Source: Candidatus Roizmanbacteria bacterium GW2011_GWC1_37_12
GTDB taxonomy: Bacteria > Patescibacteriota > Microgenomatia > UBA1406 > GWC2-37-13
Length of the DNA stretch: 46,134 nucleotides
Direction: 5' to 3'
Assembly: GCA_000991135.1 (NCBI GenBank)
Contig: LBST01000009.1
Location: 1 to 46,134, forward strand
Shown: piece after piece, positions 1 through 46,134 of the stretch
How the letters are laid out: each line of letters opens with the position of its first letter
Numbering within the stretch: position 1 is the first letter of the stretch
Notes under the pieces: generated by a model
What the model was told of the DNA's origin: nothing
The model's database searches: none
The model's input: the letters and a program-made list of their open reading frames with translations, nothing else
Program-made: the position numbers and the translations under genes

Positions 1-82
1 TAGGAGAGTAAAAAAACGTCAAGATCTTAAAAGATTATGGGATAGTCTAAAAAACAAAATTTGCCGTTTATAGACCCATTAT

Positions 83-580
83 TTGAAACATAAACTTACA
101 ATTATTGTGGTTGAGACAGGATATGTTGCAAAGACAATAATCGATTTTTATCAGAACGAAGGAATAGTTACTGAGCCGGCCGGAGCTTTGTCTGTAGCAG
201 GAGTGGAAAATATTAAAGAAAAAATTAAAGGAAAAAATGTTGTTTGCATTATTTCCGGCGGAAACAATGATTTATTAAGGTATCCGGAAATTCTGGAAAA
301 AAGCCTGGTTTATCAGGAAAGAAAACATTATTTTTTGGTGGAATTTGCCCAGAAACCAGGCCAACTGAAAAAGTTTTTGAATCATGTCTTAGGTCCGACC
401 GATGACATAGTTCTCTTTGAATATATCAAGAAAAACAACAAGGAAAAAGGTCCAGCCTTGGTTGGGGTTGAATTAAAAGACCGGAAAAATCTTGAGCCGA
501 TTTTGAAAAAGATGAAGGAATTTTCTTTTAACTACAAGACGATTGATGATAATGAATTGTTATATAGTTATTTGATTTGA
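83..580 (+). CDS. ilvA: Threonine ammonia-lyase (IlvA), C-terminal fragment
   Basis: IlvA deaminates threonine to 2-oxobutanoate, the first committed step to isoleucine. Only the end of the PLP domain is present (residues 1-60, with EPAGALS and the phosphate-binding SGGN), followed by an ACT-like regulatory domain (about 78-165, [29 protein letters not shown]). The Lys-bearing N-terminal half, about 240 residues, is missing. Upstream of the TTG at 83 all three frames are closed, with an in-frame TAG at 71-73, so this is not simply cut by the window edge. It is either a pseudogene remnant, a frameshifted gene, or an assembly error close to the edge. The stop overlaps the ilvD start as TGATG, so the pair was an operon. 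Family identity is firm; functionality is doubtful. Confidence 0.85.
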
Positions 581-2286
581 TGAAAAACAAAAGAAGCAAT
601 CAGCTAACAGGGGTGCCAGGAGAAAAAGATTGGTACAAAAGAGCGCCGGCCCGGGGGATGATGAGGGCAGTCGGATTCAAAGATGAGGATTTTTTAAAAC
701 CTTTAGTCACGGTCGCCTGTCCTTACACAAACATAACACCGTGTAACGCCCATATTCAGGGACTTGGTGAGGAAGTCATGAAACAAGTGGAAAAACAGGG
801 TGGAAAGCCGGTGATTTTTGGTACCCCGGTTGTCACAGACGGCGAGACTATGGGAATGGAAGGGATGAAATATTCTTTAGTCAGCCGGGACTTAATTGCC
901 GATTCAATAGAGATGATGCATGAGGCCTATATGGCTGATGCGGCTTTGACACTGTCCGGTTGTGATAAAACTATTCCAGGTTCGCTTATGCCACTTTGCC
1001 GAAATAACAGCATCGGTATTACTTTGTATGGTGGGACAATATTACCGGGCATAAGTCATGGAAAAGATCTCAATATTGTTAGTATCTTTGAAGCAGTCGG
1101 TAAGCTCGGTGCTAAAAAAATCACAGAAAAAGAGATGCATGAAATCGAATGTAAATCATGTCCTGGCAATGGTGCTTGTGGTGGAATGTACACCGCCAAC
1201 ACGATGTCTTCGGCGATTGAGGCAATGGGGATGAGTCTACCGGGGAGTGCTTCTCATCCAGCAGTTGACCGGAACAATAAAATTTCCTCAAAAAAACTCA
1301 AAGACTGCCAAAATTCTGTAAAAGCTTTGATGGATTTACTGAAAAAAGACATTCATGTTCGTGATATTGTCACAAAAAAATCATTGGAAAATGCGATCAC
1401 TGTCTTTATGGCGCTTGGAGGATCAACTAATGCGGTATTGCATCTTTTGGCGATTGCTCATGAGTCAGGTGTTGATTTGAAATTGGATGACTTTGAAAGG
1501 ATTTCCAGACGAGTGCCTCTTTTGGGTAATTTCAGTCCGTTTGGTATTTATATGATGGAGCATTTGGATAATATCGGTGGCGTACCCATGGTGATGAAGA
1601 TGTTGTATAAAAAAGGTTTGATCCACGGCGACTGTCTGACCGTGACTGGAAAGACCGTTGCTGAAAATCTAAAAAACGCTCCGGAAAGACCGGAAAATCA
1701 AAATATTATTTACAGTCTTGAAAAACCATTGGCTCCAGTTCATCACCATATAGTTGTTTTGCGGGGCTCTTTGGCACCTGATGGAGCCGTAATGAAGTTG
1801 AGTGGTAAAGAAGTCAAGAAACACGAAGGACAAGCCAGAGTTTTTGAGAAAGAAGAGGATGCTTTAACTTCGATTTTAGACGGCAAGATAAAAAAAGGCG
1901 ATGTAATTGTTATTCGTAACGAAGGCCCAAAAGGCGGGCCAGGTATGAGGGAAATGTTGTCACCATCAAGCGCTTTGATGGGTGCAGGATTGGGGAAAGA
2001 CGTGGCTCTTATTACTGATGGCCGCTTTTCCGGTGGCACCCACGGCATCATGGTTGCTCACATTACGCCTGAAGCCCAAGATGGCGGTCCGATTGGTTTA
2101 GTCAAGGAAGGTGATAGAATAAAGATAGATCTGAAAAAAAGAGCAGTTGATCTTTTGGTCGATAAAAAAGAACTATCAAGAAGAAAAGCCAAATGGAAAG
2201 CTCCTAAACCAAAATACGAGCGGGGGGTTTTGGCTAAATACGCAAAATTAGTCTCTAGCGCCTCAAAAGGAGCAGTGACAAGCTGA
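580..2286 (+). CDS. ilvD: Dihydroxy-acid dehydratase IlvD
   Basis: IlvD dehydrates 2,3-dihydroxy acids to the 2-oxo acid precursors of valine and isoleucine, using an Fe-S cluster. The protein is about 568 aa, the normal family length. The three cluster cysteines are visible: ITPCN (Cys55), SGCDKTIPG (Cys128) and [15 protein letters not shown] (Cys200). Their spacing matches the E. coli enzyme. The C-terminal half carries [10 protein letters not shown] and [12 protein letters not shown], both hallmarks of the family. I prefer ATG 580 over TTG 577; the ATG overlaps the ilvA stop (TGATG), indicating translational coupling. ridA follows 9 bp downstream. Amino-acid biosynthesis genes are uncommon in reduced CPR genomes, so an intact ilvD beside a broken ilvA is notable. 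Confidence 0.96.
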
Positions 2287-2295
2287 TAAATTATT

Positions 2296-2664
2296 ATGGA
2301 TAAACTTAAAGAAGTGACGCCAAAAGCACAAGGCCCATATTCACAGACAGTCAAGGCAAATGGGTTTATTTTTTGTGCCGGCCAAATTGGCATAAACCCT
2401 GTTACAAATATCGTGGTTGAAGGAATTGAAAATCAAACTCACCGGGTCTTGAAAAATCTACAGTTAGTTCTCCAGGAGGCCGGATCAAATTTAGACAAAG
2501 TTGTTAAAACAACGATTTTTTTAGTCAATATGGCTGATTTAGTTAAGGTCAATGAAATCTATGCGTCTTATTTTAAAAAAAATAAACCAGCAAGAGCGAC
2601 TGTTGGCGTTAACAGCTTACCAAAAGGGGTATTAATAGAGATTGACGCAGTTGCTACTTTCTAA
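2296..2664 (+). CDS. ridA: RidA family enamine/imine deaminase
   Basis: RidA hydrolyses reactive enamine and imine intermediates released by PLP enzymes such as threonine dehydratase. The 122-aa length is typical. The family signature is seen near the C-terminus: ARATVGVNSLPKGVLIEIDAVA-type segment with the substrate-carboxylate arginine (the R of ARATVGV) and the LIEID glutamate. The segment VVKTTIFLVNMADLVKVNEIY is also characteristic. It lies 9 bp after ilvD on the same strand, so ilvA-ilvD-ridA forms a functional set: IlvA makes the 2-aminocrotonate that RidA clears. The 3' end overlaps the convergent acylphosphatase gene by 11 bp. Confidence 0.95.
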   Translation: MDKLKEVTPKAQGPYSQTVKANGFIFCAGQIGINPVTNIVVEGIENQTHRVLKNLQLVLQEAGSNLDKVVKTTIFLVNMADLVKVNEIYASYFKKNKPARATVGVNSLPKGVLIEIDAVATF

Positions 2665-2929
2665 TTTCAAATCCATCAAAGATCTCTTTGGCGTCTTGCC
2701 AGTAGACTTCGACGTCTTGTACGTGGGAGACCGGCGGGCCTTGTTTTATCGAGTCGATTATTGATTTAACCTTTTTTTCATCTCCTTGGATGACTGTTTC
2801 GACAAAGCCGTCTTCATGATTTCTCACCCAACCGGTGACTCCGGTTATCTTCGCTTGAATTTTTGTCCAAGCCCGAAAACCAACGCCGATCACATCGCCT
2901 TTGATGTAGAGATGAGCTTGTTTTAACAT
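2654..2929 (-). CDS. acyP: Acylphosphatase
   Basis: A 91-aa acylphosphatase, which hydrolyses acyl phosphates in the cytosol. The N-terminal motif GDVIGVGFRAW holds the phosphate-binding arginine, and GWVRNHEDGFVETVIQG holds the catalytic asparagine. Both are intact and the length is normal. It is convergent with ridA, sharing the last 11 bp. The physiological substrate cannot be told from context. Confidence 0.95.
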   Translation of the reverse strand: MLKQAHLYIKGDVIGVGFRAWTKIQAKITGVTGWVRNHEDGFVETVIQGDEKKVKSIIDSIKQGPPVSHVQDVEVYWQDAKEIFDGFEIRK

Positions 2930-2943
2930 AGAAGTTAGAAAAT

Positions 2944-2957
2944 GGTTACTAGTAACC
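2944..2957. repeat. 14-bp perfect palindrome
   Basis: GGTTACTAGTAACC is a perfect palindrome just upstream of the acylphosphatase start, followed at 2959-2973 by a near copy (GTCACTAGTAACTAA). It is one of several families of TAGT/TAAC words scattered in the window; compare 31147-31181. Confidence 0.6.
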
Positions 2958-2976
2958 AGTCACTAGTAACTAATTT

Positions 2977-3345
2977 CTATTTTACACCCGGGTCAACCTC
3001 TTTTGCTAGTTTTAAATACTTTTCCGCCATTAATTTGTCATCTTTCTCCAAATATAGCTGATAAAGCCCATACAAAATATCCCGTGACTGATGATTATTT
3101 TCCAATATCTGTTCAAGTTGTTTGATCTTTGTCTCTCTTTCCAGTTCTTTGGCAAAAACCTCGTTTTTCAGTGACGGTCCGTAGATATTTTCATAGTATT
3201 TAAGTTGTTGAGCAAAATCCGGAGATTGCCTGATTTTTTGTAAAAACTCAACCGCTGATTTTTTATCATTATTAGTTAAACCAAAAAAAATTGGAGAAAT
3301 CTTTTGGGAAGAAAGAAAGTTGATTATTAATAAAACAAATAAAAT
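2977..3345 (-). CDS. Small secreted or anchored protein with a TPR-like tail; predicted ATT start
   Basis: This 122-codon frame fills the gap between acylphosphatase and the T4SS-type ATPase. It is open from a TAA upstream near 3380 down to the TAG at 2977-2979, yet contains no ATG, GTG or TTG that would keep its hydrophobic N-terminus. The translation begins with a hydrophobic stretch (LFVLLIINFL), then a charged helical region with a tetratricopeptide-like end (LYQLYLEKDDKLMAEKYLKLAKEVDPG). A TATAAT box (3353-3358, minus strand) lies 7 nt before an in-frame ATT at 3343-3345, the same geometry as the leaderless genes of this window, so I infer an AUU start. Function unknown. A frameshift or decayed start is the alternative. 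Confidence 0.55.
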   Translation of the reverse strand: MLFVLLIINFLSSQKISPIFFGLTNNDKKSAVEFLQKIRQSPDFAQQLKYYENIYGPSLKNEVFAKELERETKIKQLEQILENNHQSRDILYGLYQLYLEKDDKLMAEKYLKLAKEVDPGVK

Positions 3346-3378
3346 AGATTGTATTATACTTAAATTTGAGATTTCTTT

Positions 3379-5742
3379 ATGGACCCATTAGCTTATCAAA
3401 TATTTATAGATCGAACAGTGACAATCGGCCTGGCCGTCGTCGCGTCTGTTTTGGCCGCAGGTCTTACTTTAGTATTGATTTATTTAGTTATTATCTACAT
3501 GCGTTTAAAAAAACGTGAGCAGATTTCTTTGGAAATGGTTACTTTAGAGGTAAAACTTGCCAAAGAAAACGAAATAAAGATCGACGCCGCCGACCAGATG
3601 TTTTCTTCGTTTTCTTCGCTCAAAAAATCCGGCTGGCTTTCTTTTTTGGAAGTTGACGACGTCGTCGCTTTTGAGATCGTCGGTAAAAAAGCCGAAATCA
3701 GGTTTTATGTTTCCGCCCCAAACAGGATTATTGATCTGGTGGAAAAAACCATTTATAGTTATTACCCTAATGCCGATGTCAAAAAAGTCGATGAACCCAA
3801 TATTTTTACTGAAGAAGGCAAAGTAGCTTTTGGGGCGATTGTCACCAAGGAATCAACCTATCTTCCCATTAGAACCTATAGGGATCTGCCGACAGATTCT
3901 TTAGCAGCTGTTACCTCGGCGGTGTCAAAAATCAGTGAGAACGAAGGAGCAATTATCCAGATTTTGATCAGGCCGGCTGACAGTAAGTGGAAAAAAATGG
4001 GGAAGTCATATGTGTCTTCGACCAAGAAAAACGAAGCCAACCCGGAAAAAGCCACTTTTAAAACCGACCCGAAAACGTTGGAAAAAATCGATGATAAATG
4101 TTCGCGGTCTGGTTTTGAAACTACGATAAGATTTGTGGTTTCTTCGCCAACAAAAGAAATGGCCGACCTTCATCTTAAAAATATCAAAACAGGTTTTTCC
4201 CAGTTTTCCTCTGACCTGAACAATTTTTCCGGAGCGAAAACTTTATTTAAAGGGACATTTATGATTAACTTTATCTATAAATTTTTTCCGGTGGTTGATC
4301 TGTCGTTTTGGCCTTTTGGCAAGTCAATTTCAATCCTTTCAACCGACGAGCTGGCAACTCTTTTTCACTTTCCCAATAAAACTATCGAGACCCCCCACAT
4401 TCAATGGCTCAAAGCCAAAACAGCGCCGGTCCCATCGGATGTTCCGCAAGAAAACGGGACTTTTATTGGTCACGGATATTATCGAGGCGTGAAGCGCCCG
4501 GTTCACATTGGTTTTGAAGATCGTCGGCGACACGTCTATATCATCGGAAAAACCGGAACTGGGAAATCAGTCCTTTTGGAAGATATGGCGATTCAAGATA
4601 TTAAGGCCGGTTATGGTGTCTGCGTCATCGACCCCCACGGTGATTTAATCGACAATATTGTCAAATTTATTCCCCCGGAGCGGGCAGAAGACGTAATTTA
4701 CTTTGACCCATCAGATGTCGAGCGCCCGATGGGATTAAACCTACTTGAAGCCAAGACGGAAGATCAAAAACATTTTTTGACAACGGCTATTATCAACTTA
4801 ATGTATAAGTTATACGATCCGCAAAGGACCGGAATTATCGGCCCGCGGTTTGAACACGCAGTGAGAAACGCCATGTTGACAGTCATGTCCGACGCTGGAG
4901 CGACATTTGTTGAGGTTGTAAGAGTTTTAACCGATCCAAAATACGTCCAGGAGCTTCTTCCTAAAGTTCAGGACCCGATCGTCCGCAGGTACTGGACTGA
5001 CCAGATTGCCCAGACATCAGACTTTCATAAGAGTGAAGTATTGGACTATATTGTCTCGAAATTCGGTCGGTTTGTCACCAATAAAACGATGAGAAATATT
5101 ATTGGTCAATCACAGTCAGCCTTTGATTTCAGGCGCTGTATGGATGAAGGAAAAATTCTTTTGATCAATCTTTCTAAAGGAAAACTCGGCGAGGAAAACT
5201 CTTCGTTTTTAGGTTTGGTTTTAATTCCTAAAATTCTGATGGCGGCGATGAGCCGTCAGGAGATTCCCGAAGAAAAACGCCGCGATTTTTTCCTCTACGT
5301 CGATGAGTTTCAAAATTTTGCCACTCCTGACTTTGCCACAATACTTTCAGAGGCGAGAAAATACCATCTTAATCTAACGGTTGCCAACCAGTTCATCGGC
5401 CAGATGGAAGAGGAAGTGAAAAATGCCGTCTTCGGCAATGTTGGCTCTCTCATTTCTTTTCGAGTCGGCGTCACCGATGCTTCTTATTTGCAACGCGAAT
5501 ATCAGCCGGTTTTTAGCGAGTCAGACCTGATTAACATCGAAAGATATCATACTTATATGAAGACGATTGTTGATAACGAGCCTGTCCCGCCTTTTTCCGT
5601 CGACCATACCAAAGACATGAAGAAATACAAGGCCGAGGCAAATGATAAAGTCGCTCAAGCTGTCATTCAGTTATCCCGGCTAAAATTCGGCCGGCCGAGG
5701 GAGCTAGTTGAGGCGGAAATTAATCAGAGAGCCAGGTTGTAA
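3379..5742 (+). CDS. VirD4/TraG-like type IV secretion-type ATPase
   Basis: A 787-aa membrane-anchored P-loop ATPase. An N-terminal transmembrane helix (about 15-40) is followed by a ~330-residue unfamiliar domain, then the motor domain. Walker A is GKTGTGKS (390-397), preceded by the RRHVYIIG strand. The segment VIDPHGDLIDNI and Walker B FFLYVDEFQNF (D642/E643) match coupling proteins of the TraD/VirD4/TrwB group and DUF87-type ATPases. No relaxase or other T4SS part lies nearby. CPR genomes often carry such stand-alone ATPases, perhaps for DNA or protein transport at the membrane; that role is inference. A likely TATACT -10 box at 3355-3360 overlaps the promoter of the divergent small gene. 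Confidence 0.85.
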   Translation: MDPLAYQIFIDRTVTIGLAVVASVLAAGLTLVLIYLVIIYMRLKKREQISLEMVTLEVKLAKENEIKIDAADQMFSSFSSLKKSGWLSFLEVDDVVAFEIVGKKAEIRFYVSAPNRIIDLVEKTIYSYYPNADVKKVDEPNIFTEEGKVAFGAIVTKESTYLPIRTYRDLPTDSLAAVTSAVSKISENEGAIIQILIRPADSKWKKMGKSYVSSTKKNEANPEKATFKTDPKTLEKIDDKCSRSGFETTIRFVVSSPTKEMADLHLKNIKTGFSQFSSDLNNFSGAKTLFKGTFMINFIYKFFPVVDLSFWPFGKSISILSTDELATLFHFPNKTIETPHIQWLKAKTAPVPSDVPQENGTFIGHGYYRGVKRPVHIGFEDRRRHVYIIGKTGTGKSVLLEDMAIQDIKAGYGVCVIDPHGDLIDNIVKFIPPERAEDVIYFDPSDVERPMGLNLLEAKTEDQKHFLTTAIINLMYKLYDPQRTGIIGPRFEHAVRNAMLTVMSDAGATFVEVVRVLTDPKYVQELLPKVQDPIVRRYWTDQIAQTSDFHKSEVLDYIVSKFGRFVTNKTMRNIIGQSQSAFDFRRCMDEGKILLINLSKGKLGEENSSFLGLVLIPKILMAAMSRQEIPEEKRRDFFLYVDEFQNFATPDFATILSEARKYHLNLTVANQFIGQMEEEVKNAVFGNVGSLISFRVGVTDASYLQREYQPVFSESDLINIERYHTYMKTIVDNEPVPPFSVDHTKDMKKYKAEANDKVAQAVIQLSRLKFGRPRELVEAEINQRARL

Positions 5743-5788
5743 ATCCGACCAATTTGACCAATAATACCAATTTACCAATGAATGAAAA

Positions 5789-6583
5789 ATGATTAAAAAT
5801 TATCAGACTATCCTTACCAACAAAAAACAGCTTGTAAACAACATCTATTTCTTTAAATTCAAGCTTATCGAACCTCTCGAAATTAGCTTCATCCCTGGTC
5901 AATATTTGATTTTGAAAGTCCAAGGAAAACCAAGGCTTTATTCAATTGCTTCATCGAGTTTGGAAAAAAATACTTTAGAATTTATCATCGAGCTCTTTCC
6001 AGGTGGGCTAGCATCTACTTATTTAGATAAACTCAAAATTGGAGAAGAGGTAATATTCCATGGCCCAGCCGGGCAGTTTAAGTTAAGAGAAAATGATAAG
6101 CAAAAGATTTTTCTCGTGACAGGAACGGGGATTGCTCCAGTAAGAAGTATGTTGAAATCGACGTTGGATATTGGAGGTTTGAAGCTAGATAAAGAAGTTG
6201 GAAACTTGATGTTAGAAGATCAATCTTCAAACTTCCAATCTCAAAATCCAGCTTCTAATTTCCAACATCAAACGTCAATTTTTCTATTCTGGGGACTAAA
6301 AACATATAAAGACGTATATTTATTTGATGAATTAAAAGAATTTAATCTAAAAATCTGTCTTTCTAGAGAAAGCAATTTAAACATGATTCTGGAGCCGGAC
6401 CGCCAGTACTTTGATCTTGGACACGTCGATCAAGTTATGGAAAGACAATTAGCCAATTACAGATTACAGATTACAGATTACGAATTCTATTTATGTGGTG
6501 GGCGCAACGTCGTTGAATCCTTGCGTCAAAATCTCTTATCAAAAAACATTCCCCAAGAGTATATATATTTTGAAAAATTTTAA
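5789..6583 (+). CDS. Ferredoxin-NADP reductase-like flavoprotein
   Basis: A 264-aa oxidoreductase of the FNR family. The FAD domain shows FIPGQYLILKV and the flavin motif RLYSIAS (residues 49-55), with GGLASTYL near 72-79. The NAD(P) domain starts with VTGTGIAPVRSML (110-122) and ends with YLCGG and the C-terminal YIYFEKF. The electron partner is unknown; no hydrogenase or ferredoxin gene is nearby. Two repeat-derived inserts are visible: residues about 125-160 (QSSNFQSQNPASNFQHQ) and about 220-235 (NYRLQITDYEFYL), both made of tandem short words in the DNA. The C-terminal half of the first insert interrupts a normally short loop after the first NAD-domain strand. Confidence 0.85.
   Translation: MIKNYQTILTNKKQLVNNIYFFKFKLIEPLEISFIPGQYLILKVQGKPRLYSIASSSLEKNTLEFIIELFPGGLASTYLDKLKIGEEVIFHGPAGQFKLRENDKQKIFLVTGTGIAPVRSMLKSTLDIGGLKLDKEVGNLMLEDQSSNFQSQNPASNFQHQTSIFLFWGLKTYKDVYLFDELKEFNLKICLSRESNLNMILEPDRQYFDLGHVDQVMERQLANYRLQITDYEFYLCGGRNVVESLRQNLLSKNIPQEYIYFEKF
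6458..6486. repeat. TTACAGA word repeat inside the FNR-like gene
   Basis: Three tandem copies of the word ATTACAG followed by ATTACGAATT lie in frame and encode NYRLQITDYEF. A related block (ACGAATT words) encodes ELRITDY in tatD at 36143-36167. Confidence 0.7.
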
Positions 6584-6617
6584 ATATCAAATAACAAATC
6601 CACAAATGAATTTTTTT

Positions 6618-8207
6618 CTATTGGCTTCTTTCAAAATATGTCTTTAATAGTTCTTTAGCAATCGGCCCGGCGACGTCAGAGCCCTGGCCTCCTTCCTCAA
6701 CAAGTACTGTTAGGGCAATTTCAGGGCTATCAAAAGGAGCATAGGCTGTGATCCAAGCATGGGGCAGGCCGGAGGCGGCGTGGGACTCGGCGGTTCCTGT
6801 CTTACAGGCAACCTGAATTTTTTTTAATATAGAAAAGTCAAACAATGGCCATCCGGTGCCTCCTGTCGAACAAGCCTGCTTCATCCCTTCTCGTATCAAA
6901 TCGATTGTTTTTTGAGAAACAGGTAATTTTTTACATTTTTTTTGTAGGGACAGGACACTGTCCTGTCCGTACTTTAGTAATTCCGGCTTACATAAATATC
7001 CTCCATTGGCAAATACCGATGTTACCATCAACGTCTGTAACGGCGTCACTCCAATATATCCTTGGCCGATCGCGAAATTATAAGTATCGCCGGTATACCA
7101 GCGGTCTTTTAATGTTTGTTCTTTCCAAAACGTTGAAGGGATTATTCCTTCTGCCTCATCAAGTCCAATATTGGTTTTCCTTCCCAATCCAAAAATCTCG
7201 GCCCATTTTTTTATCTTGTCAACGCCGGTTTTTTCTCCGGCGAGATAGAAAAATATATCGTTAGATCTTTTAATTGCTTTGACGATATCAACCATACCTT
7301 CAGTTTTTCCGTATTGGAGAAAATACCAATTGCCAAAAGTCAAGGGCCCGGCGGTAACTGTCCCTTTATCTTCAAATAAAGTTTTTTCATCAATAACTTT
7401 TTCTTCAAGGGCAGCCGTTGCGGTAATTAATTTAAAAAGAGAACCGGGCGGATAAACACCCTCGGTCGTGCGGTTGAAAAGCGGTTTATCTTTATCAGCA
7501 AGGTATTTTTCGATGTTGACGTCGTTGCTATTCTCAAAATCTTCAGGGTTAAAAGATGGAGAAGAGGCAAGAGCAAGGATTTCACCGGTTTTAGGAATAA
7601 CAGCTGCTATTGCTCCTTTTTTTCCATCTAAAAGCTCATACGCTTTTGTTTGCAGTTTCCAATCGAGAGCCAGTTTTACGCTTTGGCCATTAATTGGAGG
7701 AATGATATTTAATGTTTTTAAAAACTTGCCCTGGGCGTCTGTTTCAACGAGTTTTTTACCCGGTCGCCCCTTTAAAACACAGTCGAAAACTTTTTCTACG
7801 CCTTTTTTACCAATTTTATCGCCGGCGCTCAATTTGTATGGACAGGCGTCTTTTTTTAAGTCATTTTCATCTGCCAGTTGTCTATATCCGATTAAAGGAG
7901 CGACGGCAAGGGGTGTTTCATAGATTCTTTTTGAAATTATCCGATCGTCGTTTTTTCTCACCTCCTCAAGGCTGGTTTCGATATTCGGGTCGATGTTTTT
8001 AACAATTAAATAACCTTTTCGATCTAAAATTTCACCCCTTTTTGGGTCGATTAAAAATTCTTTAATGCGATTATTCTCTGAAAGATTTCGATAGTATTGG
8101 CCTTTAACAATAGTTAACTGAAAGAGCCTTAAAATAAGCGCGGCGGCGGAAAAGCCAATAAAAATTAAAAAAGCAAAAAAATAAATCTCGAGACTTTGTT
8201 TGTTCAT
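6618..8207 (-). CDS. mrdA: Penicillin-binding protein 2 (peptidoglycan D,D-transpeptidase)
   Basis: A 529-aa class B penicillin-binding protein that crosslinks peptidoglycan in cell elongation. One N-terminal transmembrane helix (about 9-31) is followed by a short dimerisation domain (RGEILDRKGYLIVKN) and the transpeptidase domain. The catalytic motifs are complete: SLFK (Ser256, Lys259), SND (315-317) and KTG (469-471, in ACKTGTAES). It is shorter than enterobacterial PBP2 (about 630). Residues about 412-422 (KYGQDSVLSLQ) come from a palindromic DNA element at 6948-6968. It sits 1 bp downstream of the PIG-V-like gene on the same strand and probably shares its transcript. Confidence 0.94.
   Translation of the reverse strand: MNKQSLEIYFFAFLIFIGFSAAALILRLFQLTIVKGQYYRNLSENNRIKEFLIDPKRGEILDRKGYLIVKNIDPNIETSLEEVRKNDDRIISKRIYETPLAVAPLIGYRQLADENDLKKDACPYKLSAGDKIGKKGVEKVFDCVLKGRPGKKLVETDAQGKFLKTLNIIPPINGQSVKLALDWKLQTKAYELLDGKKGAIAAVIPKTGEILALASSPSFNPEDFENSNDVNIEKYLADKDKPLFNRTTEGVYPPGSLFKLITATAALEEKVIDEKTLFEDKGTVTAGPLTFGNWYFLQYGKTEGMVDIVKAIKRSNDIFFYLAGEKTGVDKIKKWAEIFGLGRKTNIGLDEAEGIIPSTFWKEQTLKDRWYTGDTYNFAIGQGYIGVTPLQTLMVTSVFANGGYLCKPELLKYGQDSVLSLQKKCKKLPVSQKTIDLIREGMKQACSTGGTGWPLFDFSILKKIQVACKTGTAESHAASGLPHAWITAYAPFDSPEIALTVLVEEGGQGSDVAGPIAKELLKTYFERSQ
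6948..6968. repeat. Palindromic element inside PBP2 gene (GGACAG family)
   Basis: Arms GGACAGGACA and TGTCCTGTCC (10 bp, perfect) surround a single base. The element is in frame in PBP2. Related palindromes with TGTCC/GGACA arms occur inside rpe (31309-31337) and the glycosyltransferase gene (38821-38861). Confidence 0.8.
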
Positions 8208-8208
8208 A

Positions 8209-9459
8209 TTAACTTACAAAATATCCTTGACCAAAAAAACCTAGTACAGCAATGTGTAATAATAGAAATATTAATGCAATTCCTATCTTAATCCATTTAT
8301 TTTTAATCTCCGCAAGAAAAAGGAAAAAAGAAATTGAAAAAAGAGCGTAGCGGGGGACCGAAGAGAAAGTACCGGTTAAAGTTGGTAGCAAGATATTCGC
8401 TAACGAAAATAAACTTAAACCCAGCCTGTCATAATTTTCAATTTTCAATTTGAAATTTTCACCTTGCCTGCCGGCAGGCAGGTTGAATTTTAAATGTTTA
8501 AATAGATCAAAAATTAAAACGATAAATACAAGTATAAATACTAAAAACTCAAATAAAGAAACATAGAATTGGAAATTATGAGCGGCGGTGAAAAATATTT
8601 TGAGATATCTCCAGATGACCTGGGGTAATAGAATAATGTTTGTTGATCGATTAGCTCCAAAGACTGGTTGGGAGGTGAGGAAAAAAAGCGGGTCTCCTGT
8701 GGTCATCCATAAATAAAAACAGTAGAGCCCGAGTCCTAATAAAGGAGTAATAATAATTAAACTTTTTAATTTTAAATTGTAATTTTGACTTTTGCCTCGC
8801 CTGCCGGCAGGTAGGACTTTTGACTTTTGAATTAGATGAAACAAAATAGGTATTACTAAAAACACCCCTATTAATCGAGTCAACGAAGCCAAAATCGAAA
8901 ATAGACTAACTAATAGATAATTTTCTTTTTTCAAAAAATACAGCGTTAAGACAAAAAGTAAAAAAAATAACCCTTCGGTATAAACCGCTCCGAAAAAGAA
9001 TGAAGTGGGGAAGACAAGAATGAATAATATGAGCCACTTAAACGTCATTCTGGCTTGCCCAGAATCGTTGTTTTGATTCTGGATGCGGCCTTCGGCCTTA
9101 CCAGAATGACGGAAATATCGATATAAAAAAAATAACCCAATAAAAAATGAAACATTGGAGACAATTAGTCCGGTGATCAGTTCGTTTTGGAAAATAAAAT
9201 TAAACACCCTAATTAATAGAGGATATAACGGGAAAAAAGCCTGCTCCCACTCTGCATAGCCGCGGGAAGCAATTTTAAGGTAATGGATTCCATCAAAATT
9301 AGCCAGAGCCGATGTTACCTGGGGCAGTCCGAAATCAAAAAGCTCTCTCGGGTATGGAAAAAAGCCGAGATAAGGAATAATTTTTTCTGCGATATAAAGA
9401 ATCCAGTTATCGACCGTTCGCCAGGTAAGAAAGAATAATAAAATTAAAAAGAAAGACAT
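8209..9459 (-). CDS. PIG-V-like membrane mannosyltransferase (GT-C fold)
   Basis: A 416-aa multi-pass membrane protein with about ten hydrophobic segments. The N-terminal lumenal motif FDGIHYLKIASRGY followed by FFPLYPLLIR is typical of PIG-V/GPI mannosyltransferase-2-like GT-C enzymes, which use a lipid-linked sugar at the outer membrane face. The acceptor here is unknown. Three repeat-derived inserts break the sequence: RHSGKAEGRIQNQNNDSGQ (DNA 9043-9111), VLPAGRRGKSQN (about 8794-8815) and NLPAGRQGENFKL (8465-8480). A TATAAT box ends 7 nt before the ATG, suggesting a leaderless message covering this gene and PBP2. Confidence 0.8.
   Translation of the reverse strand: MSFFLILLFFLTWRTVDNWILYIAEKIIPYLGFFPYPRELFDFGLPQVTSALANFDGIHYLKIASRGYAEWEQAFFPLYPLLIRVFNFIFQNELITGLIVSNVSFFIGLFFLYRYFRHSGKAEGRIQNQNNDSGQARMTFKWLILFILVFPTSFFFGAVYTEGLFFLLFVLTLYFLKKENYLLVSLFSILASLTRLIGVFLVIPILFHLIQKSKVLPAGRRGKSQNYNLKLKSLIIITPLLGLGLYCFYLWMTTGDPLFFLTSQPVFGANRSTNIILLPQVIWRYLKIFFTAAHNFQFYVSLFEFLVFILVFIVLIFDLFKHLKFNLPAGRQGENFKLKIENYDRLGLSLFSLANILLPTLTGTFSSVPRYALFSISFFLFLAEIKNKWIKIGIALIFLLLHIAVLGFFGQGYFVS
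8465..8480. repeat. 16-bp palindrome (LPAGRQG-encoding family)
   Basis: TGCCTGCCGGCAGGCA is a perfect palindrome that encodes part of LPAGRQG in the PIG-V-like protein. A second copy with the core CCTGCCGGCAGG is at 8800-8811 in the same gene, and an 18-bp variant is in tatD (36355-36372). Confidence 0.85.
8794..8815. repeat. Second LPAGRQG-family palindrome
   Basis: The core CCTGCCGGCAGG at 8800-8811 is a perfect 12-bp palindrome with imperfect GCCT/AGG extensions. It is in frame and encodes LPAGRRG in the PIG-V-like protein. Confidence 0.8.
9043..9111. repeat. 69-bp inverted-repeat element inside the PIG-V-like gene
   Basis: The ends CGTCATTCTGG (9043-9053) and CCAGAATGACG (9101-9111) are perfect 11-bp inverted repeats. 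Inside are a second hairpin with arms CCAGAATC (9059-9066) and GATTCTGG (9075-9082) and a GGCC-TTC-GGCC hairpin. The element has 69 bp (23 codons) and stays in frame. It resembles a miniature inverted-repeat element; no transposase is nearby. Confidence 0.8.
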
Positions 9460-9472
9460 GAAATAAATTATA
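9460..9472 (-). promoter_or_regulatory. -10 box for PIG-V/PBP2 operon
   Basis: TATAAT on the minus strand (9467-9472) ends 7 nt before the ATG at 9457-9459, the leaderless geometry of this window. Confidence 0.5.
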
Positions 9473-9765
9473 GCACCAATAGAATCAATCCTGCGGTGAC
9501 GCCGAGAACAGCCAAAAATTTTTTGACTGAAAGATGGTCTTTGAAAATTAATGCAACTAAAACGGTATAAAAAGCATTTGAAGCAGTGTTTATGGCATTA
9601 ACATAACCAATGTTTGGAGCTGCTACCTCTGAGACTATTTTGAAATAGTAAAAGAAAGTTACAGAAAATCCTATACTTAGTAAAACCACCCAATTTGTTA
9701 AAGATGATTTAAAAGGAATCTTTACTTTATTTTTAATTGAATCAACTAATTGTTATCCAGTTCAT
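9468..9765 (-). pseudogene. EamA/DMT-family transporter remnant
   Basis: The readable part (GTG start at 9689, 73 aa) matches the C-terminal half of an EamA drug/metabolite transporter domain: FYYFKIVSEVAAPNIGYVNAINTASNAFYTVLVALIFKD-type segment ending in a last helix, GVTAGLILLVL. The same frame stays open and family-like upstream (KSSLTNWVVLLSIG) as far as a TAA near 9755. Just before, in another frame, lies ATG with MNWITIS, which resembles the usual EamA start. This fits a gene that lost its first helices by internal deletion and frameshift. A very short functional protein cannot be excluded. Confidence 0.6.
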
Positions 9766-9875
9766 AGCTTTTTATTATAACAATTTACCTTTGCCATACA
9801 ACAGGATCGGTTGGATATAGGACAAAATAAGACTTCAAAACAATCCAAAGATATATCTTTGTAGGTTATAGTCCG

Positions 9876-9909
9876 TTGACAAGTTTTTACAACTGATTAC
9901 AATGAGTCT
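9876..9909 (+). promoter_or_regulatory. Complete sigma-70-type promoter, leaderless spacing
   Basis: TTGACA (9876-9881), a 16-bp spacer and TACAAT (9898-9903) precede the ATG at 9910 by 6 nt, so transcription should start at or next to the start codon. The rest of 9766-9875 holds nothing I recognise. Confidence 0.7.
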
Positions 9910-10098
9910 ATGGATTTAGTTTATGCCCGTAGAAACAGACTATCAGAGATTTTTGCAGATATCGGTCAAGTTACCCTTGCTTCAGTATTTTTTCACTTTA
10001 TTGTTGATAAATATGATGTGGAAAGAGCAATGATAGGATTAATTCTTTCTATTGTTTGTTGGACTTTTAGCTTATTATTAGTTAAAATAAAAATATGA
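9910..10098 (+). CDS. Small two-helix membrane protein
   Basis: A 62-aa protein with a charged start (MDLVYARRNRLSEIFADIGQ) and two hydrophobic segments (about 20-33 and 40-58). I do not recognise a named family, though similar short proteins with RRNRLSEIFADIGQ are common in CPR-like genomes as far as I recall. It has a clear TTGACA/TACAAT promoter. Its stop overlaps the start of the next small gene as ATGA, so the two are probably made together. Confidence 0.7.
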   Translation: MDLVYARRNRLSEIFADIGQVTLASVFFHFIVDKYDVERAMIGLILSIVCWTFSLLLVKIKI

Positions 10099-10235
10099 AC
10101 GACACAATGATTTTTTATTTGATTATAGCTATAGTGATACTTGCTTTGGCTATTTTTGCCGCCGCCGACACGTTTTGGGGTGCAAAAATAACAAGATCAA
10201 AATCCGATTTTCATGGTCGGGGCGGCGGGACTTGA
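10095..10235 (+). CDS. Very small membrane protein
   Basis: A 46-aa frame starting with MNDTMIFYLIIAIVILA, one N-terminal transmembrane helix followed by a polar tail. It is coupled by ATGA overlap to the preceding small membrane protein. Its 3' end runs 22 bp into the tRNA-Pro gene on the other strand, so the last seven codons are antisense tRNA and the true product may be no more than a membrane peptide. Function unknown. Confidence 0.5.
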   Translation: MNDTMIFYLIIAIVILALAIFAAADTFWGAKITRSKSDFHGRGGGT

Positions 10236-10290
10236 ACCCACGGTCTTCAGACCCCCAGCCTGACGCTTTGGCCATCTAAGCTACGCCCCG
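10214..10290 (-). tRNA. tRNA-Pro (anticodon GGG), CCA encoded
   Basis: On the minus strand a complete 77-nt cloverleaf is formed. The acceptor stem is CGGGGCG/CGCCCCG; the D arm is GCTT-AGATGGCCA-AAGC; the anticodon stem is TCAGG/TCTGA with loop CTGGGGG, giving anticodon GGG (proline, codons CCC/CCU). The T arm is GTGGG-TTCAAGT-CCCGC. Discriminator A is followed by an encoded CCA (TGG at 10214-10216 on the plus strand). C1-G72 fits bacterial tRNA-Pro. Confidence 0.95.
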
Positions 10291-10342
10291 TAACGTCTAA
10301 TATTTTAACACAGAAAGAAGGACTTAAGGTAAAATTAAAGTA

Positions 10343-11134
10343 ATGAAGAAAAAACACAGCCTTCTTTCAAAAAAAATTGATATTGTTTTTTTAATCTTGT
10401 CTCCAATCTTTGCAAGTATTATATCGTTAACTCTTAAAGCTAATTACTTAACAACAACATTATTATTTTTTGGAGTTCCCAGTATTTATTTGTCTTTTAG
10501 AAATCAACATGCGATAAGAAAATCTTTAGTTTTTAGTTTTATTTTTGGTGCTTTAGCCGGGACAATAGTTGATTTCTGGGCGGAATTTAATGGCGTTTGG
10601 TATATTAATCAAACAATTTTCCCTCTTAGAATTTTGGGAATTACACCTATTGAAGACATTCTTTGGGCTTTTTTAATTATCTATAACATTATCATGTTCT
10701 ATGAACACTTTCTTGACAAGGGAAAACACGATTTACAAGATAAATATCTAAAATATTTAGTTGTTTTAGTCATTTTGGCGATTACTTTAATAAGTCTAAT
10801 ATATGTATTTAATAGTAATTTTTTGTTAATACCGTATTTTTATTTAATTACTGGGATAATATTAGTGGCTATTCCAGCCATATCATTTCTTTCCTTTTTC
10901 CCAAGATTGTTATCCAAGTATCTAAAAACCGCGTCATATTTCTTTACACAGGCGATGATGTTCGAACTGACGGCATTGAAGCTAGGACAGTGGAGTTTTA
11001 ATAGTCAACAATACGTTGGTTGGATTGAAGTGACAAAATTAAGATTTCCGATAGAAGAATTTGTTTTCTGGATGATTTTATTTTCAACTTGTGTCTTAAG
11101 TTACTACGAATTCTTTGATGATGATAGAAAATAA
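10343..11134 (+). CDS. Lycopene-cyclase-domain membrane protein
   Basis: A 263-aa integral membrane protein with about seven or eight helices, arranged as two similar halves. The motifs ITPIEDILWAFLIIYNII (about 104-121) and FPIEEFVFWMILF (about 240-252) match the PxE(E)xxF signature of the heterodimeric lycopene cyclase (CrtYc/CrtYd) domain. No phytoene synthase or desaturase lies in the window, so a carotenoid role is not supported by context; another isoprenoid-lipid substrate is possible. A TAAAAT box lies 7 nt before the ATG. Confidence 0.7.
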   Translation: MKKKHSLLSKKIDIVFLILSPIFASIISLTLKANYLTTTLLFFGVPSIYLSFRNQHAIRKSLVFSFIFGALAGTIVDFWAEFNGVWYINQTIFPLRILGITPIEDILWAFLIIYNIIMFYEHFLDKGKHDLQDKYLKYLVVLVILAITLISLIYVFNSNFLLIPYFYLITGIILVAIPAISFLSFFPRLLSKYLKTASYFFTQAMMFELTALKLGQWSFNSQQYVGWIEVTKLRFPIEEFVFWMILFSTCVLSYYEFFDDDRK

Positions 11135-11139
11135 TTTAG

Positions 11140-11151
11140 TAAAATATAGTT
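11140..11151 (+). promoter_or_regulatory. -10 box of the adenosine-kinase-like gene
   Basis: TAAAAT (11140-11145) is followed by 6 nt and the ATG at 11152; there is no Shine-Dalgarno site. This fits a leaderless message. Confidence 0.5.
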
Positions 11152-11637
11152 ATGAAATTCTTAAGTATTTCCATTGAAAAACCGGAGGAAATTAATTTTA
11201 TTTTGGCCCAGTCGCATTTTATCAAGACAGTAGAGGATTGTTATGAAACATTGGTCGAAGCGGTGCCTGGGATAAAGTTTGGATTGGCTTTTTGCGAAGC
11301 CTCGGGGCCGAGAAAAATAAGAAAAGCCGGAACCGATAAAGAAATGATTGATCTGGCTGTGAAAAACGCCAAAAAAGTCGGAGCCGGCCATTCACTATTC
11401 ATTTTTTTGAAGAACGCTTTCCCAATTAATATCCTAAACAGAATAAAAAACATTAGCGAAGTCGTCAATATTTACTGTGCAACAGCCAATCCGACCGAAG
11501 TCATCGTCGCCGAGACAAAACTCGGCCGATCGATTCTCGGAGTCGTCGACGGCAGCTCTCCAACGGGCGTGGAAAATAAAGAAGAGGAAAAAGACAGAAA
11601 AGAATTTTTGAGGAAAATCGGTTACAAAGCTTCATAA
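11152..11637 (+). CDS. Adenosine-specific kinase (DUF355 family)
   Basis: A 161-aa protein matching the archaeal/bacterial adenosine-specific kinase family (PF04008) along its length: NFILAQSHFIKTVEDCYETL, GIKFGLAFCEASG, the NAKKVGAGHSLFIFL segment and the conserved YCATANPTEVIVAET followed by GRSILGVVDGSSPTGVE. The family binds adenosine and is thought to phosphorylate it to AMP, a purine salvage role that would suit a host-dependent cell. The gene is monocistronic in appearance, with its own -10 box. Confidence 0.85.
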   Translation: MKFLSISIEKPEEINFILAQSHFIKTVEDCYETLVEAVPGIKFGLAFCEASGPRKIRKAGTDKEMIDLAVKNAKKVGAGHSLFIFLKNAFPINILNRIKNISEVVNIYCATANPTEVIVAETKLGRSILGVVDGSSPTGVENKEEEKDRKEFLRKIGYKAS

Positions 11638-11678
11638 ATTGATTTTAGGCCGTCAAAATAATATAATAACCTTCCTTT

Positions 11679-12437
11679 ATGACTGAAACCATGCGCGGCA
11701 GTCTATTTATTCCTACGTGGATGAGTAGGTGTTTTGACAATAAACCACCTGTTTTCGACGACCTGCTTCCTGATAATAACAGAATGAATGATATAAGGAA
11801 TCTAAAACATCCGAAAGAAAAAGTCCGGGAATTATTAAGTTGGTTAGGCGACCACCATCGAGATACTCTTTATCATACTTATGACGTTGCCTTAACAGCT
11901 TATAGAATAGCCAAATATTATTATAAAGGAATACCAGCTTATAAGTCTGTTGATTTAACTTTGAAAAAAATATTCACAGGCGGATTAATTCATGACATTG
12001 GCAAAGTTGGGATTGAAAAACAAATACTTGATAGATCAGCACCCATAACTGGAGAGCAGAAAAATAAATTAATACTCCACGGAAAAATCGGCGAGATAAT
12101 CTTGGAAGAGGTTGGATTAAATGAGTTTATCCCCTTTGCGACAGAACACCATCTTGGCAATAGTTTGATAAATCATACTTCAAAGCAAGATTTGGAAAAC
12201 AGGCATCCTTTAGTTGAATTTATTGCCCTAGCCGATCTTATTTCTGCCTCTTTAGATCATAGAAGGAAATATAAAAGAGTAAGATCAATTGATGAAGTGA
12301 TAAAGGAGGTAAGAAAGAAAACCAAAAAAGGAGTTTTCTCTCCTGAATTAGAGAGAGCCTTTCTTAAGTTTTTGTCCGAGGGCAATAAACTTCCTCCCTA
12401 TACAAATCCACTCGCCTTCGGGCAGGATTTTTTATAA
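11679..12437 (+). CDS. HD-domain phosphohydrolase (HD-GYP-like, lacking GYP)
   Basis: A 252-aa protein with metal-binding HD motifs in the usual order: H66 (HTYDVALTAY), H105-D106 (LIHDIGKVGI), H134 (LHGKIGEIIL), H157-H158 (ATEHHLG) and D186 (ALADLIS). The layout is that of HD-GYP phosphodiesterases, but the GYP tripeptide after the HH is replaced by NSLINH, so cyclic-di-GMP activity cannot be assumed. It stands 11 bp before gatC on the same strand. The substrate is unknown. Confidence 0.75.
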   Translation: MTETMRGSLFIPTWMSRCFDNKPPVFDDLLPDNNRMNDIRNLKHPKEKVRELLSWLGDHHRDTLYHTYDVALTAYRIAKYYYKGIPAYKSVDLTLKKIFTGGLIHDIGKVGIEKQILDRSAPITGEQKNKLILHGKIGEIILEEVGLNEFIPFATEHHLGNSLINHTSKQDLENRHPLVEFIALADLISASLDHRRKYKRVRSIDEVIKEVRKKTKKGVFSPELERAFLKFLSEGNKLPPYTNPLAFGQDFL

Positions 12438-12448
12438 AATATATACTT

Positions 12449-12754
12449 ATGAGCAAAAAAACATTATCTACAGAAGAAATCCTCCATATTGCTAAACTAG
12501 GTAATTTAACTCTAACAGAAAAAGAAGTTGAGCTTTTCAAAAAACAGCTTTCTTCTGTAATAGAGTATATCGATAAGCTTCAGGAAGTTGATACAAAAAA
12601 TGTCGAACCCTTAAGTCAGACAACCGGATTGACAGATATTTTTAGAAAAGATGAACCAGATGAGAAAAGGACATTGATCCCTGAGGAGGCCTTGAAAAAT
12701 ACCAAATCAAAAGAAAATAATTTATTTAAAGTTAAAGCAGTTTTGACAGAATAA
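12449..12754 (+). CDS. gatC: Asp-tRNA(Asn)/Glu-tRNA(Gln) amidotransferase subunit C
   Basis: GatC stabilises the GatAB amidotransferase that converts Glu-tRNA(Gln) and Asp-tRNA(Asn) to their amides. The 101-aa length is normal. The N-terminal TEEILHIAKLGNLTLTEKEVE segment and the VDTKNVEPLSQTTGL and FRKDEP motifs are typical. It is the first gene of a gatC-gatA-gatB operon, 4 bp before gatA. Confidence 0.94.
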   Translation: MSKKTLSTEEILHIAKLGNLTLTEKEVELFKKQLSSVIEYIDKLQEVDTKNVEPLSQTTGLTDIFRKDEPDEKRTLIPEEALKNTKSKENNLFKVKAVLTE

Positions 12755-12758
12755 ACTT

Positions 12759-14189
12759 ATGGATTTACTTGGATTGACAATAAAAGACATCGAAGAAAGT
12801 TTGAAAAAAGGCGTTTTTTCGTGTCAAGAGCTTGTGAAAGAATCTTTTTCGACAATAAAAAAACACGACAAGAAGATAAATGCTTTTTTAACCTTGAATG
12901 AAGAACAGGCACTAAAACAGGCGAATCATTATGATAACTTGATAAAGAAGGACAAAAATATATTTGACGAAAAGCCGCTTCTGGGAATTCCGGTTGCTCT
13001 CAAAGATCTATTTACAACAAAAGATATAAGGACAACCGCTGGTTCAAAAATAATCGGAGATTATAACCCGCCTTTTGACGCGACCGTTGTCAAAAAACTT
13101 ATAGACGCAGGAGCAATAATAATAGGAAAAACCAATGAAGACGCATGGGGTCATGGTTCATCCGGTGAAAATACCGATTACGAGGTGACGAGAAATCCTT
13201 ATGATCTGAATCGTGTTCCTGGAGGGTCATCAAGCGGGTCAGGAGCAGCAGTTGCTTATGGAGGTGTTTTAGTTGGGACAGGCACAGATACTGGAAGTTC
13301 TGTCAGGCTACCGGCAGGATTTTGTAATTTAGTTGGTTTGAAGCCAACTTACGGAAGGGTCTCCCGTTATGGAATTATCGCTATGGCATCCAGCTTTGAC
13401 TCGATCGGCCACATGACCAGGACGGTTTATGACAATGCTAAAGTATTGGAAGTGACTGCAGGCGTTGACCCTTTTGACAGCACAACCGTTCCGATAAAAG
13501 TCGACCAGTATACAAAAAAATTGGGGCAGAGTATTAAAGGAATGAAGATCGGACTACCCAAAGAATATTTTGTCAAAGGACTAGATGATAAAGTAAGTAA
13601 CTCGATAAAAAACTCATTAAAAATATTGGAAAAGCTTGGCGCCACAGTCAAAGAAGTTAGTCTGCCCCACACCGATTATGCCATGGCAGCCTATTATATT
13701 TTAGTTCCGTCTGAAGTAAGCTCTAATCTTTCAAGATATGATGGCATCAGGTATGGAGGATCAAGAGAAATGTTTGGAGCCGAGGCGAAAAGGAGAATAA
13801 TGCTTGGATCATATACTCTTTCTTCAGGTTATTATGACGCGTATTATCTGAAAGCAGCCAAGGTAAGAACATTGATAAAGCGAGATTTTGAAAATGCTTT
13901 TAAAGAAGTTGATGTATTAATCGTGCCAACATCGCCGACTTTACCTTTTAAAATAGGAGAAAAAGTAGACGACCCTCTTCAAATGTATCTCTCCGATATT
14001 TTTCTTTGCCCGGTCAATTTAGCAGGAATTCCAGGGTTAAATGTCCAGAGCGGATTTGTCGATGGTTTTCCGGTCGGGATGCAGATAATCGGACCTCAAT
14101 TTTCAGAAGAATTACTTTATAAAGTTGCCTATCTTTTTGAACAAGAAACCCAGTATTACAAAATTCGACCGAAATTCAAAAATGGATAA
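12759..14189 (+). CDS. gatA: Asp-tRNA(Asn)/Glu-tRNA(Gln) amidotransferase subunit A
   Basis: GatA is the glutaminase subunit that supplies ammonia to GatB. The amidase signature triad is present: Lys82 (PVALKDLF), the cis-serine Ser157 (PGGSSSGSG) and the nucleophile Ser181 (GTDTGSSVRLPAG). The 476-aa length matches the family. The stop lies 8 bp inside the gatB start, indicating translational coupling in a gatCAB operon. The cell therefore probably depends on the indirect route to Gln-tRNA and/or Asn-tRNA. Confidence 0.97.
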   Translation: MDLLGLTIKDIEESLKKGVFSCQELVKESFSTIKKHDKKINAFLTLNEEQALKQANHYDNLIKKDKNIFDEKPLLGIPVALKDLFTTKDIRTTAGSKIIGDYNPPFDATVVKKLIDAGAIIIGKTNEDAWGHGSSGENTDYEVTRNPYDLNRVPGGSSSGSGAAVAYGGVLVGTGTDTGSSVRLPAGFCNLVGLKPTYGRVSRYGIIAMASSFDSIGHMTRTVYDNAKVLEVTAGVDPFDSTTVPIKVDQYTKKLGQSIKGMKIGLPKEYFVKGLDDKVSNSIKNSLKILEKLGATVKEVSLPHTDYAMAAYYILVPSEVSSNLSRYDGIRYGGSREMFGAEAKRRIMLGSYTLSSGYYDAYYLKAAKVRTLIKRDFENAFKEVDVLIVPTSPTLPFKIGEKVDDPLQMYLSDIFLCPVNLAGIPGLNVQSGFVDGFPVGMQIIGPQFSEELLYKVAYLFEQETQYYKIRPKFKNG

Positions 14190-15507
14190 AAAATATCAAC
14201 CCATAATTGGAATGGAAACACATGTAGAACTTAAGACTAAGTCAGGAATGTTTTGTGGATGTAAAAATGACCCAGATGCTAAAAAACCAAACATCCATAC
14301 CTGCCCAGTATGTCTGGGGCTTCCGGGTGCTTTACCGGTTGCCAATAAAAAAGCTATAGAATGGACAATAAAATTAGGACTGGCTTTAGGGTGCAAAATA
14401 AACAAGCTTTCCAAATTCGATAGAAAACACTATTTTTATCCCGATTTACCAAAAGGTTACCAGATCAGCCAATACGATATGCCTTTTTGTTATCAGGGCA
14501 AAGTTGAGACATCGTTCGGTCCGGTAAGAATTACCAGAGTTCATTTGGAAGAAGATACGGGAAAATTAATTCATCAGAATATTAACGGGCACAACGTTTC
14601 TTTAATTGATTTTAACCGTTCGGGTGTGCCTTTAGTCGAAGTTGTCACCGAGCCTGATATTTTTTCATCTGTTCAAGCCAAAGAATACGCCAAGAAATTA
14701 AGGCAAATAATCAGATATTTGGATATAAGTGATTGCGATATGGAAAAAGGAGGAATGAGGTTGGAAGCAAACATTTCGCTTCTAAATGTCAAATCACAAA
14801 TGACAAATAACAAATCAAATTCAAAATTCAAATTACCAAATTATAAAGTCGAACTAAAGAACATTAATTCATTTAGGTTTTTAGAGCGGGGAATTGAATA
14901 TGAGATTGAGAGACAGAGAGAGATTTTAGAGTCAGGAAAAACACCTATTCAAGAGACTCGCGGGTACAACGCCGAGAAAAATATTACTTTTACCCAGAGG
15001 ACCAAAGAAGAAGCAGCTGACTATAGATATTTTCCTGATCCTGATCTGCCACCGATTAATATCAGTGAGAAATGGTTGAATGAAATCAAATCAACCCTTC
15101 CTGAACCGTTTGATGGTCTTTTTAAGAGATGGCAGGAAAAATATAATCTGAAGCCAGAATTAGTTGAACTTCTTTTTGAGACGGCCGAAGAATCAAAGAA
15201 GTTGGAAGAACTATTTAAAAAGTGTATTAAAGAAAAATTATCGGTTGAAAAATTTGTCAACGCCATGGTTCACAAAAAAATAAAAACAATTGAAGAGTTT
15301 AAAAAGATGACAAACATTGATGAAGTTAGCGACGACGACCTAAAAGTAATCATAGAAAAAATCCTAAAAGTCAACCCAAAAGCCGTTGCAGATTATAAAG
15401 CAGGTAAAATCAATACAATCAACTTCTTAGTTGGCATGGTGATGCGAGAAGCAAAGAAAAAAATAGAATTTCAAAGACTGCAAGATTTAATAAAATCTTT
15501 TCTTTAA
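14182..15507 (+). CDS. gatB: Asp-tRNA(Asn)/Glu-tRNA(Gln) amidotransferase subunit B
   Basis: GatB activates the tRNA-bound Glu or Asp by phosphorylation and amidates it. I choose ATG 14182 (MDKKYQPIIGMETHVELKT), the usual family start, over longer in-frame starts inside gatA. The catalytic cradle shows FCGC and CPVCLG zinc cysteines and HYFYPDLPKGYQISQYDMP. The C-terminal YqeY-like helical domain closes the protein (about 441 aa, slightly short). Between ANISLL and YKVELKN is an insert, VKSQMTNNKSNSKFKLPN, encoded by a block of CAAAT words at 14794-14852; other bacteria have only a few residues here. Confidence 0.96.
   Translation: MDKKYQPIIGMETHVELKTKSGMFCGCKNDPDAKKPNIHTCPVCLGLPGALPVANKKAIEWTIKLGLALGCKINKLSKFDRKHYFYPDLPKGYQISQYDMPFCYQGKVETSFGPVRITRVHLEEDTGKLIHQNINGHNVSLIDFNRSGVPLVEVVTEPDIFSSVQAKEYAKKLRQIIRYLDISDCDMEKGGMRLEANISLLNVKSQMTNNKSNSKFKLPNYKVELKNINSFRFLERGIEYEIERQREILESGKTPIQETRGYNAEKNITFTQRTKEEAADYRYFPDPDLPPINISEKWLNEIKSTLPEPFDGLFKRWQEKYNLKPELVELLFETAEESKKLEELFKKCIKEKLSVEKFVNAMVHKKIKTIEEFKKMTNIDEVSDDDLKVIIEKILKVNPKAVADYKAGKINTINFLVGMVMREAKKKIEFQRLQDLIKSFL
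14794..14852. repeat. CAAAT/ACAAAT word block inside gatB
   Basis: The DNA is a run of related words (CAAATCACAAATGACAAAT and so on, then AAATTCAAA words). It is in frame and adds about 20 residues to GatB. Similar CAAATAACAAATC words lie between the FNR-like gene and PBP2 (6584-6610). Confidence 0.75.
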
Positions 15508-15532
15508 GTAGAAAGTATCTTAGTAAAGCTGA

Positions 15533-15544
15533 TAAAATGAAGGG
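15533..15544 (+). promoter_or_regulatory. -10 box of the SecA-like gene
   Basis: TAAAAT (15533-15538) is followed by the six bases GAAGGG and the ATG at 15545. The purine run could also act as a weak ribosome site. Confidence 0.45.
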
Positions 15545-18500
15545 ATGACTCGACTAGAAGCTTTAATGAGGAGAATGGAAGAAGTAGCACTTCCTTATAG
15601 GCGACCGTTTGCCGAACCCTTAAAAGAAGTCAACGGAATCAAAATAGAGCCAATGGCGCTTTTCAAGATTCTTGACTTCGGGAAAGTGAGCCAACTACTC
15701 GATGATTTTACAGAAAAAAACGACCCAAAAAAAACAAAAGAAGGAACACAACAAAGAATTTCCGAACTAATGAAAAAGATTAAAGAAGATAGATTAGATG
15801 ATGTTGATCCTCATGAACTTTTGGCAGTTTTGTTTATATCCTCAAGAGACAGATGGGCCAAAGTTGATCTTCGAAAAGAACAGAAGACAATTGAGTCTGT
15901 TTGTGAAATGCTCGTTGGAAACAGCGTCAACCTTAGGAAGGGAGATGGGAAAACAACGGTGGTGATTCCAGTCTATTCAACCATGAGGGCGTTGTTTCAT
16001 AGAGAAGAATCAAACTCTCCTCAACCTGCTTTAATCGTTTCTACTTCAGACGAAGTTACTCTAACCGATCTTCAAAAAGAAATAAGATCTTTTAAAGACA
16101 GTTTTTTTAAGCTGACAAAGGAGGATAGGTATTCAGGAAAGATAAGCGAAAAATTAATTGATTGTCAGATACCAGATTCTCATCAGGATTCAATTTTAAG
16201 CGAAAAACCAACAGATTTTATTAAATTCGCTTCGGTGAACGGCATAAAAATTCTTTTATTGACGCATCATCAGTTGATTTTTGAAACAGAAAAACACAAA
16301 AAACAATATGGTAAGTTTCCTCCAATGATTGTTGATGAAGTTCACCTTTTGGGGAGGAGTGAATATTTTAGAGATTTAAGAGTCGGCAAGGATCTGTTAA
16401 AGCCGACAAAAGTAAACGCCGTTGAGCATTATTTCGGAAGATTGCTAGTTAGTTATTTAGAAGCAGAAAAAAATTATCTAGAGAGGTTCTTTACTTTTAA
16501 TCATGGTCAGCCTGAACTGACAAAAGAAGGGGTAAAATTCGTTTTTAACCTTACGAATAAGTTTTTAACTTTAATTCAAGGTGCGCCAGACTTACTAAAA
16601 GAAGTATCTGAGGCGACTGGTATTTCGACGACAGAAATAATCAATACGTCATCAGAAATGTGGGAGACGATTGGGAAAACTACAAAAATGGGAGGAAAAA
16701 GAGACTTTTTGGCTAATAGCTTGTTGTCTTACATTACTACTTTCTTTGGTTTAGAAAAGGGAAGTCGATACTTTGGCATCAAAAATGTCCGAGATCGTGA
16801 TCGGGGTATTCCGTTACCGTCGCATGAATTTAACGAAGAAGCAAGATTTTGGTTGGGAGTGATTAATAAAAAAATTCTTCCTTTAGACGACGGCATGATT
16901 TATCATTATTTTCACTTTTCTTCGTGGTTAAAGTCTGTGGCAGAAGGAAGACTAGTAGGAGTTTCCGGTTCGTTATTTGAGCCGACGATCAAAGGAGGAG
17001 TTAGAAAGTCTCAACTGGTTGAAACGCTTGAAAACTATACCGACGGACGGGTCGTAAATCTCTCTAAAAAACAACCACCGCTTCCAATCCCTTTTATACA
17101 AATAGCTGATACTGACAATGATCTCTTAGCCTCTGTTCTCAACGAAGGCATCAATACTTTAAAGGCAGAACAGCCTCAACCTCATTTTATCATCTGTTGG
17201 AATGATGAAATGGCAAATAAACTGTTTACATTATTCGATAGAATTGGTGTCAGTGTGACGGTCATCGACAAGGATTCAAACAGAGGAGTTATTAATAATA
17301 CTTTAAGAGATCTGTCTGACGGTAAAATCAAAATAGTCATTACCAGCGGACAAGGAAGTTTTTCCCAAAACATCAAGGACTCCTTTGAAAACTATCCCAA
17401 TTTAAAAGTAACGGAAATCAATCCGGAAACAGAGTATCAGGTAAATCAAGGGTTCGAGAGAAAGAGAGCAGAAAAGTTTACCCGCGATTTTAATTTGTTT
17501 TTTGAGAAAAATAGATTTCTTATTCTTGTGTCGTATCTGTCTGAAAGCAAGCAAAGACGACTGTTAGAACTCTTAGAAAAAAAAGAAGAAATAAAGAAAT
17601 CGTTCTTGACTCCGGCACTGGCTGATTTCGACAGTTACGCTCTTGGGGTTGATGAGGAAATAAGAGATCTGACTATCGACGCTTTGGTTGCTTCCCAAAA
17701 TAGTGTCGACCTGGGTGATAAAAAAGTCACCAGTCAAGATGTTTTATTTATGGAGCATGTTGAGCCGATGATCAGAGAAGCAAAAAAGAAAATTAGTCAG
17801 AGAGAAGTACTAAAAAATTCCCAAATTAAATTGGCGATTAGATCTTTGATTAAAGAAAGTTTTTCGAGAGTTCAAGAAAAATTTTTGGATAATTTAGCTT
17901 CAGGAATACAGCAAAATCTGTCAGACTATCTTTCAAATATCGAACTGTCTTTATATCAAGAATACTTAAATGATTTAAACAACTCCGAGTTCCATCATCG
18001 CGGCATTGTTGATGAACAGAGAGAGTCTTATCTAAAATCTCTCTGGACAAAAAAAGTCAAAAGTAAAAGAAGGATTTGGGAAGAGAACTTAAAAAATAGG
18101 GACTATTTGGACAAAAATATTAGAGCCTATATGCAAGATGTAATAGTAGGTTTACAAGCGGTAATGGAAAGGATTGATCAGTTTTTTGATTCTCCTGAAG
18201 GTAAAAAATTTGACAGAGAAAAGCTCGTTTACTTTCAGATGGGAGATTTGCCATTTTTTCCCCACGACACAGATATCAAGCCGAAAAGAGCCATATTATT
18301 TGAGAACTGGCATTCTTTATTACCTTTCGGCCAGACAATGGTTGTTGCGCCTGACTTAGATAATATATCAGCAGCAATTATTACTGATAGTATTACGTAT
18401 GTTACTCTTCCAGAACCATTAAGAGAATCAGCTGAAGATCAGTTTTTTACAGTTACAGATAGAAGCATTAAAAAATACCGGGAAATGCTTCAACGATTAA

Positions 18501-18628
18501 ATCCAGATTCACCGTTTAGTTTTACAGCTGGTCAAGAACGGCCAAGAAAAAAAGGGGAAAAAACAGCTGTTTTACTGCCATCATCGCAGGCAGACACGAA
18601 GATGGTCATTATTATAGTTGAAAATTAG
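15545..18628 (+). CDS. Divergent SecA-like / superfamily 2 ATPase
   Basis: A 1027-aa protein with an apparent SF2 motor. LRKEQKTIESVCEML (109-123) reads like the glutamine-containing Q motif. NLRKGDGKTTVVIPVYSTM (129-147) corresponds to SecA's MKTGEGKT Walker A followed by the P-x-Y segment. MIVDEVHLLG (261-270) is a DEVH Walker B. VSGSLFEPT and ITSGQGSFSQNIKDS may be helicase motifs III and V. The C-terminal third is helical and has no SecA zinc finger or preprotein crosslinking domain that I can identify. It is therefore not the housekeeping SecA, but a derived relative, perhaps for export of its neighbour (31 bp downstream). That link is inference from position. Function uncertain. Confidence 0.6.
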   Translation: MTRLEALMRRMEEVALPYRRPFAEPLKEVNGIKIEPMALFKILDFGKVSQLLDDFTEKNDPKKTKEGTQQRISELMKKIKEDRLDDVDPHELLAVLFISSRDRWAKVDLRKEQKTIESVCEMLVGNSVNLRKGDGKTTVVIPVYSTMRALFHREESNSPQPALIVSTSDEVTLTDLQKEIRSFKDSFFKLTKEDRYSGKISEKLIDCQIPDSHQDSILSEKPTDFIKFASVNGIKILLLTHHQLIFETEKHKKQYGKFPPMIVDEVHLLGRSEYFRDLRVGKDLLKPTKVNAVEHYFGRLLVSYLEAEKNYLERFFTFNHGQPELTKEGVKFVFNLTNKFLTLIQGAPDLLKEVSEATGISTTEIINTSSEMWETIGKTTKMGGKRDFLANSLLSYITTFFGLEKGSRYFGIKNVRDRDRGIPLPSHEFNEEARFWLGVINKKILPLDDGMIYHYFHFSSWLKSVAEGRLVGVSGSLFEPTIKGGVRKSQLVETLENYTDGRVVNLSKKQPPLPIPFIQIADTDNDLLASVLNEGINTLKAEQPQPHFIICWNDEMANKLFTLFDRIGVSVTVIDKDSNRGVINNTLRDLSDGKIKIVITSGQGSFSQNIKDSFENYPNLKVTEINPETEYQVNQGFERKRAEKFTRDFNLFFEKNRFLILVSYLSESKQRRLLELLEKKEEIKKSFLTPALADFDSYALGVDEEIRDLTIDALVASQNSVDLGDKKVTSQDVLFMEHVEPMIREAKKKISQREVLKNSQIKLAIRSLIKESFSRVQEKFLDNLASGIQQNLSDYLSNIELSLYQEYLNDLNNSEFHHRGIVDEQRESYLKSLWTKKVKSKRRIWEENLKNRDYLDKNIRAYMQDVIVGLQAVMERIDQFFDSPEGKKFDREKLVYFQMGDLPFFPHDTDIKPKRAILFENWHSLLPFGQTMVVAPDLDNISAAIITDSITYVTLPEPLRESAEDQFFTVTDRSIKKYREMLQRLNPDSPFSFTAGQERPRKKGEKTAVLLPSSQADTKMVIIIVEN

Positions 18629-18648
18629 ACCCCGATGTAGTATTATAT

Positions 18649-18659
18649 TATAAGATAGT
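18649..18659 (+). promoter_or_regulatory. -10 box of the lipoprotein-like gene
   Basis: TATAAG (18649-18654) ends 5 nt before the ATG at 18660, in line with the leaderless pattern. Confidence 0.45.
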
Positions 18660-20198
18660 ATGAATCAAAATGATGCTGGATCTGTTCAGATATCAGCTGC
18701 AACTAGCCATGAAAGATCTTCTGCTAGGGTTGTCGTACCTATTACCATCGGCGTTGGAGTATTAGCTCTCGCTTGCAATCTCCCTTTTCAAGCTCAGCCA
18801 GGATATGAGGTTTTAACCTGTCCCAATTCAGCCGTCGATACTCAATCGATAAACGTTGATGCCAACGCTTCAAAAGACGATCTAATGAGAATCGCTGAAT
18901 ATAACTTAGCTATGAAAGACGCCGGCATCACAATAGATGAAACATCAACTATTGTGTTAAGAATGAATGGCGTTGACAAAGATAATAACGGAAATTTTAT
19001 TGAAATGGCTATTAGTCGTTCTCCGATCGGCGGCTCATTTGAGCTTGGATCTCAAGCAATAGTTTCTTTTAAAGACAAAAAAGACAATGTCGAGTCTTTT
19101 AGTTTTAATATAGATGATGAAGACAATTTAGTAGTCCGGCCAATAGAGAGTAATGGAATTACTAAAGTATTTTTTAACGGCCGTTCTTTAAAAGGAGCAA
19201 CAAGACTGACTAAATTTATGGAGTTATCGATAAAAGGTCTTGTCACACAAGAACAAGTAGAAGACATGTTAGCAAGAGGAGATTATTCGGAAATTACAAG
19301 CTTGGTGCTTAGTAATCCATTGGTAAAAACTTGTTGTGTTATTGCTGATGATCCAATAGGTATACGGAGAGCTTTTGAATCACTACATGAATTAGCTAGT
19401 CTTGAGACTGATGCTGGTCCGCTACCGCCAATTGGTGGTAACCCACCAGGAACAGTTGTGTCTCCAGCTACTCCGACACTGGTTGCGCCGACGGTAGAGC
19501 CAGTTGCTACCCCCACTGAGATGTCGACGTTGACCCCGACCGCAACCGAAATCCCCGGTCTGACCAGCGCCGACCTCAACACCGACTGGCAGAACATGGA
19601 AAGAGTCAAAGCCAACCTTAAAGATGGAGATTTTTTCAATTCGGCAGATTATAACAATCAGATTCTTAAACTATACCTTAAAGGCGAAACTCGCCAAATC
19701 CCAGCAGATGCACCGGCAATAAACTGGATATATTCTTTCAATGAGAAAATGGCCAAAGATCGTGGATTTGCTTCTCGTTTGCAAGTCAAACTGGGACCAA
19801 ATAAAGAAATATCTAAACGGGGAATGGTCATGGTTGACGCCGGAGTAGTTGATATTATGAATGAACTATATAGATTTGCTACTTTTATTATTAAAAACAT
19901 CGATGGTACGTTTGGAGTTGTTAAATATGTCATTCCCGAACAAGCTTTTATCAATAATCCTGACAGAGACTGGAGCTGGTTTTATGGAGAAAATCCAGAC
20001 AGAATGGTCGTTCCTCAACTTCCGCTTGATCCTGCCAGCTGTCCGGCTGGTTTTGGCCAAGGTTACTGTGACATGTTAGTTCGAGTAGGCATGGACAATG
20101 TTGATGCTCAAATACAACAATGGGCAGATAAAGATATTGTTCCTTCGGATTTAATAGTTCCACTAATAGCGTCTAACGTTCACGCAACCCAAGAATAG
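18660..20198 (+). CDS. Lipoprotein-like secreted protein with a proline-threonine linker
   Basis: A 512-aa protein of unknown function. A 24-residue polar start precedes a hydrophobic segment ending in VLALAC (about 34-39), a possible but imperfect lipobox, so it may be a lipoprotein or simply membrane-anchored. Two folded regions are separated by a PT/V-rich linker (about 260-300: PATPTLVAPTVEPVATPTE). The first region contains DVRM-like and charged beta-rich sequence; the second has several aromatic residues (DRDWSWFYGENP) and a CPAGFGQGYCD pair of cysteines that could form a disulphide outside the cell. It follows the SecA-like gene by 31 bp with its own -10 box. No family recognised. Confidence 0.65.
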   Translation: MNQNDAGSVQISAATSHERSSARVVVPITIGVGVLALACNLPFQAQPGYEVLTCPNSAVDTQSINVDANASKDDLMRIAEYNLAMKDAGITIDETSTIVLRMNGVDKDNNGNFIEMAISRSPIGGSFELGSQAIVSFKDKKDNVESFSFNIDDEDNLVVRPIESNGITKVFFNGRSLKGATRLTKFMELSIKGLVTQEQVEDMLARGDYSEITSLVLSNPLVKTCCVIADDPIGIRRAFESLHELASLETDAGPLPPIGGNPPGTVVSPATPTLVAPTVEPVATPTEMSTLTPTATEIPGLTSADLNTDWQNMERVKANLKDGDFFNSADYNNQILKLYLKGETRQIPADAPAINWIYSFNEKMAKDRGFASRLQVKLGPNKEISKRGMVMVDAGVVDIMNELYRFATFIIKNIDGTFGVVKYVIPEQAFINNPDRDWSWFYGENPDRMVVPQLPLDPASCPAGFGQGYCDMLVRVGMDNVDAQIQQWADKDIVPSDLIVPLIASNVHATQE

Positions 20199-20247
20199 TG
20201 ATTCTTCTTTTTCGAATGCTTAAGATAGAGTACTTGCTTTTTAATAG

Positions 20248-20282
20248 TTGATAATGGTTTGTCAATAAATTATATTGAATCT
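20248..20282 (+). promoter_or_regulatory. Promoter of the FN3/PT-rich surface protein
   Basis: TTGATA (20248-20253), a 17-bp spacer and TATATT (20271-20276), then 6 nt to the ATG at 20283. The match in both boxes and the spacing supports this ATG over the upstream one at 20259. Confidence 0.65.
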
Positions 20283-21983
20283 ATGAAAGCAAAGTGGATA
20301 GTGCTATTGGCCTGTCTAACCATACTTGCGTCAGTAATACCTGTTGTCAAAGCTCAAGAATGTTGTACCTCTTTCCAGTGTAATGGTGAGGCAAACGAAG
20401 AGTCTTGTTTGGGAGGTAATTATTATGTTCAATGTATAGGTGCAGATCCTAATTGCTTAACTGATCCATATGCAACACAAGGATATTGTCGTTATAGCTG
20501 TGTATTTGATCAGGGTTGCGGTGGAGCAGTCTGGCCTTCATGCGTGGGTTGGTGTTCAGATGGACAGGTATGTCAATCAGGGTCATCAGAGCCATGCAAG
20601 TGCCGAACGCCAAAAACCTGCAGTGATGTTATTACCCAGCCGAGCGATCCTACGGTAACGAGAACTTCGCCAACGACCGCCACCGTCACTTTCAAATTAT
20701 ATCCTAATCCAAACGTCACCAGAATGTCTTTGAAAGTCCAGGTAATTTATGGTAATGATTCTCCGATTGTTGATGAGCAAAATATCAATCCCCAAGGCAA
20801 CGGGACCACTAATTATTATGTCAGCGGGTTGACTGCAGGAAAATACTATTTGGTCAGCGTTCGCTACTATGCCGAAGGTGCCATCGGAATTTTATCAGGT
20901 TGTTCAGCTTCTGCCTCGACCGATTACCTCTCCTCCTGTAGGCTCAATCCCAATCCCCTCAATTTAGCCAATCCAGGCTCAACCGGCGCTCTTTCCTCTG
21001 AAGTCGTCGACGACGTCGGCCGGGTTACCTTTGGCTCATCTGACAGCCAGGTCGTCAGTGTCAATAAAAACGTCGACACCTCTTATCCTTTTTCAACTAC
21101 TGTCACCGGCAACGAAGATGGCGGAGCCCAAGTAAGCAATAGCGTCCAGGTTCTCCAAAGCGGCAGTTGGATCACGATGTGTACCGATTACTCCAATGTG
21201 ACAGTCGGCCCGTTGACTCCGACCCCGACCCCCTCCAATACCCCAACGCCGACCCCGACTCCAGCTCCGGGCGCTTGGATAAAACTCAAAGACGTTTCTT
21301 TTTACGCCGATTCCAGCCTTAATAACAGCGTTCCTTCTGTTCCGACTGCCTATGACAGCGACGATGACGCGTCCGCCAACTTCATCATCGGCGAAGCCGG
21401 CCTTGTCTCTGCTTCATCAATCAATCTCGGTTACGGTCAGCCGTCGCAAAACAACTGGTCGGTCAGCAGTTATCAAACTTCTACTTTTTATTCTTCGTCT
21501 TTGTTTCTGTCTTATGTCAAAGCCCGAAAAGAGACGACCGCGATCACCAATCTTTCTCAAATTGATAGCGACGGCATCTATATCTGGAGTGGAACCGATC
21601 CTTTGACAGTCAACGATGGCAACAAAAATTTTTTTAACAACTACAAAATTATTCTTATTTCGCAAGGAACAGTTAATATCGCCAGTATGACTTTTTCTCC
21701 AACAGGAGGTTCAACCGCAATTATTGCTTCTGATATAGGCTTCGATCTTTCAGTCGTCCAGGCCGACGGAATCTTCATTGGCCAAAATGTCACAACAGGC
21801 GCCACTATTAATCAAGGCCTGAAGATTAAAGGCAATCTGATCGCCCAAGGTTCCCTGACAAACAGCAGAAACTGGGTCGATTTAAACAGACCGACGATCT
21901 TTGTTGTCTTTGATAGTCAAAAATATCTTGATCTGTTACCATATTTAAGTACGGCTAGTTATGAGTGGAACCAAACGCAGTAA
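20283..21983 (+). CDS. Secreted cysteine-rich, fibronectin-like, PT-linker surface protein
   Basis: About 566 aa. The start at 20283 gives a clear signal peptide (MKAKWIVLLACLTILASV...VVKA, cleavage before QECC). Then come a cysteine-rich region (residues about 25-110), a fibronectin-III-like module (TVTRTSPTTATVTFKLYPNP ... LTAGKYYLVSVRYY), a beta-sandwich, a TPTPTPSNTPTPTPTP linker (about 310-328) and a C-terminal parallel-beta-like region. It ends in LDLLPYLSTASYEWNQTQ, a terminal motif I associate with a large family of CPR surface proteins that are often next to pilin-like genes. An adjacent pilin-like gene is indeed 132 bp downstream. A 45-bp exact copy of its 3' end survives at 34635-34703. 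Confidence 0.75.
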   Translation: MKAKWIVLLACLTILASVIPVVKAQECCTSFQCNGEANEESCLGGNYYVQCIGADPNCLTDPYATQGYCRYSCVFDQGCGGAVWPSCVGWCSDGQVCQSGSSEPCKCRTPKTCSDVITQPSDPTVTRTSPTTATVTFKLYPNPNVTRMSLKVQVIYGNDSPIVDEQNINPQGNGTTNYYVSGLTAGKYYLVSVRYYAEGAIGILSGCSASASTDYLSSCRLNPNPLNLANPGSTGALSSEVVDDVGRVTFGSSDSQVVSVNKNVDTSYPFSTTVTGNEDGGAQVSNSVQVLQSGSWITMCTDYSNVTVGPLTPTPTPSNTPTPTPTPAPGAWIKLKDVSFYADSSLNNSVPSVPTAYDSDDDASANFIIGEAGLVSASSINLGYGQPSQNNWSVSSYQTSTFYSSSLFLSYVKARKETTAITNLSQIDSDGIYIWSGTDPLTVNDGNKNFFNNYKIILISQGTVNIASMTFSPTGGSTAIIASDIGFDLSVVQADGIFIGQNVTTGATINQGLKIKGNLIAQGSLTNSRNWVDLNRPTIFVVFDSQKYLDLLPYLSTASYEWNQTQ

Positions 21984-22115
21984 AAACAGTTAAACCTTAA
22001 AACCTAAACAGTTAAAAAAACTATTAAACTAATAATTATTAAACAAAATACAAATTTGAATGTTTAAGGTTTAAAAGTTTTTTTAGGTTTTAACCGTTTA
22101 ACAGTTTAACTGTTT
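21984..22115. repeat. AACAGTTAAAC-word inverted-repeat block
   Basis: The left side carries AACAGTTAAACC-like words and the right side their inverse complement (GGTTTAA, GTTTAACAGTTTAACTG), so the whole gap can fold into one long imperfect hairpin. The same word family fills 22872-22935 and 23401-23533, so it brackets the pilin-like and dCMP deaminase genes. Confidence 0.75.
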
Positions 22116-22868
22116 ATGAGAAGGGGTCAGATTTTACTAATAACCGTCATGATCCTGGCGACTGTCTTGACAGTCGTTCTTTCTGTTTCTTTCAGGTCGA
22201 TAACAGAAATCCAAGTGACAAAATTGGAAGAAGAAAGCCAGAAGGCTTTGGCGGCTGCAGAGGCGGCGCTTGAGGCGGCGCTTCGTGCCGCTGATGGCTC
22301 GGCCACGATCGGCACTGGTTCACTTTCCGATATCACTGGATTTTCAGGCAGCGCCAACCTGGATACGACGACAAAAAATGACTTCACTAGCACTACTATT
22401 AATAAAGACGGCGCCTACACTTTTTATCTGGGCAGCTATGATCTCGCCACCCACAAGATTGGGGCTTCTCTTACTGAAAGTATCGACATCTGTTTTAAGT
22501 CCGCCTCTACCAATCCTGCCCTAGAAATTACTTTGATAAAAACATCCGGTCTAAAAAAATATGTTGTTGACCCGGACTCAAGAATCACCAATGCCAGCTC
22601 GCCGTCGCTTCTTTGCTCCAGAGATAACTCTTATAACTATTCATATACCATCCCGGGCGCTGACATCGGCGCCGACGGTCAGCTTTTAATAATCAAATCT
22701 CTCTATCAGGGCGGAAAACTGTATTTTTCCCGAAGCTCCAATCTGCCTTTGCAGGGAAAGACAATTAATTCGGAAGCCGCCTCAACTACCGGCGGAGTGT
22801 CCAAAAAAATCACCCTTTTTCAAAGCTACCCGCAGATACCAAGTGAGTTCTTCAATACTACTTTTTAA
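22116..22868 (+). CDS. PilX/pilin-like membrane protein
   Basis: A 250-aa protein starting MRRGQILLITVMILATVLTVV, a short basic start and one long hydrophobic helix continuing into an amphipathic helix (EEESQKALAAAEAALEAALRA). This is the layout of PilX-type minor pilins, but there is no canonical prepilin-peptidase Gly/Glu5 site. The remainder is beta-rich and extracellular. It follows the surface protein at 20283, and the pair may form a pilus-tip-like structure; this is inferred from neighbourhood only. Word-repeat blocks lie on both sides. Confidence 0.65.
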   Translation: MRRGQILLITVMILATVLTVVLSVSFRSITEIQVTKLEEESQKALAAAEAALEAALRAADGSATIGTGSLSDITGFSGSANLDTTTKNDFTSTTINKDGAYTFYLGSYDLATHKIGASLTESIDICFKSASTNPALEITLIKTSGLKKYVVDPDSRITNASSPSLLCSRDNSYNYSYTIPGADIGADGQLLIIKSLYQGGKLYFSRSSNLPLQGKTINSEAASTTGGVSKKITLFQSYPQIPSEFFNTTF

Positions 22869-22871
22869 GAA

Positions 22872-22935
22872 AATCTTAAAGACTAAATCGTTAAATGTTA
22901 AATAAACCTTTAATATTTAAGATTTAACTGTTTGT
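22872..22935. repeat. Word block before dCMP deaminase
   Basis: TTAAA/TTTAA words (for example CTTAAAGACTAAATCGTTAAA and TTTAAGATTTAACTG) form an imperfect inverted repeat of the family seen at 21984-22115 and 23401-23533. Confidence 0.65.
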
Positions 22936-22947
22936 TATAATTATTTC
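22936..22947 (+). promoter_or_regulatory. -10 box of dCMP deaminase
   Basis: TATAAT (22936-22941) followed by TATTTC and ATG at 22948, exactly 6 nt, no ribosome site. Confidence 0.6.
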
Positions 22948-23400
22948 ATGAGTAAACCATCCTGGGACGAGTATTTTATGGAACTGGCGCAGGTTGTCAT
23001 GAGAAGAGCAGATTGCATTCGCGGTCCAAGAGCGGCGATCATCGTCAAGGACTTTCGGATTATTTCAACGGGTTATAACGGCGCCCCTCACGGACTAAAA
23101 AATTGTAGTGACGGAGGATGCTTGAGGTGTAGAAACAGACACGAAGGCAAAATAGAGAGATATCAATATGAAGAAAGCTGCATCTGTATCCACGCAGAAC
23201 AAAATGCCATTATTCAGGCGGCTTACTTAGGAACTTCTACAAAAGGAGCGACGATATATTTGACGCTGTCTCCTTGTTCATCTTGCGCGAAGATGATAAT
23301 CAATTCCGGGATAGTAAGAGTTGTTTGCCGCGACCTTCACCACGATGGCGGAGGGATAGAACTACTTAAAGTAGCAGGAGTGAAGGTAGAAGTGCAATAA
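22948..23400 (+). CDS. comEB: dCMP deaminase (ComEB-like cytidine/deoxycytidylate deaminase)
   Basis: A 150-aa zinc deaminase that converts dCMP to dUMP, the precursor of dTMP. The zinc motifs are clear: CIHAEQNAI (His-Ala-Glu) and LSPCSSCAKM (PCxxC). ISTGYNGAPHG is the conserved substrate loop, and CSDGGCLRCRNRHEG carries the extra cysteines of the ComEB group. It has its own -10 box and is flanked by AACAGTTAAAC-word blocks. Confidence 0.95.
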   Translation: MSKPSWDEYFMELAQVVMRRADCIRGPRAAIIVKDFRIISTGYNGAPHGLKNCSDGGCLRCRNRHEGKIERYQYEESCICIHAEQNAIIQAAYLGTSTKGATIYLTLSPCSSCAKMIINSGIVRVVCRDLHHDGGGIELLKVAGVKVEVQ

Positions 23401-23533
23401 AACAGTTAAACCGTTAAACGGTTAAATCTTAAAAAAACTTTTAAAATATTAAACCGCTAAACACTTTTTTCTGTTTAATACTTAACCGTTTAATAGTTTT
23501 TTTAACTGTTTAGGTTTTAAGGTTTAATTGTTT
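23401..23533. repeat. AACAGTTAAACCG-word inverted-repeat block
   Basis: Left words AAACAGTTAAACCGTTAAAC face right words GTTTTTTTAACTGTTTAGG. It is the same family as 21984-22115 and sits directly before the glycoside hydrolase start; part of the block (GTTTAATTGTTT) reaches within 1 nt of the ATG. Confidence 0.75.
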
Positions 23534-25216
23534 ATGAAATATTTATTTAGATTCTTCGTCGTTGCTTTGCTTCTCCTCGGAATGACGGTGAGGGTTGCTG
23601 CAGCGCCTAATAATATATATGGTATTCATCTCGCCCAGCCCCACCTTGAAGATCTAAAAGCGGCTTCGGACCTAGTCAATAGCAATGGCGGTAAATGGGG
23701 CTACGTCACCTTGGTGATTCAAGAGAATGATCGAGACAAAAACAAATGGCAAGGGATATTTGATTTGATGAGGGAATTACATTTGATTCCAATTGTCCGT
23801 TTAGCGACCTCTCCAGTTGGAGAAAATTGGCGACGGCCAGAGCCGGAAGACGTCAAAGATTGGGTAAGTTTTTTAGATTCTTTGAACTGGGTAGTAAAAG
23901 ACCGATACATTATTTTATTTAACGAGCCGAATCATGGGTCAGAGTGGGGAGGAGAGGTTGATGAAAAAAGCTATTCGAAAATTGCTTTTAGTTTTGCCAA
24001 AGCCTTAAAAGAGAAAAACCCAGACTATTTTGTTATGTTAGCTGGGTTTGACGCTTCGGCTCCGTCTTGGCCTCCGGGGCTGGAAGATGAAGAAACGTTT
24101 ATTAGAAAAATGTTGACAGATTCTGTCTCCAAAATTTTCGACTACATCGACGGTTGGTCTAGTCATTCTTATCCCAACCCCGCTTTTGCCGGGTCGCCTT
24201 GGGATTACGGACGCGGCACAGTGAGAACTTATGAATGGGAGCTAGAACTATTAAAGAGATTGGGAGTAAATAAAGAACTATCGGTATTTATTACGGAAAC
24301 TGGCTGGCAAAGACAACCTCGTAGGTTAAATGAGGCTGATGTTGCAGAAAATTTTAGGATTGCTTTTGAACAAGTGTGGTCTGGAGACAGTCGGGTTAGG
24401 GCGGTGACGGCGTTTGTTCTTGACTATCAGGGATCGCCTTTTTTGGAGTTTTCCTGGAAAACCCCCTCCGCTAAAGCTTCGGAGGGTCAAGAATTCTATC
24501 AACAGTATTATACTGTTCAGTCATTACCAAAAACAAAAGGCGAGCCAGAACAAGTGGAAAAAGGAGAAATTAACTTTGATTTACCAAAAGAACTAGTCGC
24601 CCAGTCAAAATATGATTTTAAAATTAATCTGAAAAACCAAGGGCAGGGGATTTGGGACAAAGAAGAGAATTATGAATTAAGAATCAAGAATCAAGAATCA
24701 AGCAATTTAAATTTCTTAGTTAGCAATTTAAAAGACATAAAACCATTTGAGGAAAAGACTGTTGATTTTAGTTTAAAAACTGTCGAAGAAAAAAACAAAG
24801 AAGAAATAAAATTTTTATTGACCAAAGATAATAAGGTCGTCATCGAATCAAAACTGTGGAAATATACAGTATTGCCTTTGCCTGATTTGAATATCGAAGT
24901 CAACTTTTGGCCATGGGGAAAAGGTAAAGGAGATGATTTTGAGGTTCAAGTATTTGACGTTGACGACAGATTGGTTTTTAAAAAGAAAGGAGTCAAGGTA
25001 GAGAATGGTCAGGGAATTATAAAGAGCATTCAAAATATCGCAATAGACGAGCTCTACCGAGTCGTCATTCTCCACCCCGGCCATCTTCCCCGCCAGACCT
25101 ATATCGTCTTCCAAACCAAGGACAATCTGGCCAAATTTAAATCAATGCTTCCATTTGACAAAAACTCCGACGGGAAATTGGATTTTAAGGACTTCCTGAA
25201 GTTATTTAGTTATTGA
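23534..25216 (+). CDS. Secreted clan-A glycoside hydrolase with dockerin-like C-terminus
   Basis: About 560 aa from ATG 23534. A signal peptide (MKYLFRFFVVALLLLG...VAAA) is followed by a TIM-barrel hydrolase: IYGIHLAQP, FNEPNHG with the acid/base Glu131, SSHSYPNP and FITETGW with the nucleophile Glu255, the two-glutamate pattern of clan GH-A (GH5/GH39-like). A CARDB/FN3-like beta region (about 330-460) precedes a C-terminal DKNSDGKLDFKDFLKLF calcium-loop sequence like a dockerin half. Inserts derived from repeats are present: TPSAKASEGQ (DNA 24464-24486) and ELRIKNQESSN (24669-24702). The sugar substrate cannot be named. Probably acts outside the cell on host or environmental polysaccharide. 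Confidence 0.8.
   Translation: MKYLFRFFVVALLLLGMTVRVAAAPNNIYGIHLAQPHLEDLKAASDLVNSNGGKWGYVTLVIQENDRDKNKWQGIFDLMRELHLIPIVRLATSPVGENWRRPEPEDVKDWVSFLDSLNWVVKDRYIILFNEPNHGSEWGGEVDEKSYSKIAFSFAKALKEKNPDYFVMLAGFDASAPSWPPGLEDEETFIRKMLTDSVSKIFDYIDGWSSHSYPNPAFAGSPWDYGRGTVRTYEWELELLKRLGVNKELSVFITETGWQRQPRRLNEADVAENFRIAFEQVWSGDSRVRAVTAFVLDYQGSPFLEFSWKTPSAKASEGQEFYQQYYTVQSLPKTKGEPEQVEKGEINFDLPKELVAQSKYDFKINLKNQGQGIWDKEENYELRIKNQESSNLNFLVSNLKDIKPFEEKTVDFSLKTVEEKNKEEIKFLLTKDNKVVIESKLWKYTVLPLPDLNIEVNFWPWGKGKGDDFEVQVFDVDDRLVFKKKGVKVENGQGIIKSIQNIAIDELYRVVILHPGHLPRQTYIVFQTKDNLAKFKSMLPFDKNSDGKLDFKDFLKLFSY
24464..24486. repeat. CCCTCCG...CGGAGGG palindrome in the hydrolase gene
   Basis: Seven-base arms CCCTCCG and CGGAGGG flank CTAAAGCTT. 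It is in frame and encodes PSAKASEG. A larger relative is in the M20 peptidase gene (31705-31763). Confidence 0.8.
24669..24702. repeat. AGAATCA word block in the hydrolase gene
   Basis: Three tandem copies of AGAATCA after GAATTATGAATTA; in frame, encodes NYELRIKNQESS. Confidence 0.7.
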
Positions 25217-25260
25217 CTAAACAATTTTTTGTAATATAATTCAATCATTTCATTATAATT
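25213..25260 (+). promoter_or_regulatory. Promoter region of the PRPP-synthase-like gene
   Basis: TTGACT (25213-25218), a 16-bp spacer and TATAAT (25235-25240) form a good promoter with a 20-nt leader. A second TATAAT (25254-25259) touches the ATG at 25261. Confidence 0.5.
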
Positions 25261-26613
25261 ATGCCTCGTGAACATCAATCTCCAAGAGTTAGTTATGATC
25301 GTTGGAAATCAAAAAACAGCATTATTCGTCAAAAAGATCTATATCAAAGAAGACTCCCGGTGTTAATACGAGACAGAATTACTTTTTGCAGATCGATTGA
25401 TTTTAAAAGAGACGCCCTAAGAAGAGAATGGAATGAAAAAAGACGTAAACTAACAAAAGAGGAAAGACAAAATTTTCAAATAGTAGTTATCAACTCACCG
25501 GGATTGAAAAACCCGACTCAAAGGCGTGAAGATGTCACATTATCCTTAATTGAAGATTTGGAGGCTACCCAGATAGGACCACATCCAGTTGCCACTGTTG
25601 AAGAATATAATTATTCCGGAAATGATCCAGACAGTAGATTAAGCATAAATAATATGGAGCCGGCATCGAGACTTTATATTGTTGCTTCATTAGTCACGGC
25701 GGAAGATTTCAGACGGGTAAATAGGGTTGTTTGGGATTATAAAAGGGCTTTCGGAAATAAAACATTAAGAGAGGTGGTTCTTGTCTCTACTCATTTCCCA
25801 GGCAGGGAGGATAAAAGCGGAAAAATTAATAAAGAAACTGGAAAGAAAACAAGTACAGGCCAGACAATTGCTGTTGATGCGGATCTGGCCGGTCTGACGG
25901 GGAGCATCGACAGGCATGCGAACATTGAATCTCATTCTGGCGCCATGTCTGGTTTTGCAGCAGATCACGGGGTTCCTTCAGTCTCATTATCTCCATACAA
26001 ACCGCTGTTAAGAGCCGTTGATGAAAGATCAAATTTTGAAATTACCGACCCGATATTAGTTGGACCGGATGAGGGTAGAAATTTTATCGTTGACCAAATT
26101 GCGACCGAACGGCGGCTTGACAGGGTTGATTTGGAAAAAGATAGGAGTCCCGAAACAATGCAGGATACATCTCTTGAAGTATCTGCAGAATTGCTTAAAA
26201 AGCTTCGAGGTAAAGATGCATTATTATATGATGATGAAGGCGCGACTTTAGGAACAATAAGAAATCATATTATAGAGAAACTGGTTCCAGCCGGAGTAAA
26301 AAGTATAACCATTTTACTAGCCCATGTTAGATTTACAAATGGATATTTTGATAAAAAAGATGGCAAGTGGTATCAAGGGTGGGAAGAGAATTTAAATGAA
26401 ATATTGGCTCTTTGTAATTATTTCAAAATTAGTTTTCAGATCTTTGTCACAAATTCGAGAGAACCGGTGGGCGATCTTGATTTATACAGACGAAAACATC
26501 CGAACGTGATTCATATTGTCGATATAAAAGATTATATTAAAGGATTACTATTAGACGATATAAATGATAAAGATATTTTTAGGAAAAGAAAAAAGGAAAT
26601 TATCATGCACTGA
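25261..26613 (+). CDS. Divergent ribose-phosphate pyrophosphokinase-like protein
   Basis: A 450-aa protein related to PRPP synthetase. LYDDEGATLGTI (about 325-336) fits the PRPP-binding loop pattern DDxxxTxGT, followed by the expected VPAGVKSITILLAHVRF strand. VVLVSTHFPGREDK occupies the place of the FGYARQDRK flag loop, and AVDADLAGL...IESHSGAMSGF the place of the LDLHS segment. A ~95-residue basic N-terminal extension is not found in ordinary Prs (about 310 aa). The canonical ATP and ribose-5-phosphate residues are not all obvious, so it may have a changed substrate. It is convergent with the HAD gene (3 bp apart). Confidence 0.6.
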   Translation: MPREHQSPRVSYDRWKSKNSIIRQKDLYQRRLPVLIRDRITFCRSIDFKRDALRREWNEKRRKLTKEERQNFQIVVINSPGLKNPTQRREDVTLSLIEDLEATQIGPHPVATVEEYNYSGNDPDSRLSINNMEPASRLYIVASLVTAEDFRRVNRVVWDYKRAFGNKTLREVVLVSTHFPGREDKSGKINKETGKKTSTGQTIAVDADLAGLTGSIDRHANIESHSGAMSGFAADHGVPSVSLSPYKPLLRAVDERSNFEITDPILVGPDEGRNFIVDQIATERRLDRVDLEKDRSPETMQDTSLEVSAELLKKLRGKDALLYDDEGATLGTIRNHIIEKLVPAGVKSITILLAHVRFTNGYFDKKDGKWYQGWEENLNEILALCNYFKISFQIFVTNSREPVGDLDLYRRKHPNVIHIVDIKDYIKGLLLDDINDKDIFRKRKKEIIMH

Positions 26614-26616
26614 TTT

Positions 26617-27588
26617 TTATCTCTTCTCAATTTTTCTTCCCGCAGTTCCCTCGAGTCTCGGTAATAACTCTTCAAAATGATTAATTGTAAAATCAGGATT
26701 AATATCTTTTATGTCAGCGGGAGATAGATTTCTAGTGTTTATAAGAATTTTTCTAATCGTGCTGATTCTTGGATATTCTCGACCTGCCTCAATGTCAGCA
26801 AGAGAATCTCCAATAATTGCCACAGGATTTGGGAAAACCGCCTCTTCAGGACCGAAATAATGTCGATGGACAGAATCTTGAACTTCTACTTTTTGTTTGG
26901 CAGGAAGCTTTGTTCCTGTTCTTCTTTCTTCTGCTTCAACGGCAACTTTTTGGAAAATCAGATCGGTTGCTAGTATTAACGACTCCGGGTCGGGTTTCGG
27001 TTTCTCAACCATGTCTCCGGAAACAACAACGTCGATAATATCATTACTTCTATCATCCCGGTCAATAAGGCCTAAATAGGCTAGAACCTCTTCTGCGTAT
27101 TGGATCGGCGCTTGAGTGATGATCCCTATCCGATATCCTTTTTCCCGTACTTTTTTGATTGTCTCGGCAGCGCCGGGAACTTCCTTTATTTTATCTTCTA
27201 TTGCGAAAAGTTTTGCCTGCTCCACCAACGAAAAAGTCCAATAATCCTTCATAATACCGATCATCTTTTCCAGTTTTTCAGGGTCAAGCAGTAGGTGGGA
27301 AAGATTTTTTCTATATTCAACTTCTTCCGGCGACAAATTTTCACCATATAGATTAATCGTTCGGTATAATAGACTAAGATTTTCAATAAGGTTTTTAATG
27401 AAATCGTGAGGACTAAGTCCGGTTGCAGGACGTAGTTCTTCGGATATACTGGTCAATCCATCGGTATTTTCTTTTTCCCAGCAAAATCCAAACACTTTCA
27501 GGATATCCGACCAGGCCTTAGCTTTCATTTCCTCTGAAAAGACAATAGTTTCGTCCAGATCAAATAGGAGTACTTTTGGAAGAATCAT
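26617..27588 (-). CDS. HAD-superfamily hydrolase
   Basis: A 323-aa haloacid dehalogenase-like phosphatase. All four motifs are present: I, LLFDLDETIVFSEE (nucleophile in DLDET); II, GIITQAP; III, the lysine of VEKPKPDP; IV, IIGDSLADIEAG. A helical cap lies between motifs I and II (about 20-150). The protein is longer than usual phosphoglycolate phosphatases (about 220). A TATAAT box lies 6 nt before the ATG, so it can be transcribed alone although it follows the aminotransferase gene by 35 bp. Substrate unknown. Confidence 0.88.
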   Translation of the reverse strand: MILPKVLLFDLDETIVFSEEMKAKAWSDILKVFGFCWEKENTDGLTSISEELRPATGLSPHDFIKNLIENLSLLYRTINLYGENLSPEEVEYRKNLSHLLLDPEKLEKMIGIMKDYWTFSLVEQAKLFAIEDKIKEVPGAAETIKKVREKGYRIGIITQAPIQYAEEVLAYLGLIDRDDRSNDIIDVVVSGDMVEKPKPDPESLILATDLIFQKVAVEAEERRTGTKLPAKQKVEVQDSVHRHYFGPEEAVFPNPVAIIGDSLADIEAGREYPRISTIRKILINTRNLSPADIKDINPDFTINHFEELLPRLEGTAGRKIEKR

Positions 27589-27600
27589 CCTTATATTATA
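27589..27600 (-). promoter_or_regulatory. -10 box of the HAD gene
   Basis: TATAAT at 27595-27600 on the minus strand, then ATAAGG and the ATG (27586-27588): spacing 6 nt. The AAGG could also serve as a weak ribosome site. Confidence 0.6.
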
Positions 27601-27623
27601 GGATATTTTTTCAGATTAGCAAG

Positions 27624-28793
27624 TTACTTCCTTATCTTCTCGCAGAACTTCTCCATCCTCTCAAGGCCGCGCTGGATGTTGGCCATGCCTGTCGTATAGC
27701 TTAAGCGGATGAATCGATCGTCTCCAAAGACAATCCCAGGAACAACTGCTACATAGGCCTCGTCCAACAGTTGCTGGGAAAAATCAAGAGAGCCTTTGAT
27801 TTCGTCGTTATAAAAATCAGCGATATTGGCAAAGACATAAAAAGTGCCGTCTGGCCGATTAGCATAAACACCCTTAATTCTGTTGGCCCGCTCGACCATA
27901 AAGTCGCGTTTTCTTCGATAGTCTTTGACTATTTTTGGTGTATCGTCCTGGGGTCCTTCAAGCGCCGCTATAGCAGCTCTTTGTGAGATTGAAGAGGTGT
28001 TGGAGGTCGAGTGGTCCTGGAGGCGGCGCGCCGCTGAAATTAATTCTTTGTCAGCGGCGGCATATCCTATCCTGAAACCAGTCATTGCGTAAGTGTTGGA
28101 GACGCCATTAATAACTATGGTTAGTTTTTTTATTTTTTCATTAATTGAGGCAATACTAATATGTTTTTTTTCATAGGTAAGAATCTCATATCCTTCATCG
28201 CTCAAAACCATGAGATTATTTTTAATACAGACGGAAGCGATTTGTTTTAGTTCTTTTTCGTCATAAACGACTCCAGATGGATTATTGGGCGAATTTAAAA
28301 TCAACAATTTAGTCTGTGGGGTAATTGATTTTTGGAGAGTTTGGGAGTCAATTCTAAAATTATTAGCTCTTAAAAAAACGCTTTTGCCGCCTACGATCGC
28401 GACTATTTCTTTATAAGAAGGCCAGTAGGGAACGGGGATGATGACCTCATCGCCGGGATTGACAAGAAACATGATTGTATTGAAAATGCTGTGGTTGGTG
28501 CCGTTGGAAACCAAAATATTTTCTATTTCATAGTCGAGCCAGTTGTCCCGCCTTAGCTTGGCGCAGATTGCACTTTTTAGTTCTTTTATCCCTGATGGAG
28601 TCGTATATTTTGTATATCCCTCGTCGATCGCCCGCTTAGCCGCTTCTTTTATATGAAAAGCCGTGTCAAACTCTGGTTCATCCGAACTTAGCGAAATTAT
28701 GTCAATCCCTTGTTTTTTCATCGCCCTGACTTTACTGTTTATAGAAGCTGAAAGAGAGAAACTTATTGACTTAACTCGTTGCGAAAGCTTCAT
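27624..28793 (-). CDS. Aspartate aminotransferase-like protein with catalytic Lys replaced by Asn
   Basis: A class I aminotransferase homologue of about 389 aa. I use the ATG at 28793, which leaves 7 bp to the gpm stop. Most fold-type I landmarks are kept: LNSPNNPSG (Asn171), VLSDEGYE (Asp199, Tyr202) and TGFRIGY (Arg241), plus FIRLSY near the end with the substrate arginine. But the PLP lysine, expected in GVSKTYAMTG, is Asn233 (GVSNTYAMTG; codon 28095-28097, AAC). The usual GEPDFDTP is also altered to DEPEFDTA. Without the lysine it should not form the internal aldimine, so it may be inactive, regulatory, or reflect a sequencing error. Confidence 0.88.
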   Translation of the reverse strand: MKLSQRVKSISFSLSASINSKVRAMKKQGIDIISLSSDEPEFDTAFHIKEAAKRAIDEGYTKYTTPSGIKELKSAICAKLRRDNWLDYEIENILVSNGTNHSIFNTIMFLVNPGDEVIIPVPYWPSYKEIVAIVGGKSVFLRANNFRIDSQTLQKSITPQTKLLILNSPNNPSGVVYDEKELKQIASVCIKNNLMVLSDEGYEILTYEKKHISIASINEKIKKLTIVINGVSNTYAMTGFRIGYAAADKELISAARRLQDHSTSNTSSISQRAAIAALEGPQDDTPKIVKDYRRKRDFMVERANRIKGVYANRPDGTFYVFANIADFYNDEIKGSLDFSQQLLDEAYVAVVPGIVFGDDRFIRLSYTTGMANIQRGLERMEKFCEKIRK

Positions 28794-28805
28794 AGGGATA
28801 TTATA
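28794..28805 (-). promoter_or_regulatory. -10 box of the aminotransferase-like gene
   Basis: TATAAT (28800-28805, minus strand) is followed by ATCCCT and ATG, spacing 6 nt. The box overlaps the gpm stop codon. Confidence 0.6.
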
Positions 28806-29472
28806 CACCCTTAGAAGATATTTGATTTTTAATACTTTCAATAACGTTTTTTACTTCTTCATCGCTTCCTAAATAATAGCGTTTGGTTGGTTTTAGATTT
28901 TCGTCGAATTCGTAGACAAGAGGAATGCAATATGGAACATTTAGGTTGACGATATCGGCGTCCGAAATATTATCCAAAAATTTGATGATGGCGCGGAGGG
29001 AATTGTGGTGGCCCGAGAGGATGACGGTTTTACCCTTTCTAATTTCTCCTAAAACCGCGTTTTGAAAATAGGGGACGGAGCGATTGTAGGTATCTTTTAA
29101 AGATTCGCCGTTTGGAGGCGCTACATCATAGCTTCTTCGCCACAGCTTGACCTTTTGTTCGCCGTATTTTTTGACGGCTTCGGCTTTATTCTGTCCCTGC
29201 AGGTCTCCGTAATTTCTTTCGTTCAAATGCCAGTCTTTGATAATCGGAATGTTTTCCTGGCCCAAGACCTTGAGGGCGATTTCAAGAGTTTTTATGCCCC
29301 TTTTTAAAACCGAGGTAAAACCAATGTCAAATTTATATCCTATTTCTTTCAGACGGAGGGCGTATTTTTTTGTCATCTCCTCGCCTTCTGGCGTTATATC
29401 AATATCTGTCCAGCCGGTGAAGCGATTGGACCACTCGGTGAGACCGTGACGGATTATTACGAGTTGATTCAT
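28801..29472 (-). CDS. gpmA: 2,3-bisphosphoglycerate-dependent phosphoglycerate mutase
   Basis: Interconverts 3- and 2-phosphoglycerate in lower glycolysis. The 223-aa form starts at the ATG at 29472 (MNQLVIIRHG), placing the phosphohistidine His9 correctly; the upstream TTG adds only three residues. RHGLTEWSNRFTGWTDIDIT, LNERNYGDLQGQNKAE and SGHHNSLRAIIKFLD are the diagnostic segments and the length is a little short of the usual 230-250. Enolase, the next enzyme of the pathway, is encoded 105 bp upstream on the same strand, with a word-repeat block in between. Confidence 0.95.
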   Translation of the reverse strand: MNQLVIIRHGLTEWSNRFTGWTDIDITPEGEEMTKKYALRLKEIGYKFDIGFTSVLKRGIKTLEIALKVLGQENIPIIKDWHLNERNYGDLQGQNKAEAVKKYGEQKVKLWRRSYDVAPPNGESLKDTYNRSVPYFQNAVLGEIRKGKTVILSGHHNSLRAIIKFLDNISDADIVNLNVPYCIPLVYEFDENLKPTKRYYLGSDEEVKNVIESIKNQISSKGV

Positions 29473-29577
29473 AATTTTCAATTTTCAGTTTTCAATTTTC
29501 ATTGAATTTTCAATGACTTAATTTTCAAACTTGAATCATTGGAACATTGTAATTTTATTGAAAATGGTAAATTGTAT
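29473..29577. repeat. CAATTTTCA-word block between gpm and eno
   Basis: The gap is made of AATTTTCA words on the left and their inverse complement (TTGAAAAT, ATTGAAAATGG) on the right. The same words fill 32836-32958 before and at the start of dprA and part of 8438-8460 in the PIG-V-like gene. Confidence 0.7.
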
Positions 29578-30813
29578 TTATAGTCCGTTTTCTATCTCTA
29601 TCAATCTATTATATTTCGCCAGTCTTTCGCTTCGGGAAATAGAGCCGGTTTTAATAAAGTCAACTCCTGCCCCGTAGGCTAGATCGGCTAAAAACGAGTC
29701 TTCAGTTTCGCCTGATCGATGAGATACAGCGGTTGCCCAACCGTATTCTTTCGCTAATTTTATAGCGTCAATCGTTTCTTTGACTGTCCCGATCTGATTA
29801 GGTTTAATTATTACTGCGTTGGCGGATTTTTTTTCATAGCCGGTTTTCATACGGTTAATATTTGTACAGAATAAATCATCGCCTATTAAAAGTGACGGGG
29901 CCTGTTGAAAAAATTTACTCCAATTTTCCCAGTCGTCCTCCTGAAAAACATCTTCAAAAGAATAGACCAAATATTTATCTTTAATTTCTAAATAGTATTG
30001 AATTAGTTCTTCACCGGTTATTTCTTTATTGTCTTTTTTAAGAATGTATTTGTTTTCAGAGAAAAATTCTGAAGCGGCTGCGTCGATTCCCAGTTTATAA
30101 TCTTTTTCGTTTCCATATCCGGTTTGTTTGGCTGACTCAATAATTAACTGAAAGGCTTCTTCGTTGGAATTTAAAGCTGGAGAAAACCCGCCTTCGTCAC
30201 CGACCAATATTGATAATTTTTTTTCTTTTAAATTTTTTTGGATCGAATGATAGATTTCCGACCCGATTCTAACCGAGTCGGTTGATTTGTTGGTTTGGGG
30301 GATAATGATGAATTCCTGGATGTCAAAGTTCCAATCGGCGTGTTTGCCGCCGTTGACGACATTAAACATCATTTTGGGCATGGAAGGTTTTACCACTTGG
30401 AAATAATATTCATTTATAAACTGCCAAATGGGTATTTTTTGAGAGAGGGCGGCGGCTTTAACTGCCGCCTGGGAGACTGATAAAATCGCATTGGCGCCGA
30501 GACGGGACTTATTTTCTGTTCCGTCCAAATCAATCATAAGGCGGTCAAGTTCGTCAAGGCGCTCAAGTGACAAGTTAACGAGTTTGGGTGCAATAATATC
30601 ATTGACGTTGTTGACGGCTTTTAGGACGCCTAGGCCATGATATCTCTTTGGGTCTTGGTCGCGGAGCTCGACCGCCTCGTGGGAGCCGGTTGAGGCGCCT
30701 GAAGGAACAGAAGATGAAGCAACGGTTCCGTCATCTAAAACAACAAAAGTTCTTAAAGTCGGATTGCCGCGCGAATCAAGAATTTCAATGGCTTTAATCT
30801 TATTAATCTTCAT
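29578..30813 (-). CDS. eno: Enolase
   Basis: Converts 2-phosphoglycerate to phosphoenolpyruvate. The 411-aa protein has the N-terminal AIEILDSRGNPT, the mobile loop SGASTGSHEAVELRD, and catalytic-domain motifs VGDEGGFSP, SFEDVFQEDDW, IGDDLFCTN, IKPNQIGT with the catalytic lysine, and SHRSGETED. Length is slightly below the usual 420-435 and the final helix is short. The start overlaps the rpe stop by 11 bp, so rpe and eno are co-transcribed. A TAGAAT box is also found 6 nt before its own ATG. Confidence 0.97.
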   Translation of the reverse strand: MKINKIKAIEILDSRGNPTLRTFVVLDDGTVASSSVPSGASTGSHEAVELRDQDPKRYHGLGVLKAVNNVNDIIAPKLVNLSLERLDELDRLMIDLDGTENKSRLGANAILSVSQAAVKAAALSQKIPIWQFINEYYFQVVKPSMPKMMFNVVNGGKHADWNFDIQEFIIIPQTNKSTDSVRIGSEIYHSIQKNLKEKKLSILVGDEGGFSPALNSNEEAFQLIIESAKQTGYGNEKDYKLGIDAAASEFFSENKYILKKDNKEITGEELIQYYLEIKDKYLVYSFEDVFQEDDWENWSKFFQQAPSLLIGDDLFCTNINRMKTGYEKKSANAVIIKPNQIGTVKETIDAIKLAKEYGWATAVSHRSGETEDSFLADLAYGAGVDFIKTGSISRSERLAKYNRLIEIENGL

Positions 30814-31495
30814 AGTTAAATTCTAACAAATAATCAACTCTTTTTTTTAATTGTTCGTCAGGACTCTTTGCCAAAAAACTTCCCGGACAGAGATAATCAG
30901 GTCTATATTTTAGAGAATTGATGTAGGGGAGAGTTTTATCATTGACAGCTCCGTCAAGAAAAATTTCCTTCCTATAACCTAACATCCTCAACTGTTCAAC
31001 TTTATTGAGTGTTTCGGGGATAAATGGCTTTCCTTGAGCGCCAGGGACAATTGACATGATTTGAATACAGGGTATAGCGCGTAGCCTGTAGCGTGTAGCC
31101 AAATCGCTTACTTGATCTTGAGGGTTGAGGACAAGACCTATATTAAATAGTGAATAGTGACTAGTGAGTAGTGAGTAGTTAGGAAAAAGATCGTAATGAA
31201 TAAAGACATTTTTAATATTAATAATATTTTTTATTTCTTCTAGTTTTTTTATTTCTGTTTCGTAATCTTTAACCATTAGGTGAAAGTCGAAAATAGTTTC
31301 TTTTAAATAGGATCTGTCCTTAGTAAGGACAGATCCTGTAAATGTTAAGAATTCATCAAGAGTTGCCGTCTTGTTGTCGACGTAAACGCCGTCGGCAAAA
31401 TCGATCTGAAAATATTTATAATAGGGCGAAAGTTTTTTTATGGTAGAAAAATAATCTTCAGCCTTATATTCAAGAATTGATGGGCAGATCTTCAT
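30803..31495 (-). CDS. rpe: Ribulose-phosphate 3-epimerase-like protein
   Basis: A 230-aa TIM-barrel protein of the Rpe family: ICPSILEY at the start, FDFHLMVKD with the catalytic metal-binding histidine region, IMSIVPGAQGKPF in place of the usual MSVNPGFGGQ, and FLDGAVND for the DGGI strand. The epimerase connects ribulose-5-phosphate with xylulose-5-phosphate; rpiB is also in the window. Divergence in the MSVNPGFGGQ loop makes substrate assignment less than certain. Three repeat-derived inserts are visible: GSVLTKDRSYLK (DNA 31309-31337), NYSLLTSHYSLFN (31147-31181) and TRYRLRAI (31073-31100). Confidence 0.85.
   Translation of the reverse strand: MKICPSILEYKAEDYFSTIKKLSPYYKYFQIDFADGVYVDNKTATLDEFLTFTGSVLTKDRSYLKETIFDFHLMVKDYETEIKKLEEIKNIINIKNVFIHYDLFPNYSLLTSHYSLFNIGLVLNPQDQVSDLATRYRLRAIPCIQIMSIVPGAQGKPFIPETLNKVEQLRMLGYRKEIFLDGAVNDKTLPYINSLKYRPDYLCPGSFLAKSPDEQLKKRVDYLLEFNYED
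31073..31100. repeat. GTAGC word block inside rpe
   Basis: Words TATAGCGC-GTAGCCTGTAGCGTGTAGCC encode ATRYRLRAI in frame. The same word family encodes AIRYTLHATR in rnhA (34411-34440) and HAIRYTLYP in the glycosyltransferase (39661-39692). Confidence 0.75.
31147..31181. repeat. AGTGA/AGTAG word block inside rpe
   Basis: Tandem words (TAGTGAATAGTGACTAGTGA and so on) encode NYSLLTSHYSLF in frame. Confidence 0.7.
31309..31337. repeat. 29-bp perfect palindrome inside rpe (GGACAG family)
   Basis: Arms AGGATCTGTCCTTA and TAAGGACAGATCCT (14 bp each, perfect) flank a single G. It is in frame and encodes GSVLTKDRSYL. Confidence 0.85.
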
Positions 31496-31512
31496 AGTAT
31501 AATTGTAGCATT
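31496..31512. promoter_or_regulatory. Overlapping divergent -10 boxes of rpe and the M20 peptidase
   Basis: Only 17 bp separate the two start codons. TACAAT on the minus strand (31502-31507) lies 6 nt before the rpe ATG; TATAAT on the plus strand (31498-31503) lies 9 nt before the peptidase ATG. The boxes overlap by 2 bp, so the polymerases should exclude each other. Confidence 0.6.
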
Positions 31513-32820
31513 ATGGACAAAAAACAGATTTTAGAAAAATTTTCCCAATTAGTTTCGATTGAATCGGTTTCAACCGACTCAAAACGCCATAAAGAAATTT
31601 TAAAAGCCGCCGAATTTATCAGAAAAGAACTAATTCAATTAGGTTGTCAAGTAAATCTATATCAAAAAGATAACTGTCCACCTTTAATTATAGGGAAATA
31701 TAGACCCTCCTTCGCGCCTCCTTCGCCGAAGTGGCTACGAAGGCCGAGCAAGGCTACGGAGGGCAAAGCAATTGGCGTCTATGCTCATTATGACGTTCAG
31801 CCCGAAGACCCGATAACCAAATGGAAGACTCCACCTTTCAAATTAACTGTAAAAAACGGAAAAATTTATGGCCGAGGAACAGCCGATGACAAAGGTCACT
31901 TAATTCAAGTATTGACTTCGATTAAACGTTTAATCGAAGTAGACAAACTTGACAATAACATCGTTTGTATTTTTGAAGGTGAAGAAGAAATTAGCAGTAA
32001 AAATTTTGAAGAACTGATAAAAAAGGACCCGTCTTTAAAGAATATTGACGCTTTTTATGTTGTTGATATGGGGATGAAAGCTAAAAACATTCCCCAGATA
32101 TTTTACGGACTTCGGGGAGTGATAGGATTTGAATTAAAGATAAAAACTAGTGAGATAGACCTTCATTCAGGCGTCTTTGGCAATCGGGTTTTGAACCCAG
32201 CCCAGCTGGCAGCAGAATTGATGAGCAAGATGGTTGACGGTCAGACGCACGAGATCAAAATTCCGGGGTTTTATGACGACGTCAAAAAAACCAGTAAAGA
32301 AGAGATAGAGCTTTTGTTAAAATCAAATTCGACTTTGGTGTCAAAGGTCTATCCGGCCCTAGATATCAATGGAGTGGTTTCCGGTTATACAGGCGAAGGG
32401 TTTAAGACGATTATTCCGGCCGAAGCCTTGGTGAAATTTTCTATAAGGTTGGTTCCTCATCAAGATCATAAGAAGATAGAGAAACTGGTCGAGAAATTTG
32501 TCAAAAATAATCTGCCAAAAGAAGTCGAATATGAATTCAGAGAGCCCACTGGGAGCAATGCTTTTTACACGGATTTTAAGAATCCATTTGCTCAAAAAAC
32601 CGCGGAAGTTTTTGAGGATGTTTTCAAAAACGAGACTTTGTTTAATCGAAGCGGTGGGTCGGTCGCAGCGGCAGAAATATTGCAGAGGGTGTTTGAAAAA
32701 CCCGTAATCCTTATTGGTTTTAGTCTACCTGATGATAACATCCATGCACCGAACGAAAATTTTGACGAGGAAATGTTTTGGAAAGGCATAGTGGCTATCG
32801 AGAAAATCTTCGCGCAGTAA
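31513..32820 (+). CDS. M20-family metallopeptidase (dipeptidase-like)
   Basis: A 435-aa zinc peptidase. YAHYDVQPEDP (first metal ligands), GRGTADDKGHLIQVL (bridging Asp) and FEGEEEISS (general base and metal ligand) are intact, followed by the dimerisation domain (RGVIGFELKIKT...DLHSG) and the terminal IHAPNENFDEE histidine. It resembles bacterial and CNDP-type dipeptidases and likely releases amino acids from peptides in the cytosol. An insert (PSFAPPSPKWLRRPSKATEG) is produced by a 59-bp palindromic element at 31705-31763. Confidence 0.92.
   Translation: MDKKQILEKFSQLVSIESVSTDSKRHKEILKAAEFIRKELIQLGCQVNLYQKDNCPPLIIGKYRPSFAPPSPKWLRRPSKATEGKAIGVYAHYDVQPEDPITKWKTPPFKLTVKNGKIYGRGTADDKGHLIQVLTSIKRLIEVDKLDNNIVCIFEGEEEISSKNFEELIKKDPSLKNIDAFYVVDMGMKAKNIPQIFYGLRGVIGFELKIKTSEIDLHSGVFGNRVLNPAQLAAELMSKMVDGQTHEIKIPGFYDDVKKTSKEEIELLLKSNSTLVSKVYPALDINGVVSGYTGEGFKTIIPAEALVKFSIRLVPHQDHKKIEKLVEKFVKNNLPKEVEYEFREPTGSNAFYTDFKNPFAQKTAEVFEDVFKNETLFNRSGGSVAAAEILQRVFEKPVILIGFSLPDDNIHAPNENFDEEMFWKGIVAIEKIFAQ
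31705..31763. repeat. 59-bp CCCTCC...GGAGGG element inside the M20 gene
   Basis: Ends CCCTCCTTCGC and GCTACGGAGGG form imperfect terminal inverted repeats, with internal GAAG/CTACGAAGG words. It is in frame and lies before the first catalytic motif. It is a longer relative of the 23-bp palindrome at 24464-24486. Confidence 0.75.
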
Positions 32821-32835
32821 AGCGCCGAAATAACT

Positions 32836-32958
32836 GCTTTGTAGATTATACGCTACAGACAATTTTCAATTAGCAATTTACAATTTACATTGAATTTTCA
32901 TCGAGTCAATGTTTCATTGAAAATTTATTGAAAATTGAAAACTGAAAATTGCAAATTG
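32836..32958. repeat. CAATTTTCA-word block before and into dprA
   Basis: The block runs from 32862 leftwards words (CAATTTTCAATTAGCAATTTAC) to rightward inverse words (TTGAAAATTGAAAACTGAAAATTGCAAATTG) and covers the presumed dprA start at 32935. It is the same family as 29473-29577. Confidence 0.65.
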
Positions 32959-34182
32959 TATTATTTAGGCTTTTCCCATTTCTTAGGCATCGGGCCGGTG
33001 AAGTTTTCTTTGCTGAAAAAACATTTTGGATCGGCAAAAAGAGCCTATTTGGCGGATAAAAAAGAATTAGTTAAAACAATTGGTGTTGTTTTGACAGAGA
33101 AGTTTGTTGATTTTAGAAATAAGTTTGATCCGGTGAAGAAAATGGAGGAGTTAAAGAAAAAAGAGATAATGGTTTTGGCGGTTGATGATGAGGATTATCC
33201 GGAAAGTTTAAGAAATATCTCCGATCCGCCAATTTGCATTTATTTAAGAGGCTCGATACCGAAATTTTTTAACGCAGTGGGGACCCCTAACCCCAAAAGC
33301 GTAAAAGATTTGGTATCTTCGCCTTCCCGAAAAGCGAAGACACCTGTTTTTGAAGTCTATGACTTGGGGGACCCCCCTTTAGGGGGTGAAGTCGACGGAA
33401 AAACACGGTGTCGAGCTTTTAGTCAAAATCTAGTTTTTTCCATAGTTGGTACTCGTAATCCCACTCAATACGGCATCCAGGTAGCGAGAAAATTTTCCTA
33501 TGAGTTAACTGAAGCAGGTTTTACGATTGTTTCCGGAATGGCCTATGGGATCGATACGATTGCTCACGAGTCCTGCCTTGAGGCAGGGGGAAAAACAATT
33601 GCCGTTTTAGGTTGCGGCGTTGATATTATTTATCCTTCATCAAATAGATTTCTTTATGAACGGATCTCGCACTGCGGGGGTGCGATTATTTCAGAATTTC
33701 CACCAGGGCAGTTTGTTTTGAAAGGTCTTTTTATTGCCAGAAATAGAATTATTTCTGCCCTTTCCCGCGGCGTGATGATCGTCGAGGGAGCAAAAGATTC
33801 AGGCTCTCTTATCACCGCCCGCTATGCCGCTACGCAGGGAAAAGACGTCTTTGCGCCGCCAAACCCGATTACATCTGTTATGTCTGCCGCGCCAAATTTG
33901 CTTATTAAACAGGGAGCAAAATTAGTGACTTCGGTTGAAGATATAATGGAGGAGTTTGACATGAAAATTACGCCTAAGAAAAAAGAAGATATTAAAAAGA
34001 AATTAAACGAGATTGAGAGATTAATATTTGAGATTTTGGAAGAAAAACCAATATTAATTGACGACTTGGCTATAATACTGAAGAAACCGATCAGTCAGGT
34101 TTTAAATACTCTTTCTTTAATGGAAATTAACGGTTTGGTCGAGAAAAATGACGAAAATTATTACCAAATTAGACTATTTTGA
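32935..34182 (+). CDS. dprA: DNA-processing protein DprA with a repeat-derived insert
   Basis: DprA protects incoming single-stranded DNA and loads RecA in natural transformation. The 415-aa frame has a SAM/HhH-like start (LGFSHFLGIGPVKFSLLKKHFGS), the Rossmann DprA domain (IVGTRNPTQYG, GMAYGIDTIAHE, GCGVDIIYP, ARNRIISALSRGVMIVEG, SGSLITARYA) and a C-terminal winged helix (IFEILEEKPILIDDLAIILKK). The TTG start at 32935 lies inside a word-repeat block, so the first eight residues are uncertain. Just before IVGTRN is an insert of roughly 50 residues (around 115-165), made by two adjacent inverted repeats at 33312-33413; DprA homologues have only a short linker there. Confidence 0.92.
   Translation: MKTENCKLYYLGFSHFLGIGPVKFSLLKKHFGSAKRAYLADKKELVKTIGVVLTEKFVDFRNKFDPVKKMEELKKKEIMVLAVDDEDYPESLRNISDPPICIYLRGSIPKFFNAVGTPNPKSVKDLVSSPSRKAKTPVFEVYDLGDPPLGGEVDGKTRCRAFSQNLVFSIVGTRNPTQYGIQVARKFSYELTEAGFTIVSGMAYGIDTIAHESCLEAGGKTIAVLGCGVDIIYPSSNRFLYERISHCGGAIISEFPPGQFVLKGLFIARNRIISALSRGVMIVEGAKDSGSLITARYAATQGKDVFAPPNPITSVMSAAPNLLIKQGAKLVTSVEDIMEEFDMKITPKKKEDIKKKLNEIERLIFEILEEKPILIDDLAIILKKPISQVLNTLSLMEINGLVEKNDENYYQIRLF
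33312..33413. repeat. Palindromic element copy A (in dprA)
   Basis: The core 33339-33413 (75 bp) has imperfect terminal inverted repeats (GACACCTGTTTTT... and ...AAAAACACGGTGTC) and a central hairpin, ACCCCCCTTTAGGGGGT. Its middle 39 bp are identical to the element in tatD in the opposite orientation. A second small inverted repeat adjoins on the left: GGTATCTTCGC (33312-33322) with GCGAAGACACC (33334-33344), one mismatch. Confidence 0.9.
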
Positions 34183-34193
34183 CAGGCCGATCG

Positions 34194-34210
34194 GCAACCT
34201 CCGAGGTTGC
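34194..34210. terminator. Hairpin between convergent dprA and rnhA
   Basis: GCAACCTC-C-GAGGTTGC is a 17-nt perfect inverted repeat, preceded by the palindrome GCCGATCGGC (34186-34195). It could end transcription from both sides, but there is no U-run, so it may be another palindromic repeat rather than an intrinsic terminator. Confidence 0.4.
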
Positions 34211-34215
34211 GGAGG

Positions 34216-34608
34216 CTAGACCTGATTGACTAAAAGATCCGCCTCGCTGTTTTGCTCGCGGGGAATCAAATGATAGGAAATTGGCAGATTTATTTCTTGT
34301 TCGAGTCCGCGAATCTTCAAAATATATTCTTTGATTTTTCCATTTTTGACTTTGAATAGTCCTTTAACTTGATTCACCATTAATCGTGAGTCCGAATAGA
34401 ATTCAATTCGTGTAGCGTGTAGCGTATAGCGTATAGCCTGTTCGAGTGCCTTGATTAATGCTAAATATTCAGCATCGTTGTTTGTAGCGACGCCGATTGA
34501 TTCTTTGTGCTTGAAAACAACCTTATTATTTAAATAGAAAATAATCCCGATCGATGCGGGCCCGGGATTGCCTTTTGAGCCGCCATCGGTATAAATTCGT
34601 AAAATCAT
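34216..34608 (-). CDS. rnhA: Ribonuclease HI-like protein
   Basis: A 130-aa RNase H fold protein that would cut RNA in RNA-DNA hybrids. The start MILRIYTDGGSKGNPGPASIG gives the first catalytic Asp; NNDAEYLALIKAL gives the Glu; EFYSDSRLMVNQV gives the second Asp; the terminal PREQNSEADLLVNQ gives the last Asp. It is the short bacterial/archaeal type without the basic protrusion of E. coli RNase HI. A repeat word block (34411-34440) adds RYTLHATR before the strand EFYSDS. No enzyme-level oddity is seen. Confidence 0.92.
   Translation of the reverse strand: MILRIYTDGGSKGNPGPASIGIIFYLNNKVVFKHKESIGVATNNDAEYLALIKALEQAIRYTLHATRIEFYSDSRLMVNQVKGLFKVKNGKIKEYILKIRGLEQEINLPISYHLIPREQNSEADLLVNQV
34411..34440. 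repeat. GTGTAGCG/GTATAGC word block inside rnhA
   Basis: GTGTAGCGTGTAGCG followed by TATAGCGTATAGCC; in frame, encodes AIRYTLHATR on the minus strand. Confidence 0.75.
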
Positions 34609-34634
34609 AAGTTTTGAAATTATTTTCTATTTCC

Positions 34635-34703
34635 TTATTGGCTTTGGTTCCACTCATAACTAGCCGTACTTAAATATGGTAACAGATTGATGTATAAATT
34701 ATT
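34635..34703 (-). pseudogene. Remnant of a second LPYLSTASYEW surface-protein gene
   Basis: Read on the minus strand this stretch encodes NLLPYLSTASYEWNQSQ and a TAA stop. It has 45 bases identical to the 3' end of the surface-protein gene at 20283-21983 (21938-21982 region), differing only at the flanks. Upstream the frame is closed by stops near 34700. It is best read as the last trace of a lost paralogue. The rest of 34609-34742 holds no gene I can support. Confidence 0.8.
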
Positions 34704-34742
34704 ATAGTAGACTAAAAGATTTGCCATTTGAGATTATTTTAT

Positions 34743-34961
34743 TCATAAATTCCTCAATAACTTCCATAGCCTGACGCGAAGAGCGTCGGCGATCTTATGG
34801 AGGATCCTGATCGTCGGGTTGGCGCGGCCTTTTTCGATCCTTGAAATATAGGTCCGGTCGACGTCGCACAAAAAAGCTACCTGTTCTTGCGACATTTTCT
34901 TTTTCTCCCTGACTTTGAAAAGACAGCGGCCCAGCCTGTCGTAGAAAAAGTTTCCACGCAT
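34743..34961 (-). CDS. XRE-family HTH transcriptional regulator
   Basis: A 72-aa single-domain Cro/CI-like repressor. The helix-turn-helix is typical: KVREKKKMSQEQVAFLCDVDRTYISRIEKGRANPTIRILHKIADAL (about residues 16-62), with the second helix QEQVAFLCDV and recognition helix RTYISRIEKG. It probably acts as a dimer. A palindrome, GTCTATAGAC (34997-35006), sits in the spacer of a possible promoter (TACAAT at 34983-34988, minus strand) and may be its own operator. No obvious target operon besides itself and the nearby rpiB. Confidence 0.85.
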   Translation of the reverse strand: MRGNFFYDRLGRCLFKVREKKKMSQEQVAFLCDVDRTYISRIEKGRANPTIRILHKIADALRVRLWKLLRNL

Positions 34962-34982
34962 TCTGGCATTAAAGAATAGAGA

Positions 34983-35006
34983 ATTGTAAGAGCCTTGTCT
35001 ATAGAC
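34983..35006 (-). promoter_or_regulatory. Candidate autoregulated promoter of the XRE gene
   Basis: On the minus strand TACAAT (34983-34988) is preceded 8 bp away by the perfect palindrome GTCTATAGAC (34997-35006). A dimeric XRE protein bound here would block the polymerase. No good -35 box is seen. Confidence 0.35.
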
Positions 35007-35086
35007 GATAACCTACCAAAATATGGAAATAGGGCTTGGAGGCGGGATAGTTTTTGCAATATGCCATGTAGATTATCAGCCTCAAT

Positions 35087-35524
35087 TTATTGGTCTAGTT
35101 TTTTGATTCTTCGTAAGTATTTTTCGTCCATTTTGGGAGAAGCGGCTAAAAATGCGTCGACGATTTTTTTAGCGGTTTCATGATCGGTATAATCACTAGC
35201 TAAAGAGAGAACGTTGACATGATCGTTTTCTCTAATATGGCTGGTTTGGCTCTCATTCAGAGCGACTCCGGCCCTTATACCTTTGAGGCGATTGGCCGCA
35301 ATGATGACTGCACAACCCGATCCACAAATAAGAATTCCTAGATGATTGTCTGGATTTTGGAGGACGGCCTGGGCGACCTTTTGACCGAAATCAACGGCGT
35401 CGTCTAAGGGATCTTGCTCGTAGGCACCCAAATCCTCGATGCGGATATTTTTTTCATGAAGATATTCGAGGATTAAGTTTTTTAACTCAAATCCCCGGTG
35501 GTCAGCACCTATAAATATCGTCAT
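35087..35524 (-). CDS. rpiB: Ribose-5-phosphate isomerase B
   Basis: Interconverts ribose-5-phosphate and ribulose-5-phosphate. I use the ATG at 35524 (MTIFIGADHRGFELK), the normal family start; it has a TATAAT box exactly 6 nt upstream. The 145-aa protein has the substrate-binding DHRG (8-11), the catalytic CGSGCAV (Cys67) and the conserved LNESQTSHIRENDHVNVLSLAS segment that binds the phosphate. Together with the Rpe-like protein it supplies a ribose branch that could feed PRPP synthesis. Confidence 0.94.
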   Translation of the reverse strand: MTIFIGADHRGFELKNLILEYLHEKNIRIEDLGAYEQDPLDDAVDFGQKVAQAVLQNPDNHLGILICGSGCAVIIAANRLKGIRAGVALNESQTSHIRENDHVNVLSLASDYTDHETAKKIVDAFLAASPKMDEKYLRRIKKLDQ

Positions 35525-35536
35525 GCTAAAATTATA
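35525..35536 (-). promoter_or_regulatory. -10 box of rpiB
   Basis: TATAAT at 35531-35536 (minus strand), TTTAGC spacer of 6 nt, then the rpiB ATG. Confidence 0.6.
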
Positions 35537-35547
35537 CATTAATAACC

Positions 35548-35591
35548 AAATACTACAAATAAGCAAATAAACAAATGAATTTGTAGTATTT
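35548..35591. repeat. Inverted repeat between rpiB and tatD
   Basis: AAATACTACAAAT (35548-35560) and ATTTGTAGTATTT (35579-35591) are perfect 13-bp arms around an 18-nt loop, followed by CTATTTGTTT words leading to the tatD start. Confidence 0.8.
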
Positions 35592-35614
35592 GTAGATTTG
35601 TCTATTTGTTTATT

Positions 35615-36496
35615 ATGTTATTTGATACTCACTGTCATCTTAATTTTAAAGCCTTTGAGGGACGGGTCGAAGAGGTTGTTAGGGCGGCTAGGGATGCCGG
35701 CGTGAATAATATTATTGTTCCCGGGACCGACATTGAGACGTCGAAAAGGGCCGTGGAAATTGCCGAGAGATTCGAGGGCGTTTATGCGGCTGTTGGAATT
35801 CATCCGCATCACGTGTATGAGTTATTTTTAGAAGTTCGACACCGTGTTTTTTCGTCGACTTCACCCCCTAAAGGGGGGTCCCCCAAGTCATTGACGAAAA
35901 AACAGGTGTCTACACTTTTATATTTATTAAAAAATCCTAAAGTTGTTGCTATTGGAGAGGTGGGGATTGATAAACACAATTATCAAAAAACAAAACACCA
36001 GGATTATAAAGTCGATGAGGCGTTTGTTGAGCTACAAAAAATATTTTTAATAGAACAGATAAAACTTGCAATGAAACACAATAAGAGTTTGATTTTGCAT
36101 AATCGGGAAGCGAAAAAAGATATGTTAAAAATATTATCTAATGACGAATTACGAATTACGGATTACCGATCTGTATTCCACTGTTGTGAACCTGATGAGG
36201 AATTGTTACAGTTTGCCAGAGATCATAAGATGTTTATCGGCGTTGACGGTGATGTAGTTTATTGGAAAAAGAAACAGGAATTTATTAAAAAAGTACCTCT
36301 GGAGATGTTGGTTTTGGAGACTGACTCGCCTTATTTATCACCTTTTAGAAAATTCCTGCCTGCGCAGGCAGGCCCAAACGAACCAAAAAATATTTCTTTT
36401 ATAGCAGAGTTCATTGCTAAATTGTTAAATTGTCAAATTGATGAATTAAAGAAGCAAACGACAGAGAATGCAAGAAAACTATTTAATCTTTCTTAG
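35615..36496 (+). CDS. tatD: TatD-family metal-dependent DNase/hydrolase with repeat-derived inserts
   Basis: An amidohydrolase-fold nuclease. The ATG at 35615 (MLFDTHCHLNF) gives the normal start; the longer form adds three residues. Metal ligands follow in order: HxH in DTHCHL, the Glu in AIGEVGIDKHNY, His in LILHNREAK, His in VFHCCEP, and Asp in LETDSPYLSP. About 293 aa, longer than the usual 255-265. Three repeat-derived inserts explain the excess: VFSSTSPPKGGSPKSLTKKQ (DNA 35837-35910, copy B of the dprA element), ELRITDYRS (36143-36167) and LPAQAGP (36355-36372). Confidence 0.93.
   Translation: MLFDTHCHLNFKAFEGRVEEVVRAARDAGVNNIIVPGTDIETSKRAVEIAERFEGVYAAVGIHPHHVYELFLEVRHRVFSSTSPPKGGSPKSLTKKQVSTLLYLLKNPKVVAIGEVGIDKHNYQKTKHQDYKVDEAFVELQKIFLIEQIKLAMKHNKSLILHNREAKKDMLKILSNDELRITDYRSVFHCCEPDEELLQFARDHKMFIGVDGDVVYWKKKQEFIKKVPLEMLVLETDSPYLSPFRKFLPAQAGPNEPKNISFIAEFIAKLLNCQIDELKKQTTENARKLFNLS
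35837..35910. repeat. Palindromic element copy B (in tatD)
   Basis: 74 bp, the reverse complement of the element in dprA (33339-33413): 39 identical bases in the middle and similar ends (CGACACCGTGTTTTTTCGTC on the left; GACGAAAAAACAGGTGTC on the right). The ends form better inverted repeats here than in dprA. Confidence 0.9.
36143..36167. repeat. ACGAATT word block inside tatD
   Basis: GACGAATTACGAATTACGG followed by ATTACC; in frame; encodes ELRITDYR. Compare 6458-6486. Confidence 0.7.
36355..36372. repeat. 18-bp perfect palindrome inside tatD
   Basis: CCTGCCTGCGCAGGCAGG, in frame, encodes LPAQAG. It belongs to the family at 8465-8480. Confidence 0.85.
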
Positions 36497-36975
36497 GGGA
36501 TCCAGATTGATGAAATTGGAGTTGGTGTAGGAGAAGATGAGGGAGTAGGTGTTGGAGTCGAGGTAGGTTTATAATATCCAACTCCCACTTCTTTAGTATC
36601 TTCGCCTTCCGTGGGCATTGGACCGGTTGGTCTTAGTTTTGGTGAAATGGTAACTGTTCCGGCTAGCCGGCAAAAACCTGAATAACACCTGATATCTTGA
36701 CCGGTGATTGGTAGGCATGATGGAATTGATCCGCAGCATCTTTGATTTAGTCTTCCGCAGGGAGTGGTTGTGCCGGTCCGGCCTCCTTGAAAGGCTTTTC
36801 CGGGAACAGGCAGCGGTGTCGGTGTTGCTGTTAGTTCGGATTCAGAAGCTTTAGAATTGATATTTTTTTCTTGAAGAGAAACATAGGCTGCCACCGGTAA
36901 AAAGATTATCAAAAAAAGAATCATTAAAAAAAAGAGCTTCTTAGAAAAGGGTAGTTTTTTAAATTCTTCAACCAT
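36493..36975 (-). CDS. Membrane-anchored cysteine-containing PT-rich protein
   Basis: A 160-aa protein with a basic start, one transmembrane helix (about 14-34: LFFLMILFLIIFLPVAAYV) and an exported part. The latter has a short TPTPLPVPG linker, a cysteine-rich core (CGRLNQRCCGSIPSCLP...IRCYSGFCR, six cysteines) and a C-terminal TSTPTPTPSSSPTPTP segment. No family recognised; a surface display role is likely. Its stop overlaps the tatD stop by 4 bp. It starts divergently from the next gene. Confidence 0.7.
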   Translation of the reverse strand: MVEEFKKLPFSKKLFFLMILFLIIFLPVAAYVSLQEKNINSKASESELTATPTPLPVPGKAFQGGRTGTTTPCGRLNQRCCGSIPSCLPITGQDIRCYSGFCRLAGTVTISPKLRPTGPMPTEGEDTKEVGVGYYKPTSTPTPTPSSSPTPTPISSIWIP

Positions 36976-37007
36976 TGAATTATAAAGATTATTGTATCAT
37001 TATTTTA

Positions 37008-37625
37008 ATGAGAAAATCAACTGTTTTTTTAATAGTCTTACTTATCCTAACTTTTTTGACCCTCCTCTATACAAAATTTTTTTATGAAAACAGACTAAAA
37101 CAATCAGAAAGAGACGTCAATACATGTCAGCAAAAACTCTCTAATAGTAAAAACGAAGTAAAAAATCTTAATGATATTTTTTTTCTTTCCCAGAAAGCTA
37201 AAGCAGAGACAACTGTCAAAAAGGCAGGACTTTATTTTAGCTATAAAACAGCCAAATTTGAAGACAACCTTTTTAAGATTAGCATCTATCTTGATGGAGA
37301 TGAAGAGGGTGGGGCTGACGCGGCTGATTTAAAGACTAATTTAAATAATCTTAAAGTAAAGTACTTGGTTAACGGTGAAGCATTCCCAGCATATCCGAGA
37401 AAGTTGACAGAAAATAACTATATATTGGTGACGGGAACTGCTTCTTTGTTGGGCAGCAAGTTTATTTACGGCCAGCGGGGTTTGTTTGTCGAATTAATTG
37501 CCGAAAAAATTGATCCCCTTAGAAAATCCGAAGCCACACTTGATTTAGAAGGAACAAAGATTTATCTAAACGGCGAGAGCATTCTCGACGAGGAAAAAAC
37601 TTTTAAGAAGATATTAATAGATTAA
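37008..37625 (+). CDS. Membrane-anchored protein of unknown function
   Basis: About 205 aa from ATG 37008, which gives a clean N-terminal anchor (MRKSTVFLIVLLILTFLTLLY); a TATCAT box lies 7 nt upstream. A short coiled coil follows (about 25-60, RLKQSERDVNTCQQKLSNSKNEVKNLNDI), then a beta-rich extracellular domain. It is 3 bp upstream of the dockerin-like protein and is probably its partner. No family recognised. Confidence 0.7.
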   Translation: MRKSTVFLIVLLILTFLTLLYTKFFYENRLKQSERDVNTCQQKLSNSKNEVKNLNDIFFLSQKAKAETTVKKAGLYFSYKTAKFEDNLFKISIYLDGDEEGGADAADLKTNLNNLKVKYLVNGEAFPAYPRKLTENNYILVTGTASLLGSKFIYGQRGLFVELIAEKIDPLRKSEATLDLEGTKIYLNGESILDEEKTFKKILID

Positions 37626-37628
37626 TCT

Positions 37629-38666
37629 ATGGACAAAACAAAACTAATAACATTATTATTTTTTCTAACCCTTAGTTTGCTTCTAGCGATATATGCTAAC
37701 AATAATTTAAAATTTATTTTCCAGGGAAGAGCCGCAGGTAACGAAACCAATATTAAAATTCAACTTCAAGGGGAGTACGATAAAATACCAAATGTCATTT
37801 TTAAAACAAGAGTTTTGATTTTCAATGATGCAAATCTAATAAGAGAAGCTGAGGATATAAATTTAACTCGAGATCAAAAAAATTTTTTTAAATTCAATCT
37901 CGATCTGAATGGTCTTGATCTGACCAAGAAATACTCTTTATTTATCAAACCGGAGAAATATCTTGGGAAGCTTTTTTGTTCTCCGTCGTCTTACAGCAAA
38001 AGCTGTACGACATCTGAAATCGTTTTTGCTGCAGGGACTAATAGTCTGGAACTGGTTTTTGAGCCGTTATTTTCCGGAGACGTTATGCCGCAGGACGGCA
38101 AGGTGACTGCTCAGGACATATCCAAAATTATGAATGACATAGGAGAATCGAGTCCAAACGGTTTGTCAACAGACATCAATTCAGACGGCAGGGTGGAGAC
38201 AGTTGACTATTCTTTAGCTCTTTATTCTTTGTCAAAGAACTATGAAGACGACCTCTATCCGCAAATATCAACGACTCCGACACCAATACCAACGTTATCA
38301 AGTAGTCCGACGCCAACATTGGCGCCGTCTTCGACTTCCACTACCGGGAGCGGCGGGACATGCAGAGCGACAATCAGTGGTAAAATCTATGTCAAAGCCA
38401 TGGGTCAAACTTACTGTAGTCCTTTAAATAATGAACAATCACAGATGTGCGTCACCTCTGCCGCCGACTGCACTCAGGTTAAGTGTATTGATCAAGTGAT
38501 TATCGAAAGCAAAAATGCTGTCAATATCTGTGCTTCTGGATTTGGATCTTTGGATGAAGCGGCCAGCCGAGCGACACTTAGCTGTCAGGTGGAGTTTGTT
38601 CCCGGACCATGTACACCAACGCCGACCCCGCAAATAAATTGCAATGAAGAAGGACCTTCTTGTTAA
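37629..38666 (+). CDS. Secreted protein with dockerin-like repeat and PT linker
   Basis: A 345-aa exported protein with an N-terminal anchor or signal (LITLLFFLTLSLLLAIYANN). A beta-sandwich (about 40-145) is followed by a dockerin-type pair: DVMPQDGKVTAQDISKIMND and DINSDGRVETVDYSLALYSL, the latter with a full calcium loop DxNxDGxVxxxD. Then a TPTPIPTLSSSPTPT linker (about 216-235) and a cysteine-rich C-terminal domain (eight or more cysteines). Its stop overlaps the convergent glycosyltransferase stop by 4 bp. Function unknown; surface assembly or carbohydrate binding is plausible. Confidence 0.75.
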   Translation: MDKTKLITLLFFLTLSLLLAIYANNNLKFIFQGRAAGNETNIKIQLQGEYDKIPNVIFKTRVLIFNDANLIREAEDINLTRDQKNFFKFNLDLNGLDLTKKYSLFIKPEKYLGKLFCSPSSYSKSCTTSEIVFAAGTNSLELVFEPLFSGDVMPQDGKVTAQDISKIMNDIGESSPNGLSTDINSDGRVETVDYSLALYSLSKNYEDDLYPQISTTPTPIPTLSSSPTPTLAPSSTSTTGSGGTCRATISGKIYVKAMGQTYCSPLNNEQSQMCVTSAADCTQVKCIDQVIIESKNAVNICASGFGSLDEAASRATLSCQVEFVPGPCTPTPTPQINCNEEGPSC

Positions 38667-39808
38667 ATAATGTTTAGGAATTCTTTTCTGAATTTTTTTG
38701 GAGAAAAAAATTCGCCCCTTTTTTTTGCTTTGTCTCCTAAAGATTTTTTCAATTCTTTATTGAAATAAACCTCACCGATTTTATCGGCAATATCATTGGG
38801 GTTTTCCGGATTGGCAAAAAGGGACTGTCCTTTTAGGAACTGTCCTTTTAAGGACCGTCCCGAAATCTCGTTTAATACGGGGATATTCGATAAAACTGAC
38901 GGACATCCTTGGGAAGCGGCTTCAAGAAAAGAAAAACCAAATCCTTCGTCCCTTGAGAGCAAGACGTTGATGCTTGCTTGTTGGTAAAATTTGATCAGCT
39001 CGGAATCGGGCAAGAAACCGGCGAAAATGAAACGTTTGTCGTCTTTTGTTTCTTCAAGAAATTGCCTAAATTCTTTTTGCCAGGGATGGTTCAGCGACGG
39101 GGCCTGTCTCGGATTCACTCCCGCCGGTGCTCGGTCGATCAATATTCCTCCACTGCGCGCCGTCGGGAACCCTTCTTCCTCGACACCCGTCGCTTCTCCA
39201 AAAACCCTTCCTACAAATACGCAGGTGACATTGATTATCTTTATTGCTCTAGCAAGATTAACGAGGTTTTTATTCCAGGTGGCATCGCCTACGTAAAGGC
39301 AGAATTTAGAATTTAGATTTAAGAATGTAGAATCTATTAATTCTGAATTCTGAATTTTAGATTCTAAGTTTGTAAATATTCTAGGGAGGTACGGATAAAT
39401 AACTTTAATCTTTTTTTCTCGAATACCTAAGATATTAATAATATCATGCTTTGAGGCTTCAGAGTCAGTAACTATCAGGTCATAATTTTTTAAAGCGAGC
39501 TTGTTTAAAAAAATATTTATGTTTCCGCGAATGCCTGCTGGGAAATGAGAGGGATATTTGAGGGGGATGAGATCGTGAATGACGGCAATCTGTTTTTTGG
39601 CGAGACGACGCATTGTCAACGGTTTCTGCAAAAAATTAAAGAAGGGATTGATAAAGATGGGGTATAACGTATAGCGTATAGCGTGTAACGTATTGGTGAA
39701 AGTCCAGTCAGGAAAGTTTTCTTTGAGGATTTGCAAATAACGGCCGACGCCGCGGACAGAGCTTAGTTTATCTTTCGCCGTCGGATCATAGACAAAGACT
39801 TTTTTCAT
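38663..39808 (-). CDS. GT4-family glycosyltransferase with repeat-derived inserts
   Basis: A 381-aa glycosyltransferase of GT-B fold. FCLYVGDATWNKNLVNLARAI opens the donor-binding domain, and DEGFGFSFLEAASQGCPSVLSN is the nucleotide-sugar motif of GT4 (retaining) enzymes. FIFAGFLPDSELIKFYQQA is also typical. Four inserts stand out: HAIRYTLYP (DNA 39661-39692), NLESKIQNSELIDST (39301-39368), a GC-rich segment GVEEEGFPTARSGGILIDRA (about 39095-39200), and GRSLKGQFLKGQSL (38821-38861). Sugar and acceptor unknown; probably extracellular glycan synthesis. Confidence 0.86.
   Translation of the reverse strand: MKKVFVYDPTAKDKLSSVRGVGRYLQILKENFPDWTFTNTLHAIRYTLYPIFINPFFNFLQKPLTMRRLAKKQIAVIHDLIPLKYPSHFPAGIRGNINIFLNKLALKNYDLIVTDSEASKHDIINILGIREKKIKVIYPYLPRIFTNLESKIQNSELIDSTFLNLNSKFCLYVGDATWNKNLVNLARAIKIINVTCVFVGRVFGEATGVEEEGFPTARSGGILIDRAPAGVNPRQAPSLNHPWQKEFRQFLEETKDDKRFIFAGFLPDSELIKFYQQASINVLLSRDEGFGFSFLEAASQGCPSVLSNIPVLNEISGRSLKGQFLKGQSLFANPENPNDIADKIGEVYFNKELKKSLGDKAKKRGEFFSPKKFRKEFLNII
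38821..38861. repeat. GGACTGTCC element inside the glycosyltransferase gene
   Basis: Outer arms GGGACTGTCCTT and AAGGACCGTCCC (one mismatch) and an internal partial copy (GGAACTGTCCTTTT). In frame; encodes GRSLKGQFLKGQSL. Confidence 0.75.
39095..39200. repeat. GC-rich insert inside the glycosyltransferase gene
   Basis: About 105 bp clearly richer in G+C than the rest of the gene, with CGACACCCGTCGC, CCGCCGGTGCTCGG and GCGCGCCGTCGGG. In frame, it encodes a loop rich in Arg, Ala and Gly between two strands of the donor domain. No clear inverted ends seen, so class is uncertain. Confidence 0.5.
39301..39368. repeat. AGAATTT/GAATTCT word block inside the glycosyltransferase gene
   Basis: Words AGAATTTAGAATTTAG on one side and TTCTGAATTCTGAATTTT on the other make an imperfect inverted repeat; in frame; encodes NLESKIQNSELIDSTFLNLN-like residues. 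Confidence 0.7.
39661..39692. repeat. GTATAGC word block inside the glycosyltransferase gene
   Basis: GGTATAACGTATAGCGTATAGCG continues with TGTAACG; encodes HAIRYTLYP on the minus strand; same words as rpe and rnhA. Confidence 0.75.
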
Positions 39809-39829
39809 GATTTATTATATAATTTTAGT
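39809..39829. promoter_or_regulatory. Overlapping divergent -10 boxes (glycosyltransferase / antitoxin)
   Basis: Minus strand TATAAT (39814-39819) lies 5 nt before the glycosyltransferase ATG; plus strand TATAAT (39818-39823) lies 6 nt before the ATG at 39830. They share 2 bp. Confidence 0.6.
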
Positions 39830-40129
39830 ATGAAAATACCTAAATCGCTTCATAGATATTTCTGGGATGTAGATATAAAAAAACTTGATCCTTTGGAAAA
39901 GTCGTTTTTTGTTATTAATAGGTTGTTGGATAAAGGTAACGTTGAAGCCGTAAAATGGGTGAGAAAAACATATTCCAGAAAAACAATTTCTGACACATTT
40001 ACAACTATGCGTGGTTACCAACCTAAAGTAGCCTCGTTTTGGTCATTATTTCTTAACATTCCACAGGAGAAAATAATATGTTTACAAGAACCCTATCTCA
40101 GTCGGCGCAGAATGCACTGGCCTTATTAG
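39830..40129 (+). CDS. DUF6922-like antitoxin of an AbiE-type pair
   Basis: A 99-aa protein (MKIPKSLHRYFWDVDIKKLDP...NRLLDKGNVEAVKWVRKTYS). The N-terminal part matches what I recall as DUF6922, a small protein commonly encoded just upstream of AbiEii nucleotidyltransferases and presumed to act as the antitoxin. It overlaps the next gene by 52 bp in another frame, so its last 15-17 residues (CLQEPYLSRRRMHWPY) may be a consequence of that overlap rather than conserved. It has a leaderless-type promoter. Confidence 0.65.
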   Translation: MKIPKSLHRYFWDVDIKKLDPLEKSFFVINRLLDKGNVEAVKWVRKTYSRKTISDTFTTMRGYQPKVASFWSLFLNIPQEKIICLQEPYLSRRRMHWPY

Positions 40130-40548
40130 GTAGAAATAAAATACTGCCGGAAAACACTTATTTAGCCGGAGGATCTTCTTTAGCTTTACAATTTGGTCAC
40201 AGAATTTCCGTTGATTTTGATTTTTTTACACCAACGAGATTTGATGGAGAAGAATTAAGACAAAAGTTGAATAATATTGGAAAATTTGTTTTTCAAGAAG
40301 CTGACGAAAAAGACACTTTGCTTGGCGTTTTTAATCAAGTCAAATTCAGCATTTTTCGATACCGTTATCCATTAGTTTTTACACCTTTGAATTTTCTGGA
40401 TATTTCGTTAGCTGCCCCTGAAGATATTGCTGCCATGAAATTAGCGGCAATAATGGATCGGGGAACGAAAAAGGATTTTATTGACTGGGAAAAAGTCAAG
40501 GAGTTCTTCCGGCGCGAAACCGTCCGCCTGGCGGAAAAATACATTTAA
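40078..40548 (+). CDS. AbiEii-type nucleotidyltransferase toxin, internally shortened
   Basis: A 156-aa protein with the AbiEii/AbiGii hallmark YLAGGSSLALQFGHRISVDFDFFT (about 28-51): the GGS loop and metal aspartates Asp46 and Asp48. LDISLAAPEDIAAMKLAAIMDRGTKKDFID matches the second conserved block. Full-length AbiEii-like proteins continue for about 50-60 residues between KKDFID and the closing helix (WEKVKEFFRRE); here these are directly joined, so part of the helical region appears to be deleted in frame. Such enzymes transfer nucleotides to RNA or another target to stop growth. Activity of this shortened form is uncertain. Confidence 0.78.
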   Translation: MFTRTLSQSAQNALALLGRNKILPENTYLAGGSSLALQFGHRISVDFDFFTPTRFDGEELRQKLNNIGKFVFQEADEKDTLLGVFNQVKFSIFRYRYPLVFTPLNFLDISLAAPEDIAAMKLAAIMDRGTKKDFIDWEKVKEFFRRETVRLAEKYI

Positions 40549-40550
40549 GC

Positions 40551-40587
40551 TTGACATAAACTATATTAACTACTATAGTTATTACAT
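40551..40587 (+). promoter_or_regulatory. Promoter and operator of the Phd-PIN operon
   Basis: TTGACA (40551-40556), a 17-bp spacer and TATAGT (40574-40579) form a near-consensus promoter. An inverted repeat, AACTATA (40559-40565) and TATAGTT (40574-40580), spans the spacer and -10 box, where Phd-type antitoxins usually bind to repress their own operon. Confidence 0.65.
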
Positions 40588-40845
40588 ATGCAACAATCAA
40601 TAAACATGCTTGATTTTAGAAAAAGCCCGGGTAATGTTATCAACGAGGTTTACTATAATAAAAAAAAGATAATTTTGGAGCGTGGCAAAAAACCAATGGT
40701 TGTCATGGTTCCGGTTGATCTCTATAAAAAACTATTTCAAGACGAAGACATTGAAATCTATACAAAACAAAGGGTTGGGGAATTTAAAAAAGAAGATAAA
40801 CTTGCTAAAGGTTTATCAGCTAAGATTAAGAAGCTTTTGAAATGA
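40588..40845 (+). CDS. Phd/YefM-type antitoxin
   Basis: An 85-aa protein. The N-terminal half (MLDFRKSPGNVINEVYYNKKKIILERGKKPMVVMVPVDLY-type) is the beta-alpha Phd/YefM DNA-binding fold with the conserved PxxVxxxV pattern. The C-terminal tail is lysine-rich (KKEDKLAKGLSAKIKKLLK) and would wrap the toxin. The gene ends 1 bp before the PIN toxin start, the usual antitoxin-toxin order. Confidence 0.85.
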   Translation: MQQSINMLDFRKSPGNVINEVYYNKKKIILERGKKPMVVMVPVDLYKKLFQDEDIEIYTKQRVGEFKKEDKLAKGLSAKIKKLLK

Positions 40846-40846
40846 A

Positions 40847-41263
40847 ATGAGATTATTTTTAGATGCTAATATTATCTACTCTGCCGCTAAATCCGACTCA
40901 GGAGCATCATCGGCCATCTTTTTAATTAAATATAAATTCAAATTTAGTTTTATTACTTCTAAGCTGGCTTTAACCGAAGCGGAAAGAAATATCGTCGAAA
41001 AAGAAACACCCCACGTTTTAAATAGATTTTATGAATTAATTAAAGATCTCGATACGATTTCAGTTAATAGCAATAAAGCAAAACAATTTTATCAAGATAT
41101 TATCGAAGGAAAGGACGCTCCGATTTTATTCGGCGCTAGACAAAGCAAGGCCGATTATTTAATTACTCTCGACAAGAAACATTTCTTTACTGAAAAAATG
41201 TTGAAACAGAAATTTTCATTTGAAATTATCACTCCAGGAGATTTTATTTTGAAGCTAAAATAG
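40847..41263 (+). CDS. PIN-domain ribonuclease toxin
   Basis: A 138-aa PIN nuclease. The four acidic residues of the active site can be placed at Asp6 (FLDANII), Glu44 (LTEAERN), Asp90 (EGKDAPIL) and Asp109 (LITLDKKHF), as in PIN_3/VapC-like toxins. Length is normal for the family. It is encoded 1 bp downstream of the Phd-like antitoxin in a two-gene operon. Confidence 0.85.
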   Translation: MRLFLDANIIYSAAKSDSGASSAIFLIKYKFKFSFITSKLALTEAERNIVEKETPHVLNRFYELIKDLDTISVNSNKAKQFYQDIIEGKDAPILFGARQSKADYLITLDKKHFFTEKMLKQKFSFEIITPGDFILKLK

Positions 41264-41335
41264 AGAAACGTCATCTCCTTTAATAAAGTTAAGTTTATTT
41301 AATGACGTTGGATCAAAGACATAGACTTTATCCAT
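41255..41335 (-). pseudogene. Five-prime remnant of a second glycosyltransferase gene
   Basis: A 26-codon minus-strand frame encodes MDKVYVFDPTSLNKLNFIKG and ends in a TAG. It aligns with the start of the glycosyltransferase at 39808 (MKKVFVYDPTAKDKLSSVRG), and a TAAAAT box 6 nt before its ATG mirrors that gene's promoter layout. Its rest is missing, cut where the toxin-antitoxin pairs begin. The 3' end overlaps the PIN gene. Confidence 0.65.
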
Positions 41336-41373
41336 AGGCTAATTTTATCATTTTTCGCTACAATAAAAGATAT

Positions 41374-43887
41374 ATGCCCGATGAAAGATCCTATAAAGAG
41401 AAAAGAAGACGGCCTTATCCAAACACTTTACCACCTCGTCATCCTAAAGCAGAAGTGAGACGTAATTATTCTTCCATAAATGCACCGCTCAGATATCCTA
41501 GAAATCATGGAGGTATAGAAGCTTCAAGTTTATTCATGGAATGGCATAGAAATTTCTCTACAGGAGAAGTAGATTATGAAAGATTGAATTTAGCTCAAAG
41601 AGTATCAAGCGATTTACCTTCTTTTATCTCTTTGGGAATTTCTAATATCAAAGAAAATTCACCAATGAGGAATAAGATATTAAAATCTAACGAACAGATA
41701 CTAAGATGGTTAGACGAATGGGTTACTCCAGAAGAAAGTAGAGGTGTAAGGAGAGACATTCCTATTTTTTCACAGGTAAAAAAACTAGTGGCAGCGGAGG
41801 CGGAGAAGTATCAAAACGAACCGACCCGTGAAAGAAAACATATTCAAACATGGTGGGAAAATTTAAAATTTTTACGTTTTCTATTAGCTAAAGGATCAAT
41901 CGGCTCAGCAATGCTTAACCGTCAAAACGGAGTTGATGTAACTTCGATTATGGCAGATATTTTCAGCAACATTGATTTATCTGGGATTGAAAGTGAAAAA
42001 TTGTTAGCTAGGATTTTAAAATTAAGCCAAGGCCCGGATCTCGATTTTTCAATTTTTCCTACGGACATATTCCAAGAAGTTTTTGATGAATTTCAGAGGG
42101 AACATATTTTAGAAAAAGCCCTGGAACCAAAAACCCAAACAATGGAAGTAGTAGGAGATGAAAAAGAAAAATTCATAGTTGGAGAGTTAATGAAAGAAGA
42201 TGTTAGGCTTCCATCAGGATTCCGACTCGCCTCAAACAATCTATATTGCGCTTTTTCTACTGGAAATATTCCTCAAAAACATTCTATACAATATTTCGAT
42301 ATTGTTTACTACGTTAATGTTGTCAATGAGCGTACAGGAAATCCGATGAGATACAAAATCTCAGCCCTAGAGTTTATGCCTTCAACAATAGATGAATCTA
42401 CAGTTGATGAAGATTCGCGAACAGGCTGGACTAGTGGATTATTAAGTCAAATTAGAGCGAGCGGTGTCTACTTAGTTAATAGAGAGAAATTAAATGATCC
42501 GGTTTGGTTGACAACAGAAGACGACAAGATTAAGCGTGAGTCAGGTTTTGTTGTGAAACTTGAGAATGTTTTCGCTGAAGCCTTATGCCTTCCGGATATG
42601 CCTGTTGGACCACATTTGTATGATATGGCCAATGGTGACGTCGAATTTGACAATAATCTAGTTGCCACTTTAGTAGGTCGTGCAATTAGAGATGGATTTT
42701 TTAATCTTTTGAATATATCTACGGAAAATGATCATTACGGATCGATGTACACCGGCGACCACGAACAACTTTTTAAAAGATTGTTAAAACGATTTAAGCC
42801 GGAAAAAGTTAAACTAACTAATTATGAAGAAATGCAGCTTGGTTTAATGCAAGCATGGATTCTGGACTTTCCAAGATTAATTGGTTATTTGAAATATCAT
42901 GGTTTTGCGAAACATACCGTTGCTGGTCAGAATGAAAAAATTTTTCAAGCTTTTGAAGAAATTGCCGACAATGTAAGTACAAAATATAAAAACTCAGATT
43001 TATTGAAGCTTTTAAGAAAAGCAAAACAATCAGGTGATAAAACCGGAATTCCAGCAAAAATAGAAAGTGAAGATTTACGTAATCTTATCGATAGGAATTT
43101 AACAAAAGTGATGGAATTAATAAGGTTAGATAAAAGAATACCAGATTTTATAAAACAGGGGAAATCAGATTTAGAATTAATGTCGGAGTTTTTAGCTATG
43201 CCTATTTTTAGAGAGCTGTCTAGAGAAAAAGCTTGGGGTGCCGATCTTGAAGTAAAAGTTCTCGATGGTCATAATTTTAGACAACATCTACTTGCAGAGT
43301 CTGAAGCTATTAGTAAGCCTATTTTTGGATACCGATATTACGAAGCTGGAGATACATTCATTTATCATATGAGTCGTTACCCGAGAAAGCTTAAATATAG
43401 AGTCGGATCATCGGATGAATATCAGAAAGTCGCCTCGGATATAGCAACTGTTATGAAGTTAGAAGAACCTATCATTGATCGACCTATTTCTAATAAAAGG
43501 TTCAGAATTGTGTTGGGCCTAAACGAAGGCTATTCTAAAGAAAGAAAAGTATCAACAGCAGAAATAGAAAATTTTTTAGGAGAAAGGTTTGTTTTTAAAA
43601 GCGGGCAAATTATCACCGTAAATAATATTCCTTTATTTTCCAATCCATTTTATCAAGAGGACGCAATTATAATAGAAGGAAATATTGAGGATATTGATCA
43701 AGTGTTCCAATTAGCAGATTTGACAGGACAAGAAAGATTTGCGGTTGAACTTTTAGATCTGCAAGAAGCTTACATGGTTGAAACTAGGCACTGTCAAATG
43801 TCTGATTTGGAGTTTAAACCTGAGGTAAGAACAGAAGAGATGATAATCGAAGATTTAGCTCGTCTATCCGAACCTAATTCCTCTTGA
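41374..43887 (+). CDS. Large protein of unknown function (837 aa)
   Basis: No domain recognised. The protein is predicted to be soluble: a basic start (RSYKEKRRRPYPNTLPPRHPKAEVRR), then mostly alpha-helical charged sequence with a beta-rich middle (about 270-420, including HSIQYFDIVYYVNVVNERTGNPMRYKISALEF) and a C-terminal region with repeated aromatic/charged strands (FRQHLLAESEAISKPIFGYRYYEAGDTFIYHMSRYPRKLKYRV). A TACAAT box is 9 nt before the ATG. The 3' end overlaps the convergent regulator gene by 24 bp. Size and lack of signal peptide suggest a cytoplasmic enzyme or effector; its neighbours (toxin-antitoxin pairs, regulator) mark it as accessory. Confidence 0.7.
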   Translation: MPDERSYKEKRRRPYPNTLPPRHPKAEVRRNYSSINAPLRYPRNHGGIEASSLFMEWHRNFSTGEVDYERLNLAQRVSSDLPSFISLGISNIKENSPMRNKILKSNEQILRWLDEWVTPEESRGVRRDIPIFSQVKKLVAAEAEKYQNEPTRERKHIQTWWENLKFLRFLLAKGSIGSAMLNRQNGVDVTSIMADIFSNIDLSGIESEKLLARILKLSQGPDLDFSIFPTDIFQEVFDEFQREHILEKALEPKTQTMEVVGDEKEKFIVGELMKEDVRLPSGFRLASNNLYCAFSTGNIPQKHSIQYFDIVYYVNVVNERTGNPMRYKISALEFMPSTIDESTVDEDSRTGWTSGLLSQIRASGVYLVNREKLNDPVWLTTEDDKIKRESGFVVKLENVFAEALCLPDMPVGPHLYDMANGDVEFDNNLVATLVGRAIRDGFFNLLNISTENDHYGSMYTGDHEQLFKRLLKRFKPEKVKLTNYEEMQLGLMQAWILDFPRLIGYLKYHGFAKHTVAGQNEKIFQAFEEIADNVSTKYKNSDLLKLLRKAKQSGDKTGIPAKIESEDLRNLIDRNLTKVMELIRLDKRIPDFIKQGKSDLELMSEFLAMPIFRELSREKAWGADLEVKVLDGHNFRQHLLAESEAISKPIFGYRYYEAGDTFIYHMSRYPRKLKYRVGSSDEYQKVASDIATVMKLEEPIIDRPISNKRFRIVLGLNEGYSKERKVSTAEIENFLGERFVFKSGQIITVNNIPLFSNPFYQEDAIIIEGNIEDIDQVFQLADLTGQERFAVELLDLQEAYMVETRHCQMSDLEFKPEVRTEEMIIEDLARLSEPNSS

Positions 43888-45063
43888 TTTATAAGTTTTT
43901 ATCAGGTTTTCGTCGTAGCCTATCTTTTTAAGCTTTTTTCTCAAACGGTAAATTAATCTGTCAATAGCCCAGTCGGAATAGTGTTCTTCCCAGTTCACTC
44001 CCCAGATTTTTTGGGCAATGTCATTTCTTGAAACCAATTTGTTTTTATTGTCAATTAAAAACCTAATTATTCTAAGTTCGCTTTTAGTTAATTGAAAAGA
44101 AACATTTTCTTTATTGAAGTAAACTTCACCATCTTTGACAATGAGTTGATTAGTTTTTTTCTCTTTATTAATTACTAGTCTGAGAAGTGGAATACCAAAA
44201 GATTCATTAACAATTATTCTTACTATTTTTAAATAAGAATATTGATGACTATTTTTACTTTCTTCATCGACATTTTTGTTATAGATTTTTCTTAAAATTT
44301 CCCTTTCAGGTTCTGTTAGTTTCTTCCAAATTACTTCAAGTTTTTTAAGCATTAGTTCATGAGTGAATATTTGTTCCAAAGACAAATCTTTCTCATCTCT
44401 TAAAAGTCGTAATGCTTGTCTGATAAGCCAAAGGTAACCGCCACAGTTTTTTACAATTTCTTTTTTAATTTTTTCGGGAAACTTTACTTTCCAAAGATTT
44501 TCATTATAAGCAATGAATTGCAGCGAATCTTTTTCGCTATAGAGAGGGTATTTTATTATGTGGGTAAATATTGATGAACACTGATTCACCAAGTTGGTGA
44601 ATTCAGGATTAGTGATATCAATTTCAGAAAAAATTATTACTGATAAGTTTTTATATTTTCTTAAAATAGTTTCAAGTTCAAAAAATTGTTTATGCTCTTG
44701 TTGTTTAAGGATTATGTTAGTTGAGTAATCTACAAAAAGACCAATATCCAATCCTTTATCTTCAATTTTTTTTAAAGATTCTTCGAGATTTATTCCATGT
44801 CCCCATTTATTAACTTTTTCTTCAATAACTTTTAGAAGATTATTCTCACTAAGAGAAATGTATCCCAATAAATATTTTCTATAATACTTACCTAATATTT
44901 TTTTAAGTAATTTTTTATCGTTAATAAGTTGGTTAACACGATAAACAGCGTCGTTTTGTAGTTGAATAATTGTTCCTGATTCATGATAGCGGATGATATT
45001 TAACCAACGACGAGCGTCAGCTTCGAGAGCTTCTTCTGTTAATGAATTGACGACCTTTTTCAT
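43864..45063 (-). CDS. Regulator with C-terminal OmpR-type winged helix
   Basis: A 399-aa protein. The C-terminal ~85 residues are an OmpR/PhoB-like winged helix: FQLTKSELRIIRFLIDNKNKLVSRNDIAQKIWG...WAIDRLIYRLRKKLKK...IKTYKSRGIRF. The N-terminal ~300 residues are helical and end in a WH-like helical domain (LTEPEREILRKIYNK). Its arrangement (LSVIIFSEIDITNPEF, then GYLWLIRQALRLLRDE) resembles the sensor half of STAND ATPases, but no Walker A loop is visible, so I describe it as an ATPase-like input domain of unknown ligand. It probably binds the TGTCA repeats upstream of its own gene and of the divergent operon at 45202. Confidence 0.75.
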   Translation of the reverse strand: MKKVVNSLTEEALEADARRWLNIIRYHESGTIIQLQNDAVYRVNQLINDKKLLKKILGKYYRKYLLGYISLSENNLLKVIEEKVNKWGHGINLEESLKKIEDKGLDIGLFVDYSTNIILKQQEHKQFFELETILRKYKNLSVIIFSEIDITNPEFTNLVNQCSSIFTHIIKYPLYSEKDSLQFIAYNENLWKVKFPEKIKKEIVKNCGGYLWLIRQALRLLRDEKDLSLEQIFTHELMLKKLEVIWKKLTEPEREILRKIYNKNVDEESKNSHQYSYLKIVRIIVNESFGIPLLRLVINKEKKTNQLIVKDGEVYFNKENVSFQLTKSELRIIRFLIDNKNKLVSRNDIAQKIWGVNWEEHYSDWAIDRLIYRLRKKLKKIGYDENLIKTYKSRGIRFG

Positions 45064-45075
45064 AGATGACTTTAT

Positions 45076-45133
45076 TGTCAGAATTATAACAAATTAATTA
45101 ACTTTTCTCAACATTTTTGTCAGATTTCTGTCA
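45076..45133. promoter_or_regulatory. Three TGTCA direct repeats in the divergent intergenic region
   Basis: TGTCA occurs at 45076-45080, 45118-45122 and 45129-45133. The last two are exactly 11 bp apart, one helical turn, and the first is 42 bp away (four turns). Such tandem repeats are the usual target of OmpR-type winged-helix dimers; the adjacent gene encodes one. Confidence 0.5.
45083..45111 (-). promoter_or_regulatory. Promoter of the winged-helix regulator
   Basis: On the minus strand TTGAGA (45106-45111), a 17-bp spacer and TATAAT (45083-45088) make a near-consensus promoter. The ATG is 19 nt further, so this gene has a short leader, unlike most in the window. Confidence 0.65.
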
Positions 45134-45201
45134 TTTTGGAGTCAAGCTCTTAAAAGTCATTAGACCTATAATACGTTCCGTTAATAGTTTTTATATTAAC
45201 T

Positions 45202-45687
45202 ATGGCGGAAAATAAATCGGTTCGACCTTATGAAGAATTTGCTGCGCATATCCAAGAAGAAACAACAAAAGCTCGTGAACAGTTAATAACATGGATTGAT
45301 AATCCTAACATAACTTCTGTTGGATGTGTTGATAGATTAACAGAAAAAGGATCAGTGAATCCTCCAGGAGGCTTGATTTTTCTTTATACAGATCAAGATG
45401 CAGTAGGCGGAGGTAGCTATTCTGGCCTTGACGATTTAAATGAAAATTTATTAGAGAGATGGGTTAGCGTCAGAGCGGAAGTTGGAGTTGCAGATGGGAT
45501 TTTATGGGCGCACAAAAACTGTGGATATATAAGAGTTGTTTTAGGGGCCGATGATTTAGGAAGTCAGGTAGGTGTAATTCGATCGGCGCAAAACTTTTTG
45601 AACAAATTGAACGGAAAATATCATACAAGGTTTAAAGTCGGGATAGAAAATCAAGGCTCAGCAACGCCTTATATGAAAAAAGGCTAA
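45202..45687 (+). CDS. Possible divergent beta-carbonic-anhydrase-like zinc protein
   Basis: A 161-aa soluble protein. SVGCVDRLT (Cys42, Asp44, Arg45) and LWAHKNCGYIRVVLG (His104, Cys107, Gly108) are placed like the CxDxR and HxxC zinc motifs of beta-carbonic anhydrases, with a GGLIFLYTD strand where the family has its conserved beta strand. Overall identity to known members looks low and the order of the Asp-Arg dyad differs by one residue, so this is a structural guess, not a firm assignment. It is transcribed away from the winged-helix regulator, with TATAAT at 45167-45172, and is followed by two further small genes on the same strand. Confidence 0.45.
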   Translation: MAENKSVRPYEEFAAHIQEETTKAREQLITWIDNPNITSVGCVDRLTEKGSVNPPGGLIFLYTDQDAVGGGSYSGLDDLNENLLERWVSVRAEVGVADGILWAHKNCGYIRVVLGADDLGSQVGVIRSAQNFLNKLNGKYHTRFKVGIENQGSATPYMKKG

Positions 45688-45708
45688 TTAAAAGTTAATT
45701 TTTTAAAT

Positions 45709-45924
45709 ATGTCAAAAATACCAAGACTACCTCCGGTAGAGCAAAGTGGATTAGCGTTCGCGAGCATTTTAATCTTAAGTATGGGAATCTGTGGTGGACC
45801 CATTACAGGATCACTTATTGCTCAAAGCTTAAAAATTGCACCGGAAACAGGCGCTGGTTTAGGTTTAGCGGCTGGATTAATACCAGGAATAGCGATGCTT
45901 TTTTTTGCAGCACGTCAAAAGTAA
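45709..45924 (+). CDS. Small two-helix membrane protein of the accessory operon
   Basis: A 71-aa protein with two Gly/Ala-rich transmembrane segments (about 15-36 and 47-67, GLGLAAGLIPGIAMLFFAA). It lies 21 bp downstream of the carbonic-anhydrase-like gene and 35 bp before the next. The glycine-rich helices could form a tight hairpin such as a small permeability or anchoring protein. No family recognised. Confidence 0.6.
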   Translation: MSKIPRLPPVEQSGLAFASILILSMGICGGPITGSLIAQSLKIAPETGAGLGLAAGLIPGIAMLFFAARQK

Positions 45925-45959
45925 TTAAAGTTTAAAAAATAGAAATTAATAAAATAAAT

Positions 45960-46134
45960 ATGCCTCGTCGAGAACAAGGATTTAAGGCTAACTTAAGACA
46001 ACTTAGAGAAGATATGTTCCAAGTTGGTTGTAGATCTGGTTTGTCATTATTTGTATTAAGCAGTTTTCCGCCAGAAATTGAAACACAACTTTTAACATCT
46101 GCCGGCGGAGGAGGAGTAAATGCAATTTTTAGAG
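45960..46134 (+). CDS. Hypothetical protein, cut by the window end
   Basis: The last frame starts at ATG 45960 and is open to the end (58 codons). The start MPRREQGFKANLRQLREDM is basic and helical, followed by a glycine stretch (SAGGGGVNAIF). It follows the small membrane protein by 35 bp in the same direction and is probably in the same operon. Too little is present to name it. Confidence 0.55.
   Translation, partial: MPRREQGFKANLRQLREDMFQVGCRSGLSLFVLSSFPPEIETQLLTSAGGGGVNAIFR

Follow-up and report, generated by a model that had tools for sequence, protein, structure and literature searches.

In the current study, we identified a family of short palindromic DNA elements that lies in frame within conserved genes of Candidatus Roizmanbacteria bacterium GW2011_GWC1_37_12 and is dispersed through the genomes of its relatives. 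Two closely similar copies interrupt dprA and tatD in the window (the whole 46,134-nucleotide stretch of contig LBST01000009.1 that was analysed), and we confirmed that both genes, as had been claimed, stay open across the insert. Judging from the comparisons described below, the elements very probably make up a non-autonomous, MITE-like selfish family that is moved in trans and is tolerated in permissive protein loops. The features concerned are listed here; R1 is a covariance model built from 23 copies and R2 is the model for subfamily B.

32935..34182, forward strand: dprA host gene (TIGR00732, E 1e-71)
33247..33326, forward strand: second palindrome in dprA, subfamily B, abutting copy 1 (R2, 102 bits; R1, 36 bits); translated as GSIPKFFNAVGTPNPKSVKDLVSSPS
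33330..33422, reverse strand: element copy 1 in dprA, subfamily A, from blastn and covariance model (model bounds 33330-33420), ORF open; translated as KAKTPVFEVYDLGDPPLGGEVDGKTRCRAF, in the orientation antisense to the usual coding one
35618..36496, forward strand: tatD host gene (TIGR00010, E 9e-61, match split into two stretches)
35829..35919, forward strand: element copy 2 in tatD, subfamily A, from blastn and covariance model (model bounds 35830-35919); translated as EVRHRVFSSTSPPKGGSPKSLTKKQVSTL
35830..35855, forward strand: left outer arm of copy 2, with a variable 4-nt tip, the GTTCGACACC motif, a conserved bulged G and a T run
35857..35889, forward strand: inner hairpin of copy 2 (GACTT..AAGTC and ACCCCC..GGGGGT)
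35893..35919, forward strand: right outer arm of copy 2, GACGAAAAAACAGGTGTCTACACTTTT, with the family motif GGTRTCTTCGC

The preliminary description of this DNA had proposed that a single 75-bp palindromic element lies in dprA and tatD in opposite orientations, with 39 identical bases between the copies. This was borne out by blastn, which gave 93% identity over those 75 nt (90-93% overall), by a complementarity of 91% over 74 nt, and by a longest common exact run of 39 nt, read directly from the sequence. The palindrome is therefore real, but the borders originally given were too narrow and should be placed at about 33330-33420 and 35830-35919. The unit is a roughly 90-nt imperfect palindrome, in which the complementarity between the ends jumps well above background exactly at AAAAGC...GCTTTT; outside these borders, no complementarity was found between the flanks. 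Folding of the hairpins as single-stranded DNA was far better than that of shuffled sequence (z scores of -3.4, -5.7, and -6.7).

We also found that dprA does not hold one element, as previously thought. A search with R1 picked up a further palindrome, overlooked in the preliminary description, at 33247-33326, just before copy 1. It belongs to a second subfamily and has the ends AAAAGCTCGATACCGAAATTTTTT; it is the inner hairpin that distinguishes the two subfamilies, via paired changes. The composite insert (33247-33422, 176 nt) sits in the linker preceding the Rossmann fold, and DprA gains about 59 residues from the two elements. That this linker is the site of insertion agrees with the TIGR00732 match and with an AlphaFold2 model in which residues 107 to 168, nearly the whole composite insert, have a pLDDT of <50; the quality of this model was modest (pTM 0.41), and it was used solely for the disorder of the insert. 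In TatD, the insert enlarges a loop, again as first suggested: it follows GIHPHH, it splits the TIGR00010 match into two stretches, and AlphaFold2 renders it as a low-confidence loop between helices (block means of about 50, with much of the core at >90). In both proteins, then, the inserts are loops that are predicted to be disordered; their peptide stretches in TatD/DprA include RHRVFSSTSPPKGG and KTPVFEVYDLGDPPL. Separately, another small palindrome, CCTGCCTGCGCAGGCAGG, lies in frame in tatD at 36354-36376 (translated as KFLPAQAGPNEP), and its residues are missing from the aligned TatD relatives.

Across the family, the ends are conserved (GCTYGAYACC...GGTRTCTTCGC), as are the points at which symmetry is broken, namely, a bulged G that follows ACC and, beside the ends, an internal loop with unequal sides (TC/TTC). 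The interiors enclosed by these end motifs vary in both length (about 20 nt to >80 nt) and sequence, and some loops contain other, nested palindromes, a pattern to be expected of recognition confined to the ends.

The preliminary description had allowed that only two copies might exist. BLASTN and covariance model searches of the source genome instead gave nine clear copies (four of subfamily A and five of subfamily B), some of them on other contigs, together with some ten weaker copies and half a copy that lies in frame in lepA. R1 matches at an E value of 1e-4 were found in 50 of the 72 genomes of the GTDB family (the Candidatus Roizmanbacteria group), and at 1e-6 in 1 of 11 genomes from sister families in the order. 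In a phylum-wide sample of 380 genomes, only the source genome matched, which is a weak negative, given that 11 candidates per genome were scored and that one other family member was among them. In a DNA-pattern scan of named genomes, eight loci matched, six from Candidatus Roizmanbacteria and two from entries titled just “bacterium,” and a search of viral contigs, plasmids, and phages gave no match to the element. The 0.5-Mb genome G017 carries 18 to 21 copies; given that 21 copies in this one genome are 84 to 100% identical and occupy unrelated sites, amplification there appears to have been recent.

Among 142 copies with flanks, 52 are deep inside ORFs (at least 30 codons within an ORF of at least 120 codons), 14 are at ORF edges, and 76 are outside; for unidentified hosts, this call rests on ORF length instead of annotation. 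Translation of the intragenic copies uses five of the six frames (+1, 23 copies; -1, 10; +2, 8; +0, 7; -0, 4), and the element is therefore not one conserved peptide domain. The translated peptides matched no NCBIfam model at an E value of 10. The hosts include nadE, tgt, queA, glutamate dehydrogenase (gdhA), a copper ATPase, an M16 peptidase, thioredoxin reductase, leucyl- and isoleucyl-type tRNA synthetases (leuS and ileS), a Trp/Tyr-type tRNA synthetase, a formyltransferase, a MurD-like ligase, dihydrofolate reductase, and transporters, and each insert adds about 25 to 30 amino acids to enzyme loops. Multiple copies in unrelated genes and varied frames support the original suggestion that a CPR bacterium harbours an in-frame dispersed palindromic family comparable to the Rickettsia palindromic elements (RPEs). 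We note in passing that, in several species, as many as three separate sites within tgt are occupied by palindromic inserts or what remains of them (the source genome's own copy, L042, and L011, L157, and L176), which makes this gene a hot spot for tolerated inserts.

How the element moves was approached through its borders and through possible mobilisers. Alignment with homologues yielded insert-free orthologues, as anticipated, but not the target-site duplication that such an alignment might have revealed: no consistent repeat of >2 nt was found at the borders of the 142 copies, of 21 young copies, or of related empty sites. No transposase carrying the element ends was found, and a search for an autonomous parent with the same arms, covering 20 draft genomes and 20 loci, returned only small or nested elements, the long cases being nested palindromes. 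The earlier statement that no transposase is linked to the element thus stands; its companion, that the element moves in trans, we infer.

One candidate for such a trans-acting enzyme is the RAYT family, and the alternative that we take most seriously, while considering it unlikely, is that the element is a REP/REPIN-type palindrome mobilised in trans by resident RAYT (Y1 HUH) transposases. The imperfect hairpin, with its conserved bulge and mismatches, and the lack of a target duplication are in keeping with this. Moreover, Y1 (RAYT, PF01797) genes are present in 15 of 20 genus genomes, and copy number correlates with RAYT number (Spearman coefficient of 0.50, P = 0.025; 0.69 without G017). 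However, copy-rich G017 itself has no PF01797 match, the GTAG tag expected at the hairpin foot is absent from the aligned ends, and only one weak match to the element was found among 30 loci around Y1 genes, many of which are flanked by their own, different palindromes (e.g., GCAACCTCCGAGGTTGC). As an observation in its own right, a REP-like palindrome, CAACCTCCGAGGTTG, lies just after dprA at 34195-34209; this sequence also occurs beside RAYT (Y1_Tnp) genes in the genus, including L134 in the source genome, and a resident RAYT therefore probably has it as its cognate REP.

A more speculative possibility, to which we give a lower probability than to the RAYT explanation, is that only the hairpin ends are conserved while the interior is swapped in place, by gene conversion or nested insertion, and that the palindrome has spread through a CPR lineage without a dedicated transposase, e.g., with single-stranded DNA from replication or DNA uptake as the intermediate, so that new protein loops arise from it time and again.

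Comparison between species revealed presence, absence, and replacement at the same sites. Four members of the genus (G017, G018, G019, and G032) have nothing inserted in the TatD loop after GIHPHH. This loop holds a subfamily A element in the source genome and B-type elements in G024 and G026, and several further members have different interiors or truncated remnants there; in G028, it holds a different repeat. Similarly, many species of the genus lack an insert in the DprA linker, whereas G000, G021, G022, G024, and G028 have B-type elements or remnants, G033 has a separate B-type copy in another frame, G026 has an A-type copy in the opposite orientation, and G023 has an unrelated repeat. An A copy beside a B copy was seen in the source genome only, within this sample. 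In queA of two species, common derived outer arms enclose different inner hairpins. From these arms and from the TatD and DprA occupancy patterns, it follows that insertions are tolerated, that they decay by deletion, and that the interior can be replaced in place.

About 11 of the 17 genus members have an element or a recognisable remnant in tatD, all with the same position and orientation, which indicates that the tatD site itself is old; in dprA, five members share a linker that contains a B-type element or what remains of one. Such sharing might be taken to mean that TatD and DprA acquired the insert long ago as a structural feature or domain, which has been inherited vertically and has a function for the host. 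We consider this very improbable: other members of the genus are empty at both sites; the sequence, subfamily, and frame vary by species; the copy 1 insert of dprA is unique to the source genome in the sample; and the same element is found in many unrelated proteins. The preliminary description had named the same insert at the same site in distant DprA and TatD proteins as the sign of an ancient domain. What we found instead were relatives without the insert, with remnants, or with another member of the family.

Equally improbable, in our view, is an RNA-level regulatory element (an attenuator, terminator, or riboswitch-like hairpin) that has spread for gene control. The hairpin is strong, and about half of the copies analysed lie between genes, one of them directly after a sortase stop codon. 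However, a third of the copies are inside ORFs, in varied frames and both orientations, and Rfam gave no match at the elements. The pairing itself is under clear constraint. In a MAFFT alignment, which was fitted to no structure, 19 of 25 pairs showed compensatory double changes, and 95% of pair cells were paired versus 33 to 50% with slid partners; an alignment of 90 further copies, fitted to the model, agreed with this result and contained 407 double-change cells. Of 3,547 pair cells, 3,232 were Watson-Crick, 76 were G-T, and 113 were A-C, so that among the non-Watson-Crick cells G-T was not in excess over A-C. Selection on RNA would favour G-U, and the palindrome therefore appears to have been selected as DNA. 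The covariation is very strong, and these counts indicate that the palindrome matters as DNA and not as RNA. Concerted evolution of the arms in place was considered and rejected: the four closest orthologous pairs showed no paired changes and four one-sided ones, and because the closest copies differ one-sidedly, the paired differences reflect, for the most part, different source elements.

Finally, although the dprA and tatD copies are 2.4 kb apart, inverted, and 90 to 93% identical, the idea that they are merely a two-copy inverted duplication produced by local recombination, with no mobile family behind it, can already be set aside in view of further copies on other contigs, in 50 of 72 family genomes, and in unrelated genes.

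We therefore return to a non-autonomous palindromic family, probably moved in trans, for which the following course may be envisaged. A transposase or hairpin-processing enzyme would recognise the imperfect hairpin ends in trans and would copy or move the element, without a detectable duplication of the target. Insertions that fell in a protein core or broke the reading frame would be purged by selection, whereas those with an open frame and a peptide fitting a tolerant loop would persist as a neutral insert of 25 to 30 residues in the host protein. Old copies decay by deletion to short remnants, as the comparison between species showed. Neutrality for the host, like mobilisation in trans, is presumed here.

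Several other repeats were seen along the way. In the M20-type peptidase ORF before dprA, an inserted-looking PSFAPPSPKWLRRPSKATEGK lies over palindromic DNA (CCTTCGCCGAAG...) at 31708-31770 and may represent a further repeat family that lies in frame. Tandem heptamers (GTATAGC/GTGTAGC) form short arrays at 34405-34442, 31058-31104, and 39662-39708, one of them in frame inside an RNase H-like ORF (RYTLHATR). Dispersed inverted repeat pairs of other families join 21901-21983 with 34635-34717 (80% complementary) and 21984-22048 with 23469-23533 (91%). A longer GC-rich repeat of about 130 nt, GGGTCCTGTCTCGG...CTCGACACCCG, lies inside or beside elements of the palindrome family at L253, L256, L258, and L259, and a relative of it occupies the TatD loop of G028. 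In G023, adenylosuccinate synthetase (purA, L032) contains the in-frame repeat VIASEAKQSQKKRSLRRFTPRDDKG, and a similar one is present in DprA.

Rickettsia is the main group known to carry palindromic elements in frame in conserved genes, and the present family adds a second, apparently independent lineage; in openly licensed PMC text, we found no earlier report of such elements in Patescibacteria. A second case in reduced, host-dependent bacteria suggests that small genomes and relaxed selection may generally lead to such elements. The many natural insertions could also be used to map the loops of essential enzymes that tolerate 25 to 30 extra residues. As a practical warning, these inserts cause domain models to split and DprA/TatD-type proteins to look odd.

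The family shares features with several known systems. Bacterial MITEs are likewise short, non-autonomous, and dispersed, with terminal inverted repeats, and are sometimes coding when intragenic (PMC10969869); the element described here is also a short, multicopy, noncoding element with terminal inverted repeats. Unlike MITEs, however, it is almost wholly palindromic, and neither a target duplication nor a parent insertion sequence was found for it. With REPs and REPINs, it has in common imperfect hairpins with conserved mismatches in RAYT-encoding genomes (PMC3733652), but it is longer, lacks the GTAG tag, and is unlinked to RAYT genes, the local RAYTs having other REPs. In the mitochondria of Nematomorpha, palindromes lie inside coding genes, their arms being kept matched as DNA and both encoding conserved protein sequence (PMC6649704). 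Tolerance in coding genes and arms that stay matched as DNA are seen in both cases, although the nematomorph palindromes are not dispersed mobile repeats.

The closest parallel is with the RPEs (Ogata et al. 2000, 2002), which, as summarised in later papers, comprise several palindrome families, many of them in frame in unrelated genes and with no linked transposase (PMC10969869, PMC3733652), and bear a terminal CGTC tetranucleotide tag (PMC3733652). As far as these accounts go, both systems consist of small palindromic repeats, with several families per genome and no linked transposase, in the reduced genomes of host-dependent bacteria, and both have a large in-frame share in genes of unrelated metabolic function; here, 52 of 142 copies are deep in ORFs of many unrelated conserved genes. 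By the same accounts, the present elements differ in belonging to another phylum, in their length (about 45 to 105 nt versus about 150 bp), in having the ends AAAAGCTYGAYACC..GGTRTCTTCGCTTTT instead of a terminal CGTC, and in exchanging interiors between shared ends. CGTC was not found at the element ends (AAAAGC..GCTTTT), being internal and confined to part of subfamily A. Because the tag, the ends, and the length differ and the peptides have no NCBIfam match, we have not filed the elements as RPEs, which were compared by description. Set apart in this way by the published description of the RPEs, the family works like them but appears to be a separate one.
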